From assembly GCF_006738645.1 (NCBI RefSeq), contig NZ_AP019700.1, forward strand, positions 1,128,001 through 1,192,000: a stretch of DNA of 64,000 bases, read 5' to 3'. A model generated the notes under the pieces. It had not been told where the DNA came from. It ran no database searches and worked only from the letters and a program-made list of their open reading frames with translations. Every line of letters starts with the position of its first letter. The first letter of the stretch is position 1. A program made the translations under genes and the position numbers. The stretch is from Stella humosa. Lineage in GTDB: Bacteria; Pseudomonadota; Alphaproteobacteria; ATCC43930; Allostellaceae. Below, in pieces: positions 1 to 64,000 of the stretch.

Positions 1-2067
1 ACCGATCTCGGCCACCAGGTTCATCCGTGCATCGACCGTCACCACGTCGCCGGGGCGCAGCAGCACGGTCGATTCGCGCTCCTCGATCAGGGCCGGGCCG
101 GCGATGCGGTCGCCCGGCCGCAGGCGATAGCGGTCCCAGGTCGGCACCGCGACGAAGCCCGCTTCCTCCGGCATGTAGGCCAGCCGGCTGCCCTTGCGCG
201 GGTCGCCTGCGTCGCCGGCTGGTGCCTCGGCGGCGGGCATCGCCGGCTCCGGCCCGTGCGCCGTCACCTTCCAGGTCACCGCCTCCACCGGCTCGTCGAT
301 CAGCGCCACGCCGAAGCGGCGGCGATAGAGCTCGGCGAAGCGCTCGGTCATGGACGGGAAGGCGCCGGCCAGGTCCTGGTCGGGCACCGGCACCTCGACC
401 TCGTGGCCCTGGCCGCGGAAGCGCAGGTCGACGCGGCGGTCGATGGTGATATCCGCGGGCGCCAGCCCGGCATCGGCCAGGAAGGCCGCGGCGTCGGCCT
501 CGAGCCGGCCCAGGATCTCGGCGAAGCGGGCGGGATCGAGGTCGGACAGGCGCACGGGCAGGGACCGCGCCACCTCGAAGGACAGCGGGCTCGCCAGCAG
601 GCCCAGCGCCGACATCACGCCGGCACCGACCGGGAAGACGACGCGCGGAATGCGCAGCTTGCGCGCCACCCCCATGGCGTGGATCGGCCCGCCGCCGCCG
701 AAGGCGACCATGGTCGCGCGCCTTGCGTCGAAGCCGCGCTCGACGGCATGGATGCGGAAGGCGCGCGCGATATCCTCGTTGATGATCTCGTGCACGCCCC
801 AGGCCGTGCGCAGCACGTCGAGGCCGAGCGGCCCCCCGGCCGCGGCCAGGGCCGCTTCGGCTGCTGCCCGGTCGAGCGCCATGGCGCCGCCCAGGAAGAA
901 ATCGGGGTCGAGATAGCCCAGGATCAGGTTGGCGTCGGTCAGCGTCGCCTGGGTGCCGCCGCGGCCGTAGCAGGCGGGACCGGGATCGGCGCCGGCGCTG
1001 CGCGGGCCGACCGACAGCAGGCCGCGCTCGTCGATGCCGACCAGGCTGCCGCCGCCCGCGCCGATCTCGGTCATGTCGATGACCGGGATCTTCAGCGACA
1101 GGCCGCTGCCGCGCTTGTGCTCGTAGGTGCGCGCGACCTCCATCTCGTACTGGCGCATCGGCCGGCCGTCGCGCACGAGCGCGCCCTTGGCCGTCGTGCC
1201 GCCCAGGTCGAAGGAGAGAAGGTCGGCCACCCCCAGTTCGCGCCCGTGGCGGGCCGACATCAGCACGCCCGCGGCCGGGCCGGATTCCAGCATGCGCACG
1301 GGAAAGCGCCGGGCGGTGGCCGGCGTCACCACGCCGCCGCTCGACGACATCAGGAACAGGCGCCCGGCGAACCCCGCCGTGGCCAGGCCCGCCTCCAGCC
1401 GGCCCAGATAGCGGTCGAAGCCCGGCATCGTGTAGGCGTTGACCGTCGTCGTGGTCCAGCGCTCGAACTCGCGCATCGCCGGCAGCACGTCGGCGCTGGC
1501 CGACAGGTGCAGGCGCGGAAACTCCGCCTCGACCAGGGCGCGCGCCGCCCGCTCGTGCGCGTCGTTGGCGTAGGAATGGAGGAAGCACAGCGCCAGCGAT
1601 TCGACGCCATAGCCATCGACCAGCTCGCGCACGGCCGCGATCAGGCCCGCCTCGTCGAGCGGCGTCTCGACGCTGCCGTCCCAGCGCATGCGCTCGCGCA
1701 CCTCGCGCCGGAGCGCGCGGGGCACGACCGGCGGGGCGAAGCGGATGCGCAGGTCGAACAGGTCGTAGCGTTGCTCCAGCCCGATATCGAGCTGGTCGCG
1801 GAAGCCCTCGGTCACGATCATGCCGGTGCGCGCACCGCGCCGCTCGATGACGGCATTGGTCACGAGCGTGGTGCCATGCACGATCTCGCCGATGTCGGCG
1901 GCGGTGATGCCGGCCGCGGCGGCCAGGGTCGCCACCCCCTCCAGCACCGCGCGCGACGGGTCGTCGGGCGTCGTGAGCTGCTTGTGCAGGCTGAGGCCCG
2001 CCCCCGTTACGCCCGTCAGCGCGAAGTCGGTGAAGGTGCCGCCGATATCGACGCCGATCCGGATCAT
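1..2067 (-). CDS. hyuA: HyuA-type hydantoinase/oxoprolinase subunit A (paralog 1, C-terminal end cut by window edge)
   Basis: Large subunit of the ATP-dependent hydantoinase / 5-oxoprolinase / acetone carboxylase superfamily, which opens or carboxylates small ring or keto substrates at the cost of ATP. The frame starts at ATG 2067 and stays open to base 1 (689 residues). The N-terminal actin-like phosphate motif DIGGTFTD is at residues 7-14; GGTTAKGAL and GAGGGS mark the middle of the family. Comparison with the second hyuA in this window shows its last visible residues (NLVAEIG) align just before the paralog's stop, so only a few codons are missing. Its hyuB partner would lie to the left, outside the window. 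The substrate cannot be read from the sequence. Confidence 0.9.
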   Translation of the reverse strand, partial: MIRIGVDIGGTFTDFALTGVTGAGLSLHKQLTTPDDPSRAVLEGVATLAAAAGITAADIGEIVHGTTLVTNAVIERRGARTGMIVTEGFRDQLDIGLEQRYDLFDLRIRFAPPVVPRALRREVRERMRWDGSVETPLDEAGLIAAVRELVDGYGVESLALCFLHSYANDAHERAARALVEAEFPRLHLSASADVLPAMREFERWTTTTVNAYTMPGFDRYLGRLEAGLATAGFAGRLFLMSSSGGVVTPATARRFPVRMLESGPAAGVLMSARHGRELGVADLLSFDLGGTTAKGALVRDGRPMRQYEMEVARTYEHKRGSGLSLKIPVIDMTEIGAGGGSLVGIDERGLLSVGPRSAGADPGPACYGRGGTQATLTDANLILGYLDPDFFLGGAMALDRAAAEAALAAAGGPLGLDVLRTAWGVHEIINEDIARAFRIHAVERGFDARRATMVAFGGGGPIHAMGVARKLRIPRVVFPVGAGVMSALGLLASPLSFEVARSLPVRLSDLDPARFAEILGRLEADAAAFLADAGLAPADITIDRRVDLRFRGQGHEVEVPVPDQDLAGAFPSMTERFAELYRRRFGVALIDEPVEAVTWKVTAHGPEPAMPAAEAPAGDAGDPRKGSRLAYMPEEAGFVAVPTWDRYRLRPGDRIAGPALIEERESTVLLRPGDVVTVDARMNLVAEIG

Positions 2068-2142
2068 GCCAAGCCTGGGTTGGGGAAGGGAAAGCCGTAG
2101 GGCTGTTAGCGCAATCTTGCGATGCGGAATCCCGCTTGGCAA

Positions 2143-2156
2143 GGCACGGGTTCTGC
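2143..2156 (+). promoter_or_regulatory. Candidate sigma-54 (-24/-12) promoter
   Basis: GGCACGGGTTCTGC has GG at 2143-2144 and GC at 2155-2156, the exact GG-N10-GC spacing of RpoN promoters. It matches most of the consensus TGGCACG-N4-TTGC. It lies about 75 bp before the Liv-type binding-protein gene. RpoN/NtrC control of amino-acid or urea uptake is a known theme, but no activator site or activator gene is visible here, so this remains a motif match. Confidence 0.35.
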
Positions 2157-2230
2157 ATGAGAGTGCCGCGTTCCCCAAGGGCCGCGCCTGCATTCCGCCG
2201 GGCGCCCGCCGGGGGCTGCGGGGGTCCACC

Positions 2231-3346
2231 ATGCGTTTCCTGTCGGTCGCCGCCATGCTGGCGGTCGGGCTCGTCGGCGGTCAGGCCGCCGCCCAGCAGG
2301 TGATCAAGATCGGCGTCGTCGGGCCGCTTACGGGCGCCTTCGCCGCCGTCGGCCAGAGCCAGCTTACGGGCGCGGAATTGCGCGCCAAGGAGATCAACGC
2401 GGCGGGCGGCAAGTACCGCATCGAGCTGGTCTCCGAGGATGACGGCAGCAACTGCGACCAGTCGGTCAACGCCACGGTCAAGCTGATCACCAAGGACAAT
2501 GTGGTGGCGGTGCTGGGGGCGATGAACAGCCCCTGCGCGCTGGCCATGGTGCCGATCACCAAGCGCTACCGCACGCCGCAGTTCACGGCCGGCGTCGGCA
2601 CGTCGATCACCAAGCAGGGCTCCGACTACGTCTTCCGGATCGCCGTCGGCGCCACCGCCCAGACCAAGGAACTGGCGGGTTTCGCGGTCGAGAAGCTGGG
2701 CCAGACCAAGATCGCGGTGCTCTATTCCGACGACGAGTACGGCGCATCCATGGCCAACGGCTTCAAGGAGGCGCTGGCCGCCCGCAACCTCCAGCCGGCC
2801 GCCTTCGAGAGCTTCCCGCGCGCCGACCAGGACTTCACCGGCCAGCTCAGCCGGGTGAAGGCGTCGGGCGCGACGGGCCTCTACACCATCGGCGCCTACA
2901 CGGCGTCCGCGCTGATCGCCAAGCAGGCCAAGCAGCTTGGCCTGTCGCTCCAGCTCCTGGGCGACACCGGCAACGCCTCGCCCAAGTATATCGAGCTGGG
3001 CGGCGACGCGGTCGAGGGCGCGGTGCTGGTGGAGCCCTTCACCCCGGCCGACCCGGACCCGACCTTGCAGGCCTTCGGCAAGCGCTATCGCGAGCAGTAT
3101 GGCCGCGACGCCGACGGCTGGGTGGCGGAGCTCTACGACACGGTCGAGATCATCCACCAGGCCGTCCAGAAGACCGGCAAGATCGACCGCCAGGCGGTAC
3201 GCGACTATGCCGCCAACCTGAAGGCCGGCGGCAACAGCTTCAGCGGCATCCTCGGCAACTGGTCGTTCGACCAGACGGGCGAGGTGTCGTTCGCGCTCTA
3301 CAAGGTGCAGGTCAAGGGCGGGGCCAAGGTCATCCTGGCGCGCTGA
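2231..3346 (+). CDS. Branched-chain amino-acid-type ABC transporter, periplasmic binding protein
   Basis: A 371-residue LivJ/UrtA-like type I periplasmic binding protein that delivers a small amidated or amino-acid-like ligand to the permease encoded next. Residues 1-21 form a Sec signal peptide ending in GGQAAA, followed by the family start IKIGVVGPLTGAFAAVGQ. The later stretch SDDEYGASMANGFKEAL is typical of the Peripla_BP_6 fold. ATG 2231 is chosen because it places the signal peptide at the N terminus; the longer open frame upstream has no recognisable domain. It is the first gene of a four-gene transporter operon with the order binding protein, fused permease, ATPase, ATPase. The ligand is not identifiable; linkage to hyuA might suggest an amide or hydantoin-type compound, which is inference only. 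Confidence 0.9.
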   Translation: MRFLSVAAMLAVGLVGGQAAAQQVIKIGVVGPLTGAFAAVGQSQLTGAELRAKEINAAGGKYRIELVSEDDGSNCDQSVNATVKLITKDNVVAVLGAMNSPCALAMVPITKRYRTPQFTAGVGTSITKQGSDYVFRIAVGATAQTKELAGFAVEKLGQTKIAVLYSDDEYGASMANGFKEALAARNLQPAAFESFPRADQDFTGQLSRVKASGATGLYTIGAYTASALIAKQAKQLGLSLQLLGDTGNASPKYIELGGDAVEGAVLVEPFTPADPDPTLQAFGKRYREQYGRDADGWVAELYDTVEIIHQAVQKTGKIDRQAVRDYAANLKAGGNSFSGILGNWSFDQTGEVSFALYKVQVKGGAKVILAR

Positions 3347-3374
3347 ACCGCAAGCCCACCCGAGCACGGGAACC

Positions 3375-3403
3375 CGCCCGCCCCCGCAGCCCGGGGGCGG
3401 GCG
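3375..3403 (+). other. Strong intergenic hairpin between binding-protein and permease genes
   Basis: Perfect 12-bp GC stem, CGCCCGCCCCCG (3375-3386) with CGGGGGCGGGCG (3392-3403), and a 5-nt loop. There is no T-run. Its position directly after a binding-protein gene fits an mRNA-stabilising or attenuating element that keeps binding protein in excess over permease. The right arm is also the only purine-rich stretch before the permease start, so it may mask that ribosome site. Confidence 0.6.
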
Positions 3404-3413
3404 ATCGACCGTC

Positions 3414-5279
3414 ATGGACATCCAGACCCTAGCCCAGCTCGTCCTGTCGGGCCTCACCATCGGCTGCGTCTACAGCCTGGTCGGGCTCGGCTTCGCGCTG
3501 ACGCTGCGCGCGACCGAGCTCATCAACTTCGCCCAGGGCGAGATGGTGATGCTGGGCGGCTTCCTCGGCCTCAGCCTGCTGCTCTTCACCGGTCTGCCCT
3601 ATGCCGTCGTCTTCCTGCTGGTGCTGCTGGCGACGGGGCTCGTCGGCGTGCTGCTGGAGCGCACGATCCTGCGGCCGATCCTCGACCGGCGGGCGCCGCT
3701 GCTGAACCTGCTGATCGCCACGCTGGGCCTGTCGATCGCCATGCAGGCGGTCGCCATCATCATCTGGGGCCGCGAGCCGATCGCCTATCCGGTGCTGTTC
3801 TCGGCTGAGCCGATCATCGTCTTCGGCCTGCGCGTGCAGGCGCTGAACCTCTGGATCCTGGGGCTGGGCCTCGGCGTCATGGCGGCGCTGCAGTATTTCT
3901 TCCAGCGCACGATGGCCGGCATCTCGTGGCGCGCGGCCTCGCTCGACCCGTCGACGGCGGCCCTCTATGGCGTCAACCGGCGGCGCAACGTGGCCCTCAC
4001 CTTCGGCATCAGCGGCGCCCTCGGCGGGGCGGCGGGCGTGCTGATCGCGCCCATGTTCTTCGCCTCGTTCGGCATCGGCCACGGCGTCATCATCAAGGCC
4101 TTCGCCGCCGGTGCGATCGGCGGCTTCGGCATCGTCGGCACCATGCTGGGCGGCCTGGCGCTGGGCGTGATCGAGACGCTGGCGGCCGGCACCATCTCGT
4201 CCGAGTACAAGAACGTCATCACCTATTCGGCCCTGCTGGTCATCCTGATGGCCTTCTATCGCCCGACCAGCCGCACCGGGCGTTCGATCACAGAAGGCGC
4301 CAAGGTGGCGACCAGCGGCGCCGTCGAGCTGCTGTCGCGCGGCACCGGGCGGGCCGTGCTGGTGCTGGGCGGGATCTTCGCCCTGTGGCTGGGCTTCCTC
4401 CTGCTGGCCGACACTTATGCCCTGCGCATCACCAACATGGCGCTCCTGTCGGCGATCGCCGTCCTCGGCCTGCAGCTCATCGTCGGCTACACCGGCGCCT
4501 TCTCCTTCGGGCATGCGGCCTTCTATGGCGTCGGCGCCTATGCCAGCGCCCTGCTGACGATGAAGCTGGGCGTGCCCTTCGTGCTGGCGGTGCCCCTGGC
4601 GGCCATGTTGGCCGGCCTGGCGGGCCTGCTGGTGGCGCCGCTGCTGCGCCTGTCCGGGCACTTCCTGGCGATCGGCACGCTCGCGATGGGCGAGATCGTC
4701 AACCTGCTGATGCTGAACTGGAAGTGGCTGACCAACGGCGCCTACGGCATCTACGGCATCCCGCTGCCCAACTTCGCCGGCTGGGAGCTGGAGAGCGAGG
4801 AGGGGTTCTTCGTCCTCATCTCGGGCGTGCTGGCGCTGACCTGGTTCTTCCTGCGCCGGCTGACGCGCTCGCGCTTCGGCCGCAGCCTGGTGGCGGTGCG
4901 CGAGAACGAGCTGGCGGCGGTCGCCTCCGGCATCCCGGCCGACCGGCAGAAGATCGTGGCCTTCGTCATCGGCACGGCCTGCGCCGGCCTGGCCGGTGCG
5001 CTCTATGCCCACTACATCGCCTACATCAACCCCGAGAGCTTCCACTTCCTCACCTCGGTGCAGATGGTGACGATGGTGGTGATCGGCGGCCTGGGCTCTC
5101 TGCCCGGCGGCATCGTCGGCGCGCTCGTCGTCAGCCTGCTGCCCGAGGTGCTGCGGGTGCTGGCCGACTATCGCCTCGTCGTCTATGGCGGGCTGCTGAT
5201 CCTCTTCATGATGTTCCTGCCGGGCGGGCTGGCCGACATCGGCCGGCGCGCATGGCGGCTGGTCGCGGGGCAGCGATGA
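3414..5279 (+). CDS. Fused LivH-LivM branched-chain amino-acid-type ABC permease
   Basis: A 621-residue inner-membrane protein that joins both permease subunits in one chain. Residues about 1-290 are LivH-like (LTIGCVYSLVGLGFALTLRATELINFAQGEM near the start). Residues about 330-615 are LivM-like (GYTGAFSFGHAAFYGVGAYASALL, then the EAA-type loop RSLVAVRENELAAVASGIP). A linker of about 35 residues near RTGRSITEGAKVATSG separates them. In E. coli these are two proteins, so the fusion fixes 1:1 stoichiometry; such fusions are known in other alphaproteobacteria. The stop overlaps the next start (ATGA), indicating coupled translation with the ATPase. Confidence 0.92.
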   Translation: MDIQTLAQLVLSGLTIGCVYSLVGLGFALTLRATELINFAQGEMVMLGGFLGLSLLLFTGLPYAVVFLLVLLATGLVGVLLERTILRPILDRRAPLLNLLIATLGLSIAMQAVAIIIWGREPIAYPVLFSAEPIIVFGLRVQALNLWILGLGLGVMAALQYFFQRTMAGISWRAASLDPSTAALYGVNRRRNVALTFGISGALGGAAGVLIAPMFFASFGIGHGVIIKAFAAGAIGGFGIVGTMLGGLALGVIETLAAGTISSEYKNVITYSALLVILMAFYRPTSRTGRSITEGAKVATSGAVELLSRGTGRAVLVLGGIFALWLGFLLLADTYALRITNMALLSAIAVLGLQLIVGYTGAFSFGHAAFYGVGAYASALLTMKLGVPFVLAVPLAAMLAGLAGLLVAPLLRLSGHFLAIGTLAMGEIVNLLMLNWKWLTNGAYGIYGIPLPNFAGWELESEEGFFVLISGVLALTWFFLRRLTRSRFGRSLVAVRENELAAVASGIPADRQKIVAFVIGTACAGLAGALYAHYIAYINPESFHFLTSVQMVTMVVIGGLGSLPGGIVGALVVSLLPEVLRVLADYRLVVYGGLLILFMMFLPGGLADIGRRAWRLVAGQR

Positions 5280-6043
5280 CGATGCTGCTGGAACTGGAGG
5301 GCGTCACCAAGCGCTTCGGCGGCCTGACGGCGCTGGATGGGGCCTCGCTCGACGTCCGCCAGGGCGAGGTGCGCGGCCTGATCGGGCCGAACGGCTCGGG
5401 CAAGTCGACGCTCTTCCATGTCGTCACCGGCGTGCACCGGCCCGACGGCGGCCGCATCACCTTCGACGGGCACCCGATCGCCGGCCGCCCGACCGAGGCG
5501 ATCGCCCAACTGGGCCTCGCCCGTACCTTCCAGGATATCCAGCTCTTCTACGACATGACGGTGCTGGAGAACGCCATGATCGGCTGCCATCGCCTGACGC
5601 GGGCGGGCGCGCTGGCGGCCATGGTCGGGCGGCGCTGGGTGCGGGCGGAGGAGGCCGCCATCGTCGAGCGCGCGATGGATGCGCTGGCCGTCGTCGGCCT
5701 GGCCGACCAGGCGCGCGAGCCCGCCCGGCGCATCCCCTACGGCCACCAGCGCCTGCTGGAGATCGCCCGCGCGCTGGCGGCTGAGCCCAAGCTGATGATC
5801 CTGGACGAGCCGGCCGCCGGCATGAACCCGTCCGAGACCCGCTCGCTGATGGACCAGATCGGCCGCATCGTCGACCGCGGCGTCACCGTCTTCCTGGTCG
5901 AACACAACATGAAGATGGTGATGGACATCTGCCAGCGGATCACCGTGCTGAACTATGGCCGGGTCATCGCCACCGGTACGCCGACCGAAGTGCAGGCCGA
6001 CGCCCAGGTGATCGAGGCCTATCTCGGCGGGACAGCCGTTTGA
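5276..6043 (+). CDS. LivG-type ABC transporter ATP-binding protein
   Basis: A 255-residue ATPase of the branched-chain amino-acid transporter family. Walker A GPNGSGKST lies near residue 39, Walker B LMILDEPAAGMNP near residue 166, and the H-loop VEHNMKMVM near residue 207. The signature region reads PYGHQRLLEIARALA, the variant typical of LivG proteins. ATG 5276 overlaps the permease stop by 4 bp and gives the usual family length. It pairs with the LivF-type ATPase directly downstream. Confidence 0.92.
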   Translation: MTMLLELEGVTKRFGGLTALDGASLDVRQGEVRGLIGPNGSGKSTLFHVVTGVHRPDGGRITFDGHPIAGRPTEAIAQLGLARTFQDIQLFYDMTVLENAMIGCHRLTRAGALAAMVGRRWVRAEEAAIVERAMDALAVVGLADQAREPARRIPYGHQRLLEIARALAAEPKLMILDEPAAGMNPSETRSLMDQIGRIVDRGVTVFLVEHNMKMVMDICQRITVLNYGRVIATGTPTEVQADAQVIEAYLGGTAV

Positions 6044-6059
6044 TGTTGGAGGCGGGCTG

Positions 6060-6764
6060 ATGCTGCAGATCGCCGACCTCGCCGTCGCCTACGGCCCGAT
6101 CCAGGTGCTGAACGGCGTTTCGATGTCCGTGGCCGAGGGGGAGATCGTCGCCCTCATCGGCGCCAACGGGGCCGGCAAGACCACCATCCTCAACACCGTG
6201 TCGGGCCTGCTGCGGCCCGCGCGGGGCGAGATCCGCTTCGCCGGCCAGCGCATCGACGGCCAACCGCCCGAGCGCATCGTCGCCGCCGGACTGGCCCAGG
6301 TGCCGGAGGGGCGCAAGGTCTTCCGCAACCTGACCGTCCATGAATGTCTGCGCATGGGCGGGCTGGTGCGGCGCGACAAGGCGGGCGTCGCCGCCGACAT
6401 CGAGCGCATGTACGGGCTTTTCCCGCGGCTGCGCGAGCGCCATCGCCAGCTTGCCGGCACGCTCAGCGGCGGCGAGCAGCAGATGCTGGCCTTCGGCCGC
6501 GCGCTGGTCGCCCGGCCCAAGGTCCTGCTGCTCGACGAGCCGTCGATGGGCCTGGCGCCCCGCATCGTGGCCGAGATCGCCCGCCTGATCCTCGACATCC
6601 GGCGCGAGGGCATGACGGTGCTGCTGGTGGAGCAGAACGCCGCCATGGCGCTGGGCCTGGCCGACCGCGGCTATGTGCTGGAGGCCGGCCGCATCCTGCT
6701 GGAAGCCGACGCCCGCAGCCTCCTGGCCGACGAGCGCGTGCGGCGGTCCTATCTGGGGCTCTGA
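6060..6764 (+). CDS. LivF-type ABC transporter ATP-binding protein
   Basis: A 234-residue second ATPase of the Liv-type transporter. Walker A GANGAGKTT is near residue 36, the signature LSGGEQQMLAFGRAL near residue 136, Walker B VLLLDEPSMGLAP near residue 158 and the H-loop VEQNAAMAL near residue 192. The start is 16 bp after the livG-like gene and has a good ribosome site (GGAGGCGGG). It is the last gene of the operon; the next gene runs in the opposite direction. Confidence 0.92.
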   Translation: MLQIADLAVAYGPIQVLNGVSMSVAEGEIVALIGANGAGKTTILNTVSGLLRPARGEIRFAGQRIDGQPPERIVAAGLAQVPEGRKVFRNLTVHECLRMGGLVRRDKAGVAADIERMYGLFPRLRERHRQLAGTLSGGEQQMLAFGRALVARPKVLLLDEPSMGLAPRIVAEIARLILDIRREGMTVLLVEQNAAMALGLADRGYVLEAGRILLEADARSLLADERVRRSYLGL

Positions 6765-6815
6765 TACCTGTCTGCTGCCGACGTGGGCGCCGGGTGCGTT
6801 CCAGGACCTGGCAAT

Positions 6816-6921
6816 ATGAGGAAGAACCTCATCTCGAGCGCACAGCGCAGCGAGCGGTCGAGAGACGCACGGGCGCGCGCCACATTCGGATCGGCGGCGG
6901 CCGGCATTGCCAGCCGCCGCC
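6816..6921. terminator. Paired hairpins between convergent operons (terminator or REP-like)
   Basis: The gap between two convergent operons holds two inverted repeats. The first is ATGAGG/CCTCAT at 6816-6832 with a 5-nt loop. The second is at 6893-6921, where GGCGGCGGC pairs with GCCGCCGCC and an inner GGC-ATT-GCC stem continues after one mismatch. No T-run follows in either direction. Between them the sequence is palindrome-rich (CTCGA near 6835, TCGAG near 6868) and recalls the repetitive intergenic palindromes of some alphaproteobacteria. Confidence 0.4.
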
Positions 6922-6930
6922 ACCCGCCCG

Positions 6931-7920
6931 TCAGTTGGCGACGGCGCCCGATGCCTTCAGGATCGGCGTCCAGCGCGCCACCTCGGCCTTCACGAACTCG
7001 CCCAGATAGGCGCCCGTGCGCTCGCGGCCCTCGGGGATGACGCCGCCCAGGTCGAGCAGGCGCTTGCGCGTGCCCTCGTCCGACAGCGCCTTGTCGAGCG
7101 CATCGCTCAGCTTGGCGACGATCTCCTTGGGGGTGGCTTTCGGCGCGAACACGGCATTCCAGGCGCTGACCTGGTAGTCGGGCATGCCGGCCTCGGTGGT
7201 GGTCGGCAGGTCGGGCAGGGCCGGCGAGCGGACCGGCGTGGCGATGGCGTAGGCCTTGATGGTGCCGGCCTTCACCTGCTCCACCAGGTTCACGATCTGG
7301 TCGCACATGAAGTCGACTTGGCCGCTGACGAGGTCGTTCAGGGCGGGGCCGGTGCCGCGATAGGCGACCTGGGCCGGCTTCACGCCGAGCTGGGCGTTCA
7401 GCATGGTGATGGTGGTGTGCGACACCGAGCCGACGCCGGCATGGGCCTCGTTCAGCTTGGCGGCGTTCGCCTTCACGTAGGTCGCGAACTCGGCCAGGTT
7501 ATTGGCCGGGAAGTCCTTCTTGGCGACGATCAGGATGGGCGTGCCGGCGGCCAGCCCGATCGGCTCGAAATCCGTCGTCGGGTCGTAGCGCAGCTTGGGA
7601 TAGAGCGCGGGTGCCGCCCCATGCGTCCCCATGTGGCCCATCATGATGGTGTAGCCGTCGGCCGCCGCCTGGGCGCCCCGCGTGATGCCGGTGGTGCCGC
7701 CGGCACCGGCCACGTTCTCGATGATCACCTGCTGGCCCAGCGTGCGCGACATGTGCTCGCCGACGATGCGGGCGATGACGTCGGTCGGGCCGCCGGCGGC
7801 GAACGGCACGATCATGACGACCGGGCGGGTGGGATAGGCCTGGGCCTGGGCCGTGCCGGCCATCACGCCGATGGCGGCGGCGGCCGCGATGCCGAGGACG
7901 GCGCGTCTCGTGGGGTTCAT
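6931..7920 (-). CDS. tctC: Tripartite tricarboxylate transporter substrate-binding protein (Bug/TctC family)
   Basis: A 329-residue periplasmic binding protein of the Bug family, which captures carboxylates for a TctA/TctB permease. The signal peptide ends at about residue 25 (GTAQAQA), followed by the family start YPTRPVVMIVPFAAGGPTDVIAR. AYRGTGPALNDLVSGQVDF, near the middle, is the conserved ligand-loop region. ATG 7920 is preferred over an in-frame ATG 30 bp upstream because GAGGAA lies at the right distance before it. It is the third gene of a minus-strand tctB-tctA-tctC operon. The ligand cannot be read from the sequence. Confidence 0.92.
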   Translation of the reverse strand: MNPTRRAVLGIAAAAAIGVMAGTAQAQAYPTRPVVMIVPFAAGGPTDVIARIVGEHMSRTLGQQVIIENVAGAGGTTGITRGAQAAADGYTIMMGHMGTHGAAPALYPKLRYDPTTDFEPIGLAAGTPILIVAKKDFPANNLAEFATYVKANAAKLNEAHAGVGSVSHTTITMLNAQLGVKPAQVAYRGTGPALNDLVSGQVDFMCDQIVNLVEQVKAGTIKAYAIATPVRSPALPDLPTTTEAGMPDYQVSAWNAVFAPKATPKEIVAKLSDALDKALSDEGTRKRLLDLGGVIPEGRERTGAYLGEFVKAEVARWTPILKASGAVAN

Positions 7921-7946
7921 GGTTCCTCGCTTGTTCGGTTCTGGGG

Positions 7947-9449
7947 TCATTCCTGGAATGCTTCCTCGCGCCGCTGCCGGATGGCGGGCAGGGTGGCCAC
8001 CACCAGCACCAGCACGGCGACCAGCAGCAGGCCGGCCGACACAGGGCGCTCGACGAAGGTCATGAAGCTGCCGCGCGACAGGATCAACGCCTGGCGCAGC
8101 TTCTCTTCCATCAGCCGGCCCAGCACGAAGCCCAGCAGCAGCGGCGCGGGCTCGAAGCTGAGCTTGTAGAGGGTATAGCCGGCCAGGCCGAAGAAAGCGG
8201 CCGTCAGCACGTCGGCGGGGTTGTTGTTGATCGAATAGATGCCGATGCAGCAGAACAGCAGGATGGCCGGGAACATCAGGCGATAGGGCACCTTCAACAG
8301 GCGCACCCAGAGCCCGATCAGCGGCAGGTTGATGATCAGCAGCATCAGGTTGCCGATCCACATGCTGGTGATCATCCCCCAGAACAGGCCGGGGTTCTTG
8401 GTCATCACCTGCGGACCGGGGATGATGCCGTGGATCGTCATGGCGCCCACCATCAGCGCCATCACCGCATTGGGCGGGATGCCGAGCGTCAGCAGCGGGA
8501 TGAAGGCGGTCTGGGCCCCGGCATTGTTGGCGGCCTCCGGCCCGGCCACCCCCTCGATGGCGCCGCGGCCGAAGCGCGAGGGGTCCTTCGCCATCCGCTT
8601 TTCCAGCGAGTACGAGGCGAACGGCCCCAGCACCGCGCCGTTGCCGGGCAGGATGCCCAGGATGGCGCCCAGCCCCGTGCCGCGCAACGTCGGCCCCAGC
8701 GCCTGGCGCAGGTCGGCGCGCGACGGCAGCAGGCGGCCGATGGCGCCGCGCACCACGTCGCGCGCCTCCGGCTTGTCGAGGTTCCGCAGGATCTCGGCGA
8801 AGCCGAAGATGCCCATGGCCAGGACCGCGAAGTCGATGCCGTCGGACAGCGCGCTGAGGCCCAGCGTCATCCTGTCCTCGCCCGTCTCCAGGTCGGTGCC
8901 CACGGTCGACAGCAGCAGGCCGACGACGATGATCGAGATGGCCTTGATGATCGAGCCGCGGGCGAGCACGACCGCGAAGGCCAGCCCCATCACCATCAGC
9001 GCGAAATACTCGGCCGGGCCGAACAGCATGGCGAGCCGGGTAAGCGGCTGGCCGAGCCCCGCGATGACGAAGGTGGCGAAGGTGCCGGCGACGAAGGAGG
9101 CGATGGCCGCCGTGCCGAGCGCCACGCCGGCGCGGCCCTGGCGCGCCATCTGGTGCCCGTCCAGCGTCGTCACCACCGAGCTGACCTCGCCCGGTATGTT
9201 CACCAGGATCGCCGTCGTCGAGCCGCCATACTGGGCGCCGTAATAGATGCCGGCCAGCATGATGAGCGCGCCCGTCGGGTCGACGGTGAAGGTGAGCGGC
9301 AGCAGCATGACGATGGTGGCGATCGGGCCGACGCCCGGCAGCACGCCGATCAGCGTGCCGACGAGGCAGCCGACGAAGCACAGCAGCAGGTTCTGCGGCG
9401 ACAGCGCGGTCGAGAAGCCGAGCGCCAGGTTGCCGAACAGGTCTTCCAT
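7947..9449 (-). CDS. tctA: Tripartite tricarboxylate transporter large permease (TctA family)
   Basis: A 500-residue, roughly 12-helix inner-membrane permease that drives carboxylate uptake by an ion gradient. The family motifs TLIGVLPGVGPIATI (near residue 31) and GAILGILPGNGAVLGPFASY (near residue 260), which form the repeated pore loops, are both present, as is TLGIPPNAVMALMVGAM. A strong ribosome site (GGGAGGG) precedes ATG 9449. It sits between tctB (13 bp upstream) and tctC. Confidence 0.93.
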   Translation of the reverse strand: MEDLFGNLALGFSTALSPQNLLLCFVGCLVGTLIGVLPGVGPIATIVMLLPLTFTVDPTGALIMLAGIYYGAQYGGSTTAILVNIPGEVSSVVTTLDGHQMARQGRAGVALGTAAIASFVAGTFATFVIAGLGQPLTRLAMLFGPAEYFALMVMGLAFAVVLARGSIIKAISIIVVGLLLSTVGTDLETGEDRMTLGLSALSDGIDFAVLAMGIFGFAEILRNLDKPEARDVVRGAIGRLLPSRADLRQALGPTLRGTGLGAILGILPGNGAVLGPFASYSLEKRMAKDPSRFGRGAIEGVAGPEAANNAGAQTAFIPLLTLGIPPNAVMALMVGAMTIHGIIPGPQVMTKNPGLFWGMITSMWIGNLMLLIINLPLIGLWVRLLKVPYRLMFPAILLFCCIGIYSINNNPADVLTAAFFGLAGYTLYKLSFEPAPLLLGFVLGRLMEEKLRQALILSRGSFMTFVERPVSAGLLLVAVLVLVVATLPAIRQRREEAFQE

Positions 9450-9462
9450 GATCCGGCCCTCC

Positions 9463-9936
9463 CTAGCGGCCGATCAGCCACGGCGCGACCGGGATCGGCA
9501 GCCCCAGGACGCCGATGAAGAGGCCGAGGCAGGCCACGGTCAGGACGACGGAATAGACGATCGTCTCGACCAGGCGGCCCTCGGTGCCGGCCAGCGCGCC
9601 GGCCATGAAGCAGAGCGGGCCCGCCACCGCCAGGCCCAGCGGCCGCACGGTCAGGCCGAACAGCACGACCGACCCCAGGATGAAGAGCGGCGCCCGGATC
9701 GCCCAGCGTTCGAGCCCCGGCCCCTGCCAGAAGAACGACCCGGCCACAATGCCGACCCCGCACAGGCCGGTCAGCAGGGCCAGCGCCCGCGGCAGCATGC
9801 CCGGCCCCATCTGCCCGATGGTGCCGGCATCCAGTTCGGCGCTTTGCCAAAGGGCGAAGGCGGCCAGCGCAATCAGCGACAGGCCCGCCATGAAATCCTG
9901 CGGCGACCGTATGCGGCCGCCGGATGGCATTGTCAT
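9463..9936 (-). CDS. tctB: Tripartite tricarboxylate transporter small permease (TctB family)
   Basis: A 157-residue, four-helix small subunit of a TctABC transporter. Its hydrophobic segments include LSLIALAAFALWQSAEL and a C-terminal GLFIGVLGLPIPV, as usual for TctB. The start is ATG 9936 with a GGGGGAT site upstream; a longer open frame upstream has no helices. It is the promoter-proximal gene of the tctBAC operon and is divergent from the dehydrogenase gene at 10117 across a gap of about 180 bp in which I recognised no clear operator. Confidence 0.85.
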   Translation of the reverse strand: MTMPSGGRIRSPQDFMAGLSLIALAAFALWQSAELDAGTIGQMGPGMLPRALALLTGLCGVGIVAGSFFWQGPGLERWAIRAPLFILGSVVLFGLTVRPLGLAVAGPLCFMAGALAGTEGRLVETIVYSVVLTVACLGLFIGVLGLPIPVAPWLIGR

Positions 9937-10116
9937 CGATCCCCCACCTCGCCGGACGCCAGTGCCCCCGCACCGACGCCGATCTGGAATCAATTTAGCA
10001 CCGGTTTGGCCAATATGCGCGCCGGACCGTCGCGCGCGGACGGGATTCCGCCGTGGTTTTCTTTCCCTGTCCCGCCGTGCCAGATTGCCGGCGCATTCAG
10101 GCAAGGAGCTTCAGGG

Positions 10117-11607
10117 ATGAACGACGCGATCGTGGTCGGCGTGGTGGGGGCGGGCACCATGGGTGCCGGCATTGCCCAGGTGGCGGCGACCGGCGGCCAT
10201 GCGGTGCTGCTGTACGACGCCGCACCCGGCTTCGCCGCCAAGTCGCTGGCCGCCATCGCCGGCCGGATCGATCGCCTGGCCGAGAAAGGGACGCTGACGG
10301 CCGAGTCCGCGGCGGCCGCCAAGGGCCGGATCACCGTCGTCGACGACCTGTCGCAGATGGCGCCGGCCGGCGTCGTCATCGAGGCGGTGGTGGAGGACCT
10401 GGCGGTGAAGCACGCTGTCTTCACCACGCTGGAGGCGCATTGCGCGCCCGATGCCATCCTTGCGAGCAACACCTCGTCCATTCCGATCGCGCGCATCGCC
10501 CAGGCGCTGAAGCATCGCGGCCGGGTTGCCGGCCTGCATTTCTTCAATCCGGTGCCGGTGATGCGCCTAGTGGAAGTCATCAGCGGCCCGGACACCGATC
10601 CGGCGGTCGCCGACCGCCTGTCCACCCTGGGGGAGCGGTTCGGCCGCGTCCCGGTCAAGGTGAAGGACGCACCGGGCTTCCTGGTGAATTTCGGCGGCCG
10701 CTCCTTCACGACCGAGGGCCTGGCACTGGTGCATGAAGGCGTTGCCACGCCCGAGCAGGTCGACCAGGTGATGCGCGACTGCTGCCACTTCCGCATGGGT
10801 CCGTTCGAGCTGATGGACCTGACCGGGATCGACGTGAACCACCCGGTGTCGGAGATCATCTGGCAGGGCTATTACAACGACCCCCGCCTGCGCACGACGC
10901 CCTATCACCGTTCCATGCGCGAGGCGGGCCGGCTTGGCCGCAAGACCGGGCAGGGGCACTTCACCTATGACGCCAAGGGCGTGCGGACGCCGGGCCTCGT
11001 GCCGTCGCTGCCCGAATCCGCGCCGGCCGAACGGGTGGTGCTGCTCGACGTGTCGGCCGCCCTGTCCGACCTGATGGCTGGCGCCGACCAGATCGCCCAT
11101 GACGATGGCGAGAGCCCGCTGCTGGTCGCCCCGGTGGGCGAGGACTGCACGGCGGTCGCCGTGCGGCTGGGCGTCGACCACCGCCGGCTGGTGGCGGTCG
11201 ACCTCGTCTGCGACATCTCCAAGCGGGTGACGCTGATGACGGCACCCGGCGCCGACCCGGCGGTGCTGGCGGCGGTGGCCGCCCGCATCGTCGCCAATGG
11301 CCGGGCGGTGACGGCGATCAAGGATTCGCCGGGCTTCATCCAGCAGCGCCTGCGCGCCATGATCGCCAACCTGGGCTGCGAGATGGCCCAGATCGGGGTG
11401 GCGGCACCGGCCGACATCGACACGGCTATGCAGCTCGGCTTGAACTATCCGCAGGGGCCGCTGGCCATGACCGACCAGATCGGGGCAAGCCAAGTGCACG
11501 CCATCCTGCAGGCGATCCAGGCCGCGACCGGGGACGACCGCTATCGCCCCAGCCTGTGGCTGCGGCGCCGTGCGCTGCTGGGGCTGCCGGCCGCGACGCC
11601 GGCGTAA
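10117..11607 (+). CDS. 3-hydroxyacyl-CoA dehydrogenase, two-domain (PaaH/Hbd type)
   Basis: A 496-residue NAD-dependent enzyme that oxidises 3-hydroxyacyl-CoA to 3-ketoacyl-CoA in fatty-acid, phenylacetate or similar degradation. The Rossmann motif GAGTMG is at residues 11-16. The catalytic pair is His141 (in LHFFNPV) and Glu153, with Asn118 in SNTSS. Two C-terminal 3HCDH domains follow (about 186-283 and 390-480), which is why it is longer than the 280-residue single-domain enzymes. AAGGAG precedes ATG 10117. No other beta-oxidation gene is adjacent, so the pathway is open. Confidence 0.9.
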   Translation: MNDAIVVGVVGAGTMGAGIAQVAATGGHAVLLYDAAPGFAAKSLAAIAGRIDRLAEKGTLTAESAAAAKGRITVVDDLSQMAPAGVVIEAVVEDLAVKHAVFTTLEAHCAPDAILASNTSSIPIARIAQALKHRGRVAGLHFFNPVPVMRLVEVISGPDTDPAVADRLSTLGERFGRVPVKVKDAPGFLVNFGGRSFTTEGLALVHEGVATPEQVDQVMRDCCHFRMGPFELMDLTGIDVNHPVSEIIWQGYYNDPRLRTTPYHRSMREAGRLGRKTGQGHFTYDAKGVRTPGLVPSLPESAPAERVVLLDVSAALSDLMAGADQIAHDDGESPLLVAPVGEDCTAVAVRLGVDHRRLVAVDLVCDISKRVTLMTAPGADPAVLAAVAARIVANGRAVTAIKDSPGFIQQRLRAMIANLGCEMAQIGVAAPADIDTAMQLGLNYPQGPLAMTDQIGASQVHAILQAIQAATGDDRYRPSLWLRRRALLGLPAATPA

Positions 11608-11614
11608 GGGCGGG

Positions 11615-12382
11615 CTAGATCAGCGAGCCGGAGCAGCGCGGCGGAATGACCTCGCCATGGACCATGGCCGCCATGGCGAGGCGGATGGAGCGGCGGTCGC
11701 GGACGCAGTTGCCGCGCGCCGGCGGCTCGGCCGCCCATCCCGCCGGCTGATCGGCGGCGCGCACCATCGGCACGCCCGGCCGCGACTCGTAGGGCACGCC
11801 GCGGCGGAAGTCGGGCAGGTCCTGCGGCGGCCGCTCCATCTGCGGCGCGCCGATGATCGGCTCGGCCGGGGCAGAAGGCGTCGTCATGTAGACATAGAGC
11901 GGCGTCAGCGCCTGCCCAAGCTGGCAGAACGACACGAACACCACCCCGACCATGCTGACATAGAAGGTGACGGGGTTGATCGCCGAGACGATGCCGCCGC
12001 CGATCAGGTTGATGGTGTTGGTGCCGCCGGCCAGCGAAGCCACGGTGGCGCCCAGCGTGCCGCCGACGATGCAGCCGACGCTGTTCTTCAGCTCGGAGCT
12101 CGCATCCGGCGCCTGCGCCGAAGGCGCCACCGGCGTCAGCGGATCGATCGCCGCGCGGCGCAAGTTGGGATCGCGCTCGATCACGGCATAGTTCCAGGGC
12201 AGGCCCGGCTTGCGGTCGATCTGGCTGGCGATCGGGCGAACGTTGCGCGCCGGTGCTGCCGGCTGCGCCTGCTCACGCAGCAGCAACTGCTCCAGCTCGG
12301 CAATCGGCGACGCGGCGACGGCCGGAGTGGCGGCAGCCACCACGATGCCCAAAGCGCCCAGCGCCCCCCGCCATGCTGTCAT
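11615..12382 (-). CDS. Secreted or membrane-anchored protein of unknown function
   Basis: A 255-residue protein that I do not recognise. Residues 1-24 look like a Sec signal peptide ending in PAVAA. Two adjacent hydrophobic segments follow in the middle (SVGCIVGGTLGATVASL and VTFYVSMVGVVFVSFCQL), with a glycine-rich turn between them. The C-terminal third is proline- and arginine-rich and contains several cysteines (NCVRDRR, PPRCSGSLI). It stands alone, convergent with the dehydrogenase gene (7-bp gap) and divergent from the flavoprotein gene. The 262-bp gap on its start side is poorer in GC than its surroundings and probably holds both promoters, but I can name no element in it. Confidence 0.6.
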   Translation of the reverse strand: MTAWRGALGALGIVVAAATPAVAASPIAELEQLLLREQAQPAAPARNVRPIASQIDRKPGLPWNYAVIERDPNLRRAAIDPLTPVAPSAQAPDASSELKNSVGCIVGGTLGATVASLAGGTNTINLIGGGIVSAINPVTFYVSMVGVVFVSFCQLGQALTPLYVYMTTPSAPAEPIIGAPQMERPPQDLPDFRRGVPYESRPGVPMVRAADQPAGWAAEPPARGNCVRDRRSIRLAMAAMVHGEVIPPRCSGSLI

Positions 12383-12644
12383 CCGACCAGCCCCTTTTGC
12401 TATCTTCCGGGACGTTCATCGACGAACCTGGAAGTGCCGCAAAGTACCGAAGACTCGCGCTCGACTCAAGCACACTTCGTACCAACTTTAGCCACAATTG
12501 GCCGCAGCCCGTACCTGGTGGCCGAAAATCGGACCGCTACTCTACCGAGAGTTGGGGGACTGTCATCATGGCTTGGCTTGACCCCGGCCATGCCACCCAC
12601 CATCCAAGGGGCGGGTGGAGCCCAGGACAACGGCAGGGGGAAGC

Positions 12645-13886
12645 GTGGCGGGATCGGGCAATGACGTGACGGTGGCCGTGGTCGGTGCCGGGGCGGCGGG
12701 TGTCGGGGCCGCGTGGCGCCTGGCGCAGGCCGGCTGCGACTTCCAGGTGCTGGAAGCGCGCGACCGGATCGGCGGCCGCGCCTGGACGGTGACCGGCCTG
12801 GGGCCGGACGCGCTCGACCTCGGCTGCCACTGGTTGCATTCGGCCGACCGGAACCCGTGGGTCGGGGTGGCGGACGAGCTTGGCTTCATGGTCGACCGCA
12901 CGCCGGCACCCTGGGGCCGGACGACCGGCAACCCGGCCTTTCCGCCGGGCGGCCAGGCCGAATTCCGCGCCGACCGCGAGGCCTTCTGGGACCGCGTCCA
13001 TGCCGCGGCGGAGGCGGGGGAAGACCGCCCGGCGTCGGACCTGGCGGACCCGGCCTCGCCCTGGAACCCGCTGATCGCCGCGGGCAGCACCTGGGCCAAT
13101 GGCGTCGAGCCCGACCGGCTGTCGACGCTGGACCATTGGCGCTACGACGACACCGACTTCAACTGGCGACTGCCCGCCGGCTATGGCGCGCTGGTCGCCG
13201 CCCGGGCGCGCGGCCTGCCCATCCGGCTGGGCTGCCCCGTCACGCGCATCGACCATTCCGGCCGCCGCATCCGGCTGGAGACGCCACAGGGCACGCTGAC
13301 GGCCGACCGGGTGATCGTCACGCTGCCGCCGCCGCTGCTGCTGACGGGCGGCGTCGTCTTCCACCCGGCCCTGCCCGACAAGCTGGCGGCTGCGGCCGGC
13401 CTGCCGCTGGGCCTGGCCGACAAGCTCTACATCGCCCTCGACCGGCCCGACATGGTGCCGGTGGAGGGACAGATCTATGGCCGCATCGACAGCACCGCCA
13501 TCGGCGCCTACCACCTGCGGCCGCTGGGCCGCGACTATATCGAGGGCTATTTCGGCGGCATCATCGCCCGCCGGCTGGAGGCGGGCGGCATCGACGCCTT
13601 CTTCGCCCATGCGGTCGACGACCTGGTGCGCGCCTTCGGCAGCGCCATTCGCCCCCATCTGCGGCCGCTGACGGCCAGTGCCTGGGCGCGCGACCCGCTG
13701 GCGCTGGGTTCGTACTCGCACGCCTTGCCGGGCTTTGCCGATGCCCGGGCGGCGCTGGCGGCCCCGGTCGAAGGCCGCATCCTGTTCGCGGGCGAGGCCT
13801 GCTCGGCGAACGACTTCTCGACCGCCCACGGCGCCTATCAGACGGGGGTGGCGGCGGCCGAGCAGGTGCTGGCCGCCGCCCCATAG
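12645..13886 (+). CDS. FAD-dependent amine oxidase-like flavoprotein
   Basis: A 413-residue member of the flavin monoamine oxidase family, which oxidises amines with O2 or another acceptor. The dinucleotide motif GAGAAGVGAAWRL is near residue 11 and is followed by LEARDRIGGRAWT, the family's E...R.GGR pattern. The C-terminal FAD segment is GRILFAGEACS followed by TAHGAYQTGVAAAEQV. GTG 12645 is chosen because GGGGGA lies just before it; an in-frame GTG at 12615 would add 10 residues. A third of the way in it is shorter than plant or animal amine oxidases. The substrate is unknown; no transporter is linked in the same direction. Confidence 0.85.
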   Translation: MAGSGNDVTVAVVGAGAAGVGAAWRLAQAGCDFQVLEARDRIGGRAWTVTGLGPDALDLGCHWLHSADRNPWVGVADELGFMVDRTPAPWGRTTGNPAFPPGGQAEFRADREAFWDRVHAAAEAGEDRPASDLADPASPWNPLIAAGSTWANGVEPDRLSTLDHWRYDDTDFNWRLPAGYGALVAARARGLPIRLGCPVTRIDHSGRRIRLETPQGTLTADRVIVTLPPPLLLTGGVVFHPALPDKLAAAAGLPLGLADKLYIALDRPDMVPVEGQIYGRIDSTAIGAYHLRPLGRDYIEGYFGGIIARRLEAGGIDAFFAHAVDDLVRAFGSAIRPHLRPLTASAWARDPLALGSYSHALPGFADARAALAAPVEGRILFAGEACSANDFSTAHGAYQTGVAAAEQVLAAAP

Positions 13887-13893
13887 GGGCCGG

Positions 13894-14865
13894 CTATTCC
13901 GGCTGGAACCCGGCCGCGCGCAGCAGGGCGATGCTGCGGTCGATGTCGGCCTGCATGAAGCCCGGGAACTCTGCCGGCCCCATGTAGGTCGGCTGGATGC
14001 CGTAGGTCGCGAGCTTGGCGATGAAGGCCGGGTCCTTGGCGGCATCGGCCATGGCGGCCGAGACGCGCGCGACCACCGCCGGCGGCAGGCCCTTCGGCCC
14101 CCAGACGCCGTACCACGAGGCCAGCACCAGGCCCGGCATCCCGGCCTCGGCCGTCGTCGGCACGTCCGGGGCGAGCGGGCTGCGGGCAGCCGCGGTGACG
14201 GCGACCGCCTTGGCCCGGCCGGCCTGCGCCTGCGGCAGCAGGGTGGTGATCGGGTCGATCATCAGTTGCACGTTGCCGGCCACCAGGTCGGTCAGGGCCG
14301 GCGAGGCGCCGCGATAGGCGATCGTCTCGATCCGGGTGCCGGCCAGGCGGATGAATTCCAGCGTCGCCAGGTGCCCGGCCGACCCCAGGGAAGACAGGCC
14401 GAAGTTGAACCCGGACGGGTTGGCCTTGGCGGCTGCGACGATCTCCGGGATCGTCTGGCCGGTGACGCCGTTGGATGCCAGCAGGATCAGCGGCACCTCG
14501 CCGATGCGGGCCACGGGCGTGAAGTCCGCAACCGGGTCGTAGGGGGCGGCCTTCACCACGTTGCGGCCCAGCACGAAGATGCTGGCGTTGAACAGCAGGG
14601 TGTAGCCATCGGGATCCGCCCGGCGCACGGCATCGCTGCCGACGGTGCCGGAAGCCCCGCTCTGGTTCACCACGATCACCTGCTGTCCCAGGCGCGGCGC
14701 CACGGCTTCGGCGACCAGCCGGCCCATCACGTCGGTGCCGCCGCCGGGCGGGTAGGGCAGGATCCAGCGGATCGGCTTGGTGGGATAGGTCTGGGCGGCC
14801 GCGCCCCCGACCGCCACCAGCGAAGCGACCGCCACGCCGACCAGGCCACGCCACATTCCGCGCAT
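13894..14865 (-). CDS. Orphan Bug/TctC-family substrate-binding protein
   Basis: A 323-residue periplasmic carboxylate-binding protein. The signal peptide ends near residue 25 (VGGAAA). The mature start QTYPTKPIRWILPYPPGGGTDVMGRLVAEAV is typical of Bug proteins, and AYRGASPALTDLVAGNVQLMID is the conserved inner segment. No tctA or tctB is next to it, so it must feed a permease encoded elsewhere, or serve in sensing, as reported for orphan Bug proteins. It is convergent with the flavoprotein gene (7-bp gap) and divergent from the M24-fold gene. Confidence 0.9.
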   Translation of the reverse strand: MRGMWRGLVGVAVASLVAVGGAAAQTYPTKPIRWILPYPPGGGTDVMGRLVAEAVAPRLGQQVIVVNQSGASGTVGSDAVRRADPDGYTLLFNASIFVLGRNVVKAAPYDPVADFTPVARIGEVPLILLASNGVTGQTIPEIVAAAKANPSGFNFGLSSLGSAGHLATLEFIRLAGTRIETIAYRGASPALTDLVAGNVQLMIDPITTLLPQAQAGRAKAVAVTAAARSPLAPDVPTTAEAGMPGLVLASWYGVWGPKGLPPAVVARVSAAMADAAKDPAFIAKLATYGIQPTYMGPAEFPGFMQADIDRSIALLRAAGFQPE

Positions 14866-15039
14866 GCTCGAATCTCCCCCTGCTGGAACCGTCTGCCGAA
14901 CGGTGGGGCCGGTCCGGCCCCGCCGTCAATTGGTGCGCCCAGCGAACAAATGGGCGGTTGCCGAACATCTGGCACCCAGCAAGCGCCGTGCTCAAGGTTC
15001 CGGCCACCCATCCTTTGGTCGACCATGAAGGGAAGTTCG

Positions 15040-16284
15040 ATGCCGGGATTGAGCGACGCGGTGCGCCGGCACCGGCTGGATGCGCTGCGGCGGGCGATGG
15101 ACCAGGCCGACGTGGCGGCACTCGCCCTGTCGGGTGCGGAATGGTTCGAATTCGCGACCAACCTGCCGCTGGCGGTCCAGGCCTGGGAGCGCCCGTTCCT
15201 GGTGGTCGTGCCGCGCGACGGGCCTTCGGCCGCCATCCTGCCGCGCATCGCCGGGAACCGGGCCGACGCCCAGCGCGCCCGTGGCAACCTCTGGCTCGAC
15301 CGCATCGTCCATTACGGCGAGCAGCCGCGCCAGAGCGGACGGCTGCCGCTGCTGCACCAGTGGCCGGAGTTGGTGGCGGGCGTGCTGGCCGACCTCGGCC
15401 TGTCGCGGGCGCGGGTAGGCGTCGACGCGGCCGGAGCCCTGGCGCAGGCCGCAGGCCTGCTGCCGCAGATGCGCGTGGTGCCGGCCGCGCGCGAGCTGCG
15501 CCCGGTGCGCCTGGTCAAGCACCCGGAGGAGATCGCCGCCATGACCCTGGCGGCCGGCATCGCCGATGCAGCACTCGCCCGCTATGCCGACGAAATCCGT
15601 CCGGGCCGGCTGCTGGGCGAACTCGACCACCGCATGGCGGCGGCCGCCATGGTCGATGCCGCCCGCCTGGCGCCCGGCCGCGACTTCCAGATCCTCCGCT
15701 TCCTCAGCCTCAGCGGTCCGGCCGCCGCATCCCCCCACGGCGACGGCGCGCAGTCGGCGGCCACGGCGCTGGACGACACGACCACCGTCACCATCTGCAA
15801 CGTGCGTCTCGATGGCCTCAGCATTGAGGACCAGCGCACCTTCGTGCTGGGCCGCCCACCGGCCGAGCTGTGCCGGGCGGTCGACACCGCCCACGCCGCG
15901 ACCGCCGCCGGCCTCGCCGCCGTGGTGGCCGGGAAGCCGCTCTGCGGCGTCGACGAGGCGGCCCAGGCGGTGATCGAGCGGGCCGGGTTCGGACCCTACC
16001 TGTTGCACCGCACCGGCCATGGCATCGGCGTCGGCACCCACGAGATCCCCGAGGACATGCCGTTCGATCCCCGCCCGATCCTGGCGGGCGAGGTGCTGGT
16101 GGTGGAGCCCGGCATCTATATCCCCGGGGTCGGTGCCGCCCGTTTCGTCGATGTGGCCGTCGCTGGCCGTCGCGCGACGGTGCTTACGCAGGCGAACCGG
16201 AACAGCCATGATCGGGGCGACAGCAGCGGGGATGTCGATGGTGGACGAGACGCCGGTATCCGGGACGGAGGGTTACGCCCATGA
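15040..16284 (+). CDS. M24 (pita-bread fold) family protein with atypical metal site
   Basis: A 414-residue creatinase/Xaa-Pro peptidase-like protein. The N-terminal creatinase-N domain spans about 10-160 and the pita-bread domain about 170-390. The conserved HRTGHGIGVGTHEIP and VVEPGIYIPGVG segments are present. Of the five usual metal ligands, the first Asp is replaced (TICNVRLDG where DxG is expected) and the last Glu is replaced (RFVD instead of RIED); the second Asp (EDQRT), the His and one Glu remain. It may therefore act without the usual two metals, as creatinase does. AGGGAAG precedes ATG 15040. The 3' end overlaps the methyltransferase gene. Confidence 0.8.
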   Translation: MPGLSDAVRRHRLDALRRAMDQADVAALALSGAEWFEFATNLPLAVQAWERPFLVVVPRDGPSAAILPRIAGNRADAQRARGNLWLDRIVHYGEQPRQSGRLPLLHQWPELVAGVLADLGLSRARVGVDAAGALAQAAGLLPQMRVVPAARELRPVRLVKHPEEIAAMTLAAGIADAALARYADEIRPGRLLGELDHRMAAAAMVDAARLAPGRDFQILRFLSLSGPAAASPHGDGAQSAATALDDTTTVTICNVRLDGLSIEDQRTFVLGRPPAELCRAVDTAHAATAAGLAAVVAGKPLCGVDEAAQAVIERAGFGPYLLHRTGHGIGVGTHEIPEDMPFDPRPILAGEVLVVEPGIYIPGVGAARFVDVAVAGRRATVLTQANRNSHDRGDSSGDVDGGRDAGIRDGGLRP

Positions 16285-16855
16285 GGCAGAGGCGCTGTTC
16301 CGGCAATATGAGAGCATTTCCTTTGCCGACCTGAACCGGGCCTTCCTGCACCTGCTGCCGCCGCCTCCGGCCCGGGTGCTGGATATCGGCGCCGGCACCG
16401 GGCGGGATGCGGCGGCGCTGGCGGCCATGGGGCACGACGTGGTGGCGGTCGAGCCGACGGCCGAACTGCGCCACGGGGCGGCCGCCCTGCATGCCTCCCC
16501 CCGCATCGAATGGCTGGACGACAGCCTGCCGGAGCTGGCCGTGCTCGACCGGCGCGGCGACCGCTTCGACCTCGTTGTCCTGTCGGCGGTGTGGATGCAT
16601 CTGGACGAGGGGCAGCGGCGGCGCGCCATGCCGGCGGTCGCCCGCTGCGTCCGGCCGGGCGGCACGCTGCTGCTGTCGTTGCGCCACGGGCCGGTGCCGG
16701 CCGGCCGGCGCATGTTCGCGGTGTCGGCCGACGAGACGATCGCGCTGGCGGCCCGCGAGGGGCTGGAGCCGGCGATCCGGCTCGACGATCAGCCGGGCCT
16801 CTTCGGCCGGCCGGGCGTGCGCTGGACGCGCCTGGCCTTCACGCTGGTGGGGTAG
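16238..16855 (+). CDS. Class I SAM-dependent methyltransferase
   Basis: A roughly 205-residue methyltransferase. Motif I VLDIGAGTGRDAAALAAMG gives the SAM-binding loop near residue 41, followed by acidic VVAVEPTAELR, DRFDLVVLSAVWMHL (motif IV) and CVRPGGTLLLSLRHG. The acceptor is unknown. The start is uncertain: ATG 16238 has GGGGA at suitable spacing, whereas ATG 16208 would add 10 residues. Either choice overlaps the end of the M24-fold gene, which suggests coupling. The stop lies inside a 15-bp tandem repeat and overlaps the end of the convergent IclR gene. Confidence 0.8.
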   Translation: MVDETPVSGTEGYAHEAEALFRQYESISFADLNRAFLHLLPPPPARVLDIGAGTGRDAAALAAMGHDVVAVEPTAELRHGAAALHASPRIEWLDDSLPELAVLDRRGDRFDLVVLSAVWMHLDEGQRRRAMPAVARCVRPGGTLLLSLRHGPVPAGRRMFAVSADETIALAAREGLEPAIRLDDQPGLFGRPGVRWTRLAFTLVG

Positions 16856-17684
16856 GCCGGGGTGGGGTAGGCCGGTTGGGCGGGACCGCGTGGCCCATCC
16901 GACCCTCGATATCGGCCGCGGCCGCCCGCAGGACCGGCAGCAACTCTGCTTCTGCCCGATCCGGCGGGAAGCGGACACTGCGGACGCTGAGATTGAGCGC
17001 GGCTGTCGGCCGGCCCCCGGCGTCGCGGATCGGCACCGACAGGCCGGCGACGCCGTCCTCGGCCGCCGAATCGAGGAAGGACCAGCCGGCCCGCCGCACG
17101 CTCTCGATGCCGGCCAGCAGGCGTTCGGGGTCGGTCTCCGTCCGCTCGGTCAGGCGGGCCAGGTGGCTGCGGCGAAGCTGGAATTCCACCTGCCATGGCG
17201 GCAGTCCCGCCAGCAGCACCCAGCCCATCGAACTGGCATGGGCCGGCAGCCGGAAGCCGGCCTGGATGCCAAGGCGGATCGGCCGTGGCGGGTCGTGCCG
17301 CAGCAGATAGACCACGTCCGGCCCTTCCAGCAGCCCGACCGACACGGCGCATTCCAGCCGTTCGCACAAGGCGCGCGCCACCGGGTCGGCCGCGACTGGC
17401 AGGGGGCCGCCGGCCAGCAGCCCGCCCGCGATCTCCAGCACCCGCGGGGTCAGCGCGAAGCGGCGGCCGTCCTGCCGGGCATAGCCCAGGGCCGCCAGGG
17501 TCAGCAGGATCCGCCGGGCGCCCGCCCGGGTGATGCCGGTCGCCTGCGCCGTCTCGGCGATGGTGGCGCCGGCCGGCCGGGTGCCCAGCGCCCGCATCAC
17601 CGCCAGGCCGCGCACCAGCGCCTGCACCGCCTCGCGGTCGGCGGTATCGGGCGGGGCAGGGGGCGGGTTCGACATCGGCGCCAT
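16839..17684 (-). CDS. IclR-family transcriptional regulator
   Basis: A 281-residue regulator. The N-terminal winged helix-turn-helix (QALVRGLAVMRALG, then TIAETAQATGITRAGARRILLTLAALGY) spans about residues 17-75, and the IclR effector domain fills the rest (GLSVPIRDAGGRPTAALNLSV near the end). It is divergent from the BKACE-SDR genes and probably controls them. The 144-bp gap holds a 10-bp palindrome (GTGCCGGCAC, 17724-17733), too short and GC-rich to call an operator. Two ATGs (17684 and 17675) are both possible. The proline-rich tail PNRPTPPRPTPPA comes from the tandem repeat at 16846-16875. Confidence 0.88.
   Translation of the reverse strand: MAPMSNPPPAPPDTADREAVQALVRGLAVMRALGTRPAGATIAETAQATGITRAGARRILLTLAALGYARQDGRRFALTPRVLEIAGGLLAGGPLPVAADPVARALCERLECAVSVGLLEGPDVVYLLRHDPPRPIRLGIQAGFRLPAHASSMGWVLLAGLPPWQVEFQLRRSHLARLTERTETDPERLLAGIESVRRAGWSFLDSAAEDGVAGLSVPIRDAGGRPTAALNLSVRSVRFPPDRAEAELLPVLRAAAADIEGRMGHAVPPNRPTPPRPTPPA
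16846..16875. repeat. 15-bp perfect tandem duplication at convergent gene ends
   Basis: GGTGGGGTAGGCCGG occurs twice head to tail (16846-16860 and 16861-16875). The first copy contains the methyltransferase stop (TAG 16853-16855). On the other strand both copies are read as the PTPPR/PTPPA tail of the IclR protein. The in-frame length of 15 bp leaves the IclR frame intact. Confidence 0.9.
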
Positions 17685-17828
17685 TCGACCCCGGACCGGC
17701 GGGTGCTGCAAGCGCGCCGCGCAGTGCCGGCACGCCGACGGGGCTTCCCGTGGCTGCCGCCGCCGCTTAGGCTCCGGCTTCGAGCCCGCGCTCGGCCACC
17801 CTGCCAGAAGCCTTCGAGGAAGCCCCCA

Positions 17829-18710
17829 ATGGATAGAAAGGTCATCGTCACCTGCGCCGTCACCGGCGGGGGCGACACGGTCGGCAAGCATCCGGCGATC
17901 CCGGTGACGCCCGAGCAGATCGCGACGGCCTGCGTCGAGGCGGCCAAGGCGGGCGCCACCATCTGCCACATCCATGTCCGCAACCCGGAAACGGGCAAGC
18001 CCAGCATGGACCCGGCCCTCTATCGCGAGGTGGTGGCCCGCATCCGCGACAGCGGCACCGACCTCGTCATCAACCTGACGACGGGGGCCGGCGGCCGCTT
18101 CATCCCGGGCGACGTGGTGCCGTCGGAGCCGGCCAAGGGGACCAACCTGTCGACCCCGGCCGAGCGCGTGCAGCATGTCGAGGAGCTGCGGCCGGAAATC
18201 TGCAGCCTCGACATGGGGACGATGAATTTCGGCCCGCATGTCTTCATGAACACGCCGGCCCATTTGGCCACCATGGCCAAGGCGATCCAGGCGGCGGGCG
18301 TGAAGCCGGAGCTGGAGGTGTTCGACAGCGGCCATGTGCGGCTGGCCAACCATTTCGTCGAGAGCGGCATCATCGAGGGCACGCCCCTCTACCAGCTCTG
18401 CCTCGGCATCTCCTGGGGGCAGCCGGCGACGCCGGCCGCCATGGCCTACATGCGCGACCTGCTGCCGCCGGGGGCGGAGTGGGCGGGCTTCGGCATCTCG
18501 CGCATGCAGTTCCCGATGGTGGCCCAGGCGGTCCTGCTGGGCGGCCATGTCCGTGTCGGGCTGGAGGACAACATCTATCTCGAGCGGGGCGTCTACGGCA
18601 GCAATGCCCAGCTCGTCGAGAAGGCGATCAAGATCATCAACCTGATGGGCCATGAGACGGCGACGCCGCAGGAAGCCCGCCAGATGCTGAAGCTGAGGAA
18701 CCACGCATGA
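17829..18710 (+). CDS. BKACE family beta-keto acid cleavage enzyme (DUF849)
   Basis: A 293-residue zinc-dependent enzyme that condenses a beta-keto acid with acetyl-CoA and yields acetoacetate plus a new CoA ester. The first metal motif ICHIHVRNP supplies His47 and His49. The phosphate/CoA-region segment LTTGAGGRFIPGD and the C-terminal VRVGLEDNIYLERGVYGSNAQLVEKA carry the family's conserved Glu. Kce of lysine fermentation and carnitine-pathway dehydrocarnitine cleavage enzymes are relatives, so substrate assignment needs specificity residues I cannot place reliably. GAGGAAG precedes the start. The stop overlaps the SDR start (ATGA), which suggests the SDR makes the beta-keto acid that this enzyme cleaves. 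Confidence 0.88.
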   Translation: MDRKVIVTCAVTGGGDTVGKHPAIPVTPEQIATACVEAAKAGATICHIHVRNPETGKPSMDPALYREVVARIRDSGTDLVINLTTGAGGRFIPGDVVPSEPAKGTNLSTPAERVQHVEELRPEICSLDMGTMNFGPHVFMNTPAHLATMAKAIQAAGVKPELEVFDSGHVRLANHFVESGIIEGTPLYQLCLGISWGQPATPAAMAYMRDLLPPGAEWAGFGISRMQFPMVAQAVLLGGHVRVGLEDNIYLERGVYGSNAQLVEKAIKIINLMGHETATPQEARQMLKLRNHA

Positions 18711-19468
18711 TCGCGGCCGATCTTTCCGGGCGCACGGCGCTCATCACCGGCGGCGCGTCCGGCATCGGCCTGGCGGCGGCCACGCTGTTCGCCCGCATGG
18801 GTGCGCGCGTCGCCATCAACCACCTGCCGGACGACCCGCGCGGCGCCGACTCCGTCGCCCGCCTGAAGGCGGATGGGCTGGACGTCGTCGGCGCGCCCGG
18901 CAACGTCGCCGACCCGCAGGCGATCCAGGCGATGGTGGCGGCCGCCGTCGACCGCCTGGGCCGGCTCGACTACCTGCTGAACAATGCCGGCACGCCCGCC
19001 ACCTCGACGCCGATCGCCTTCGACGATTTCGACGCCCAGACCGACGAGTTCTGGACGACGATCCTGACGGTCAACCTGCTGGGCCCGTTCCGCTGCACCA
19101 AGGCGGCGGCACCGGCGCTGCGGGCGTCCAAGGGGGCGGTCGTCAGCACGGCCTCGATCGCCGGCATCGCGGCATCCGGCTCCAGCCTGCCCTATGCGGC
19201 GGGCAAGGCCGCACTCATCAACATGACCCGGTCGCTGGCCAAGGCGCTGGCGCCCGACGTGCGGGTGAACGCGGTGGCGCCCGGCTTCGTCGACTCGCCC
19301 TGGACCAAGGCGTGGCCGGACGACCGCAAGGCCGAGACCATCGCCAAGACGCCGATGAATCGCGCCTGCGTGCCGGACGACATCGCCGAAGCGATGCTGT
19401 TCCTGTGCGGCGGCGGGGCCATGGTGACCGGCCATACGCTGGTCGTCGATGGCGGCCTGACCGTCTGA
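18707..19468 (+). CDS. Short-chain dehydrogenase/reductase
   Basis: A 253-residue NAD(P)-dependent oxidoreductase. The cofactor motif TGGASGIG is at residues 14-21, NNAG near residue 92, and the catalytic triad is Ser150, Tyr163 and Lys167 (YAAGK). The C-terminal VTGHTLVVDGGLTV is typical of the family. Translation is coupled to the BKACE gene. A likely role is oxidation of a beta-hydroxy acid to the beta-keto substrate of BKACE, parallel to the carnitine-type pathway; this is inference from the pair. Confidence 0.9.
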   Translation: MIAADLSGRTALITGGASGIGLAAATLFARMGARVAINHLPDDPRGADSVARLKADGLDVVGAPGNVADPQAIQAMVAAAVDRLGRLDYLLNNAGTPATSTPIAFDDFDAQTDEFWTTILTVNLLGPFRCTKAAAPALRASKGAVVSTASIAGIAASGSSLPYAAGKAALINMTRSLAKALAPDVRVNAVAPGFVDSPWTKAWPDDRKAETIAKTPMNRACVPDDIAEAMLFLCGGGAMVTGHTLVVDGGLTV

Positions 19469-19504
19469 CGCGGCGGAAAGGTCGCGCCGCCGGACGTTGC
19501 ACCC

Positions 19505-19536
19505 TTCGCCGTTCCGTCGTAAGGCGGAGCGGCGAA
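19505..19536 (+). terminator. Candidate terminator hairpin after BKACE-SDR
   Basis: TTCGCCGTTCCG (19505-19516) pairs with CGGAGCGGCGAA (19525-19536), giving 12 bp with one G-T wobble and an 8-nt loop. It lies 37 bp after the SDR stop and 28 bp before the next start. Only AAACCG follows, so it is not a textbook intrinsic terminator. Confidence 0.45.
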
Positions 19537-19564
19537 ACCGTCCGGAGGGCATGGCTGGAGCGCT

Positions 19565-20284
19565 ATGAGCTTGAGTTTTCGAGAGGATAGGCGCCGCCGC
19601 CGGGGGCGGGCACGGGTCTGGGGCACGCTGCTCGCGATCGGCGCGGTGTCGGCGCTGCTGGCGTTCACCTTCTATCTGGGCGGCGAGTTTGCCGCGGGCC
19701 AGATCAACGCGCTCGACAGCCGCATCGCCGAACTGACCGAGACGAACGACCGCCTGCTGCGCACCAAGGGCGAGGCCGAGGCCGGCGTCGGGCAGCTCCG
19801 CACCGCCTACCAGCAGCTCGAGCAGCGCTATGCCCGCGAGGTGCCGAAGGGCCCGGCGCAGGAGATCCAGCGCCAGGTGCAGATCAAGCTGGAGGAGGGC
19901 ATCGCCCCCCAGCGCATCACCGCGGTGGTCGCCATGCTCGAGGCCAAGCGATCCTGCGAGCCGCCCGAGAACAAGCGCTTCTACGTCAAGGTGCCGCTCT
20001 ATCGCGGCGGTGGTACCGAGGCCGGGTTCGGCGGCGGGCTGCTGCGCGTCAGCGGCCAAGGCGAGGCCGCGCTCAATCCGCGCAACAACCAGCCGCAATC
20101 CTTCTTCGAGGGCGACAAGCCGGTGCAGGTCGTGCTGATCGCCGGCGACAGCGAGCGCCAGGTGCAGGGCTCGCTGCCGCTCGACCAGACGATCATCGGC
20201 GCCGGCGCCGAATGGCGGGTGCGCATGGCGCGCGGTGCCCGCGGCTTCATCAATGTGACGGTGGATCGATGCAAGTTTCCCTGA
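19565..20284 (+). CDS. Membrane-anchored coiled-coil protein of unknown function
   Basis: A 239-residue protein of unknown family. A basic N-terminal stretch (DRRRRRGRARV) precedes one membrane helix (WGTLLAIGAVSALLAFTFYLGG, about 19-40). A coiled-coil region follows (about 48-90, INALDSRIAELTETNDRLL) and then a likely beta-rich periplasmic domain (about 125-239). The topology is N-in with a large periplasmic part. The 3' end overlaps the histidine phosphatase start by 16 bp, so both are probably translated together. No catalytic motif is visible. Confidence 0.7.
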   Translation: MSLSFREDRRRRRGRARVWGTLLAIGAVSALLAFTFYLGGEFAAGQINALDSRIAELTETNDRLLRTKGEAEAGVGQLRTAYQQLEQRYAREVPKGPAQEIQRQVQIKLEEGIAPQRITAVVAMLEAKRSCEPPENKRFYVKVPLYRGGGTEAGFGGGLLRVSGQGEAALNPRNNQPQSFFEGDKPVQVVLIAGDSERQVQGSLPLDQTIIGAGAEWRVRMARGARGFINVTVDRCKFP

Positions 20285-20964
20285 CCGCCGGTTCCCTGGC
20301 AGCTGGCTCCCTCGCTGGCGACCCGGCGGCGGCCCCCCTGCTGACCCGCATCGAGACCCGGCCGGGCGCCGTGGTCTGGCTGGTCCGCCATGGCGAGACG
20401 GAATGGAACGCCCAGCGCCGGCTGCAAGGCCAGCATGATTCGCCGCTGACGCCGCGCGGCCAGCGCCAGGCGCTGGCGATCGCCGACCTGCTGGCCCGCA
20501 CGCTGGGCAAGCGGCCGCCGGTGCGGCTGGTGTCGAGCCCGCTCGGCCGGACGCGCGCCACCATGGCGCCGATCGCGGCCGCCCTCGACCTGCCGGTGGA
20601 CTACGACCCGCGCTTGATGGAGATCGGCCTGGGCGCCTGGGAGGGGATGACCTGGGACGAGATCGAGGCGGCCTTCCCGGGCGCGCTCGACGGCGCCACC
20701 AGCCACGAACGCTTCTTCCGGCCGCCCGGCGGCGAGACCCATGCGGCCATGATGGCGCGGCTCGGCGGCTGGCTGGCGGAGGTCGACGGCCCGACCATCG
20801 CCGTCTCGCACGGCTTTTCCGGCCGGGTGCTGCGCGGCCTCTACGGCGGCCTCGATCCGCTGGCCGCGCTTGACCAGCCGCAGCCGCAGGACGGGCTGTT
20901 CTGCCTGCGGGACGGCGACATGGAGTTCCTCCAGGCGATGCTCGAGGACGATCTGGGCAACTAG
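20269..20964 (+). CDS. Histidine phosphatase family protein (phosphoglycerate mutase-like)
   Basis: A 231-residue enzyme of the branch 1 histidine phosphatase family. VWLVRHGETEWN carries the catalytic RHG. SSPLGRTRATM and the acid/base region LMEIGLGAWEGMTWDEIEAAFPG follow, and IAVSHGFSGRVLRG carries the second His. Such proteins dephosphorylate sugar phosphates or similar small molecules. The in-frame ATG 20269 was chosen because longer versions only translate the neighbour's frame. About 30 residues before the core are low in complexity (GSLAAGSLAG). Confidence 0.87.
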   Translation: MQVSLTAGSLAAGSLAGDPAAAPLLTRIETRPGAVVWLVRHGETEWNAQRRLQGQHDSPLTPRGQRQALAIADLLARTLGKRPPVRLVSSPLGRTRATMAPIAAALDLPVDYDPRLMEIGLGAWEGMTWDEIEAAFPGALDGATSHERFFRPPGGETHAAMMARLGGWLAEVDGPTIAVSHGFSGRVLRGLYGGLDPLAALDQPQPQDGLFCLRDGDMEFLQAMLEDDLGN

Positions 20965-21018
20965 GCCTATTGCCAAGAACCCGGCCGGCCTGCATCAGTG
21001 TCGGCTAGGCTTGCAGCG

Positions 21019-23484
21019 ATGGGCGATACAGCGATGGGCCACCAGGTCGGGAGGGAAGGGCTGACGTCTTCCCTTCGGCAGGCGCGCCCGCTGAATGTTC
21101 CGACCAGAGGCCTGCTGCGGCTGTCGAGCGTCTTACCGATTGCGGCGATCCTGGTCCCGCTGTCCATTCTGGCCCTGGTGGGATGGCTGAACTGGCGGGC
21201 CGTCTGGCAGGATGCGGAATCCGAGGTCCGGCGAGCGGCACTCTCGGCCGCGGAATATGGCCAGCGGACGCTGGAGAGTTACAGTCTGGTGGCCGGACGG
21301 GTGAACGACCGCTTGCGCGGACTGTCCGATACCCAGATCCGTGACAATGAAGCCATTCTGCATGAAGACCTGAAGCGCATCGGATCCGAGCTCTCGCAAG
21401 CCGAGCTCGTCTATGTCATCGACCACAATGGCTATCCACTGCTGGCGAGCACCGTGAACCGGGTGCCGTCCAGCGCATCCTTGGCCGACCGAGATTATTT
21501 CCAAGCCTTGAGCGGCCCCAGGCCGCCACCCGTCCACGTCAGCCGGACTTTCGTCGGCCGCTTCGATGGGCGGCTGCTGTTTTCCGTCAGCCGGGCGCGC
21601 CGGGACACCGGCAATCCCCCCACAGCCGATGGGTTCGACGGCGTGGTCGCGGTCTCGGTCAACCCCAATGTCCTGGCCGAGGGCATGCGGCGACTGCTGC
21701 CGCTGCCGACCGACCAGATGGCGCTGGTGCGCACCGATGGTTACGCGATCAGTACGACGAGTGCAGTCGCCGATTCCACCCCCCTGCCCAGGGTCGATCT
21801 CGCCAGTCCGTTCCATGTGCTGGCAGGTGAGGGTGCCAAGAGCGCCGTCTATCCGTCCAGTACGGCTACGTCCGGGAACGGCGGCCTGGCGGCCATGCGG
21901 TCGATAGAGGGCTTCCCGGTCTACGCCGTCATCACCCGTGCGCAGGCCGAGATCGTATCGCACTGGTGGCAGGTCATGCTGCCGCACATGGCCTTCGGGC
22001 TGCCGGCGACGCTTGGCCTGTTCGTGCTGGGTCTCTGGGTGGGGCGCGACCAGCGGCGTCTTTCCGGCATGAACCGCGACCTTCAGCGCGACAATGACCT
22101 CAGCACCGACCGTCTCGACCGGGTGAAGCGCTTCGGGCTGATCGGCACCTTCGAATACGACATCGTGACCGGGATGAATCGGCGATCGGCCGAATACATG
22201 TCGGTGCAGGGACTGCCGGCGGTCCCGACCGGCGAAAGCCATGACGACTGGGCAAGGCGGCTGCACCCCGACGACCGCCAGCGCGCGGAAGGCGAGGTGC
22301 TGCGCGCGCTGTCGGACGAGAGCGGCGATACCGACTACGCCCAGACCTACCGTATCGTCACGCCGTCGGGCCAGGTGCGCTGGATCGCCGCGCGCGGCGA
22401 GATCACCCGCGACGCCAACGGTCGCGCCGTGCGGATGCGCGGGGCCCATGTCGATGTCACCCCCCTGCGGAACACCGAGCTGGCCCTGGCCGAAAGCGAT
22501 GCGCGGCTCCGGCTGGCGCAGGAGTCGCTGGGCATCGGTGCCTGGGAGTGGGTGCCGGCGACCAGGAGACTGACCTGTTCGCGCAAGTTCAGGGAGCTCT
22601 GGAACTTGGAGCCTGGCGACGAGACGCCGACGCTGGTCGACGTGCTTTCGCGGATTCATCCCGATGACCGCCGGGGCTTGCGATCCCTTCTCCGGGACGT
22701 TCGTCGCACCGGCGGCTTCCGGGCCGAGTTCCGCCTCCTGCGCACCGGCGCCGAGGGCAAGTCGGAGCCGCTCTGGATCGCCGTACGGGCCAGGCAGATC
22801 AAGGCGCCGCAGATGGCGGAGGAACGGCTGATGGGCCTCGCCTACGACATCAGCGATCGCAAGCGGGCCGAAGAGCTGACGAGCATGATGGCGCACGAAG
22901 TGGAGCACCGCGCCAAGAACGCCCTGGCAGTGGTTTCCAGTCTCTTGCGCATGACGAAGGCGGACACCCCGGGCGAACTCGTGCGGATCCTGGACGGCCG
23001 GGTGCGGGCCCTCGGCCAGACGATGGGCCTGCTCGGCCGGGGGCGCTGGCAGGGGGCCGAACTGCGGGAGATCGTCGAAAGCGAGCTCGAGCCGTTCCGC
23101 CGCGGCGGGAGCGGCGAGGACCTCGGCATCAAGGTCGAGGGGCCGCCCGTGACCGTGGGCGTGGACGCGGCCCAGCCCATCTCGATGGCGCTGCACGAAC
23201 TGGTGACGAACGCCGCGAAGTACGGCGCCCTGTCGGTCGGATCCGGCCAGTTGTCCGTGACGTGGCGGATCGAGGGCGAGCGCATTCACCTGCACTGGGC
23301 AGAGCGCGGCGGGCCCAGGCTGGACGGCACGCCGCCCAAGAAGGGGTTCGGCTCGCGCCTCATCACCATGCTTTTCGAGGGCCAGATCGGCGGCACCGTC
23401 GACAAGCGCTGGGAGCCCGAAGGGTTGGTCTGCGAGATGTCGTTCCCGGCGCGCGCCGCCACCGCCGGCAGGCGGGCCGGCTGA
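21019..23484 (+). CDS. HWE-type sensor histidine kinase with periplasmic sensor and two PAS domains
   Basis: A protein of about 821 residues. Two membrane helices (VLPIAAILVPLSILALVGWL near residue 38, FGLPATLGLFVLGLWVG near residue 323) flank a CACHE-like periplasmic sensor of about 260 residues. Two PAS/PAC units follow in the cytoplasm (RLHPDDRQRAEGEV and RIHPDDRRGLRSLL mark them). The kinase core has the H-box EVEHRAKNALAVVSSLLRM, the N-box ALHELVTNAAKYGALS, and the W-x-E (HWAERGGP) that defines HWE kinases. No response regulator is nearby. The start is uncertain: GTG 20998, ATG 21019 and ATG 21034 are in frame, the two ATGs within an 11-bp direct repeat (CAGCGATGGGC at 21014 and 21029). 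Confidence 0.88.
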   Translation: MGDTAMGHQVGREGLTSSLRQARPLNVPTRGLLRLSSVLPIAAILVPLSILALVGWLNWRAVWQDAESEVRRAALSAAEYGQRTLESYSLVAGRVNDRLRGLSDTQIRDNEAILHEDLKRIGSELSQAELVYVIDHNGYPLLASTVNRVPSSASLADRDYFQALSGPRPPPVHVSRTFVGRFDGRLLFSVSRARRDTGNPPTADGFDGVVAVSVNPNVLAEGMRRLLPLPTDQMALVRTDGYAISTTSAVADSTPLPRVDLASPFHVLAGEGAKSAVYPSSTATSGNGGLAAMRSIEGFPVYAVITRAQAEIVSHWWQVMLPHMAFGLPATLGLFVLGLWVGRDQRRLSGMNRDLQRDNDLSTDRLDRVKRFGLIGTFEYDIVTGMNRRSAEYMSVQGLPAVPTGESHDDWARRLHPDDRQRAEGEVLRALSDESGDTDYAQTYRIVTPSGQVRWIAARGEITRDANGRAVRMRGAHVDVTPLRNTELALAESDARLRLAQESLGIGAWEWVPATRRLTCSRKFRELWNLEPGDETPTLVDVLSRIHPDDRRGLRSLLRDVRRTGGFRAEFRLLRTGAEGKSEPLWIAVRARQIKAPQMAEERLMGLAYDISDRKRAEELTSMMAHEVEHRAKNALAVVSSLLRMTKADTPGELVRILDGRVRALGQTMGLLGRGRWQGAELREIVESELEPFRRGGSGEDLGIKVEGPPVTVGVDAAQPISMALHELVTNAAKYGALSVGSGQLSVTWRIEGERIHLHWAERGGPRLDGTPPKKGFGSRLITMLFEGQIGGTVDKRWEPEGLVCEMSFPARAATAGRRAG

Positions 23485-23514
23485 TCGACGCTGGCCGGTG
23501 GATCGGCCTTCTTC

Positions 23515-24264
23515 TTACGCGTCGAACAGTTCCGCCGGCCCGCCCAGGATGCCGGTGACGGCCCGGGCGCCCGCCAGTATGGCCGCGCGCGCCCGCGCCA
23601 TCAGGTCCGCGTCGGCGAAGCGGGTGGCCGTGCCGGCGACGCAGAGCGCGCCCAGCAGCCGGCCTTCGCGGTCGAAGAGGGGGGCCGCCACGGCCGCCAG
23701 TTCCGGGTCGCGCTCGCCGATCGAGGTCACCACCAGCGCCCGGCCGCGATCCGCACCCGGCCCGGCCTCGTAGCGTAGCAGCACCCGGCCGGCCGCACCC
23801 CGGTCGGTCGGCAGCAAGGCCCCCGGAACGATGTGGTCGCGCACGTTCTGGCGGCTGTCGATGCGCATCAGGCAGAGGCGCCGATCGCGCTCGCGGACAT
23901 AGAGCGAGGCACTCTCGCCGGTCTCGGCGACCAGCGCGCGCAAGGCCGGCTCCACCACCCCGCGCAGGTCGAGCGAGCGCTCGTAGAGCGACCCCAGCCG
24001 GAACAGCGTCGGCCCCAGCCCGTAGCTGCCATCGGCCCGGCGCAGCACGAAGCGCTGCTTCTCGAGCGAGGCCAGCAGGCGCAGCAGCGTGCTTTTGTAG
24101 AGGCCGGTGCGCCGCGACAGCTCGCCCAGCGTCAGGCCGCGGTCGCCCTCCCGGAACGCCAGCAGCGCCTGCAGCGCGCGGTCGACGGCAGCAGCCCCGT
24201 CCGCTTCGCGGCGGCGTGCCTTCGGCTCGGCCGCCGCGTCCGCTTGCTTGACAGGATTCGGCAT
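23515..24264 (-). CDS. IclR-family regulator of the CoA-transferase/TTT operon
   Basis: A 249-residue IclR regulator. The winged helix-turn-helix is at about 25-85 (AVDRALQALLAF, then LTLGELSRRTGLYKSTLLRLLASLEK). The effector domain ends in APLFDREGRLLGALCVAGTATRF. It is divergent from the CoA-transferase gene, and a perfect 9+3+9 palindrome lies 30 bp before its start and 57 bp before the other, so it very likely controls both. It is convergent with the kinase gene (30-bp gap). Confidence 0.9.
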   Translation of the reverse strand: MPNPVKQADAAAEPKARRREADGAAAVDRALQALLAFREGDRGLTLGELSRRTGLYKSTLLRLLASLEKQRFVLRRADGSYGLGPTLFRLGSLYERSLDLRGVVEPALRALVAETGESASLYVRERDRRLCLMRIDSRQNVRDHIVPGALLPTDRGAAGRVLLRYEAGPGADRGRALVVTSIGERDPELAAVAAPLFDREGRLLGALCVAGTATRFADADLMARARAAILAGARAVTGILGGPAELFDA

Positions 24265-24293
24265 CTTCCCACAGACTGGCTGTATCAGAACTG

Positions 24294-24314
24294 GTGTTCT
24301 GCCTAGCAGAACAC
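24294..24314. promoter_or_regulatory. Palindromic operator, probable IclR-family binding site
   Basis: GTGTTCTGC (24294-24302) and GCAGAACAC (24306-24314) are exact reverse complements with a 3-bp spacer CTA. The site lies in the 106-bp gap between the divergent IclR gene and the CoA-transferase operon. A 21-bp perfect dyad is not expected by chance in such a short gap, and the AT-richer core stands out from the GC-rich surroundings. Assignment to this IclR protein follows from position. Confidence 0.75.
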
Positions 24315-24370
24315 TGCAATCCGATCAAGCTGGCGCCCTTCGAGCAGCCGGCGGGGGAGAGAGACGAGAG

Positions 24371-25606
24371 ATGACCGTTGCCGCCGCCGCTGACGAAGCG
24401 GCGCTGCCGCTCGCCGGCATCCGGGTACTCGATTTCGGTCATACGGTGATGGGGCCGAGCTGCGGGCTGGTCCTGGCCGACCTTGGCGCCGACGTCGTGC
24501 GCATCGAGCCGCCGGGCGGCGATCGCACGCGCCGCCTGCCGGGCTTCGCCATCGGCTTCTTCGGCAGCTTCAACCGCAACAAGCGCAGCGTCTGCATCGA
24601 CCTGAAGCAGCCGGAGGGGCGAGACATCGTCCACCGCCTGATGGGCGAGGCCGACGTGGTGATCGAGAACTTCGCGCCCGGCGTGATGGAGCGGCTGGGC
24701 CTGGGCTGGGAGGATGCCCGCGCCATCAACCCGCGCCTGGTCTATTGCGCGCTGAAGGGCTACCTGCCCGGCCCGTACGAGCATCTGCCGGCGCTGGACG
24801 AGGTGGTGCAGATGCAGGCGGGGCTGGCCTACATGACCGGCCCGCCCGGCCGGCCGCTGCGGGCGGGAGCCTCGGTCGTCGACCTGTTCGGCGGCGTCTT
24901 CGGCGTCGTCGCCATCCTGGCCGCCCTGCGCGACCGCGACCGTACCGGCATGGGCCAGCTCGTGCGCAGCGCGCTCTTCGAATCGACGGCCTTTCTCGTC
25001 ACCCAGCATATGGCGGCCTCGGCCATGGTCGGCCATCCGGTGCCGCCGATGCCGGGCCGGCGTGGCGCTGCCTGGTGCATCTACGACGTCTTCGAGGCGG
25101 CCGACGGGCCGGTCTTCATCGGCGTCACCAGCGAGGCGCACTGGTTGCGCTTCTGCCAGGCCTTCCCGATCGACGACCTGCGCGACGACCCGGGCCTGGC
25201 GACCCACGACCAGCGCGTCGCCCAAAAGCCGCGCCTCATCGAACGGCTGGGCGCCCTGTTCGCCACCATCGCCGTCGACACGATCCTGGAGCGTTGCCGC
25301 GCGGCCCTTATCCCCTGCGCCCCGGTGGCGCGGCCCGACCAGTTGTTCGACGACCCGCATCTGAACGCCGAGGGCGGCCTGCTGGACGTCGACCTGCGGC
25401 CGGACCTGCGCGCGCGCCTGCCGGCCCTGCCGATCGAGATGGCGGGCGCCCGGCCGGGCCTGCGGATGCAGCCGCCGGCGGCCGGTGCGGATACCCGTGC
25501 GGTGCTGGCCGCTGCCGGTGTCGACCCGCTGGAGATCGAGCGGCTGGCGGCGGCCGGCATCCTCGACCTTGGTGCGGTCGGGGGCTCGCGCAGTGCCGCG
25601 GAATGA
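24371..25606 (+). CDS. Family III CoA-transferase (CaiB/BaiF)
   Basis: A 411-residue enzyme that moves CoA from a donor ester to a free carboxylic acid through a glutamyl/aspartyl anhydride. LAGIRVLDFGHTVMGPSCGLVLADLGADVVRIEPPGGD at the N terminus is the family hallmark. FNRNKRSVCIDLKQPEGRDIVHRL follows, and the catalytic Asp is Asp143 in PALDEVVQ. It is the first gene of a five-gene operon with a complete TctCBA transporter and an HMG-CoA-lyase-like enzyme, so it probably activates the imported acid. A purine-rich leader (GGGGGAGAGAG) precedes ATG 24371. Confidence 0.92.
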   Translation: MTVAAAADEAALPLAGIRVLDFGHTVMGPSCGLVLADLGADVVRIEPPGGDRTRRLPGFAIGFFGSFNRNKRSVCIDLKQPEGRDIVHRLMGEADVVIENFAPGVMERLGLGWEDARAINPRLVYCALKGYLPGPYEHLPALDEVVQMQAGLAYMTGPPGRPLRAGASVVDLFGGVFGVVAILAALRDRDRTGMGQLVRSALFESTAFLVTQHMAASAMVGHPVPPMPGRRGAAWCIYDVFEAADGPVFIGVTSEAHWLRFCQAFPIDDLRDDPGLATHDQRVAQKPRLIERLGALFATIAVDTILERCRAALIPCAPVARPDQLFDDPHLNAEGGLLDVDLRPDLRARLPALPIEMAGARPGLRMQPPAAGADTRAVLAAAGVDPLEIERLAAAGILDLGAVGGSRSAAE

Positions 25607-25662
25607 TGTTTAGCTTTGCCCAGGATTGGACAAGAAATCACCCCACGGGAGGGACCAGAGAG

Positions 25663-26646
25663 ATGAAGAGACATGCCAAGGTCGGGGCGCGCGTCGCCCT
25701 GCTGCTCGCCGCCGCCCTGACGGTATCGGGCTTTGCCGGCGCCAAGCCGGAATGCATCGCGCCTGCGGCACCCGGCGGCGGCTGGGACTTCACCTGCCGC
25801 ACCGTCGGCCGCCTGCTGCATGAGCTGAAGATCGTCGACCGGCCGATCCAGGTGACGAACATGCCGGGCGCCGTCGGCGCCGTGGCCTTTGCCCATGTGT
25901 CCGAGAACCGGATGAAGGACGGCAACCTGATCGTGGCGGCCAGCAGCGTCGGCATGACCCAGATTGCCCAGAAGCGCTATCCCGGCGACGCCGAGCGCAT
26001 GCGTTGGCTCGGCATGCTGGGCGCCGACACGGGCGTCGTCATGGTCAAGGCCGATTCGCCCTACAAGACGCTGGCCGACCTCATCAATGCGATGAAGGCC
26101 AATCCCGGCGTGGCGGTAACCGGCGGTTCCAGCGGTGCCGGCGGCTACGATCACCTGCGGCTGCTGCTCGTCGCGCGAGCGGCGGGCATCCCCGGCCCGG
26201 ACCTGCGGAAGATCCGCTGGGTGCAGTTCGACGGCGGCAGCAGCGCCGTCACGCAGATGCTGGGCGGGCATATCGGCGTCGTCACCACCGACCTGGGCGA
26301 AATCTCGGGCTTCGTCGAATCCGGCCAGGTGCGGGTGCTCGCGGCCCTGTCGCAGGACCGCCTGCCGGGCAAGTTCGCCAACCTGCCCACCGCCCGCGAG
26401 CAGGGCTATGACGTGGTCGGCCTGAATTGGCGCGGCTTCTACACCGGCGGGCAGGTCACCGATGCCGAGTACGCCAAGATGGTCGACGGGCTGAAGCGCC
26501 TCTACGACACCGACGAGTGGAAGAAGACCGCCGAGGCGAGCGGGCTGACGCCCAACTGGATCGGCGGCAAGGATTTCGAGGCCTACGTCCGCAAGTCGGT
26601 CGCAGACCTGCGGTCGCTGTCGCTGGAGATCGGGGTCATCAAGTGA
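25663..26646 (+). CDS. tctC: TctC/Bug-type substrate-binding protein of the CoA-transferase operon
   Basis: A 327-residue periplasmic carboxylate-binding protein. The signal peptide ends about residue 26 (VSGFAGA). Unlike typical Bug proteins it begins KPECIAPAAPGGGWDFTCRTVGRLL, which has two cysteines that could form a disulfide; this is the form seen in the classical TctC branch. Its stop overlaps the tctB start (GTGA). It binds the substrate for the TctBA permease that follows. The ligand is presumably the acid handled by the flanking CoA-transferase and lyase. Confidence 0.9.
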   Translation: MKRHAKVGARVALLLAAALTVSGFAGAKPECIAPAAPGGGWDFTCRTVGRLLHELKIVDRPIQVTNMPGAVGAVAFAHVSENRMKDGNLIVAASSVGMTQIAQKRYPGDAERMRWLGMLGADTGVVMVKADSPYKTLADLINAMKANPGVAVTGGSSGAGGYDHLRLLLVARAAGIPGPDLRKIRWVQFDGGSSAVTQMLGGHIGVVTTDLGEISGFVESGQVRVLAALSQDRLPGKFANLPTAREQGYDVVGLNWRGFYTGGQVTDAEYAKMVDGLKRLYDTDEWKKTAEASGLTPNWIGGKDFEAYVRKSVADLRSLSLEIGVIK

Positions 26647-27077
26647 GCGACCGGATCGTTGGCCTTGGGCTGATGATCCTGGCGGCCTGGTACGGGTGGT
26701 CGGCCGGCTTCTATGAGGCCGACTTCTCCGATCCGGTCGGGCCGGCGGTCTTTCCGCAGGTGCTGGCGGCGATGATCGCCGCGCTCGGCCTGTGGCTGGT
26801 CTTCCGGCCCGACCCGGAACCGCGCTGGGACGGTGGCATGGTGCTGGTGGTGCAGGGGGCGTCGGTCGTCCTGATGCTGGCCTACGCCCTGCTGCTGGTG
26901 CCGGTCGGCTTCGTCGTCGCGACATCGGTCCTGGCCGGGCTGCTGGCGGCGATGCTGGGCGCGCGGCCGGTGCCGGCCGCGGCGTCCGGCGTGGCCGTCA
27001 GCGTCTGCTGCTACGTGCTGTTCACCTACGGGCTCGAACTGGCGCTGCCGGCCGGCAAGCTGTTCGCGGGAAGCTGA
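26643..27077 (+). CDS. tctB: TctB-type small permease subunit
   Basis: A 144-residue four-helix membrane protein. Helices include IVGLGLMILAAWYGWSAGF at the N terminus and VAVSVCCYVLFTYGLELALP at the C terminus. GTG 26643 overlaps the tctC stop by 4 bp, which decides the start. It forms the permease with the TctA encoded 8 bp downstream. Confidence 0.85.
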   Translation: MSDRIVGLGLMILAAWYGWSAGFYEADFSDPVGPAVFPQVLAAMIAALGLWLVFRPDPEPRWDGGMVLVVQGASVVLMLAYALLLVPVGFVVATSVLAGLLAAMLGARPVPAAASGVAVSVCCYVLFTYGLELALPAGKLFAGS

Positions 27078-27085
27078 GGCGGGCC

Positions 27086-28597
27086 ATGGACATCCTTACC
27101 TCACTGGGCGGGGGCTTCGGCGTCGCCCTCCAGCCGATGAACCTCGTGCTGGCCTTGATCGGCTGCTTCCTCGGCACGGTGATCGGGGCCTTGCCGGGCA
27201 TCGGCCCGGTGAACGGCATCGCCATCCTGATCCCGCTCGCCTTCAGCATGAAGCTGGCGCCGGTCGAGGCGATGATCCTGCTGACCAGCGTCTATTACGG
27301 CACCATGTTCGGGGGCCGCATCTCCAGCATCCTGCTCAACATTCCGGGCGACGCGCCCGCCGTGATGACGTGCCTGGACGGCTACCCGATGGCGCTCAAG
27401 GGCAAGGCGGCCGACGCCCTCGCCATCTCGGCCATCTCGTCCTTCGTCGGCGGCACGCTGGCCACCATCGGCCTCACCATCTGCGCGCCGCTGCTGGCCA
27501 AGGCCGCCATCTATTTCGGCCCGCCCGAATATTTCGCCCTCTTCGTGCTGGCAGTGGTCGCCGTCGGCGGCGTCGGCGGCGCCAACCCGGCCAAGACGCT
27601 GATCGCCGGCCTGGTCGGCCTGGCGCTCGCCACCGTGGGCCTCGATCCCGCCAGCGGGCAGCCGCGCTTCACCTTCGACAGCTACGAGCTCTATGACGGC
27701 ATCGACTTCGTGGTCGCCGCCATCGGCCTGTTCGCGATCAGCGAATTCCTGATGTTCCTGGCCGACAAGGATGGCGGGCAGGCCAAGCGCCTGCCGGTCG
27801 GGCAGATCCGCTCGTCCTTCCGCGACCTGATCTTTCCGGCCGCGACCCTGCGGGCGAGCGCGCTTGGCTTCGTCATCGGCGTGCTGCCGGGGGCGGGTGC
27901 CACGATGGCCAGCTTCCTCGGCTACACGCTGGAAAAGAAGATCTCCGACAAGGACGGCACCTTCGGCAAGGGCGACCCGCGCGGCGTGGCCGCACCGGAG
28001 GCGGCCGACAACGCGGCCGCCGGCGGCAACCTGGTGCCGATGCTGACGCTGGGCATCCCCGGCAGCGGCGCCACGGCGATCATGCTGGGCATGCTGGTCA
28101 CGCTGAACATCCAGCCGGGGCCGCTGCTGTTCGAGCGCCAGCCAGACCTCATCTGGGGCCTGGTGGCCGCCCTCTATGTCAGCAACTTCATGCTGCTGGT
28201 GCTGAACATCCCGCTGGTCGGCATCTTCGCGCGCCTGCTGACGATCCCCACCCGCTACCTGATGCCGATCGTCGTCGTCATCAGTTATGTCGGTGTCTAT
28301 TCGATCAGCAACAGCGCCTTCGACCTGCTGCTCATGACCGGCTTCGGCATCCTCGGCTTCGGCATGCGCAAGATGGGGTTCTCGATGATCCCGCTGATCC
28401 TGGGCATGCTGCTGGGCGGGCCGATGGAACAGAACCTGCGCCGCGCCATGCAGGCCAGCGGCGGCGACTGGGCGATCCTGCTGCAAAGCCCGCTGTCGAT
28501 CGGCCTGCACCTGGTCACCATCGGCATGGTCGCCGCCGCCATCATCTACGAGCTTCGCCGCCGCCGCAGCGGCGCACCACGTCCTGTCGTCGAGTGA
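27086..28597 (+). CDS. tctA: TctA-type large permease subunit
   Basis: A 503-residue, roughly 12-helix permease. The motifs GTVIGALPGIGPVNGIAIL (near residue 31) and GFVIGVLPGAGATMASFLGY (near residue 259) are the two pore-loop repeats of the family. The APEAADNAAAGGNLVPMLTLGIPGSGATAIMLG region matches TctA closely. It ends 9 bp before the lyase gene, so the whole set is one transcript. Confidence 0.93.
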   Translation: MDILTSLGGGFGVALQPMNLVLALIGCFLGTVIGALPGIGPVNGIAILIPLAFSMKLAPVEAMILLTSVYYGTMFGGRISSILLNIPGDAPAVMTCLDGYPMALKGKAADALAISAISSFVGGTLATIGLTICAPLLAKAAIYFGPPEYFALFVLAVVAVGGVGGANPAKTLIAGLVGLALATVGLDPASGQPRFTFDSYELYDGIDFVVAAIGLFAISEFLMFLADKDGGQAKRLPVGQIRSSFRDLIFPAATLRASALGFVIGVLPGAGATMASFLGYTLEKKISDKDGTFGKGDPRGVAAPEAADNAAAGGNLVPMLTLGIPGSGATAIMLGMLVTLNIQPGPLLFERQPDLIWGLVAALYVSNFMLLVLNIPLVGIFARLLTIPTRYLMPIVVVISYVGVYSISNSAFDLLLMTGFGILGFGMRKMGFSMIPLILGMLLGGPMEQNLRRAMQASGGDWAILLQSPLSIGLHLVTIGMVAAAIIYELRRRRSGAPRPVVE

Positions 28598-28606
28598 GGT
28601 AGACCC

Positions 28607-29560
28607 ATGTCCGACCTGCCGAAATCGGTCCATATCCTGGAAGTGGGGCCGCGCGATGGCCTCCAGATCGAGCCCAACTTCGTGCCGACCGCCGACAAGA
28701 TCCGTATGATCGAGGCGCTGGCCGACGCCGGCCTGCCCGAGATCGAGGCGGGGTCCTTCGTCAATCCCCGCGCCGTGCCGCAGATGGCCGATGGCGACGA
28801 GGTCTTCGCCGGCATCCGCAAAAAGGAGGGCGTCGCCTACCGCGCCTTGTGGCTGAACGCCCGCGGGCTGGAGCGCGCGATCGCCAATGGCCATGTCGAC
28901 GTCAACGGCAAGCTGACGATGACGTGCAGCGAGACCTTCATCCGCCGCAACACCAATCGCAGCATCGACGACACCCTGGCCGAGATGCCGGAGTGGATCG
29001 CCCGCTACAAGGCGGCCGGTGTCGAGGTGCGCACGCTCGGCCTGATGGCGGCCTTCGGCTGCAATTTCGAGGGCTACATCCCGGAGGCCAAGGTGGTCGA
29101 GCTGATCGCCCGGGCCGAGGCGGTGATGGCCGACCATGACTGCAAGCTGAAGACCCTCAACCTAGCCGACACCATGGGCTGGGCCTCGCCCATGCAAGTG
29201 AAGCGCCTGGTCGGCCTCATCCGCGACCGCTGGCCCGAACTGCGCATCAAGCTGCACCTGCACGACACCCGCGGCCAGGCCGTCGCCAATGCGGTGGCGG
29301 CGATGGAGATGGGCGTCACCCACTTCGACGCCTCGGTCGGCGGCCTGGGGGGCTGCCCGTTCGCCGGCCACAAGGGGGCGGCCGGCAACGTCTCGACCGA
29401 GGATCTGGTCTTCTCCTGCCACGAAATGGGGATCGAGACCGGCATCGACCTCGACGCCCTGGTCGAGGTCGCCCGCATGGCCGAAGGGTTCGTCGGCCAC
29501 GAGCTGCCGGGCAAGGTGATGAAGGGCGGGACCCTGAACCGCTACAAGACCCAGCACTGA
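28607..29560 (+). CDS. mvaB: Hydroxymethylglutaryl-CoA lyase-like enzyme
   Basis: A 317-residue TIM-barrel lyase that cleaves 3-hydroxy-3-methylglutaryl-CoA, or a close analogue, into acetyl-CoA and a keto acid. EVGPRDGLQ carries Arg16 and Asp17, HLHDT carries metal ligands His217 and His219, and the active-site loop SVGGLGGCPFA carries Cys250. All catalytic residues known from the human and Pseudomonas enzymes are present. As the last gene of a CoA-transferase/TctCBA operon it supplies the cleavage step. Related lyases act on isohexenyl-HMG-CoA or other tertiary 3-hydroxyacyl-CoAs, so the exact substrate is open. Confidence 0.9.
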   Translation: MSDLPKSVHILEVGPRDGLQIEPNFVPTADKIRMIEALADAGLPEIEAGSFVNPRAVPQMADGDEVFAGIRKKEGVAYRALWLNARGLERAIANGHVDVNGKLTMTCSETFIRRNTNRSIDDTLAEMPEWIARYKAAGVEVRTLGLMAAFGCNFEGYIPEAKVVELIARAEAVMADHDCKLKTLNLADTMGWASPMQVKRLVGLIRDRWPELRIKLHLHDTRGQAVANAVAAMEMGVTHFDASVGGLGGCPFAGHKGAAGNVSTEDLVFSCHEMGIETGIDLDALVEVARMAEGFVGHELPGKVMKGGTLNRYKTQH

Positions 29561-29565
29561 CGGGC

Positions 29566-29613
29566 AGGGCCGTCCGGCGGGCGGCGGCCTATGCCGTCAC
29601 CAGCCGGACGGCC
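29566..29613. terminator. Bidirectional inverted repeat between convergent genes
   Basis: GGGCCGTCCGG (29566-29576) and CCGGACGGCCC (29603-29613) are exact reverse complements separated by 26 nt. The left arm follows the lyase stop. The right arm lies inside the last codons of the convergent DeoR gene. It could end transcription in both directions; no T-run is present. Confidence 0.45.
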
Positions 29614-30386
29614 CCGGCCGCCATCGGCTCGGCCAGGGCCGCCGGCGGCGCCCGGTCGGTGACCAGGCAAGAGAAGGCATCGAGCCCGGCCACGGCCACC
29701 AGTGCCGTGCGGGTGAACTTGTCGGCGGTGCCGACGGCGACGGCGGCGTGGCTGCGGGCGATGGCGACCTGCTTGACCGCCACCTTGGCCAGGTCGAAAT
29801 CCATCAGCGTGCCGTCCGGCTCGCAGCCCGAGAAGCCGACGAAGGCCCAGTCGAAGCGGAAACGGGCGATGGCGGCAGTGGTGGCGTCGCCGGTCAGCGA
29901 GCCGTCGGCGCCGCGCACGAGGCCGCCCAGCACGAACAGCTCCGGCCCATCGGCCGCGTCGGCCAGCAGGGTGGCGGCGGGCAGCGAGCAGGTGAAGACG
30001 CGCAAGGCCCGCCGCCCCCGCAGCGCGCGGGCGATGGCCTCCACGGTCGTGCCGACATCCAGGAACACCGAGGCGCCGTCCTGAACCAGGGCGGCCGCGG
30101 CCCGGCCGATCCGTTCCTTGGCGTCGGGGGCGACGGCGCGTTTCTCGGCATAGGGCAGGCGGCCATGCGCCTCCGGCAGGCCGGCGCCGCCATGGAAGCG
30201 GCGCACCGCGCCCTCGCCATCTAGATGTACGATGTCGCGCCGCACGGTCTGCGCCGACACGCCGAACTGCCGCGCCAGCACCTCGATGGTGGCGAAGCCC
30301 TGCTCCTGCACGATCGCCAGGATCGCCTGCCGGCGTTGGCCGACCTCGTCCTCTGGCGGGCTGGAAAAAGCCGTTTGCGTGTTCAT
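29589..30386 (-). CDS. DeoR-family transcriptional regulator
   Basis: A 265-residue regulator. The N-terminal helix-turn-helix is at about 16-72 (RRQAILAIVQEQGFATIEVLARQFGVSAQTVRRDIVHL). The DeoRC sensor domain follows (FLDVGTTVEAIARAL, LFVLGGLVRGADGSLTGDATTAAI, DWAFVGFSGCEPDGTLMDFD), which usually binds a phosphorylated sugar or nucleoside. ATG 30386 has no Shine-Dalgarno sequence; the bases directly before it form a palindrome, so the message may be leaderless or nearly so. It is divergent from the LOG protein/ABC transporter genes and probably regulates them. Confidence 0.88.
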   Translation of the reverse strand: MNTQTAFSSPPEDEVGQRRQAILAIVQEQGFATIEVLARQFGVSAQTVRRDIVHLDGEGAVRRFHGGAGLPEAHGRLPYAEKRAVAPDAKERIGRAAAALVQDGASVFLDVGTTVEAIARALRGRRALRVFTCSLPAATLLADAADGPELFVLGGLVRGADGSLTGDATTAAIARFRFDWAFVGFSGCEPDGTLMDFDLAKVAVKQVAIARSHAAVAVGTADKFTRTALVAVAGLDAFSCLVTDRAPPAALAEPMAAGAVRLVTA

Positions 30387-30408
30387 GGATGTAAGATAGT
30401 TTACATCC
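30387..30408. promoter_or_regulatory. Palindromic operator directly before the DeoR start codon
   Basis: GGATGTAA (30387-30394) and TTACATCC (30401-30408) are exact reverse complements with a 6-bp spacer. The left arm touches the DeoR ATG at 30384-30386. The right arm is 53 bp before the LOG gene start. Position and symmetry suggest the DeoR protein's own site. Its AT-rich arms stand out in this GC-rich region. Confidence 0.65.
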
Positions 30409-30461
30409 CAATGATGTCGCCAGCGCTAACGCAGCCGGCGTCGCGGGAGGGGACGGGTCGA

Positions 30462-31109
30462 ATGCCAGGAACGCTGCTCTGGTCCGCGATGGACCGGTCG
30501 CTCCATCGCTATGGTGCCCGCTTCGACGGCTGGGCGCTGGCCTGGGCGCCGGCTGCCGTGCCGGCCCCCGTTCCACCCGACGCGCAGCCGGTGTCGGCGA
30601 CGACCGGCTTGGAATATGTGCTGCGCGGCCGGGCGCGGCGTGTGCCGGTCGGCATCATCGGCCCGCGCGAGGCGACGCCGGCACAACTCGCCCTGGCCGA
30701 GGCGCTGGGCGCCCGCCTGGGCGAGATCGGCCTGCAACTGCTGTGCGGCGGGCGTGGCGGCGTGATGGAAGCCGCCTGCAAGGGCAATCTGGAAGCGGGC
30801 GGCAGCCCGATCGGCCTGCTGCCCGACACTGAATGGGACGCCGCCAACCCCTACGTCGCCATCCCCATCGCGACCGGCATCGGCCAGGCGCGCAATGCGC
30901 TGATCGCGCGCGCCTGCCTCGTGCTGGTAGCGGTCGGCGGCGGCTACGGCACTTTGTCGGAGATGGCGTTCGGCCTGCATTTCGATCGCCTTGTGCTGAC
31001 CCTGGACAAGGCCCCGGCGGTGGACGGCGCGGTCGCCTGCGCCTCGGTCGACGAGGCCATGGACCGGATCGCGGACCATCTGCTGCGACCAGCGGTGTCG
31101 GTGTCATAA
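30462..31109 (+). CDS. LOG-like Rossmann protein (TIGR00725-type)
   Basis: A 215-residue protein of the lysine-decarboxylase-like / SLOG superfamily. The nucleotide-binding segments LLCGGRGGVMEAACKG (near residue 97) and VAVGGGYGTLSEMAFGLHFD (near residue 160) correspond to the GGG-x-G and PGGxGTxxE motifs of phosphoribohydrolases such as LOG. The first proline of the second motif is absent. The function is probably nucleotide-derived, but no substrate is known for this subgroup. GGGAGGGG before ATG 30462 decides the start; the longer upstream frame runs through the operator region. Confidence 0.75.
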   Translation: MPGTLLWSAMDRSLHRYGARFDGWALAWAPAAVPAPVPPDAQPVSATTGLEYVLRGRARRVPVGIIGPREATPAQLALAEALGARLGEIGLQLLCGGRGGVMEAACKGNLEAGGSPIGLLPDTEWDAANPYVAIPIATGIGQARNALIARACLVLVAVGGGYGTLSEMAFGLHFDRLVLTLDKAPAVDGAVACASVDEAMDRIADHLLRPAVSVS

Positions 31110-31170
31110 AACGATCATCGGCCGCCCGTATGGTCGAATTCGGTCGCAACTAGAAGGGGGAGGGGGAAGC

Positions 31171-31941
31171 ATGGCGTTCGTCACCGTTTTCTACCTCCTG
31201 TTCCTGTTCGCGCCGATGGTGCTGCTGCTGGTCGGGTCGTTCGGGCAGAGCTGGACCAACACGCTGCTGCCGACCGGCTTCACCGGCCGCTGGTATGTCG
31301 AGGTGGCGACCGACCCCAGCTTCCGGCGCGCCTTCGTCACCAGCCTCCAGGTGGTGGGCCTCACCTGCGTCCTCAACGTCCTGATCGGCCTGCCCCTGGC
31401 CTACGCCATCCAGTCGGCCGCCCGCAGCGGCGTGCGGGTCGCGGCCCGCCTGCTCACGCTCTTGCCGATAGCGGTGCCCGACCTGGTGCTGGCCTTCGGC
31501 TTCATCCTGGTCTTCTCGTCCGACACCTTGCCCTGGCTCGGCAGCTTCTGGCTGCTGGTGGCGGGCCATGTCGTGCTGACCCTGCCCTATACGGTGAACA
31601 CGCTGGCGGCCGACATGCAGCAGCTTGGCCTGGCCGAGTACGAGCAGGCCGCCGCCACGCTGGGTGCGCCCTTCCTGGCGCGCTTCCGCGACGTGGTGCT
31701 GCCGATGGTGGCGACCAGCCTCCTGTCGGCGATGCTGACGGTGGCGGCCCTGTCGATCGGCGAATTCCAGCTCTCCAACCTGGTCGCGGGCTTCCTGTCG
31801 CGCACCTATCCCGTCGTCCTGCTCCAGGCGTTCTACGGCGCCACGGGCTTTGCCTGTGCTGCCACCGTCGTCCTGCTGGTGCTGGCGGTCACGGCCTCGG
31901 TGCTGAGCAGCGCCACGGCGCGACTGGCGAGGGCGCGATGA
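31171..31941 (+). CDS. ABC transporter permease, PotC/ThiP-type subunit
   Basis: A 256-residue inner-membrane permease of a polyamine/iron/phosphonate-type importer with about six helices. The EAA loop EYEQAAATLGAPFLARFRDVVLP lies in the middle. A strong purine-rich ribosome site precedes ATG 31171. Gene order here is permease, ATPase, binding protein, second permease, which is less common than binding protein first. The stop overlaps the ATPase start (ATGA). Confidence 0.88.
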   Translation: MAFVTVFYLLFLFAPMVLLLVGSFGQSWTNTLLPTGFTGRWYVEVATDPSFRRAFVTSLQVVGLTCVLNVLIGLPLAYAIQSAARSGVRVAARLLTLLPIAVPDLVLAFGFILVFSSDTLPWLGSFWLLVAGHVVLTLPYTVNTLAADMQQLGLAEYEQAAATLGAPFLARFRDVVLPMVATSLLSAMLTVAALSIGEFQLSNLVAGFLSRTYPVVLLQAFYGATGFACAATVVLLVLAVTASVLSSATARLARAR

Positions 31942-33020
31942 GCAAGGCGGCACTTTCCTACACCGGCGTCGGCTACCGCTATCCCGGCAGCGAGGCCGGC
32001 GTGTTCGACATCGACCTGGAGATCGGCGAGGGCGAACTGGTCGCCGTCATTGGCGCGTCCGGTTCGGGCAAGACGACGCTGTTGAAGCTGCTGGCGGGCT
32101 TCGCCCGGCCGGATGCCGGGCAGATCCGCATCAACGGTGCCGACGTCAGCCTGCTGGCGCCGGAGGCGCGCCGCCTGGGCGTGGTCTTTCAGTCCTATGC
32201 GCTCTTTCCCCATATGACCGCGCTCGACAATGTCGCCTATCCCCTGAAGGTGCGCGGCCTGGGGCGGACGGAACGGCGGCGCCAGGCGGCCGACGCCCTG
32301 GCGCGGGTCGGGCTGGGCGACCGCACCGGGCATCATCCGGCCCAGCTATCCGGCGGGCAGCAGCAGCGTGTCGCGCTGGCCCGGGCACTGGTGTTCCGTC
32401 CGCACGGCCTGCTGCTCGACGAGCCGCTGTCGGCGCTCGATCCGGGCCTGCGGGTGGAGATGCGCGACGAGATCCTGCGCGTCCAGCGCGACGCCGGCAT
32501 CGCCACCCTGCTCGTCACCCACGACCAGGAGGAGGCGCTGTCGATCGCCGACCGCGTCTGCGTCATGCGCCAGGGACGCCTGATCCAGGTGGCGAGCCCG
32601 CGCGAGCTCTACGACAGACCGGCCGACGCGCTGGTCGCTGCCTTCGTCGGCCAGTCGAACCTGTGGCCGGCCGTCGTCGCCGGCCCGGGCCGCGTCCGCG
32701 CCGCCATCGGCGACCTTCCCTGCGACACCGCCGGCCTGGCGCCGGGCACGGCCGTCACCGTCCTGGTGCGGCCCGAGCGCGTGCTGCCGGCGCCCGATCC
32801 GGGGCCGTCGCCACCGCCCGGCACCTTTGCCGGCCGCATCCTTTCCGACCGGTTCCTGGGGCCGGTGCGCCGGGTCGATCTTGCCGTGGCGGACGGGGTC
32901 GTCCGGCTCGAGACCCATTCCCAGGATGCCATCGCGGCCGTGCATGTCCCGCCCGCCGCGGTCCGGCTGCTGCCCGCCGCTGCCCCCACCCACGCCCCCA
33001 CCAACGGAGGAACGACGTGA
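31938..33020 (+). CDS. ABC transporter ATP-binding protein, PotA/FbpC-type
   Basis: A 360-residue ATPase. Walker A GASGSGKTT is near residue 39, Q-loop FQSYALFPHMTALDNVAYPL near residue 84, signature LSGGQQQRVALARAL near residue 136, Walker B GLLLDEPLSALDP near residue 157 and H-loop VTHDQEEAL near residue 190. A C-terminal TOBE domain (about 280-345) is typical of spermidine, iron and 2-aminoethylphosphonate importers. The stop overlaps the binding-protein start (GTGA). Confidence 0.9.
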   Translation: MSKAALSYTGVGYRYPGSEAGVFDIDLEIGEGELVAVIGASGSGKTTLLKLLAGFARPDAGQIRINGADVSLLAPEARRLGVVFQSYALFPHMTALDNVAYPLKVRGLGRTERRRQAADALARVGLGDRTGHHPAQLSGGQQQRVALARALVFRPHGLLLDEPLSALDPGLRVEMRDEILRVQRDAGIATLLVTHDQEEALSIADRVCVMRQGRLIQVASPRELYDRPADALVAAFVGQSNLWPAVVAGPGRVRAAIGDLPCDTAGLAPGTAVTVLVRPERVLPAPDPGPSPPPGTFAGRILSDRFLGPVRRVDLAVADGVVRLETHSQDAIAAVHVPPAAVRLLPAAAPTHAPTNGGTT

Positions 33021-34093
33021 CCATGAAGAAGCGGATGTTCGCGGCGGCCGTCGCCGCCGGCCTGGCGCTCTCGCCCGCGGCACAGGCATTCGAGGGTGCC
33101 GAGCTCTATGCCGGCGAGCGCACCCTCTATGAGGCCGCCCAGAAGGAGGGGATCGTCGTCTCCTTCGACACCGGCCCGACCTGGGCCAACTGGGCCGCGC
33201 AGTTCAAGGCGTTCCAGAAGCGCTATCCCGGCATCGAGATGGTCTACAACGACCTGGGCTCGGCCGCGACCGTGGTGGCGCTCGACAAGGCGCGCAACCG
33301 CCCGCAGGCCGACACGGCCTACTATTTCGCGGCCTCTGCCCTCGATGCCGCGGCCAAGGGCTTGGTGGCCGACTTCCAGCCGGTGAACTTCGCCAAGCTG
33401 CCGGCCGCCTTCCGCCATGACAGCGGCCAGTGGTTCACCATCCACACCCTCAACGTCGCCTTCCTGGTCAACACCAAGCTGGTGAAGACGGTGCCGACCG
33501 GCTGGGCCGACCTGCTGAAGCCCGAATACAAGAACGCCGTGGTGTACCTCGACCCGCGCTCGACGGGCCAGGGCCAGGTCGTGGCCTTCGCGGCTGCCTT
33601 CGCCAATGGCGGCGACATGGACAACGTCACCCCCGGCATCGACTATCTGGGCCAGCTCTCCAAGGCCGGCAACGTGCTGCGCACCGTCGGCACCACGCCC
33701 TATGCGCAGTTCCTGAAGGGCGAGATCCCGATCTGGATCGGTTACGAGAATGACGGGTTGAAGGCCAAGTTCCTGGACGGCATGGGTGACAACATCGCTG
33801 TCGTCATGCCCAAGGAGGCGTCGGCCGCCGCCCCCTACGCGATCAGCCTGGTGAAGGGGGCGCGCAACCCCAATGCCGGCAAGCTGTGGCTCAACTACAT
33901 CATGACCGAGGAGGGGCAGGGCATCTTCGCCGAGGGCTTCGTGCGGCCGGCGGTGCCGGGCGTGAAGCTGCCCGACAGCGTCGCCGACAAGCTGCCGCCG
34001 GCACCCCAGCTGAAGCCGATCGACATCGCCAAGGCGACCGCCAAGAAGGCCGAGATCGAGACCGGCTGGGCCAAGGCCGTGCTGGGCCGCTGA
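33017..34093 (+). CDS. Extracellular substrate-binding protein family 1 (Fe/phosphonate/polyamine type)
   Basis: A 358-residue periplasmic binding protein. The signal peptide ends about residue 25 (SPAAQA). The mature part starts FEGAELYAGERTLYEAAQKEGIVVSFDTGPTW, which resembles Fe(III)- and 2-aminoethylphosphonate-binding proteins. GTG 33017 (GGAGG six bases upstream, GTGA overlap) fits better than ATG 33023. The ligand is not determined; no two-tyrosine iron site could be placed with certainty. Confidence 0.87.
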   Translation: MTMKKRMFAAAVAAGLALSPAAQAFEGAELYAGERTLYEAAQKEGIVVSFDTGPTWANWAAQFKAFQKRYPGIEMVYNDLGSAATVVALDKARNRPQADTAYYFAASALDAAAKGLVADFQPVNFAKLPAAFRHDSGQWFTIHTLNVAFLVNTKLVKTVPTGWADLLKPEYKNAVVYLDPRSTGQGQVVAFAAAFANGGDMDNVTPGIDYLGQLSKAGNVLRTVGTTPYAQFLKGEIPIWIGYENDGLKAKFLDGMGDNIAVVMPKEASAAAPYAISLVKGARNPNAGKLWLNYIMTEEGQGIFAEGFVRPAVPGVKLPDSVADKLPPAPQLKPIDIAKATAKKAEIETGWAKAVLGR

Positions 34094-34117
34094 GGCCTCG
34101 GGCACAGGCTTCCACCG

Positions 34118-34948
34118 ATGACGCCGCACGTCCCCCGGCCGCTGCTGCTGGCCTTTCTGCTGCCGGGGGTCGTGCTGTTCACCGTGTTCTTCCTGCTACC
34201 GCTGTCGCTGATCCTGGCCGAGGCCGGGTCGGACGGCGGCGTCGCCTTCATGGCCCTGCTGTCGGACCCGGTGTTCTGGAACGGCCTGGGCGGCAGCCTG
34301 CTGCTGGGCACCGTGGCACCGGCCTTCTCGCTGGTGGTGGGCTTCGTGCTGGCAGCGGCCCTGGCCCGCATGTCGCCCGCCCGGCGCACGGCCGCCCTCT
34401 TCGCGATCTCGCTGCCGCTCACCTTCTCGGGCCTGATCGTCGCCTATGGCTTCATCCTGCTGCTGGGCCGCGCGGGCTTCCTGACCCAGCTCCTGGCCAT
34501 GGTCGGCTTCGACCCGGCCGTGGTCGGTGGCCTCATCTTCAGCCCGGCCGGGCTGGGCCTTGCCTATTCCTACTACCTGATCCCGCGGGTCGTGCTGGTG
34601 GTGCTGCCGGCCCTGCGCAACTTCGATCCGGCCCAGCTCGCCGCTGCCCGCTCGCTGGGTGCAGGGCGTTTCCGCACGGTCGTGGAAATCCTGCTGCCGC
34701 AGATCGTGCCCAGCCTGCTGGCGGCCTATTGCCTGACGGCGGCGGTCGCCATCGGCGCCTACGGCACGGCGCTGGCGCTGGCCGGGACGCAGGTGAACAT
34801 CCTGCCGCTGCTGCTTTACAGCAAGGTGTCGGAGACAGGCACGGACCTGCCGGCGGCGGCCGCCATCTCGATCGTGCTGGTGGCGCTGTGCAGCCTGGTC
34901 ATTGTGCTGGGCGAGGCGCTGTCGGGCCGGCGGCGGCCCTCACATTAG
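34118..34948 (+). CDS. ABC transporter permease, PotB-type subunit
   Basis: A 276-residue permease with about six helices (the first is LLLAFLLPGVVLFTVFFLLPLSLI). The EAA loop QLAAARSLGAGRFRTVVEILLPQIVPSLL is near residue 170. It is the partner of the permease at 31171. The operon ends here and meets the convergent dipeptide-type operon across 28 bp. Confidence 0.88.
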   Translation: MTPHVPRPLLLAFLLPGVVLFTVFFLLPLSLILAEAGSDGGVAFMALLSDPVFWNGLGGSLLLGTVAPAFSLVVGFVLAAALARMSPARRTAALFAISLPLTFSGLIVAYGFILLLGRAGFLTQLLAMVGFDPAVVGGLIFSPAGLGLAYSYYLIPRVVLVVLPALRNFDPAQLAAARSLGAGRFRTVVEILLPQIVPSLLAAYCLTAAVAIGAYGTALALAGTQVNILPLLLYSKVSETGTDLPAAAAISIVLVALCSLVIVLGEALSGRRRPSH

Positions 34949-34979
34949 TCTAGGGGGCCGCCGCAGCGGCACCGGACTA
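34946..34979. terminator. Nested inverted repeat between convergent transporter operons
   Basis: TAGTC (34946-34950) pairs with GACTA (34975-34979), and an inner GCCGC/GCGGC stem with a CGCA loop lies between them. Both stop codons lie in the outer arms. It is a plausible shared terminator structure, though short and without T-runs. Confidence 0.35.
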
Positions 34980-35960
34980 CGCCAGGTGGCACGCCGCCCG
35001 CTGGCCGGGGGCGATTTCGCGCAGCAGCGGCACCTCGACCCGGCAGCGGGCTTCGGCGATGGGGCAGCGGTCGGCGAAGGCGCAGCCGGGGGGCAGGTGG
35101 GTCTGGCTCGGCACGCCGCCTTGCAGGCGCGGGCGCCGGCGGCGGCGGTTGGCGGCGGCCGCGTTGGGCACGGCCGCGCGCAGGGCCTGGGTGTAGGGGT
35201 GGGCCGGGCGCTCGAACAGCAGCGAGGCCGGGCCTTCCTCGACGATGCGGCCCAGATACATGACCGCCACCTGGCGGCAGACATAGTCGACCACGCCCAG
35301 GTCGTGGCTGATCAGCATGTAGGCCAGGCCGTACTGTTCCTGCAGGTCCTTCAGCAGGTTCAGCACTTGCGCCTGGACCGAGACGTCGAGCGCCGAGACG
35401 GGCTCGTCCAGCACGATCAGCGCCGGACGGGTGACGAGCGCCCGGGCGATGGCGATGCGCTGGCGCTGCCCGCCCGAGAATTCGTGCGGGTACTTGCCGG
35501 TGTCGGCCGGGCGCAGGCCCACGGCGCGCAGCACCTCCTCCACCCGCTGCGCCCGGTCGCCGGCGCGCTCCAGCGCGTCCAGCGGCTCGGCCACGATGCG
35601 GCCCACCGTGTGGCGCGGGTTGAGCGAGCCGTAGGGGTCCTGGAAGACCATCTGGAAGGCGCGGCGCAGGCGCTTCAGGGTGGGGGCGTCGACGGCGGCC
35701 AGGTCCTCGCCGCGGATCTCGACCGAGCCGGCGCTGGGCGCCTCCAGCCCCATGGCCAGGCGCGCCAGGGTCGACTTGCCGCAGCCGGACTCGCCGACGA
35801 TGCCCAGGCTGTCGCGCTCGGGGATGACGATGTCGACGCCGTTCACCGCGTGGACGGCCTCGCGCGGGCCGAACAGGGTGCGCCGCGGCAGCGGGTAGCG
35901 CCGGTGCAGGCCGGCGGTCCGCAGCACGGGTGGGCCGGCCGGATCGTCCGGAGGCATCAT
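34977..35960 (-). CDS. Dipeptide/oligopeptide ABC transporter ATPase, DppF/OppF-type
   Basis: A 327-residue ATPase. Walker A GESGCGKST is near residue 57, signature FSGGQRQRIAIARAL near residue 167 and Walker B LIVLDEPVSALDVS near residue 187. The C-terminal oligo_HPY extension has the cysteine-bearing CAFADRCPIAEARC segment that binds an iron-sulfur cluster in related proteins. The start overlaps the DppD stop by 4 bp. It is the last gene of the minus-strand peptide transporter operon. Confidence 0.9.
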   Translation of the reverse strand: MMPPDDPAGPPVLRTAGLHRRYPLPRRTLFGPREAVHAVNGVDIVIPERDSLGIVGESGCGKSTLARLAMGLEAPSAGSVEIRGEDLAAVDAPTLKRLRRAFQMVFQDPYGSLNPRHTVGRIVAEPLDALERAGDRAQRVEEVLRAVGLRPADTGKYPHEFSGGQRQRIAIARALVTRPALIVLDEPVSALDVSVQAQVLNLLKDLQEQYGLAYMLISHDLGVVDYVCRQVAVMYLGRIVEEGPASLLFERPAHPYTQALRAAVPNAAAANRRRRRPRLQGGVPSQTHLPPGCAFADRCPIAEARCRVEVPLLREIAPGQRAACHLA

Positions 35961-36940
35961 GGGATGCTCCTTCTTCGCGCCTCGTCCAGGCGGATGCAGC
36001 GTGCCCGATGGCCGGGGCCCACGGCAAGTGGCGGCGGCGGTGCCGCGCGGCAGGCGCCGGCCGCGATCGGGCAGCGATCGACGAAGGTGCAGGCGGCCGG
36101 CAGGTCTGCCAGGTCGGGCACGGTGCCGGGGATGGGCTCCAGCCGGGCGCGGCGCGCCAGGCCGATCTGCGGCAGGGCGGCGAACAGCCCCTGGCTGTAG
36201 GGGTGGGCGCGATACTGGAACAGGGCCTCGGTCCCGGCCTCCTCGACGCCGGCGCCGCCATACATGACGATGACCCGGTCGACCGTCTCGGCGATCACGC
36301 CCAGGTCGTGGGTGATGAGGATGAGGCCCATGCCGCGCTCGTCCACCAGCTCGATGACGAGGTCGAGGATCTGGCCCTGGATGGTGACGTCGAGTGCGGT
36401 CGTCGGCTCGTCGGCCACCAGCAGGTCGGGCTCGCAGGCGAGCGCCATGGCGATCATCGCGCGTTGCCGTTGGCCGCCCGACAGCATGTGCGGCGGGGCG
36501 TGCGCGCGCTCGCCCGCGTTGGGCAGGCCGACCCGGTCCAGCAGGCGCACGGCCTCGCGCTCGGCATCGGCCCGGCTGGCGCCGCGATGCAGGCGCAGCG
36601 GCTCGGCCACCTGCCGGCCGATCGGCTGCAAGGGGTTCAGCGCCGTCATCGGCTCCTGGAAGATCATGGCGATGCGGTTGCCGCGGATGCGGCAGAGGTC
36701 GGCCTCGTCCATGGTCAGCAGCTCCTGGCCATCAAGCGCCACCCGGCCGGAGGCGCGCGCGCCGTCGGGCAACAGGCCCATCAGCGCCAGCGCCGTCATC
36801 GACTTGCCGCAGCCGGACTCGCCGACCAGCCCCAGCGTCTGCCCGCGGTCGAGCGAGAAGGACAGGTCGCGCACCGCCCGCGCCCAGCCGTTGCGGGTGG
36901 GCAGGGCGACCGTCAGGTCCTCGACCTCGAGCAGGGTCAT
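35957..36940 (-). CDS. Dipeptide/oligopeptide ABC transporter ATPase, DppD/OppD-type
   Basis: A 327-residue ATPase. Walker A GESGCGKSM is near residue 40, signature LSGGQRQRAMIAMAL near residue 151, Walker B LLVADEPTTALDVT near residue 172 and H-loop ITHDLGVIAE near residue 203. The C-terminal CTFVDRCPIAAGACR is the cysteine-containing oligo_HPY region. The Walker A ends in Met rather than Ser/Thr (GKSM keeps K and S, so binding is intact). It is tightly packed between DppC and DppF genes. Confidence 0.9.
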   Translation of the reverse strand: MTLLEVEDLTVALPTRNGWARAVRDLSFSLDRGQTLGLVGESGCGKSMTALALMGLLPDGARASGRVALDGQELLTMDEADLCRIRGNRIAMIFQEPMTALNPLQPIGRQVAEPLRLHRGASRADAEREAVRLLDRVGLPNAGERAHAPPHMLSGGQRQRAMIAMALACEPDLLVADEPTTALDVTIQGQILDLVIELVDERGMGLILITHDLGVIAETVDRVIVMYGGAGVEEAGTEALFQYRAHPYSQGLFAALPQIGLARRARLEPIPGTVPDLADLPAACTFVDRCPIAAGACRAAPPPPLAVGPGHRARCIRLDEARRRSIP

Positions 36941-36950
36941 CGCCGGACCA

Positions 36951-37808
36951 TCATCGCTTGCGCGCCAGGCGGGGGTCGATCAGGTCGCGCAGCCCGTCGC
37001 CCAGCAGGTTGAGGCCCAGCACGGCGACCGCAATGGCGATGCCCGGGAAGACCGCCAGATAGGGGGCGTCGTACATGAAGGTCTGCGCGTCGTTCAGCAT
37101 CCGGCCCCAGCTCGGCAAGGGTGGCTGGGTGCCCAGCCCGAGATAGGAGAGGCCGGCTTCCGCCAGGATGGCGAGCGCGAACGCAATCGTCGCCTGGACG
37201 ATGATGATGCTGAGGATGTTGGGCAGCACATGCTCGATCGTGATGCGCGTCGTGCCCTTGCCCGCCGCGCGCGCGGCCAGGATGAAGTCGCGCGCCCAGA
37301 TCGAGCTGGCCGCACCCCGCGCCAGCCGGGCGAAGACGGGCACGTTGAAGATGCCGATGGCCAGGATCGAGTTGACCGTGCCCGGCCCCAGCAGGGCGGT
37401 GATCATGATGGCCGACAGGATGGCGGGGAAGGCGAAGGTGAAGTCCGAGAAGCGCATCACGAGCTCCTCGATCCAGCCGCGCCGGGCGGCTGCCAGCAGG
37501 CCCAGCGTCGTGCCGACCGAGCAGCCGATGGCCACCGCGACGACGCCGACCGCGATCGAGTTGCGCGCCCCCACCATGATCATCGACAGGATGTCGCGGC
37601 CGAAATGGTCGGTGCCGAAAAGGTGGTCGGCCGAGGGCGGGCGCAGCTTGCGTGGCACCGCCAGTTCGATCGCCGAATAGGGCGTCCAGACATAGGAGAC
37701 GGCGGCGGCCAGGACCACCAGCCCGGTCAGGAATGCGCCGATGGCGAAGCTGCGGTGGCGGAAGGCCCGGCGGATGGTGCCGGGCCGCTGCATGGCCGTG
37801 TCGCTCAT
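36951..37808 (-). CDS. Dipeptide/oligopeptide ABC transporter permease, DppC-type
   Basis: A 285-residue permease. The OppC N-terminal helix is followed by DHLFGTDHFGRDILSMIMVGARNS, the family's signature before the permease domain. The EAA loop DFILAARAAGKGTTRITIEHVLPNI is near residue 183. ATG 37808 overlaps the DppB stop, which decides the start against the much longer open frame. Confidence 0.9.
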   Translation of the reverse strand: MSDTAMQRPGTIRRAFRHRSFAIGAFLTGLVVLAAAVSYVWTPYSAIELAVPRKLRPPSADHLFGTDHFGRDILSMIMVGARNSIAVGVVAVAIGCSVGTTLGLLAAARRGWIEELVMRFSDFTFAFPAILSAIMITALLGPGTVNSILAIGIFNVPVFARLARGAASSIWARDFILAARAAGKGTTRITIEHVLPNILSIIIVQATIAFALAILAEAGLSYLGLGTQPPLPSWGRMLNDAQTFMYDAPYLAVFPGIAIAVAVLGLNLLGDGLRDLIDPRLARKR

Positions 37809-38752
37809 CGCCGGCTCCGCAGGCGGGGGTCGATGACGGCATAGAGCACGTCGACCAGGAAGTTCACCACCACCACCAGGGCTGCGATCAGCACCACCAC
37901 GTCCTTCACCACGATCAGGTCGCGCTGGGTGATCGCCTGGAACACCAGCCGGCCGACGCCGGGCAGGTAGAACACGTTCTCGATGATGATGGTGCCGGTC
38001 AGCAGGTTGGCGAATTGCAGGCCCATGATGGTGACCACGGGGATCAGCGCGTTGCGCAGGACATGGCGCCACAGCGCCTGGCGCCGGGACAGGCCCTTGG
38101 CGCGCGCGGTGCGCACGAAATCCTCGCGCAGCACTTCCAGCACGGCCGAACGGGTGACGCGGGCCAGGATGGCGGCCTGCACGATGGCCAGCGAGATGGC
38201 GGGCAGCAGCAGCGACTGCAGGGCCGGGAGGATGCCCGCCCCCCAGCCGGGGAAGCCGCCGGCCGAGAACCAGCCGAGATGGACCGAGAAATAGAGGATC
38301 AGCAGGATCGCGAACCAGAAGTTGGGAATGGCGATGCCGAGCTGGCCGAATGCCATGACGCCCCAGTCGCCCGGCCGGCCGTGATGGCTGGCGGCATAAA
38401 GGCCGAGGCTGAGCGCCAGCACCACCGTCAGCGCCATGGCGATCAGGGCCAGCGGGATGGTCAGCACCAGCCGCTCGGCGATCAGCTCCGACACCGGGAC
38501 CGAATAGGTGTAGCTGATGCCGAGGTCGCCGGTCGCCAGCCCCACCACCCAGGCGAGGTAGCGCTCGACCGGCGGGCGGTCGAGCCCCAGCTTGCGGCGC
38601 AGCGCCTCGACCGTGTCGGGCTGCGCGTCGACCCCCAGCATCACCTGGGCGGGGTCACCCGGCAGCACCTCCAGGACGAGGAACACGACGAGCGACGCCG
38701 CCAGCAGGGTCCCGATCAGGGTCCCGAATCGTCGCAGGAGGAAGAGGGTCAT
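37805..38752 (-). CDS. Dipeptide/oligopeptide ABC transporter permease, DppB-type
   Basis: A 315-residue six-helix permease. FLLRRFGTLIGTLLAASLVVFLVLEVLPGDPA is the usual N terminus, and the EAA loop DFVRTARAKGLSRRQALWRHVLRNALIP is near residue 205. It starts 34 bp after the methyltransferase gene of the same operon. Confidence 0.9.
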   Translation of the reverse strand: MTLFLLRRFGTLIGTLLAASLVVFLVLEVLPGDPAQVMLGVDAQPDTVEALRRKLGLDRPPVERYLAWVVGLATGDLGISYTYSVPVSELIAERLVLTIPLALIAMALTVVLALSLGLYAASHHGRPGDWGVMAFGQLGIAIPNFWFAILLILYFSVHLGWFSAGGFPGWGAGILPALQSLLLPAISLAIVQAAILARVTRSAVLEVLREDFVRTARAKGLSRRQALWRHVLRNALIPVVTIMGLQFANLLTGTIIIENVFYLPGVGRLVFQAITQRDLIVVKDVVVLIAALVVVVNFLVDVLYAVIDPRLRSRR

Positions 38753-38786
38753 TCGCTCAAGGGGCTAAGGCCGCCGGGGCCGGCCG

Positions 38787-40004
38787 TCAAGCAATCGGGC
38801 GCGCTTTCCGCCAGCAGATCCAGCCCCCGCTTTCCGCGGGCGCCGGTGCCGCGATGGCGCGGCGCCCGAGGAAGTGGTCGAGGGCGTCCCGGCCGGCCGT
38901 TTCGACCAGGATGATGCCGCCTTCGGGCATGCGGTCGAAGAGGAAGGGCAGGATGCGCGCGGCCACTTCGCTGCCGCCGCCGATGGCCAGGAGGGCGATG
39001 CGATGGACCGGGGCAAGCGGCAGGCTGTCGCCATAGGCGCCGGCCAGCAGGCTGACGCGGTCGTCCATCGCGTGGAACCGTTCCAGGCATTGGCGTGCGT
39101 CCGCCTCCGGCCCCTCCGTCGCGATCCAGGAGCGGCCGGTGGTGTCGGCGCTGCGGCGCAGGCCGGCCAGCATGGCACCGATGATGGCCGCGTCCGTTCC
39201 AGCGGCGACGAAGTCGCCCGCGAGGGTGCCGTCCAGGGCGCCGCCGGCAGCCAGCCGCAGGCCACCCAGATCGTGGCCGGGTGCGGCTTCGCCAAGCCAG
39301 GCCGCCAGCAGGTCAAGATAGCGGTCGTCCCCGGCCGAGCCGAGCGGAGCGCGCGCCAGCGCGGGCCGGGCCAGTTCGGGAAACCGCTCCAGATGGGGGT
39401 GGGCGGCGGCATCGCCGGCGGCCCGGTCGGCATCGGTCAGCGGCCGCTTGCGCAACTGCACCCGCACCTCGTCGACGGCGCGCGGCCGGGCGCGCAGCTC
39501 GTCCTCGGTGGCGCCGCCCTTCAGCAGGCTCTGGCCGAGCCGGCTGAGCACGAGCTGCTGGTCGACCAGGTCGAAGCGCGCCTCGGTCCAGCCGATCTGC
39601 CAGAACCACTCCGTGTAGTAGAGCCAGCTCCGCTCGTTGAAGCCGCGCAGGTGCGTCGGGTCCTGCCAGGCGCCATAGGACAGGTCGTAGGGCACGGCGA
39701 TGGCCATGATGCCGCCATCCTGCAGCAGCGCCAGGCAGTTCGTCATCAGCCCGACCAAGTCCGGCACATGCTCCAGGACGTGCGAGGCCGTGATGTGGTC
39801 GAAGGCGCCGGCCGCCAGCTCGACGGTGCCGAAGCGATGGGTGGCAAAGCGCATGCCGACCAGGTCGCGCCGGCTCAGGTCGGCCAGGATGTCGGGGCCG
39901 GCGGCGGGAGAGATGTCGATGTTGATCGACGCCTCGTCCCACAGCCGGCCGCTGCCGATGTTGAGCCGGGTCGGGGTCGCGACCGGCGACGGCGTGTCGG
40001 TCAT
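38787..40004 (-). CDS. Two-domain methyltransferase-like protein inside the peptide transporter operon
   Basis: A 405-residue protein. The N-terminal half is a class I methyltransferase: RLNIGSGRLWDEASINIDIS (SAM loop), ASHVLEHVPDLVGLMTNCLALLQDGGIMAIAVPYD, then the substrate-lid region with NERSWLYYTEWFW. The C-terminal half (about 250-400) looks like a second, degenerate methyltransferase-like fold of the TylF type (VHRIALLAIGGGSEVAARILPFLFDRMPEGGIILVET). The start overlaps the stop of the peptide-binding protein (ATGA), so translation is coupled. Why a methyltransferase belongs to a dipeptide-type transporter operon is not known; its acceptor may be linked to the imported compound. Confidence 0.7.
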   Translation of the reverse strand: MTDTPSPVATPTRLNIGSGRLWDEASINIDISPAAGPDILADLSRRDLVGMRFATHRFGTVELAAGAFDHITASHVLEHVPDLVGLMTNCLALLQDGGIMAIAVPYDLSYGAWQDPTHLRGFNERSWLYYTEWFWQIGWTEARFDLVDQQLVLSRLGQSLLKGGATEDELRARPRAVDEVRVQLRKRPLTDADRAAGDAAAHPHLERFPELARPALARAPLGSAGDDRYLDLLAAWLGEAAPGHDLGGLRLAAGGALDGTLAGDFVAAGTDAAIIGAMLAGLRRSADTTGRSWIATEGPEADARQCLERFHAMDDRVSLLAGAYGDSLPLAPVHRIALLAIGGGSEVAARILPFLFDRMPEGGIILVETAGRDALDHFLGRRAIAAPAPAESGGWICWRKARPIA

Positions 40005-41494
40005 CAGTTGGCCCAGCTCCACTGCCACAGCTCGGTCTGCACGATCGGCTCGTTCTGGCCATAGCCGCGCAGGCCGCTGGCATAGACGCCCGTCTTGGCA
40101 AGCTGGAACAGGAAGCCGTGGACGGCATCCTCCGAGATCATGCGCTGCGCCTGGCCGTAGAGGTCGTAGAGCTTGGGCGTGTCGACCTCGACGTCGATCC
40201 GCTTCATCAGCGCGTCCAGGTCCTTGTTCTGGTAGCCGTAGTAGTAGTTCGGCCCGCGCACGTAATTGTCCATGTCGTAGGGCGAGGTGTGCGCCACGAT
40301 CGTCATGTCGTAGTTGCGCTGCTTGTAGACGATGTCGAGCCACTGCGCCCACTCGATGGGCTCGATCTTCACCCGAATGCCGGCCTGGCCCAACTGGGCG
40401 GCCAGCACCTCGGCGCCGCGCCGGGCATAGGGGAAGGGCGGCGGCTTCACCGTCGTCTCGAAGCCGTTGGGCAGGCCCGCCTCGGCCAGCAGCGCCTTCG
40501 CCTTGGCGATGTCATGCGGATAGCGGCCGGTCAGGTCGACATAGGCGGGGTGATGCGGCGGGAAATGAGCACCGATCGGCGTGCCATAGCCGAACATCGC
40601 CCCGTCGATCAGCGCCTTGCGGTCGATCGCATGGTTGATGGCGCGGCGGACGCGGACATCGTCGAAGGGCTTGCGGGAATTGTTGAGGGCCAGGATGACC
40701 TCGCCCTCGGTCGTGCCGATCACGACCTTGAAGCGCTGGTCCCGCTGGAAGCGACCCAGGCTTTCGGGCGCGCCGATCAGGGGGAAGGCGTCGACGTCGC
40801 CGGCCAGCAGGGCTGCCACCTGGGCGGACGGGTCGGGAATGAACTTGAAGACCGCCTCGCGCATCTTGATGCGGCCGACATGGCGATAGTCCGGATAGCG
40901 CTCCAGCACCACGCGGTCGCCCTTCACCCATTCCTTGAAGCGGAAGGGGCCGCTGCCGACCGGGCGGATGCGGTTCTGATCCACCGTCTCAGTCGCCGTG
41001 ATCGAGGCATCGCCGGACGCCATCGAGAAGAGGAAGATGCTGGTCGGCTGCTTCAGGCGGATCACGACGGTGCGCGCATCCGGCGCCTCGACCGCCTCGA
41101 TCGGCTGGAACACCTTCTTGGACGGGTTGATGCTGTCCCCGGCCATGGCGCGCGCGAAGGTGAGGCGCACATCCTCCGACGTCAGCGCCCGGCCATTGTG
41201 GAACGTCGCCTTCTCGGGCAGGCGAAAGGTGAAGACCCGGCCATCGGCGGATATCGTCCAGCTCTCGGCCAGCCCCGGGGTGACGCCGCCACGATCGTCG
41301 ATCAGGGTCAGGCTCTCGAAGACGTTGCCGGAAACGATGCTGTCGATGGCGGCCGCGGCATTGATCGTGGGATCGAGGACCGGCGGTTCGGCCTGCATGC
41401 CGACGACGACGCGGTCCTTGGCGGCGGCCGGTGCGGGCGAGAAGGCGACGGCCAGGGCAAGGCCGAGCACGGCCGGGACGAAGTACGGGCGCAT
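40004..41494 (-). CDS. Peptide/solute-binding protein family 5 of the dipeptide-type transporter
   Basis: A 496-residue periplasmic binding protein. The signal peptide ends about residue 25 (APAAAK). VVVGMQAEPPVLDPTINAAAAIDSIVSGNVFESL and the SBP_bac_5 hallmark PGLAESWTISADGRVFTFRLPEKATFHNGR follow. AGAGGATC before ATG 41494 decides the start, which puts the signal peptide first. It is the promoter-proximal gene of the operon: binding protein, methyltransferase, DppB, DppC, DppD, DppF. Confidence 0.92.
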   Translation of the reverse strand: MRPYFVPAVLGLALAVAFSPAPAAAKDRVVVGMQAEPPVLDPTINAAAAIDSIVSGNVFESLTLIDDRGGVTPGLAESWTISADGRVFTFRLPEKATFHNGRALTSEDVRLTFARAMAGDSINPSKKVFQPIEAVEAPDARTVVIRLKQPTSIFLFSMASGDASITATETVDQNRIRPVGSGPFRFKEWVKGDRVVLERYPDYRHVGRIKMREAVFKFIPDPSAQVAALLAGDVDAFPLIGAPESLGRFQRDQRFKVVIGTTEGEVILALNNSRKPFDDVRVRRAINHAIDRKALIDGAMFGYGTPIGAHFPPHHPAYVDLTGRYPHDIAKAKALLAEAGLPNGFETTVKPPPFPYARRGAEVLAAQLGQAGIRVKIEPIEWAQWLDIVYKQRNYDMTIVAHTSPYDMDNYVRGPNYYYGYQNKDLDALMKRIDVEVDTPKLYDLYGQAQRMISEDAVHGFLFQLAKTGVYASGLRGYGQNEPIVQTELWQWSWAN

Positions 41495-41606
41495 GGGCGA
41501 TCCTCTGAGAGGCAGGTCGGGCAACAGTTTGTTCGGGCGGCACGCTATCACGACCGCCCGCGCCGCGGCGTGACAAGATCGCCGGCCGCGGCTATCGAAG
41601 GCGCCC

Positions 41607-42086
41607 ATGCGCTTCTTCTTCTACGGCACCCTGCTCGACGCGGACCTGCGCCGCACCTTGTGCGGCCCGGCCGCGGACGCCTGGACCCTGGCGCGGGCGG
41701 AACTGGCCGGCTATCGCCGTGGCCGCAGCCGTGGGCGCACCTACCCGTTCCTGGTGGCCGACCCAGCCGGCGTGGTGGCGGGCGTGGTGGCCGACGGGCT
41801 CGATGCGACCGCGGCCGCCATCCTCACGCTCTATGAAGGCAGCGGCTATCGGCTGGCGCGGCTGGCGCCCGCGGGTGCCGACGGGCCGGTCGATTCCTGG
41901 GTGTTCCTGCCGCGGCGCCGGGTGGTGGCTGACCTGTCCTGGATGCTTGACGACTGGGTTGTACGCCACAAGGCGCCGACGCTGCTGCGGATCGCAGCCT
42001 GGCGGGCGGCCTTGCCGGCAGCCGAATTGGCGCAGGCGGAACTGCGCTGGCGTGGGCGCGGCCAGACAGGAGGCCCGGCCGCGTAG
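41607..42086 (+). CDS. Gamma-glutamylcyclotransferase-like (AIG2) protein
   Basis: A 159-residue protein of the GGCT/AIG2 fold, which cyclises gamma-glutamyl amines or peptides to 5-oxoproline. The substrate loop FFYGTLL is at residues 4-10, and the catalytic Glu is Glu77 in LYEGSGY. HyuA-type 5-oxoprolinases, if any of the window's copies is one, would use the 5-oxoproline product; this link is speculative. It is a single gene, divergent from the peptide-binding protein and convergent with dacF. Confidence 0.82.
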   Translation: MRFFFYGTLLDADLRRTLCGPAADAWTLARAELAGYRRGRSRGRTYPFLVADPAGVVAGVVADGLDATAAAILTLYEGSGYRLARLAPAGADGPVDSWVFLPRRRVVADLSWMLDDWVVRHKAPTLLRIAAWRAALPAAELAQAELRWRGRGQTGGPAA

Positions 42087-42094
42087 CGTGACGG

Positions 42095-43711
42095 TCAGTC
42101 GATCCGCGCGAAGGAGGACGCGCCGGGCGGCACGATCGCGCAGGGGAAGGTGCGTTCGCCCAGCAGGCGGCATACTGCGCGTGCGTCGCGCTCCTCCAGC
42201 CCGACGAAGCGGGCGCGGAACAGCCGGTCGTCCTGCGCCATCACCGAGGACGCGCTGTCGCGCAGCTTGATCGCCTTCTTCTGGGCAAGCTTCAGAGCGC
42301 GGGCGGCGGCGTCGCGGCTGGCATAGGCGCCGACCTGCACCGACCAGCCGTCGCCGCCATCCTCGCGCCACCCGGCGGCCTGGGCGATGCGGCCGGCGGC
42401 GTCGTTGCTGACGACGACGAGACGCAGCGGCTCCGACCGGCCCAGCACCGGCAACGTACCGAGCGAACGAACGGTACTGGCCGTCGATGGGCTGGAGGTG
42501 GACGGGTTGGATGGCGGCGGGCTGGCAGACGCCATCGCGGCGGATATGTTCGCCGGAAGCTGGAGCGTGTGGGGAGGGGGCGCGACCGGGCTCGGCGTCG
42601 GCAGGATCGGCGTGATGGCCACGGCCGGGCTGGCCAGGGCGGCCATCACCGGTGACGGCGGCGGCAGGACGGGGACCACCTGGGGCGCCGACAAGGCGCT
42701 ATGCAGCACCGGCGGCGTGGGGGCCGGCTGCGGGATGACAGCCGGTGCTGCCGCCAGCACGGGTGCCGTCGTCAGGGTCGTGTCGCGCAGTTCCGGCATG
42801 CTGGGCGGCAGGACTGCGATCCGCGGCTCGGACCGGCGGCTCGGCGCCTTCTGGAAGCCGGCATCGAGCAGATCGGCCATGCGCAGGTCGCGGGCCGAGG
42901 CGGAGTTGCCGCCCATCACCACGCCGATCAGGCGGCGGCCGTTGCGCTCGGCCGAGGCGACCAGATTGAAACCGGACGCATTGACGAAGCCGGTCTTGAT
43001 CCCGTCCAGCCCGTCGAACTGGTCGAGCAAGCGGTTGTGGTTATGGTAGAAATTGCCGCGAAAGGTGAAGCCGCGGGTGGCGAACAGGGGATAGTATTTC
43101 GGGTGGTCGCGCAGCAGCGCGCGGGCCAGCACCGTGAAGTCGCGCGCCGTCGTGATCTGGCGCGGATCGGGCAGGCCGGAGGCGTTGCGGAAGGTCGTGC
43201 TGGTCATCCCCAGGCGGCGCGCGCGCACCGTCATCATCTGGGCGAAGGCACTTTCGGAGCCCGACATCGTCTCGGCGATGACGGTGGCGGCGTTGTTGGC
43301 CGACTTGGTGATGAGGCCGAGGACCGCCTCCTCGACCGTGATCGTCATGCCGGGGCGCAGCGGCAGGCCCCAGGGCACGGTCGAAGCGAAGGTCGATACC
43401 GGCATCGACTGGTTCATCGACAGGCGGCCGCGTTCGAGCGCCTCGAACACCAGGTAGAGCGTCATCATCTTGGTGATCGACGCCGGGTGGCGCGGCGCGT
43501 CGGCATTCGCCTCGTGCAGGACTTCGCCCGTGCGGGCGTCCAGCACGATCGCGGCATAGCGTTCCCGCACCGGCTTGGTCGCCTTGCGGCGCGGTGCCGC
43601 TTCTGCCTGGACGGTCACCAGCGTGATCGCTGCCGCCAAGAAAAGAGCCCCTACGCGTCCCCAGATCGCCACGATCCGATGCCCCCCGCGCACCATCGTT
43701 CCGTCGATCAC
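42095..43711 (-). CDS. D-alanyl-D-alanine carboxypeptidase with C-terminal SPOR domain (DacF/PBP5-like)
   Basis: A 538-residue periplasmic enzyme that trims peptidoglycan stem peptides. The signal anchor is at about 20-37. The penicillin-binding motifs are S78-I-T-K81, S137-A-N139 and K239-T-G241. A proline/alanine/serine-rich linker of about 140 residues (about 310-450) follows, then a SPOR domain (about 462-530, WSVQVGAYASRDAAARAL) that targets septal peptidoglycan. This arrangement is known in alphaproteobacteria. GTG 43711 is the longest start; ATG 43696 is also possible. Confidence 0.92.
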   Translation of the reverse strand: MIDGTMVRGGHRIVAIWGRVGALFLAAAITLVTVQAEAAPRRKATKPVRERYAAIVLDARTGEVLHEANADAPRHPASITKMMTLYLVFEALERGRLSMNQSMPVSTFASTVPWGLPLRPGMTITVEEAVLGLITKSANNAATVIAETMSGSESAFAQMMTVRARRLGMTSTTFRNASGLPDPRQITTARDFTVLARALLRDHPKYYPLFATRGFTFRGNFYHNHNRLLDQFDGLDGIKTGFVNASGFNLVASAERNGRRLIGVVMGGNSASARDLRMADLLDAGFQKAPSRRSEPRIAVLPPSMPELRDTTLTTAPVLAAAPAVIPQPAPTPPVLHSALSAPQVVPVLPPPSPVMAALASPAVAITPILPTPSPVAPPPHTLQLPANISAAMASASPPPSNPSTSSPSTASTVRSLGTLPVLGRSEPLRLVVVSNDAAGRIAQAAGWREDGGDGWSVQVGAYASRDAAARALKLAQKKAIKLRDSASSVMAQDDRLFRARFVGLEERDARAVCRLLGERTFPCAIVPPGASSFARID

Positions 43712-43818
43712 GATTCCTTAACGTCTTCCTCACCACGAGTCTACGCACACATGGCGATACCCGTGATATTGATGGCTTTTCCTGGTTCTCGCGCGACCGG
43801 GTCTTGTAGTGGCCCAAG

Positions 43819-46008
43819 GTGGATCCGGCGGTGAAGCGCCCACAGACGGACGACTCGATCCTGGCCGCGGCCGAGCGGCTGCACCGCGCCGGCCGCCTGG
43901 ACGAGGCCGCTGCGGCCTACCGTGCGGTCCTGGGCGCGCGGCCCGCCCATGCCGTGGCCTGGCATCGGCTGGGCATCGTTGCCCTGCAGGCAGGGCAGCC
44001 GGCCGCCGCCCTGGCGCCGCTTGGCCGGGCGATCGAACTGGCGCCGCGCGATGGCGCAATGCGCCACGATCTGGGCCACGCCCTGGCCGGCCTCGGCCGG
44101 CTGGAGGACGCGGCCGCGGCCTGGGCGGAGGCGGGGCGGCTGGCGCCGCGCATGGCGTCCGCCCATGCCAACCGCGGCACGGCGCTGGCGGCGCTTGGCC
44201 GCTTCGCCGACGCCGTACCCGCTTTCCGTGCCGCCCTCCAGGCCGACCCCAACCATCGCGATGCCTGGCTCGGCCATGCCGACAGCCTGTTGCAGGCGGG
44301 CCGGCCGGCGGAGGCCCTGTCGGCCCTCGACCGGGCGCGGGTCCGGCTTGGCGCGCACCCGGACTTTGCCGTCGTCCGCGGCCTGGCGCTGCGCCGGCTG
44401 GGGCAGGGACCGGCCGCACTTGCCCTGCTGGAAGAGACGGTGGCTTTGGCCCCGGCCCATGCCGGCGCCTGGGGCGCGCTCGGGCTCGTGCGCCTGGATG
44501 GCCGCGACGATGCCGGCGCGGCCGCGGCGCTGGAGCGCGCCGAGGCGCTGGACCCGGGCAGGGCCGACGTGCCCTTCAACCGCGCGACCGCCGAACACAA
44601 CCGGGACCGGCTGGGCGACGCGCTGGCGGCCCTCGACCGGGCCGTCGCGCGGGCGCCGGCCTTTGCCGCGGCCCACCTCCATCGCGGCTATGTCCTGCTG
44701 GACCATGGGCGGCCGGAAGAAGCGGGCGCGGCCTTCGAGCGGGTGCTGGCGATCGAGCCCGCCCATGCCGCGGCCGGCTCGGCCCGGCTGTTCGCCCTCA
44801 ACTATCTGTCCGATCGCGATGGCGGCGAGGTTGCCGCCCTCCACCGCGCCTGGGGGGATGCCGTTGCGGCCGCCGTGCCGGCGACGGCTCCCGCCACCCT
44901 CGACCGCGATCCCGACCGCCGCCTCCGGATCGGCTACCTGTCGGCCGATTTCCGCGCCCATTCCGTCGCCTGGTTCCTGGCCCCCCTGCTGTTCGCTCAC
45001 GATCGCGACCGGGTGGAGGTCATCGCCTATGCCGATGTCCCCGCCGGCGGGGACGCGGTGACGGCGCGCCTGCACGCCAACTGCGACCGCTGGCGCGACA
45101 TCCACGGCATGGACGACGATGCGGTGGCCGGCCTGATACGCGCGGACGCGGTCGACATCCTGGTCGATCTGGGCGGCCATACGGCGCACAGCCGCCTGCC
45201 GGTCCTGGCCCGCCGGCCGGCGCCCGTCCAGGGGACGTGGCTCGGCTATCCCAACACGACCGGCCTGGCGGCGGTCGATTTCCGCGTCACCGACGCCATC
45301 GCCGACCCGCCAGGCATCAACGACGCGCAATATTCCGAGCGGCTGGTGCGGCTCGACCGGCCGTTCCTGTGCTACGACCTGCCACCGGACGCGCCGCCGC
45401 CGCGCGTGCCGGGCCAACCCGTCACCTTCGGCTCGTTCAACGTGCCGGCCAAGATCTCGCCCGAGACGGTGGCGGCCTGGGCGGCGATCCTGGCGGCCGT
45501 GCCGGGTGCGCGTCTGTTGCTGAAGGCGCGCGGGCTGGACGACCCCGCGACGGCCGAACTCTGGCGTGGCCGCTTCGCCGCGGCCGGGGTGGACCCCGGC
45601 CGCCTGTTGCTGCGCGGCCGCGTCTCCTCGCCGGCCGGCCACCTCGCCCAATATGGGCTGGTCGACGTGGCGCTCGATCCCTTTCCTTATAATGGGACGA
45701 CCACGACCATGGAGGCGTTGGCGATGGGCGTGCCCGTCGTGGGGCTGGCGGGCGACCGCCATGCGGCGCGGGTCGGTGCTGCCATCCTGCGGCCGCTGGG
45801 GCTGGAGGGCCTGCTCGCGGAGGATGTGCGGGGGTACGTCGGCATCGCGGCTGGCTTGGCCGCCGACGGCGCCATGCGCGCGCGTCTCCGGGCCGCGCTG
45901 CCGGGCCGCTTGCGGGCCTCTTCCTTGTGCGATGCGGCAGGTTTTGCAGCCGCCATGGAGGCCGCCTATCGCGCCGAGTGGCATCGGCGGGTCGCCATGA
46001 AATCCTAG
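43819..46008 (+). CDS. TPR protein with O-GlcNAc-transferase-like (GT41) C-terminal domain
   Basis: A 729-residue protein. The N-terminal half (about 10-330) contains about eight tetratricopeptide repeats (each with patterns such as AWHRLGIVALQAGQPAAAL and AHANRGTALAALGRFADAV). The C-terminal half is a GT41 domain: RLRIGYLSADFRAHSVAWFLAPLL, ILVDLGGHTAHSRLPVLARRPAPVQGTWLGYPNTTGL, FGSFNVPAKISPETVAAWAAIL and LDPFPYNGTTTTMEALAMGVPVV. Bacterial members glycosylate proteins, often surface proteins; the target is unknown here. The start GTG 43819 has no clear ribosome site, and GTG 43831 is an alternative. It is divergent from dacF. Confidence 0.9.
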   Translation: MDPAVKRPQTDDSILAAAERLHRAGRLDEAAAAYRAVLGARPAHAVAWHRLGIVALQAGQPAAALAPLGRAIELAPRDGAMRHDLGHALAGLGRLEDAAAAWAEAGRLAPRMASAHANRGTALAALGRFADAVPAFRAALQADPNHRDAWLGHADSLLQAGRPAEALSALDRARVRLGAHPDFAVVRGLALRRLGQGPAALALLEETVALAPAHAGAWGALGLVRLDGRDDAGAAAALERAEALDPGRADVPFNRATAEHNRDRLGDALAALDRAVARAPAFAAAHLHRGYVLLDHGRPEEAGAAFERVLAIEPAHAAAGSARLFALNYLSDRDGGEVAALHRAWGDAVAAAVPATAPATLDRDPDRRLRIGYLSADFRAHSVAWFLAPLLFAHDRDRVEVIAYADVPAGGDAVTARLHANCDRWRDIHGMDDDAVAGLIRADAVDILVDLGGHTAHSRLPVLARRPAPVQGTWLGYPNTTGLAAVDFRVTDAIADPPGINDAQYSERLVRLDRPFLCYDLPPDAPPPRVPGQPVTFGSFNVPAKISPETVAAWAAILAAVPGARLLLKARGLDDPATAELWRGRFAAAGVDPGRLLLRGRVSSPAGHLAQYGLVDVALDPFPYNGTTTTMEALAMGVPVVGLAGDRHAARVGAAILRPLGLEGLLAEDVRGYVGIAAGLAADGAMRARLRAALPGRLRASSLCDAAGFAAAMEAAYRAEWHRRVAMKS

Positions 46009-46042
46009 GTTTTTCGGCTCGATGCGACAGTTCGTCGCGTTT

Positions 46043-46116
46043 TGCTGCACTGCACCATACACCCTTGACGCTGGTTTCTTTCGCCCGATATAAGGCACTC
46101 GTGTTGCAGTGCAGCA
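46043..46116. promoter_or_regulatory. Pair of inverted TGC-rich repeats flanking the phasin promoter (PhaR-like operator)
   Basis: TGCTGCACTGCA (46043-46054) and TGCAGTGCAGCA (46105-46116) are exact reverse complements that bracket the promoter at 46065-46094. TGC-rich repeats of this kind are the known targets of the polyhydroxyalkanoate regulator PhaR in front of phasin genes. The downstream copy covers the expected transcription start, a good position for repression. No phaR gene is in the window. Confidence 0.7.
46065..46094 (+). promoter_or_regulatory. Sigma-70-type promoter of the phasin gene
   Basis: The -35 box is TTGACG (46065-46070) and the -10 box is TATAAG (46089-46094) with an 18-bp spacer; each matches consensus at five of six positions. 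The start would be near 46101, giving a leader of about 90 nt before ATG 46193. It is the clearest promoter in the window, as expected for an abundant granule protein. Confidence 0.75.
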
Positions 46117-46192
46117 TGGGCGGTCGAGACACCGCCGGCACCGCTGCGGAACGATCAACCGAGCGCAATCGGCAAGCCCGAGGGAGAACAAT

Positions 46193-46738
46193 ATGAACCC
46201 GAAGACCAAGGCGGCCGCGGCCGCGGTGGACGAGATGACGAAGCCCGTCGAAGCCAACTTCGCCGCCGGCAAGGACATGGTCGAGAGCTTCGTGAAGGTC
46301 GGCCAGGAAGCGGCCCAGAAGGGCTACGAGCAGGCCGTGACCATGACCAAGGACCAGGTCGAGAAGGCCCGCACCGCCGTCGCCAAGGGCGTCGACGAGA
46401 TGAGCACGCTGGGCAAGGACAATGTCGACGCCGTCGTACAGGCCGGCACGATCTACGCCCGTGGCGTGGAAGTGATCGGCAAGGAAGTGATGAGCTATGC
46501 CCAGGCGCGCATGGAATCGAACATGGCCGCGATGAAGGCGATGCTCGGCGCCCGCACCCTGAAGGAACTGGTCGACCTCCAGACCGAGTTCGCGCGCAGC
46601 ACCTTCGACCAGATGGTCACCGAGACGACCAAGCTGTCGGAGATCGGCGTGAAGGTGACGAACGAGGCGTTCGCGCCCATCAACGCCCGCGTCAACCAGG
46701 TCGTCGAGAAGATCACGAAGTCGGCCGCCGCCGCCTGA
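46193..46738 (+). CDS. Phasin family protein
   Basis: A 181-residue all-helical, amphipathic protein that coats polyhydroxyalkanoate granules. The body (about 25-170) is a Phasin_2 domain with repeated heptad-like segments (GYEQAVTMTKDQVEKARTAV, TLKELVDLQTEFARSTFDQMV). The composition is rich in Ala, Lys, Glu and Met, with no signal peptide, and the C-terminal tail is KSAAAA. The ribosome site AGGGAGAA and ATG 46193 fit the family length. It is monocistronic: own promoter, own terminator. Confidence 0.9.
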   Translation: MNPKTKAAAAAVDEMTKPVEANFAAGKDMVESFVKVGQEAAQKGYEQAVTMTKDQVEKARTAVAKGVDEMSTLGKDNVDAVVQAGTIYARGVEVIGKEVMSYAQARMESNMAAMKAMLGARTLKELVDLQTEFARSTFDQMVTETTKLSEIGVKVTNEAFAPINARVNQVVEKITKSAAAA

Positions 46739-46761
46739 TCCTTTCGACAGCACCGGTTTCG

Positions 46762-46798
46762 AACGGCCCGGCGGGACCCCCGCCGGGCCGTTTTCGTT
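46762..46798 (+). terminator. Intrinsic terminator of the phasin gene
   Basis: Perfect stem CGGCCCGGCGGG (46764-46775) with CCCGCCGGGCCG (46779-46790), loop ACC, extended by AA/TT and followed by TTTTCGTT. It is the best intrinsic terminator in the window. Confidence 0.9.
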
Positions 46799-47030
46799 AT
46801 GGATGCATGCGCGCCCCGCGGCGGCCGCATGGCAGGGTTTTAATGCGGCGCAGCACCGAGCCTCTTTTCCCGCGCCGCCGGAACGCAATATGATTCCCCG
46901 GACGAGGAGACATACCGGCCTTCGATCCCCATCTGGAACAAGCCGGCCCCATTCGGATCAGCCGGAGAGGACCATGCCGGATGCATGAAAAAGGCGCGGG
47001 CGCAGGCGAACAGCCGGTCCGCGGGATCTG

Positions 47031-47357
47031 ATGAGTGACAATGAGCGCCGCGGCAACGACGGGTCGGTAACCGGGGTGGTCGTCAAGACCAAGCCCAAGA
47101 CCAAGAAGCCGTCCATGTACAAGGTGCTGATGCTGAACGACGACTACACGCCGATGGAGTTCGTCGTCCACGTGCTGGAGCGGTTCTTTTCCAAGACGCG
47201 CGAGGAAGCGACGCGCATCATGCTGCACGTCCACCGGCGCGGCGTCGGCATCTGCGGGGTGTTCACCTACGAGGTCGCCGAGACCAAGGTGACGCAGGTG
47301 ATGGATTTCGCCCGCCAGCAGCAGCATCCCCTGCAATGCACCCTCGAGAAGGAGTAG
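47031..47357 (+). CDS. clpS: ATP-dependent Clp protease adaptor ClpS
   Basis: A 108-residue adaptor that delivers N-degron substrates to ClpAP. The core [24 protein letters not shown] contains the N-end-rule pocket residues (NDDYT), and [21 protein letters not shown] follows. It ends 3 bp before clpA, the usual arrangement in alphaproteobacteria. The 232 bp between the phasin terminator and this start hold no gene that I trust; a 61-codon frame there has no supporting features. Confidence 0.95.
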
Positions 47358-47360
47358 CCC

Positions 47361-49673
47361 ATGCTGTCGCGCAATCTCGAGGAAACGCTGCACCGGGCGC
47401 TCGCCAACGCCAACGAGCGCCGACACGAGTACGCCACCCTGGAACATCTGCTGCTGGCCCTGACCGAGGATCGCGACGGCGTCGCCGTGCTGCGTGCCTG
47501 CGGCGTCGACCTGGAGCGCCTGCGCCGCGAGCTGGTGGAGTATCTCGACAACGAACTGTCCAACCTGGTCAGCAGCCGGCTCGAGGATGCCAAGCCGACG
47601 GCCAGTTTCCAGCGCGTGCTGCAGCGTGCGGCCATCCATGTGCAGTCTTCCGGCCGCGAGGAGGTGACGGGCGCCAACGTGCTGGTCGCCATGTTCGCCG
47701 AGCGGGAATCCCACGCGGTCTATTTCCTGCAAGAGCAGGACATGACCCGGTTCGATGCGGTCAACTACATCTCCCACGGCATCGCCAAGGTCCCCGGCAA
47801 GGGTGAGACCCGCCGGGTCCAGGGCGCGGACGAGGATGCGGCGGCGGAGAAGGTCGTGAAAAAGGGACACGAGGCGCTCGACGCTTACTGCGTGAACCTG
47901 AACAAGAAGGCACGCAACGGAAAGATCGACCCGCTCATCGGCCGCGAGGCCGAGGTCGAGCGCACCATCCAGATCCTCTGCCGCCGGCAGAAGAACAACC
48001 CGCTCTATGTCGGCGATCCCGGTGTCGGCAAGACCGCCATCGCCGAGGGGCTGGCCCGGCGCATCATCCAGGGCGAGGTGCCCGAGGTGCTGCGCGAGGC
48101 CGTCATCTACTCCCTCGACATGGGCTCGTTGCTGGCCGGGACGCGCTATCGCGGCGATTTCGAGGAGCGGCTGAAGGCGGTCCTGGGCGAACTCGAAGCG
48201 ATGCCCCACGCCATCCTCTTCATCGACGAGATCCACACGGTGATCGGCGCCGGCGCCACCAGCGGCGGGGCGATGGACGCCTCCAACCTGCTGAAGCCGG
48301 CCCTCGCCAGCGGCACCATCCGCTGCATCGGCTCGACCACCTACAAGGAATACCGCAGCTACTTCGAGAAGGACCGGGCACTCGTCCGCCGCTTCCAGAA
48401 GATCGACGTGAACGAGCCGTCGCTGGAGGATTCGGTGAAGATCCTGATGGGGCTGAAGCCCTATTACGAGGACCATCACCGGGTGCGCTACACCAACGAC
48501 GCGATCAAGGCCGCGGTCGAGCTGTCGGCGCGCTACATCAACGACCGCAAGCTGCCCGACAAGGCGATCGACGTGATCGACGAGACGGGGGCGGCCCAGA
48601 TGCTGGTGCCCGAGAACAAGCGCAAGAAGACGATCGCGGTGAAGGACGTGGAGGCGGTGGTCGCCAAGATCGCCCGCATCCCGCCCAAGACCGTGTCGCG
48701 CGACGACGGCGCCATCCTGCGCACGCTGGAGCGCGACCTGAAGACCCTGGTGTTCGGCCAGGACAAGGCGATCGAATCCCTGGCTGCCGCCATCAAGCTG
48801 GCCCGCGCCGGCCTGCGCGAGCCCGAGAAGCCGATCGGCTCCTACCTCTTCTCCGGCCCGACCGGCGTCGGCAAGACCGAGGTGGCGCGCCAGCTCTCGC
48901 GCGTGCTGGGCATCGAGATGAAGCGCTTCGACATGTCGGAATACATGGAGCGCCACACCATCTCGCGGCTGATCGGCGCGCCGCCCGGCTATGTCGGCTT
49001 CGACCAGGGCGGCCTGCTGACGGATGCCATCGACCAGCATCCGCACTGCGTGCTGCTGCTGGACGAGATCGAGAAGGCCCACCCGGATCTCTACAACATC
49101 CTGCTGCAGGTGATGGATTACGGGAAGCTGACCGACCACAACGGCAAGATCGTCGACTTCCGCAACGTCATCATCATCATGACGACGAATGCGGGGGCGG
49201 CCGAGATGACCAAGTCGGCCATCGGTTTCGGCAGCACCGTGCGCCAGGGCGAGGACGAAGAGGCGATCAAGCGGATGTTCACGCCGGAGTTCCGCAACCG
49301 CCTGGATGCCACCATCGCCTTCCAGCATCTGACGCCCGAGATCATCGCCCAGGTCGTCGACAAGTTCGTGGCCCAGCTCGAAGGCCAGCTCGGCGACCGC
49401 CAGGTGGCGATCGAGCTCGACGACGCGGCGCGCAAGTGGCTGGCCGACAAGGGCTATGACCGGCTGTACGGCGCCCGTCCGCTGGGTCGCACGATCCAGG
49501 AGTACATCAAGAAGCCGCTGGCCGACGAACTGCTGTTCGGCCGCCTCGCCAAGGGCGGAACCGTGCGCATCGGCGTGGCCGACGGCCAACTCGTGTTCAC
49601 CTATCCGGACGAGCCCAAGCGCCGCGACGACGATGCGGCGCCGAAGGAGCCGGAACTGGTCGAAACCCGCTGA
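47361..49673 (+). CDS. clpA: ATP-dependent Clp protease ATP-binding subunit ClpA
   Basis: A 770-residue AAA+ unfoldase of the ClpAP protease. The double-repeat N domain (about 1-145) binds ClpS. The D1 ring has Walker [14 protein letters not shown] (Lys224) and [29 protein letters not shown]. The D2 ring has Walker [14 protein letters not shown] near residue 500 and [13 protein letters not shown]. There is no coiled-coil middle domain, which separates it from ClpB. ClpP is not in the window. Confidence 0.96.
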
Positions 49674-50551
49674 GCGGCGGGCCTGCACAAGACGGATCGG
49701 CCGGGGCGGAAGTCCCGGCCGAATTCGTTTGGGCCGCGCGGGCCGCGTTCCCGGACCTGCCGCCCGGCCCACCGCAGTGCCTGGCCGGCGGCGGCGCCTC
49801 GCTCGTGCTGCTGTTCGGCGGCACCGACATCGTCCGCATCCCCCATCATCCCCTGGTGGCCAGCCGTTTCGAACTGGCTCGTCGGGCCGTTGCCATCCTG
49901 CGCGACCGGCTGCCGGTCGCCATCCCGGAACCCCGTGCGCATGCCGGCCCGCCGGCGCTGGAAACCTATCCCTTGCTGCCCGGCCGGGCGCCGCGGCCTG
50001 CCGACGCCGGGCCGGCGCTCGTTTCCGATCTCGTGGGCTTCCTGGTGGCCCTGCACGGCACGCCACCGGCGCTCCTGGCCCAGGGCGGCATCGTGCCCGG
50101 GTTCTGGGCGGATTTCCTCGACCATGCCGCCCGCCTGTCCGCCGACCGCGTACCCGATGCCGGCGTCCTCGCCATGATCCGGCGCGACGTGGCGGTGGCG
50201 CGTGATACCGATGGCGCCCTGCCGGCGACGCCCGTCCACTACGACCTGCACCCGGGCAACATGCTGGTCGCGGGCGACCCGGCCCGGCTCGCCGGCGTGA
50301 TCGACTTCGCCGACCTGTCGATCGACGACCCGCACTGGGACTTTCGCCACCTGGGTGACCTCGGGCCAGAATTCCTGTCGGCCGTCATCGATGGCTACGA
50401 GGCGGCGACCGGGCGGTCGCTGTCGCGGGCACGCATCGGCCGGCTGGCCAATTGCCGGCGGGGGCTCGACCATGCCAAGCGTGCCCTGCTCGATCGTCTC
50501 GGATCGGGCGCGACGAGCGGTTGCACGGTGCCGCCCGCCACCCCATCCTGA
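49670..50551 (+). CDS. Aminoglycoside phosphotransferase (APH)-like kinase with probable CTG start
   Basis: Kinase-fold small-molecule phosphotransferase. The catalytic loop VHYDLHPGNMLV and the metal-binding VIDFADLSIDDPHWDF are clear. The first ATG/GTG in frame is GTG 49805 (248 residues), but the family's N-terminal sequence visibly continues upstream (AAFPDLPPGPPQCLAGGG, before ASLVLLFGGTDIVRIPHHP). No ATG, GTG or TTG exists in that stretch. CTG 49670 overlaps the clpA stop as CTGA and gives 293 residues, the usual family length. The substrate is unknown; true drug resistance is unlikely to be inferable from this. A hairpin at 49697-49722 lies inside the extended frame. Confidence 0.6.
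   Translation: MSGGPAQDGSAGAEVPAEFVWAARAAFPDLPPGPPQCLAGGGASLVLLFGGTDIVRIPHHPLVASRFELARRAVAILRDRLPVAIPEPRAHAGPPALETYPLLPGRAPRPADAGPALVSDLVGFLVALHGTPPALLAQGGIVPGFWADFLDHAARLSADRVPDAGVLAMIRRDVAVARDTDGALPATPVHYDLHPGNMLVAGDPARLAGVIDFADLSIDDPHWDFRHLGDLGPEFLSAVIDGYEAATGRSLSRARIGRLANCRRGLDHAKRALLDRLGSGATSGCTVPPATPS
49697..49722 (+). other. Hairpin shortly after clpA
   Basis: TCGGCCGGG (49697-49705) pairs with CCCGGCCGA (49714-49722), a 9-bp stem with an 8-nt loop, followed by ATTCGTTTG. It could be the clpA terminator or an attenuator. It also falls in the proposed N-terminal coding part of the phosphotransferase gene, so both readings cannot be fully right. Confidence 0.5.
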
Positions 50552-50590
50552 CGGGCGGACGGCGGATCGACGATGGAGCGGGACTAGGCG

Positions 50591-51535
50591 ATGGCCACGG
50601 GACCAGGGCGCGCCGCGACAGCGGGCGGGCGCGATCGACGGGTGCTGCTGGGCATCCTCTTCATGTGCATATCGGCGATGATCTTTCCGTTCATGAACGG
50701 GCTGGTCCAGATCCTCAGCCGCGACTACCCGTCGGAGCAGATCATCTGGGCGCGCACCGCCTCGCACCTGCTGGTCGCGCTGCTGTGGCTGCTGCCGAGC
50801 CAGGGCGTGTCAGCGCTCCGCACCCGCCGGCCGTGGCTGCAGATCCTGGGGTCGGTCTGCCTCATCACCTCGACGGCGATGTTCTTCATCGGGGTGAAGA
50901 GCGTGCCGCTCGCCAAGGCCGCCGCCATCAGCTTCACCGCGCCGTTCTTCGTGGCGCTGCTCGCCTGGCCCTTCCTGGGCGAGCGCATCCGCGGCTCCCG
51001 CCTGCTGGCCGTCGCCATCGGCTTCGCCGGGGTGCTGGTCGTCATCCGCCCGGGGCTGGAGGTGGTGCAGTGGGCCTCCGTGCTGATCGTCGGCAGTGCG
51101 GCCTGCTACGGCGTCTATCAGGTGGTGGCGCGCCGCGTGGCCGGCCATGACCGGCCGGAAACTTCGGTCATGTATTCGGCACTCGTCGGCACCATCATCA
51201 TGTCGGCCATCGTCCCCTGGGTCTGGGTGACGCCGAAGACCGGGCTCGATGCCCTGATGATGGTCGGGCTGGGCGTGCTGGGCGCCAGCGGCCACTATTG
51301 CGTCGTCCGCTCGCTCGCCTATGCCGAGGCGAACATCGTCTCGCCCTTCCAGTACGCCCAGATCGTGGGCTCGGTCGCGATCGGCTGGGCCATCTCCGGC
51401 CTGCTGCCCGACATCTATACCTGGATCGGCTCGGCCATCATCGTGGCGGCCGGCATCTATATCGCCATCACCCAGACACGGCGGACGCCGGCGGCCTCGG
51501 CCGTGTTCACCGAGCGGCCGATCCGGCCGGATTGA
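50591..51535 (+). CDS. EamA-family (DMT) transporter
   Basis: A 314-residue inner-membrane protein with ten predicted helices in two EamA repeats. The first helix is VLLGILFMCISAMIFPFMNGLVQIL; the repeat boundary is near residue 155. PLAKAAAISFTAPFFVALLAWPFLGERI, at the end of repeat 1, is the conserved EamA signature. Such proteins usually export small metabolites or amino acids. ATG 50591 is 39 bp after the phosphotransferase gene, in the same direction. The substrate is unknown. Confidence 0.87.
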   Translation: MATGPGRAATAGGRDRRVLLGILFMCISAMIFPFMNGLVQILSRDYPSEQIIWARTASHLLVALLWLLPSQGVSALRTRRPWLQILGSVCLITSTAMFFIGVKSVPLAKAAAISFTAPFFVALLAWPFLGERIRGSRLLAVAIGFAGVLVVIRPGLEVVQWASVLIVGSAACYGVYQVVARRVAGHDRPETSVMYSALVGTIIMSAIVPWVWVTPKTGLDALMMVGLGVLGASGHYCVVRSLAYAEANIVSPFQYAQIVGSVAIGWAISGLLPDIYTWIGSAIIVAAGIYIAITQTRRTPAASAVFTERPIRPD

Positions 51536-51538
51536 CGG

Positions 51539-52864
51539 TCAGGCCCGGCCGGTCAGCTCCCCCAGCGCCCGGTCGATGATCTCCAGCCCCTGGTCCAGTT
51601 CGGCGCGGGTCACGGTCAGGGGTGGGGCCAGTTTCCACACGGCACCGCTGGCCGGGTCGCGCGCGGCACCCGACTGGGTCGTCTGCAAGCCCAGTTCGTA
51701 GCAGCGGCGGACGAGGGCCGGGGCCAGTGCTGTCGCCGGCTTCTTCGAGGCGCGGTCCTCGACCAGCTCGACGCCGACCAGCAGGCCCAGGCCGCGCACG
51801 TCGCCGATCGTCTCGTAGCGCTGCTGGAGGGCGCGCAGCCCGTCCATGAAGTAGGCGCCGTCCGCCTTGGCCTTGTCGACCAGCCGCTCGGCCTCGATCA
51901 GCTTCAGGATCGTGAGCGCGACCCGCGCCGGAAACGGGTCGGAGATGTGCGAGGTGTAGAAGTGGAAGCCCTTGGCATGGACGTCCGCCTCGATCGCGGC
52001 ACTGGTGATCGTGGCCGCCAGCGGCAGGCCGCCGCCGAGCGACTTCGACAAGGTGAGGATGTCGGGCACCACGTCCTGCTGCTCGAACACGAAGCGCGAG
52101 CCGAGCCGGCCGAAGGCGGTCTGCGCCTCGTCGAAGATCAGCAGCAGGCCGCGCCGGTCGCAATGCTCGCGCAGGCGCCGCATGTAGCCCTCGGGCGGCA
52201 CGACGATGCCGCCGGCGGCCAGGACCGGTTCGCAGATGACGGCCGCAAACGCGCCGACCGACTGCATGTCGGCCATCTCGAAGCCGACATCCAGGCAGGT
52301 GGTGTCGCAGGTGCCGGCGCAGTGGCGGATGGGGCAGCGATAGCCGTTGGGCGGCGGCAGGGCCATGGTGCCCGGCATTGCCGGCCCGTAACCCTTGCGC
52401 GCGCCGGAATAGGTGCTGGCGTTGGAGGCCGCCGTCATGCCGTGCCAGGAATGGCCCATGGCGATGATCTCGAACCCGCCGGTATGCAGCTTGGCGATGC
52501 GGATGGCGGCCTCGTTGGATTCGCTGCCGGTCGACAGGAACATGGCCTTCTGCAAGGTGGGCGGCAGCATCCCCGCCAGCTCGACCGCCAGCTCGACCAC
52601 GGCCGGCGACAGCATGTTGGAATAGAGGTGGAGCGGCTCGCCCGCGGCGTCGCGCATCGCCTGTACGACGGCCGGGTGGTTGTGCCCGATCGTCGCGCAC
52701 ATCTGGCCCGAGGCGAAGTCCAGGATGGCCCGGCCGTCCGCGTCATGCACGAACGACCCCTCCGCCCGGGTGATCATCCCCGGCAGGAACCCCCCGCGGG
52801 TGTAGCGGATGAGATGATCGGCGACGTCGCCGCTCCAGGGGCCGAAGGGCACAGCGTCGGTCAT
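51539..52864 (-). CDS. Class III aminotransferase (2,2-dialkylglycine decarboxylase-like)
   Basis: A 441-residue PLP enzyme. LSTGSESNEAAIRIAK binds the cofactor phosphate, GHSWHGMTAASNAST stacks on the ring, Asp245 in IFDEAQTAFGR holds the pyridine nitrogen, and Lys274 in SKSLGGGLPLAA forms the aldimine. The cysteine-rich insert YRCPIRHCAGTCDTTCLD (about 177-191) is found in the dialkylglycine-decarboxylase subgroup. GGAAGG precedes ATG 52864. Convergent with the EamA gene and divergent from the GH1 gene, it may be controlled by the FNR-like box at 52945. A decayed copy of its first codons lies at 58811-58891. Confidence 0.9.
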   Translation of the reverse strand: MTDAVPFGPWSGDVADHLIRYTRGGFLPGMITRAEGSFVHDADGRAILDFASGQMCATIGHNHPAVVQAMRDAAGEPLHLYSNMLSPAVVELAVELAGMLPPTLQKAMFLSTGSESNEAAIRIAKLHTGGFEIIAMGHSWHGMTAASNASTYSGARKGYGPAMPGTMALPPPNGYRCPIRHCAGTCDTTCLDVGFEMADMQSVGAFAAVICEPVLAAGGIVVPPEGYMRRLREHCDRRGLLLIFDEAQTAFGRLGSRFVFEQQDVVPDILTLSKSLGGGLPLAATITSAAIEADVHAKGFHFYTSHISDPFPARVALTILKLIEAERLVDKAKADGAYFMDGLRALQQRYETIGDVRGLGLLVGVELVEDRASKKPATALAPALVRRCYELGLQTTQSGAARDPASGAVWKLAPPLTVTRAELDQGLEIIDRALGELTGRA

Positions 52865-52944
52865 AGGGGTTACCTTCCGGGCAGGGCGTCTGCCCCGATG
52901 ATGGCTCGGGCGATGGCGATTTTCCATGGCTTCGCGCGCGCGCT

Positions 52945-52958
52945 TTGATTCGGATCAA
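52945..52958. promoter_or_regulatory. FNR/FixK/Dnr-type box, exact consensus
   Basis: TTGATTCGGATCAA matches TTGAT-N4-ATCAA with no mismatch. It is 81 bp before the aminotransferase start (minus strand) and 113 bp before the GH1 start (plus strand), so either or both may respond. A weak -10-like CATACT lies at 52977-52982 on the plus strand. CRP/FNR-family proteins that sense oxygen or nitric oxide use this sequence. Confidence 0.7.
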
Positions 52959-53071
52959 GGCGGGAGCGGCCCATGCCATACTAGGAGTGCGCGATCGACG
53001 CTTTCCGGTGGGGGACTGACCACCGTCGGAAGCCGGCCTGCCCGATGCCAGCCTGGACGATGGAGCACGGA

Positions 53072-54466
53072 ATGCGGTTGCCACAGTCTTGCAGCGCGCC
53101 TGGATCCGCCGACGGCACGGGTGCGCCGGCCGTGCCGCTCTGGCCGGCGGAGTTCCGCTGGGGCGCCTCGACCTCCGCCTATCAGATCGAAGGGGCCGCG
53201 ACGGCCGACGGCAAGGGCCCGAGCATCTGGGACGTGCGGTCGCACATGCCGGGTCGAATCACGGGCGGCGATACCGGCGACGTCGCCTGCGACCACTATC
53301 ACCGCTACCGCGAGGACATCGCCCTGATGGGCGAGATCGGGCTCGATGCCTACCGCTTCTCGATATCCTGGCCCCGGGTGCTGCCGCAGGGCCGCGGGCA
53401 GGTCAATCCAGCCGGGCTGGATTTCTACGACCGCCTGGTCGACGGGCTGCTCGCCGCCGGAATAGAGCCATGGGCCTGCCTCTATCACTGGGATCTGCCC
53501 CAGGCCCTTCAGGATCAAGGGGGCTGGGTCGCGCGCGACAGCGCCGGCTGGTTCGCCGACTATGCGGTGCTGATCGCGCGCCGTCTCGGCGACCGGGTGA
53601 AGCGCTTCGCCACCTTCAACGAGCCGTCGGTCTTCACGCTGTTCGGCTATGTGATGGACTGGCAGGCACCCGGGATCATGGACAGGGCCTCCTATCTGGC
53701 CGCCATGCACCACGTCAACTTGGCCCACGGTGCGGCGGTCGACGTGCTGCGCGATCTGGTGCCAGGCGGCCTCGTGGGTGCGATCCACAATCGCCAGCCC
53801 TGCCTGCCGGTCAGTCAAGCCGAGGCGGACAGGGAGGCGGCGGCCTTCTTCGATGCCTGCTGGAACAGGGCCTTCCCGGATGCCCAGATCCTGGGAACCT
53901 ATCCGTCCGCGCTGATCGACAAGGTGGCGCCCTGGGTCAAGGCCGGGGACCTCGCGCGCATCTGCCGGCCCGTAGACTGGCTCGGGCTCAACCACTACTC
54001 GCCCATCTACGCCCGCGCCGACCCCGAAGCGATCCTGGGCTTCGGCTGGGGGTCGCCGCCGGAAGGCCGGCCCCAGACCGATGTCGGCTGGGTCATCGAC
54101 GCCAACGCCTTCCGCGACACCCTGATAGACGTGCATCGAACCTATCGCCTGCCCATCTACGTGACCGAGAACGGCTATGGCGGCACGGATGCGCCGGATG
54201 CGACGGGTGCCGTCCAGGATCCGGAGCGCGTCGGCTATCTTGGCGCCTATATCCATGCCATGGGCGAGGCGATGGCGCGGGGCGCGGACGTCCGTGGCTA
54301 TTTCGTCTGGTCGCTGCTCGACAACTTCGAGTGGGGCTCGGGCTATTCGCAGCGGTTCGGCATCGTCCATGTCAACTACCCGACGCAGCGCCGCACGCTG
54401 AAATCCTCTGCGCGCTGGTATCGCGAACATATCCGCACCAGCCGTGTCCCGACGGCTTTCGCCTGA
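53072..54466 (+). CDS. Family 1 glycoside hydrolase (beta-glucosidase type)
   Basis: A 464-residue TIM-barrel retaining glycosidase. The N-terminal family signature FRWGASTSAYQIEGA is present; the acid/base Glu184 is in TFNEP, the nucleophile Glu366 in VTENGY. SWPRVLP and WSLLDNFEW complete the sugar subsites. There is no signal peptide in the core, so it is probably cytoplasmic. GGAG six bases before ATG 53072 decides the start; ATG 53045 and 53060 are also in frame. It ends 6 bp before the ABC-like gene, so the two are cotranscribed. Confidence 0.92.
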   Translation: MRLPQSCSAPGSADGTGAPAVPLWPAEFRWGASTSAYQIEGAATADGKGPSIWDVRSHMPGRITGGDTGDVACDHYHRYREDIALMGEIGLDAYRFSISWPRVLPQGRGQVNPAGLDFYDRLVDGLLAAGIEPWACLYHWDLPQALQDQGGWVARDSAGWFADYAVLIARRLGDRVKRFATFNEPSVFTLFGYVMDWQAPGIMDRASYLAAMHHVNLAHGAAVDVLRDLVPGGLVGAIHNRQPCLPVSQAEADREAAAFFDACWNRAFPDAQILGTYPSALIDKVAPWVKAGDLARICRPVDWLGLNHYSPIYARADPEAILGFGWGSPPEGRPQTDVGWVIDANAFRDTLIDVHRTYRLPIYVTENGYGGTDAPDATGAVQDPERVGYLGAYIHAMGEAMARGADVRGYFVWSLLDNFEWGSGYSQRFGIVHVNYPTQRRTLKSSARWYREHIRTSRVPTAFA

Positions 54467-54472
54467 CCGCCG

Positions 54473-56344
54473 GTGACCGACGGCCCGGTCCTTGAGCCAT
54501 TGCCGGAAGCGGCCACGCCCGCCGACGCGGCCGGCGACGCGCCGGGCGGAACCCTTCTTCGCTTCGTGCGCCTGGGCGGCGCCTACTGGAACGGCGCGGA
54601 TCGCTGGAAAGCCCGCCTGCTGACCGCGCTGCTCGTGGTGCTCGGCATTCTCCAGGTCCTTCTCGTCATACGCTTCAATCTCTGGAGCGCCGACCTTTTC
54701 GACGCGCTCGAGCGACGCGACGCCCGTCAGGTGCTGATCCAGGCGCTGGTGTTCGCTGCCATCGTCATTGCCACCATGCTGGTCAATGCGGCCCACCTGG
54801 AAGTCCGCCGGCGCCTGCAGATGGGTTGGCGGCACTGGCTGACGATGCGGGTTGCGGATGGCTGGCTGGATCGTGGCCGGCAGCACCAGCTGGCGCTGGT
54901 GCCGGGGGCACCCGGCAATCCGGATGCGCGGATCGCCGACGATATCCGCCTGGCGACCGAGGCGACGATCGAACTGGCAAATTCCCTCTTCTATTGCCTG
55001 CTGCTGCTGGTCAGTTTCGTCAGCATCCTGTGGGGGCTGTCCGGTACGGTGACCCTGGCGTTGGGCGGCATCACCCTGGAACTGCCCGGATATCTCGTCG
55101 GCCTCGCCCTCGTCTACGCGGCAGCGGGCGTCGCGGTGGCCTTCCTGCTCGGGCGGTCGCTGGTGCATGTGACCGACCTCAGACAAAGCGCGGAGGCCGG
55201 CTACCGGTTTGGCTTGGTCCGCGACGTCGCGCAGGCAGAGGAGATCGCCCTCCTCGGCAGCGAGGCCAACGAGCGCCGGCGCTTGCGCAACCTGTTCCGG
55301 GCGATCACCGCATCCTGGCAATTGCAGACGCAGGGACTGCGCCGTCTGACGCTGTTCACGTCGGCCTATGGAACGATGGCGGCGATGTTTCCGGTCCTGG
55401 TCGCGGCCCCGCGCTACCTCGCGGGCGAGCTGACGCTGGGTGGTCTCATGCAGACGGCCCAGGCATTCCAGCAGGTGACCGCCGCCTTGTCGTGGCCCGT
55501 CGACAATTTTCCGCGCCTGGCGGAGACGATGGCTTCCATGGAGCGCGTGCTGGCGCTCCAGGCGGCATTGGATACGATCGAAGCGGAGGCAGCCCGTCCG
55601 GGGATCGCCATCGACGTCGTGGCGGCGAGCGGCGGCACGCTGACATTCCGCGACCTGACCATCGCCGATGCCGGCGGCGCGATCCTGTTCTCGGGCATCT
55701 CTACCGATATCCATCCAGGGGAGCGGGTCTTGCTGCTGGGCGATCCGAGGCTGGCGCGTGCGCTGTTCAAGGTCGTGGCACGCGTATGGCCGTGGGGGCG
55801 GGGGCGGGTGGAACTGCCCGACGATGCGGCGATCCATTTCCTGCCATCGTCGCTCCATCTGCCGGCCGACACGTTGCGCGCGATCCTGGCCTATCCCGAT
55901 GATCCCGAGACACTCGACGGGCTGGCCTGCATGCGGGCGCTGGCGCGCGTCGGGCTGGAGGATCTGACCGCCCGCCTTGATACGCCCGACGACTGGATGC
56001 TCCAGCTCGATGCATCTCAGCGCCAACGGATCGGGTTCGCGCGCATCCTGCTGAAGCGGCCCAGCTGGATCTTCCTGGAGGAGCCTGGTGAGTCGCTGGA
56101 TTCCGGGACTGAGCTCGCTCTGATGCAGGTGATTGCCGAAGCGCTGCCGTCAGCGACCCTGCTGACCGCGTCCCACCATGCCGAGCTGGAGGCCTTCTAC
56201 GGCCGCACGCTCCGCTTTGAACCGGCGGCAGACGGCCGCGTCTTCGTGCGGGACAGCGGCGAGCGCGCCGCCGGCGACAAGGCTGCCCCGCGCTGGCCGG
56301 CCATCGAGGTCATTCGCCGTGGCTTTGGCGAAGATCCGGGCTGA
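54473..56344 (+). CDS. SbmA/BacA-like ABC membrane protein with degenerate nucleotide-binding domain
   Basis: A 623-residue protein. Residues about 40-340 form an ABC_membrane_2 (SbmA/BacA/PMP-type) domain with about six helices. Residues about 380-580 align with an ABC ATPase, but the nucleotide site is ruined. The P-loop reads G423-D-P-R-L-A-R-A, so both P-loop glycines and the lysine (Arg429) are lost. The signature is LDASQRQR instead of LSxGExQR, and Walker B Asp is Glu536. Glu537 and the H-loop region (TASHHAE) remain. It may work without ATP hydrolysis, like SbmA, or with a partner. The start is GTG 54473, 6 bp after the glycosidase stop. Confidence 0.8.
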   Translation: MTDGPVLEPLPEAATPADAAGDAPGGTLLRFVRLGGAYWNGADRWKARLLTALLVVLGILQVLLVIRFNLWSADLFDALERRDARQVLIQALVFAAIVIATMLVNAAHLEVRRRLQMGWRHWLTMRVADGWLDRGRQHQLALVPGAPGNPDARIADDIRLATEATIELANSLFYCLLLLVSFVSILWGLSGTVTLALGGITLELPGYLVGLALVYAAAGVAVAFLLGRSLVHVTDLRQSAEAGYRFGLVRDVAQAEEIALLGSEANERRRLRNLFRAITASWQLQTQGLRRLTLFTSAYGTMAAMFPVLVAAPRYLAGELTLGGLMQTAQAFQQVTAALSWPVDNFPRLAETMASMERVLALQAALDTIEAEAARPGIAIDVVAASGGTLTFRDLTIADAGGAILFSGISTDIHPGERVLLLGDPRLARALFKVVARVWPWGRGRVELPDDAAIHFLPSSLHLPADTLRAILAYPDDPETLDGLACMRALARVGLEDLTARLDTPDDWMLQLDASQRQRIGFARILLKRPSWIFLEEPGESLDSGTELALMQVIAEALPSATLLTASHHAELEAFYGRTLRFEPAADGRVFVRDSGERAAGDKAAPRWPAIEVIRRGFGEDPG

Positions 56345-56365
56345 ATGGCCGGTCTGTGGCACAGC

Positions 56366-57487
56366 TCATGATCCGAACCCGCCGTCCGGCTGACGCGGAC
56401 CGAACACGCGGGCCAGATCCCCCTCGTCGAAGGCGGCCGGCAGCGGCAGTGTCCCTTGCCGCGGCGGCCCGCGCCGGAAGCGGATATCCCAGGCGGAGAA
56501 GCCGGATACGAAGAACCGCATGCTGCCGCCACCGCGCCGGTCGCTGCCATCGGGCGCGATCGCCTGCGGGTACCAGATCGCACCCTGGATCAGGGTCCGC
56601 GGCGGTGTCCAGCCGGCGGGATTGCCCGCATCGCGGTTGAAGGACACCGCGACCCCCCGCTGGACCAGCGTGCGTTCGCCGTCATGGGTGCGGTTGAGCA
56701 GCATGACGAACTGGTCGATATCGAGGTTCTCATGAACGGCCGGGCCCCAGTGGGCGTCCGGGCTGGCGTGGCGCCACCCGAGCCTCGGCCGAATGAGCGG
56801 CTGCGGCGGGAAGCGATGGCGCGGCTGCCACCCCGCGTCTGTCCACCAATCCAGCGCCCCGCCGGGGGCATCGCGATCGCCGATCGGATAGCGGGCGACA
56901 ACGATTCCCTGGGCGGAATCGTCCGCATGGTAGCTGGTCAGGTGGATCAGGAAGAATCGTCCGGAGCGGTCGGGGACGACCGTAAAGTCGCCGAAGCCGC
57001 CACTGAACCAGCCATTGTCGAAGCTGCAATCGATCTCGTCCGGTCGCGGCGTCAGCACCGGACCCAGATCCTGCCAGGTCACGCCGTCGTCGCGGGACCG
57101 CAGCGCGCCAATCCGGTAGGTAACCGTCGGCTGCGGGCAGGGTGCGGGCGCCTCGCAGTGATACCATCCGTAGAGCGTGGCATCCGGCGCCCGCCAGATC
57201 GATTCGACCCATTTTCCGGCGCGAGGGTCCGGGTCGTTGAGGATGCGGATCGCCGCGCCAGCTTCCCGGAAATGGAACGGTGGCCGACCCACCCGCCGGT
57301 AGCTGTGGCCGATCGGCGTGAAGTGGGCCGGCAGCGCCAAGATCGTGCCGCCCTCGGTCAGGACCGGGGTATTGCAGTCTGCCCGGCGAAGGGGCGGGCC
57401 GTGCAGCCGCAGCGGCGATGCGTCCCGCCACTCGACATGCACGTCGGCGTCGCGATCCCAGAGGATCGCACGCCACGGCCCGGCCAC
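56366..57487 (-). CDS. Predicted beta-propeller protein, glycoside-hydrolase-like
   Basis: A roughly 373-residue protein rich in Trp, Asp and Gly with repeated sheet-like blocks (YRIGALRSRDDGVTWQDLGPVL, DFTVVPDRSGRFFLIHLTSY, ENLDIDQFVMLLNRTHDGE, GWTPPRTLIQGAIWYPQAI). These resemble GH43/GH117-type or sialidase-type propellers; I cannot fix a family or catalytic residues. The start is uncertain: GTG 57487 lies 5 bp after the stop of the CBS-BON gene and fits an operon with it. It is convergent with the ABC-like gene (21-bp gap). No signal peptide is evident. Confidence 0.6.
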   Translation of the reverse strand: MAGPWRAILWDRDADVHVEWRDASPLRLHGPPLRRADCNTPVLTEGGTILALPAHFTPIGHSYRRVGRPPFHFREAGAAIRILNDPDPRAGKWVESIWRAPDATLYGWYHCEAPAPCPQPTVTYRIGALRSRDDGVTWQDLGPVLTPRPDEIDCSFDNGWFSGGFGDFTVVPDRSGRFFLIHLTSYHADDSAQGIVVARYPIGDRDAPGGALDWWTDAGWQPRHRFPPQPLIRPRLGWRHASPDAHWGPAVHENLDIDQFVMLLNRTHDGERTLVQRGVAVSFNRDAGNPAGWTPPRTLIQGAIWYPQAIAPDGSDRRGGGSMRFFVSGFSAWDIRFRRGPPRQGTLPLPAAFDEGDLARVFGPRQPDGGFGS

Positions 57488-57492
57488 CTCGG

Positions 57493-58194
57493 TCAGACGC
57501 CGAAGTTCCAGTGTATTACCGCCAGGTGGTCCTCGACCGAGCGAATGCCCGGCATGGTCTGTGCGGCCACCACCATGGCCTTGCGTTCCGCGTCGTTGCG
57601 CACCGCACCCCACAGATGGGCGACGCCGCCGGACACCAGTACATTGAAGGTGGGACTCTGGGACCAGGGCTGCTGGCGGATCCGGTCGAGCAGATGCTCG
57701 CGCAGGAGCGAATCTCCCGCCTCACCGGGATCGGGCTCGACCTTGGCCGGGGTGCCGTGGGTGGCGATCGCCTGGACGAAGTTGGCCCGGCTGACGATCC
57801 CGCAAACCCGGCCCTCGTCGACGACGACGACGCGCTTGATGCGATTGTCCTCCATTAGTCCGGCGACCTGGTCGAGCGGGGCGTCCTTGCCGACCGTGAC
57901 GACCTTGCGTGTCATCACCGCGGCCGCGGTCGGCCCCTCGTTCTTGACGTACTCCGCCGCCAGCGCCTCGGGATCGGAGACGAACCGCATCAGCCAGGAC
58001 CGCTCGCGCTCCGTGCCGATCTCCGGCCGGCGCATCAGGTCGCTTTCGCTTACGATGCCGACCAGCTGGCCCCCTGCATCGACGACAGGGGCAGCCCCGA
58101 TCCGCCGGTCGACGAGCAGGCGGGCGATGCCGGCGATGCTGGTCTCGGGGGCGACCGTGTGGACGGTCGTGGTCATCACGTCTCTGGCGCGCAT
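57493..58194 (-). CDS. CBS-pair and BON domain protein (paralog 1)
   Basis: A 233-residue protein. Two CBS domains (about 2-60 RDVMTTTVHTVAPETSIAGIARLLVD and about 90-150 VMTRKVVTVGKDAPLDQVAGLMED) form a Bateman module, which senses adenine nucleotides. A BON domain follows (about 160-233, LLDRIRQQPWSQSPTFNVLVSGGVAHLWG), which binds lipids or membranes in other proteins. AGGAGG sits 6 bases before the second of two adjacent ATGs, so 58194 is preferred. It is preceded 91 bp upstream by an FNR-like box and followed by the propeller gene. A close paralog lies at 60074-60775. Confidence 0.9.
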   Translation of the reverse strand: MRARDVMTTTVHTVAPETSIAGIARLLVDRRIGAAPVVDAGGQLVGIVSESDLMRRPEIGTERERSWLMRFVSDPEALAAEYVKNEGPTAAAVMTRKVVTVGKDAPLDQVAGLMEDNRIKRVVVVDEGRVCGIVSRANFVQAIATHGTPAKVEPDPGEAGDSLLREHLLDRIRQQPWSQSPTFNVLVSGGVAHLWGAVRNDAERKAMVVAAQTMPGIRSVEDHLAVIHWNFGV

Positions 58195-58284
58195 CATGCT
58201 CCTCCTGGGGCAATCATGCTCGGCCAGGGCATCGGGCCGGGCCGAACGCAAGGAGAAACTAAGCATTCGGGATGATCCGTCGCG

Positions 58285-58298
58285 TTGATCCACCTCAA
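58285..58298. promoter_or_regulatory. FNR/FixK-type box upstream of CBS-BON paralog 1
   Basis: TTGATCCACCTCAA matches TTGAT-N4-ATCAA except for one base. It lies between divergent genes: 91 bp before the CBS-BON start (minus strand) and 57 bp before the CBS protein start (plus strand). The same box, at the same 91-bp distance, is found before CBS-BON paralog 2 although the rest of the two leaders differs. Confidence 0.6.
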
Positions 58299-58354
58299 GA
58301 CGTGGGCGAGAAAAGACGCGCTGAATGACCTCCGTTCATGCAGGAGGCGATACC

Positions 58355-58777
58355 ATGACGATGCGTCATCTGAGCGACATGGTCCGCAATCGCGCACCGC
58401 TTGTGCTCGACCAGCATGCTAGCGTCGCCGACGCCTGCCGGTGCATGCGCGACCGCGGCGTGGGCGCTGTCATCGTGGCCGATGGGGAACGCCGGTTGCT
58501 GGGGATATTCACGGGGCGCGATGCCGTCTGCCGGGTCCTGGCGGATGGATTGTCGCCGGCCGATGCCGTCCTCGCCGACGTCATGACCCCCGATCCGGCG
58601 ACGATCCCGGCGGACGCCACGGCGATCCAGGCGCTGCGGCTGATGGCCGATGGCGGCTTCCGTCACCTGCCCGTCGTGGCCGACGGCCGGGTCGTCGGCA
58701 TTGTGTCCCGGGGCGACTTCCGCGGCCTGGAACAGGCGCGTCTGGACGAGGAGGGCGAGATCTGGGAGCGGCTGTAG
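58355..58777 (+). CDS. CBS domain-pair protein
   Basis: A 140-residue protein made of one CBS pair (about 5-60 and 75-135): LVLDQHASVADACRCMRDRGVGAVIVADGERRLLGIFTGRD and VMTPDPATIPADATAIQALRLMADGGFRHLPVV. Such small Bateman proteins sense nucleotides and modulate a partner. AGGAGG 8 bases before ATG 58355 decides the start. It is divergent from CBS-BON paralog 1 and shares the FNR-like box. Confidence 0.9.
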   Translation: MTMRHLSDMVRNRAPLVLDQHASVADACRCMRDRGVGAVIVADGERRLLGIFTGRDAVCRVLADGLSPADAVLADVMTPDPATIPADATAIQALRLMADGGFRHLPVVADGRVVGIVSRGDFRGLEQARLDEEGEIWERL

Positions 58778-59169
58778 GCCCGCGCCTGTCCGGCGACTGC
58801 AGGTCGACCTTCATGTTCATCCCCACGAGGAAGCCGCCGCGGGTTTAGCGATCAGGCGATTGGCGATGTCGCCGATCCCGGGGCCGAAGGGGCATCTGCC
58901 GGCGTGCGAATGATGCGTCGCCCCGCGGGCCGATACCGGACTCCAAGATTGAAACCATCGTGCCGAACTCGCTTCCGGATCGGCAAACGTCGATGGAGAG
59001 GGTACTGTCGTGGCACGCGAATGGAGACGGAATCCAGTGAGACGTCCGGGTAGCGACCCCACCGACGCCAGCCCTGCCCGCGCCGGGCCTGTCGCCGGCG
59101 CCGCACCGTCGATCGGGCATGTTCCCCGGTCCGCCGCGGTCTTCCGATTGGAGTGCGTGACGAACGTTC
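58778..59169. other. 392-bp intergenic stretch between CBS and ATP-grasp genes
   Basis: Apart from the aminotransferase remnant at 58811-58891 I see no gene here. Short frames exist on both strands but none has a ribosome site together with a recognisable protein. No FNR-like box and no clear promoter was found, although the promoter of the ATP-grasp gene must lie in the right half. Confidence 0.5.
58811..58891 (-). pseudogene. Decayed fragment of a class III aminotransferase gene start
   Basis: Read on the minus strand, this stretch matches codons about 5-31 of the aminotransferase at 51539-52864. PFGPGIGDIANRLI corresponds to PFGPWSGDVADHLI, then a 1-base deletion brings a TAA into the original frame, after which TRGGFLVGMN matches TRGGFLPGMI. 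By hand alignment about four of five bases agree. Similarity stops abruptly on both sides. It is a short remnant, not a working gene. Confidence 0.6.
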
Positions 59170-60051
59170 ATGATTGTCTACTTGTCCACGTCCAACCATG
59201 GCTACACGGTCGGTAAGTACCTGGCCGGCCCCGGCGCCCATCTGGCTGGCCGGCTCGTGCACCGCACCTATGTCGAAGTGCTGACCGGCGGCGCCGCGCT
59301 TTCGGGTCTGGTTCCTGCTACCTGGATATTCTCGGATATTGAGCGGCTGCTGCCCGCCCTGGTGCCGGACGTGCTGGCGCTGTGGCGGCATCTCGGCACC
59401 CGCGGGTGCCGGCTGCTGAACCATCCGACCCTGGCGCTGCGGCGCTACGAGTTGCTGCGCCTCCTCCACCATCGCGGCATCAACGACTTCGACGTCTACC
59501 GGGTGACCGACCGGCGCCGGCCCCGGCGCTATCCGGTGTTCCTGCGCCGGGACAACAACCATTCCGGCCCGCTTTCCATCCTGCTCGAGGATGCGGCGGC
59601 CCTCGACCGGGCGGTCGAGGGCCTGCGGGGGCGGGGCTGGCCGCTGCAGAGCGTCATCATCGTCGAATTCTCCGACACGGGAGACGAGGCCGGGGTCTAT
59701 CGCAAGTACGGCGCCTTCCGCGTCGGGCCGGCCATCGTCCCTGCCCATGTGGACGCCAGCCGCGACTGGTCCGTGAAGGACGACGTGCTCGACATGGCAG
59801 GCGACCGTGAGCGCGAGTTCCACTTCATCGAGCACAATCCCTGGGAGGCGCCGATCCGGCGGGCATTCGAGCTGGCGCGGATCGACTACGGCCGGATCGA
59901 CTTCAGCCTGCGCGGCGACGGCAGCATCGTCGTGTGGGAGATCAACACCAACCCGCTGATCGCATTCTCGGAAGAGGACGAAGCGAGCCGCGCGCTTGCG
60001 GCCCGCTTCATGCCCTGCATGACGCAGGCGATCGAGGCGCTCGACCGCTGA
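59170..60051 (+). CDS. ATP-grasp domain protein
   Basis: A 293-residue protein of the ATP-grasp fold, which joins a carboxylate to an amine or thiol through an acyl phosphate. The nucleotide-binding part is around YPVFLRRDNNHSGPLSILLED. YGRIDFSLRGDGSIVVWEINTNP near residue 240 supplies the Asp, Glu and Asn that bind magnesium. It resembles RimK/glutathione-synthase-like stand-alone ligases with no assigned substrate. ATG 59170 has only a distant GGAG, so the start is moderately uncertain. It is convergent with CBS-BON paralog 2 (22-bp gap). Confidence 0.78.
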   Translation: MIVYLSTSNHGYTVGKYLAGPGAHLAGRLVHRTYVEVLTGGAALSGLVPATWIFSDIERLLPALVPDVLALWRHLGTRGCRLLNHPTLALRRYELLRLLHHRGINDFDVYRVTDRRRPRRYPVFLRRDNNHSGPLSILLEDAAALDRAVEGLRGRGWPLQSVIIVEFSDTGDEAGVYRKYGAFRVGPAIVPAHVDASRDWSVKDDVLDMAGDREREFHFIEHNPWEAPIRRAFELARIDYGRIDFSLRGDGSIVVWEINTNPLIAFSEEDEASRALAARFMPCMTQAIEALDR

Positions 60052-60073
60052 TTGGCTGGCCCGGCCAACCCGG

Positions 60074-60775
60074 TCAGGCGCCGAAGTTCCAGCGCACGAC
60101 CGCCAGATGGTCCTCGACCGCGCGGATGCCGGGCAGTGTCTGGGCGGCGACGACCATGGCCTGGCGTTCCTCGTCGTTGCGCACCGCCCCCCACAGATGA
60201 GCAACGCCGCCGGACACCAGGACGTTGAACGCCGGCCCTTGCGACCATGGCTGCCGGCGGATCTTGTCGAGAAGCTGGTCGCGCAGCGCGGCATCGCCAG
60301 CGTCGCTGGCTGCAGCCTCGACCCTGGGCGGCGCGCCATGGGTGGCGATGGCCTGGACGAAGTTGGCCCGGCTGACGATCCCGCACACTCGGCCTTCGTC
60401 GACGACGACCACCCGCTTGATGCGGTTGTCCTCCATCAGCCCGGCCACCTCGTCCAAAGGCGCGTCCGGCCCAACGGTCACTACCTTGCGCGTCATGACG
60501 GCCGCCGCCGCGGGACCCTCGCTCTTGACGTATTCCTCGGCCAGGGCCTGCGGATCGGAAAGGAAACGCATCAGCCACGACCGCTGGCGCTCCGTGCCGA
60601 TCTCCGGCCGGCGCATCAGGTCGCTCTCGCTGACGATGCCGACCAGCCGGCCGGTCGCTTCGACGACGGGGGCGGCCCCGATCCGCCGGTCGACGAGCAG
60701 GCGGGCGATGTCGGCGATGCTGGTCTCGGGGGCGACCGTGTGGACGGTCGTGGTCATCACGTCTCTGGCGCGCAT
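60074..60775 (-). CDS. CBS-pair and BON domain protein (paralog 2)
   Basis: A 233-residue protein of the same length and domain order as paralog 1 and nearly identical over most of it (for example MTTTVHTVAPETSI, KVVTVG, GLMEDNRIKRVVVVDEGRV). Differences cluster in the linker (about 155-168) and the C terminus (RWNFGA instead of HWNFGV). The start and AGGAGG ribosome site are the same. A 9-bp hairpin at 60800-60822 and an FNR-like box at 60866 lie upstream. It is a recent local duplicate, either of which may be the source. Confidence 0.9.
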   Translation of the reverse strand: MRARDVMTTTVHTVAPETSIADIARLLVDRRIGAAPVVEATGRLVGIVSESDLMRRPEIGTERQRSWLMRFLSDPQALAEEYVKSEGPAAAAVMTRKVVTVGPDAPLDEVAGLMEDNRIKRVVVVDEGRVCGIVSRANFVQAIATHGAPPRVEAAASDAGDAALRDQLLDKIRRQPWSQGPAFNVLVSGGVAHLWGAVRNDEERQAMVVAAQTLPGIRAVEDHLAVVRWNFGA

Positions 60776-60799
60776 CATGCTCCTCCTGGGGCAATCGCC

Positions 60800-60822
60800 G
60801 CCGGCCGTCACCAACGGCCGGC
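60800..60822 (-). other. Leader hairpin of CBS-BON paralog 2
   Basis: GCCGGCCGT (60800-60808) pairs with ACGGCCGGC (60814-60822), loop CACCA. It lies 25 bp before the start codon in the probable 5' leader and is absent from the leader of paralog 1, so the two copies may differ in translation or message stability. Confidence 0.5.
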
Positions 60823-60865
60823 TCCAACGCACCGCGAAGCACAGCACCGGCGGCGAATGGCCGCC

Positions 60866-60879
60866 TTGATCCATGTCAA
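60866..60879. promoter_or_regulatory. FNR/FixK-type box upstream of CBS-BON paralog 2
   Basis: TTGATCCATGTCAA matches TTGAT-N4-ATCAA except for one base. It is 91 bp before the paralog 2 start, the same distance as in paralog 1. It lies in the short gap after the hyuB stop. Confidence 0.6.
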
Positions 60880-60900
60880 CGGGAAGGTCGTGCCGTGCGC

Positions 60901-62616
60901 CTACTTCGCGGCCGCCTTCCCGCGTCCAGCCTTGGCCGCCGGCCGCACCGCCGTGCCGCGCTTCAGGTCGACCTTCACGCCATAGTCGCGGAGTGCCGCC
61001 TTCGGACTGACGAAGCCCTCGCGGACATCGGCCAGCACGCGCGCCGGATCGCGCTTCAGCGGGTCGCCGAAGCCACCGGCGCCGGCCTCGCGCACGGTCA
61101 GGCGGGCGCCGGCCTGCAGTTCGACGCGGGCCTTGGCGTTGATCGGCGTGCCGTCGATCGCATGGACGCGCATCGACCCCTCCTGGCCCTTGAACAGGCC
61201 GCGGGCCGGGAACTGCGTCCGGTTGCCCATGCCGAGCAACGTCATGGTGGAGCCGCTGTCGTTGCGCACCACCACCTCCTGCCCCATGCCGCCGCGCCAC
61301 TGGCCCGCACCGCCGCTGTCGGTCAGCAGTTCCTTGCGCTCGATGGTGGTGCTGGTGATCGTCTCCCAGATCTCCACCGGCACGACCGCCATGTTGGACG
61401 GGTGCGGCACGGTGGGGACACCGTCGGTGCCGTCCAGCGCGCCATAGCCGCCGGCGGCGAAATAGATGGTCGACACGCCGCGGCCGTTGCGGTGGCGGCC
61501 CTGGAAGGTGACGAGGTTCATCATGCCGGAATCGGCCTGCACCCGGTCGGGTGCGGCCTTGGCCAGCGCGCCATAGATCAGCGGCACGACGAAATGGCCC
61601 ATGGCGTGGCGCCCGCCGGTGGCGAACGGGGGTTGGGCGTCGAGGATGCAGCCCTTGGGCGCGGACACGGTGATCGGCACCGCCATGCCGCCATTGTTGG
61701 GGATGGTCGGCAGCGTCAGCGTCTTGACCGAATAGAGCGACATGGCGCGCGTGTAGCAGAAGGGGACGTTGATGCCGGCGCGCACGCATGGCCCCGTGCC
61801 GTCGAAATCGAGATGGACGCGGTCATCCTCGATGTCGATGCGCACGGCGAACTTGATAGGCCCGTCCAGCCCCTCCAGCTCGATCTTGTTGCGATAGGTG
61901 CCGGGCTTCAGGGTGGTGCGGATGCGATCGCGCATGGCACGCTCGGCATGCTCGCGGATGGCGCGCGACAGCGGTCCCAGATCCTCGATGCCGTATTCGT
62001 CCATGAACTCAAGCACCTGGCGGCCGCCAACCTCGTTGCAGGCGACGTTGGCCATCAGGTCGCCCACCACCTGCTCGGGCACGCGCACGTTGGTGCGGAT
62101 GATCTCGATCAGGCGCTCGTCGACCCGGCCTTCCTCGGCCAGCTTGCAGATCGGGAAGCGCAGGCCCTCGTGATAGATCTCGGTCGCCGACGAGCCGAAG
62201 CCGATGCCGCCGATGTCGGGCAGGTGAGTGATGCTCATGGTGTAGGCGACGATGCGGCCGTTGCGGAACACGGGCCGCATCAGCGTCACGTCGAACAGAT
62301 GGCCGGTGCCGAGCCAGGGGTCGTTGGTGAAGATGACGTCGCCGGGCTTCAGCGTCTCGGCCGGGAAGCGGTCCAGCATGTGGCGCGCGGTGACGGGCGC
62401 GCTGGCGATGAAGATGGGCACGCTCATGGTGCCCTGGGCGATCGAGTTGGCGTCGGCATCCAGCACGACGCAGGACAGGTCGTAGCTTTCCGACACGATG
62501 GTCGAGAAGGAGCTGCGGACCAGCGTCGAGACGATCTCGTCGGTGATCGAGATCAGCCGGTCCCAGAGGATGCCGAGGCTGACGGCGTCGAAGGATTCCC
62601 GGGCGCGCTTGGCCAT
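60901..62616 (-). CDS. hyuB: HyuB-type hydantoinase/oxoprolinase subunit B
   Basis: A 571-residue partner subunit of the HyuA/B family. FDAVSLGILWDRLISITDEIVSTLVRSSFSTIVSESYDLSC at the N terminus is typical. TNDPWLGTGHLFDVTLMRP, VQADSGMMNLVTFQG and GGAGQWRGGMGQEVVVRND follow through the chain. With HyuA it performs ATP-dependent opening of a hydantoin, oxoproline or related ring. GGGAGAG precedes ATG 62616, 11 bp after the hyuA stop. The C-terminal tail is Lys/Arg-rich (KAGRGKAAAK). Confidence 0.93.
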   Translation of the reverse strand: MAKRARESFDAVSLGILWDRLISITDEIVSTLVRSSFSTIVSESYDLSCVVLDADANSIAQGTMSVPIFIASAPVTARHMLDRFPAETLKPGDVIFTNDPWLGTGHLFDVTLMRPVFRNGRIVAYTMSITHLPDIGGIGFGSSATEIYHEGLRFPICKLAEEGRVDERLIEIIRTNVRVPEQVVGDLMANVACNEVGGRQVLEFMDEYGIEDLGPLSRAIREHAERAMRDRIRTTLKPGTYRNKIELEGLDGPIKFAVRIDIEDDRVHLDFDGTGPCVRAGINVPFCYTRAMSLYSVKTLTLPTIPNNGGMAVPITVSAPKGCILDAQPPFATGGRHAMGHFVVPLIYGALAKAAPDRVQADSGMMNLVTFQGRHRNGRGVSTIYFAAGGYGALDGTDGVPTVPHPSNMAVVPVEIWETITSTTIERKELLTDSGGAGQWRGGMGQEVVVRNDSGSTMTLLGMGNRTQFPARGLFKGQEGSMRVHAIDGTPINAKARVELQAGARLTVREAGAGGFGDPLKRDPARVLADVREGFVSPKAALRDYGVKVDLKRGTAVRPAAKAGRGKAAAK

Positions 62617-62627
62617 CGCTGCTCTCC

Positions 62628-64000
62628 CTACCGCGCCAGGCGGGCGACGAGGTTGTAGTGCCGGTCGACCTCGGCCTGGTCGCCCGGGCCGATGACGCAG
62701 GTGGATTCGCGCTCCTCGACGATGGCCGGGCCGGCGATCCGGGTACCGGGCGCCAGCTTGTAGCGGTCGTAGACGGGCACGTCGGCATAGCCGCCGGCCT
62801 CGCCGAAATAGACCCGGCGCGTGCCCTTGAAGGCGGCCTTGGCGTCGCCCGATGGCGGGTCGCCCAGGCTGTAGCCGCTGGTGAAGTCCGGCGCCGGGCC
62901 GGCGGCCTCGACCTTCCAATTGATGATCTCGACCGGCTCGTCGAGGAAACTCACGAGGTAGGTCTCGGCATAGGCCGCCGCGAACAGCTTCGGCAGCTCG
63001 GCGAACAGTGCCTCCAGCCCGGTCGCGCGCGGCAGCGTCAGCTCGATGTCGTGGCCCTGGCCCTGGTAGCGCATGTCGAGCCGCAGCGTGACGGCGATGT
63101 CGGCATCGGCGACGCCGGCCCGCGTGAGGAAGCCCGACGCCTCGGCGACGAGTTGCCCGAACTGCGCGGCGAAGGCGGCGGGATCGAGGTCGCTGACATG
63201 CAGCCGGCGCGAGCGCGCGACCTCGAAGGACAGCGGGCTCGCCAGCAGGCCCAGCGCCGACATGACGCCGGCGCCGACCGGGAAGACGACGCTGGGGATC
63301 TTCAGCTTGCGCGCGATCGCCATGGCGTGGACCGGGCCGGAGCCGCCGAAGGCCACCATGCTGGCGCCGCGATAGTCGAAGCCGCGCTCCGAGGCATGGA
63401 TGCGGAAGGCGCGGGCCACGTCCTCGTTGATCACCTCGTGGATGCCCCAGGCGGCCCGCGCCAGCGACAGCGACAGGGGCTTGGCGACGGCCGCCCGGAT
63501 CGCCTGCTCGGCCGCCTTGCGGTCAAGCCGCATGGCCCCGCCCAGGAAGAACCCGGCATCGAGATAGCCCAGCACCAGGTTGGCGTCGGTCAGCGTGGCG
63601 CCGCTGCCGCCGCGGCCGTAGCAGGCGGGGCCGGGATCGGCGCTGGCGCTCTTCGGGCCGACGCGCAGCAGGCCGCGGTCGTCGACGCCGGCGAGGCTGC
63701 CGCCACCGGCGCCAATCTCGATCATGTCGATGACCGGGATGCGCACGGGCAGGCCGCTGCCACGCTTGAAGTCGTGAACGCGCGCCACTTCCATCATGTA
63801 TTTCTTCAAGGGCGCGCCGTCGCGGATCAGCGCACCCTTCGCGGTCGTGCCGCCCATGTCGAAGGCCAGCACGTTGTCGAGCGCCAGGTTGCGGCCGTGA
63901 TGGGCCGACATGAGCGCGCCCGCCGCCGGCCCGGATTCCAGCGCCCGCACTGGATAGCGCCGGGCGGTGTCGGTCGTCACCGTGCCGCCGCTCGACGTCA
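62628..64000 (-). CDS. hyuA: HyuA-type hydantoinase/oxoprolinase subunit A (paralog 2, N-terminal part cut by window edge)
   Basis: The last 457 codons or so of a HyuA protein; the frame is open to base 64000 (TSSGGTVTTDTARRYPVRALESGPAAG at the cut). GGTTAKGALIRDG, GAGGGSLAGVDDRGLLRVGPKSASADPGPACYGRGG and PVGAGVMSALGLLASPLSFEVARS match paralog 1 residue for residue over long stretches. The true start lies to the right of the window. It is transcribed together with hyuB downstream. Confidence 0.93.
   Translation of the reverse strand, partial: TSSGGTVTTDTARRYPVRALESGPAAGALMSAHHGRNLALDNVLAFDMGGTTAKGALIRDGAPLKKYMMEVARVHDFKRGSGLPVRIPVIDMIEIGAGGGSLAGVDDRGLLRVGPKSASADPGPACYGRGGSGATLTDANLVLGYLDAGFFLGGAMRLDRKAAEQAIRAAVAKPLSLSLARAAWGIHEVINEDVARAFRIHASERGFDYRGASMVAFGGSGPVHAMAIARKLKIPSVVFPVGAGVMSALGLLASPLSFEVARSRRLHVSDLDPAAFAAQFGQLVAEASGFLTRAGVADADIAVTLRLDMRYQGQGHDIELTLPRATGLEALFAELPKLFAAAYAETYLVSFLDEPVEIINWKVEAAGPAPDFTSGYSLGDPPSGDAKAAFKGTRRVYFGEAGGYADVPVYDRYKLAPGTRIAGPAIVEERESTCVIGPGDQAEVDRHYNLVARLAR

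Follow-up and report, generated by a model that had tools for sequence, protein, structure and literature searches.

A gene in the 64-kb window (the whole stretch of DNA analysed, part of a single-contig 5.83-Mb genome of Stella humosa) encodes a two-domain ABC-type protein without a working ATP site, and the loss of this site is well supported for a whole clade of proteobacterial orthologues, which share a single origin. In this clade the dead nucleotide-binding domain (NBD) is under purifying selection, and constraint has moved from the NBD to the transmembrane domain (TMD). ATP use seems to have been lost in this clade a second time, in parallel to SbmA and independently of it.

Architecture and ATP site of the Stella protein

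The open reading frame (GTG start, TGA stop, no internal stops; Table 1) begins 6 bp 3' of a GH1 beta-glucosidase gene on the same strand, in agreement with a preliminary description of this DNA, made from the sequence alone, which had called the gene intact. Pfam assigned residues 45-363 to PF06472 (E 4e-32) and PF05992 (E 1e-19), confirming the SbmA/BacA-like membrane domain claimed there, and the C-terminal part gave ABC_tran at E 0.098 only, under the Pfam cut-off. A phmmer search against the PDB led to Rv1819c (6tqe) as top match (E 6e-49), spanning both domains. The AlphaFold2 model, built from 21 clade sequences (mean pLDDT 79), has the layout of an ABC exporter, with a short first helix and long helices after it in the TMD and a pseudo-NBD with pLDDT values mostly of 84-95 by block, falling beyond residue 580. 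Foldseek with this model also gave Rv1819c as best match, and the VIA-align list was topped by ABCD1, with ABCD3, ABCD4 and Rv1819c at most 3 Z units away. From the predicted fold of residues 381-595 and the Rv1819c and ABCD matches, the ABC ATPase fold is probably kept, as had been proposed, but the active site is not.

In place of the G(P/E)(S/T)GxGKST typical of intact relatives, the Walker A stretch is GDPRLARA; the Q-loop Gln is S459, the signature LSxGE has become LDASQ and the Walker B Asp is E536. The ATP site is thus destroyed, as first described, with catalytic Glu E537 and switch His H568 retained. Loss of the P-loop lysine, previously given as R429, was found as well, but MAFFT places a one-residue deletion at this lysine, so that R429 is not a plain K-to-R change. 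GDP(R/Q)L(A/S)R together with the deletion is common to four genomes of the genus Stella, and all non-Stella rows in the first comparison retain GxGK. Compared with ATP-driven type IV ABC proteins, the Stella protein has the PF06472-type TMD and, according to the predicted model, the ABC ATPase fold; Walker A GxxGxGK(S/T), signature LSxGE and the Walker B Asp are all missing.

Table 1. Features discussed in the text, with their positions in the window
Feature	Position	Strand	Basis or remark
GH1 beta-glucosidase gene	53045..54466	+	PF00232 E 6e-145; TIGR03356 570 bits against a cut-off of 478.5
Pseudo-ABC transporter gene, 623 aa	54473..56344	+	SbmA/YddA-type TMD fused to ATP-dead NBD
Transmembrane domain, residues 24-374	54542..55594	+	Pfam PF06472/PF05992; AlphaFold2 model
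Pseudo nucleotide-binding domain, residues 381-595	55613..56257	+	Predicted ABC ATPase fold; whole-length Rv1819c/ABCD matches
Walker A remnant GDPRLARAL, residues 423-431, lysine lost	55739..55765	+	Motif alignment
Former Q-loop glutamine, now S459	55847..55849	+	Motif alignment
Former signature motif LDASQ, residues 512-516	56006..56020	+	Motif alignment
WIFLEE, remnant of Walker B (residues 532-537), with E536 in place of Asp and catalytic Glu E537 kept	56066..56083	+	
Gene of the 'c11' protein family	56366..57613	-	True start likely further inside, near 57475

Spread, phylogeny and constraint of the dead-site clade

A scan of genome contigs gave 39 loci related to the Stella gene. The same kind of motif change was seen in relatives with 41-50% identity to the Stella protein, from Magnetospirillum and Ferrovibrio MAGs, Thauera, Azoarcus, Neoroseomonas, Roseomonas and Tepidiphilus as well as Methylobacter, Methylococcaceae, Lysobacteraceae and Desulfobulbaceae MAGs, and the more divergent Hydrogenophilus rows L083 and L085 (36-37% identity) have an ATP site that is eroded further. 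Azospirillum plasmid genes also belong to the clade, which spans Alpha-, Beta- and Gammaproteobacteria and two delta-type MAGs; ten of 385 sampled alphaproteobacterial genomes were carriers (eight non-Stella and two Stella). No relative was found in the viral contigs scanned. L076, assigned to an 'Anaerolineales' MAG, shares 93-97% identity with Tepidiphilus proteins and is probably a misbinned sequence.

In the alphaproteobacterial survey (68 genomes with matches) and a second survey (65 genomes) the motif reading covered part of the matches, from the first survey the ten carriers, the three nearest intact genomes and L122-L138. Duplicate loci (L047/L050, L082/L046, L074/L006 and L122-L124/L150-L152) were counted once. 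L081 has an intact ATP site and was reassigned to the intact set, L080 ends at a contig edge and has no NBD data, and L087 and L088 have no usable open frame. L086, consisting of a membrane domain of 375 aa only, was first counted as dead but left out once the tree had placed it beside the intact L100; the comparison of clade residues started from 50 dead-group rows with L086 included.

GK(S/T) was counted in the P-loop region of the rows with NBD data, a count which needs no alignment of the motif, and was present in 0/48 clade proteins and in 66/66 intact relatives. The residues are thus consistently lost among orthologues, which excludes damage to this copy alone. At the lysine column, the clade shows 47 deletions and one Ile against 66 Lys in the intact relatives (L080, with no NBD data, left out). 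Lysine occurs anywhere in the former P-loop stretch in nine of the 48 clade proteins, never followed by Ser or Thr, and stretches such as G(D/N)xxTGAK (L063, L068 and L069) and EEGK (L083) were observed. The Walker B Asp survives in one clade protein of 48, the signature Ser in 13, the signature Gly in six, and the Q-loop Gln, the catalytic Glu and the switch His in 15 each. We infer that the clade protein does not bind nucleotides, and an ATP-driven cycle in a homodimer seems very improbable.

Trees were calculated from the membrane domain alone, so that broken motifs could not draw rows together. In a quick tree 41 of 42 labelled rows fell into one clade (SH-aLRT 99), the exception being L086, a truncated ordinary relative, and SbmA was a single long branch paired with another long row, L045. 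For a careful tree L045 was dropped and six further SbmA/BacA-like proteins were added (seven in total; two of the six score under the NF008306 cut-off). Here all 24 dead-site rows formed one clade (support 100/98) nested among NBD-bearing relatives, with the intact L147 as sister (98/94), and SbmA/BacA formed a separate group (100/100) outside every NBD-bearing relative sampled, the nesting in this unrooted tree being read with SbmA/BacA as outside group. Forcing the dead-site clade and SbmA together cost 41.7 log-likelihood units (AU p 0.0027). Therefore, from the nesting among intact relatives and the AU test, the dead-site clade had to be rejected as an intermediate on the line from ABC transporters to SbmA, which the preliminary description had proposed; the comparison may hold as a functional parallel, for what the clade protein may work like, rather than as a lineage.

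The Stella protein itself also differs from SbmA, which has no NBD, an extra TM0 and the ladder residues E203, E269 and E287 (partial text of PMC13316013), whereas in the Stella protein the NBD is kept and these Glu are absent, with I166, T234 and V252 aligned there (the alignment near E203 could slip by one residue, where E163 and E167 sit). Acidic counterparts were detected for three of the six positions of the SbmA glutamate ladder (E193=D156, E276=E241 and E378=E351), and the same three are present in E. coli YddA. The sole helix ahead of the first long one in the Stella model is short (residues 24-40), the comparison with SbmA-type TM0a/TM0b being by model only. An NBD fold predicted for residues 381-595, the incomplete ladder and the position outside the SbmA clade set the protein apart from SbmA/BacA.

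Values of dN/dS for the NBD were 0.07-0.46 in 15 clade pairs and 0.08-0.35 in four intact pairs, and in 12 of the 15 clade pairs the NBD was under weaker constraint than the TMD of that pair. After thinning of both sets at 70% identity (29 clade and 47 intact proteins), near-invariant columns restricted to the clade or to the intact relatives numbered 40:16 in the TMD and 10:30 in the NBD (Fisher 1e-5). Among the clade TMD residues are H108 (47/49 vs 0/65 in intact relatives), R113 (49/49 vs 3/65), Q285 (49/49 vs 2/67), Q330 (49/49 vs 5/67) and P342 (48/48 vs 0/67), the last directly after W341, which is the column of the SbmA gate tyrosine Tyr368 (Y368; partial text of PMC13316013). E163 is found in 49/49 clade proteins and also in the three nearest intact sisters, and is therefore older than the loss of the ATP site. 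The clade-specific residues may reflect shared ancestry rather than mechanism.

Glucoside genes near the clade loci

The GH1 gene upstream of the Stella gene is the sole GH1 found in this genome (genome search, E up to 1e-20). A link to glucoside genes had no place in the preliminary description. GH1 genes were also found beside Ferrovibrio and MAG loci, GH5 and GH13 genes beside the Azoarcus, Tepidiphilus, methanotroph and Desulfobulbaceae loci, and in annotated Azospirillum records GH1 and alpha-glucosidase/alpha-galactosidase genes adjoin the clade gene or lie near it. Representatives of the neighbouring GH5, GH13, GH1 and glucokinase proteins were confirmed by Pfam. The closest PDB entries for a neighbouring GH5 protein were glucan 1,3-beta-glucosidases (best E 2e-55), and sequence similarity suggests beta-1,3-linked gluco-oligosaccharides among the possible substrates.

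In a uniform tblastn search, 28/48 clade loci and 0/34 intact loci had at least one of GH1, GH5, GH13, GH4 or glucokinase within 2 kb (Fisher 2.6e-9), a comparison that is partly post hoc and circular because the markers were chosen from clade loci already seen. Within 6 kb the same markers were present at 31/48 clade loci and one of 34 intact loci, the latter being a glucokinase-like match 5 kb from the L192 gene, and after collapsing at 70% identity 19/29 clade and 0/29 intact loci had markers within 2 kb. A fairer test of the GH1 link than the 28/48 is given by L139-L146, which were read once the link was known and showed GH1 within 2 kb in seven and within 6 kb in all eight; at L143 it adjoins a second clade copy. 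In all 12 alphaproteobacterial carriers searched genome-wide, GH1 was within about 1.1 kb of a clade gene, and in nine of them it was the only GH1 found in the genome. Glucokinase was located within 2 kb at 11/48 clade loci, namely from Azoarcus (two), Tepidiphilus (three), a Rhodocyclales MAG, Hydrogenophilus (L085), Ferrovibrio, a Stella-genus MAG (L074), G304 and G208. As the linked hydrolases have no evident signal peptide (N-termini by eye), the sugar would need to enter the cytoplasm.

At 17 of the 48 clade loci no sugar marker was found within 6 kb in the flanking sequence covered, which speaks against a sugar role, six of these having one flank of less than 1 kb. The marker-free loci include the whole sampled subclade of Thauera 2A1, Neoroseomonas/Roseomonas and Acetobacteraceae MAGs and also a Magnetospirillum MAG. 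Also against a sugar role, Tepidiphilus and Hydrogenophilus are poor sugar users. For the sugar-linked part of the clade, we consider a glucoside-type substrate somewhat more probable than not.

The c11 protein gave no match in Pfam or NCBIfam, and nothing significant was found when its alignment was searched against PDB sequences. Copies with 40-76% identity to the Stella copy in the alignment are located within 2 kb of 7/48 clade loci, including the window and two other Stella loci. The model of c11 (mean pLDDT 76.7) is similar to glycosidases with a five-bladed propeller (GH43/GH62), with an endo-arabinanase as best Foldseek match (E 9e-7), sialidases being listed too, and a VIA-align Z of 19.3 (rmsd 4.0 over 275 residues), followed by GH43, GH62 and levan-acting entries. 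The predicted propeller fits carbohydrate use, a shared fold as such showing no function.

Candidate transport mechanism and its rivals

The clade protein may be an ATP-independent, ion-coupled beta-glucoside importer with a structural pseudo-NBD, working as a homodimer of type IV ABC fold, a full reading that in our judgement falls just short of an even chance; the homodimeric state, substrate, direction of import and ion coupling are what we infer. Such a homodimer would neither bind nor use ATP, and its two membrane halves would alternate access without nucleotide as in SbmA (partial text of PMC13316013). A proton or ion gradient would drive transport via the clade's own charged residues, by which beta-glucosides or short beta-gluco-oligosaccharides would be carried across the inner membrane into the cytoplasm. 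There, the adjacent GH1 (or GH5) enzyme would free glucose and glucokinase would phosphorylate it. The dead NBDs would provide a structural clamp joining the TMD halves and the coupling region, with no power stroke. Going further, and more tentatively, an ATP-driven ABC transporter could here have become a secondary transporter for a second time and independently, with the ATPase domain kept as a dead structural module and the substrate changed from peptides or cofactors to beta-glucosides, resulting in a new class of sugar importers across several proteobacterial classes. SbmA, where only the NBD-less end state is seen, has raised the still open question of how primary pumps turn into secondary transporters; the clade offers an NBD that is attached but dead, ATP-competent sisters, a single origin and several degrees of NBD erosion, and its probable small soluble substrate is easy to assay.

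Transporters of the Rv1819c/BclA/YddA type have the two-domain architecture and fold in common with the Stella protein, Rv1819c (6tqe) being the best match by sequence and Foldseek, but E. coli YddA has intact motifs and BclA transport is stated to need ATP hydrolysis (partial text of PMC12003926), whereas the whole sampled clade is without this site and has its own invariant TMD residues. SbmA/BacA (SLiPT) share an ABC-type membrane domain without ATP use, which has been shown by others for SbmA and is proposed here for the clade, but differ in their gene neighbours. A precedent for an ABC protein moving substrates by ion gradients is LmrA, which however also performs ATP-dependent transport with the ATP-free mode being additional (partial text of PMC2704374), whereas the clade has lost its ATP site. 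According to PMC13316013 (2026), SbmA descends from an ABC ancestor resembling YddA; the paper also mentions YddA genes that are split or lack the NBD. The word 'degenerate' is absent from its main text, and its accessible part does not describe a dead-NBD clade. Similarly, PMC12003926 (2025) sorts the family into classes, with no such dead-site clade described in its accessible part. In the open-access literature, a coverage to which most subscription papers and preprints do not belong, no report of the clade or of a glucoside role was found.

Another ATP-independent substrate, or an uncoupled facilitator, with the glucose units being part of a larger glucosylated lipid, peptide or signal molecule, is an unlikely but serious alternative. 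It would suit the sugar-gene-free subclade, which adjoins pyruvate:ferredoxin oxidoreductase-, AMP-nucleosidase-, TauD- and enoyl-CoA-hydratase-like genes (by eye), and ATP-driven relatives carry peptides and cobalamin (partial text of PMC12003926); the glucosidases and glucokinase, however, recur as neighbours in separate subclades. The protein might also act as exporter or flippase of a glucoside or glucan made or trimmed by the linked enzymes, and a glycosyltransferase gene lies near two Azospirillum copies. Type IV ABC folds are usually exporters. As the hydrolases and glucokinase point to sugar entering the cell and the relatives SbmA and BclA import (partial texts of PMC12003926 and PMC13316013), we regard the export of such a compound as quite unlikely.

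A heteromeric ABC system of the dead half and an ATP-competent half encoded elsewhere appears improbable. Degenerate sites are common in full-length/heterodimeric exporters, and in TmrAB, TM287/288, TAP and CydDC degenerate motifs are tolerated in a working protein as in the clade, but there a second site powers the cycle (partial text of PMC7756269). The Stella genome has one PF06472 paralogue, with intact motifs and 34% identity. Against such pairing, loss of both Walker A and signature would damage both composite ATP sites, and the clade protein is the only PF06472 match in 11 of 24 carrier genomes searched (G081, G208, G304 and those behind L053, L056, L067, L072, L073, L075, L077 and L083, these eight carrying no completeness figure; three are MAGs by title), the other 13 holding further matches, so that an obligate heterodimer with an intact relative is unlikely; a partner from a different ABC family is conceivable. 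No intact SbmA/YddA-family gene adjoined the clade gene in the loci read. ABC genes near ten loci (L054, L061, L072, L075, L077, L078, L079, L080, L083 and L084) were aligned, with signature and Walker B intact in 10/10 and Walker A in 9/10 (L061 is a fragment without that part); by eye they look like other ABC families, and they were rejected as partners.

There is likewise little chance that the protein transports nothing and instead serves the glucosidase as a scaffold or sensor in the membrane, its NBD having been recruited for binding: the lost motor and the tight linkage of the enzyme genes would fit, but it is the TMD that is more constrained, with clade-specific invariant polar and charged residues. 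Pseudogene decay in the Stella strain alone, for which the broken motifs speak and nothing more, is virtually excluded by the losses common to orthologues, the open frame and dN/dS well below 1.

Should the sugar role of the dead-site clade be true, it would account for the substrate supply of a lone cytoplasmic GH1 or GH5. In databases the Azospirillum members carry the annotation 'ABC transporter ATP-binding protein/permease', a label that would lead metabolic models astray.

Erosion and loss of the NBD

The more strongly eroded motifs of the two Hydrogenophilus proteins with a dead nucleotide-binding domain (NBD) possibly reflect a later stage in NBD loss. The membrane-domain-only relative from L086 groups with the intact protein from L100, and its lack of an NBD is therefore explained either by a separate, independent loss or by a frameshift. 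The G256 and G420 genomes, both of which also encode a dead-NBD protein, contain further weak PF06472 matches, whose open frames are, judged by length, perhaps SbmA-like proteins. The L076 protein shares 93-97% identity with Tepidiphilus members, and its contig, labelled as an Anaerolineales MAG, was probably misbinned.

Features of the window and of related loci
Feature	Location	Strand	Remark
Hydrogenophilus dead-NBD member	L083 6948-8726		NBD motifs more eroded than in remaining clade
Hydrogenophilus dead-NBD member	L085 5818-7539		NBD motifs more eroded than in remaining clade
Membrane domain alone	L086 5983-7107		375 aa; Methylocystaceae MAG
Weak PF06472 match	G256:C10:3140-3889		open frame 443 aa
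Weak PF06472 match	G420:C2:79201-79953		open frame 426 aa
Propeller family protein	window 56366-57613	-	conserved; predicted GH43/GH62-like five-bladed propeller
CBS-domain-like protein (by eye)	window 57493-58293	-	very similar to next
CBS-domain-like protein (by eye)	window about 60074-60790	-	very similar to preceding

Gene neighbourhoods

Members of the Thauera-type subclade without sugar genes (L056, L057, L059, L060 and L066) are flanked by pyruvate:ferredoxin oxidoreductase-like and AMP-nucleosidase-like genes, as named by eye, and these flanks suggest a different substrate. The propeller family, with zero matches in Pfam and NCBIfam, was found repeatedly in Stella, Ferrovibrio and further carriers, adjoining or close to the gene for the dead-NBD transporter. 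At L143 (G420), a propeller gene separates two tandem dead-NBD genes, followed by the sole GH1 gene found in this genome. The two CBS-domain-like genes of the window lie close together and apparently arose by local duplication.
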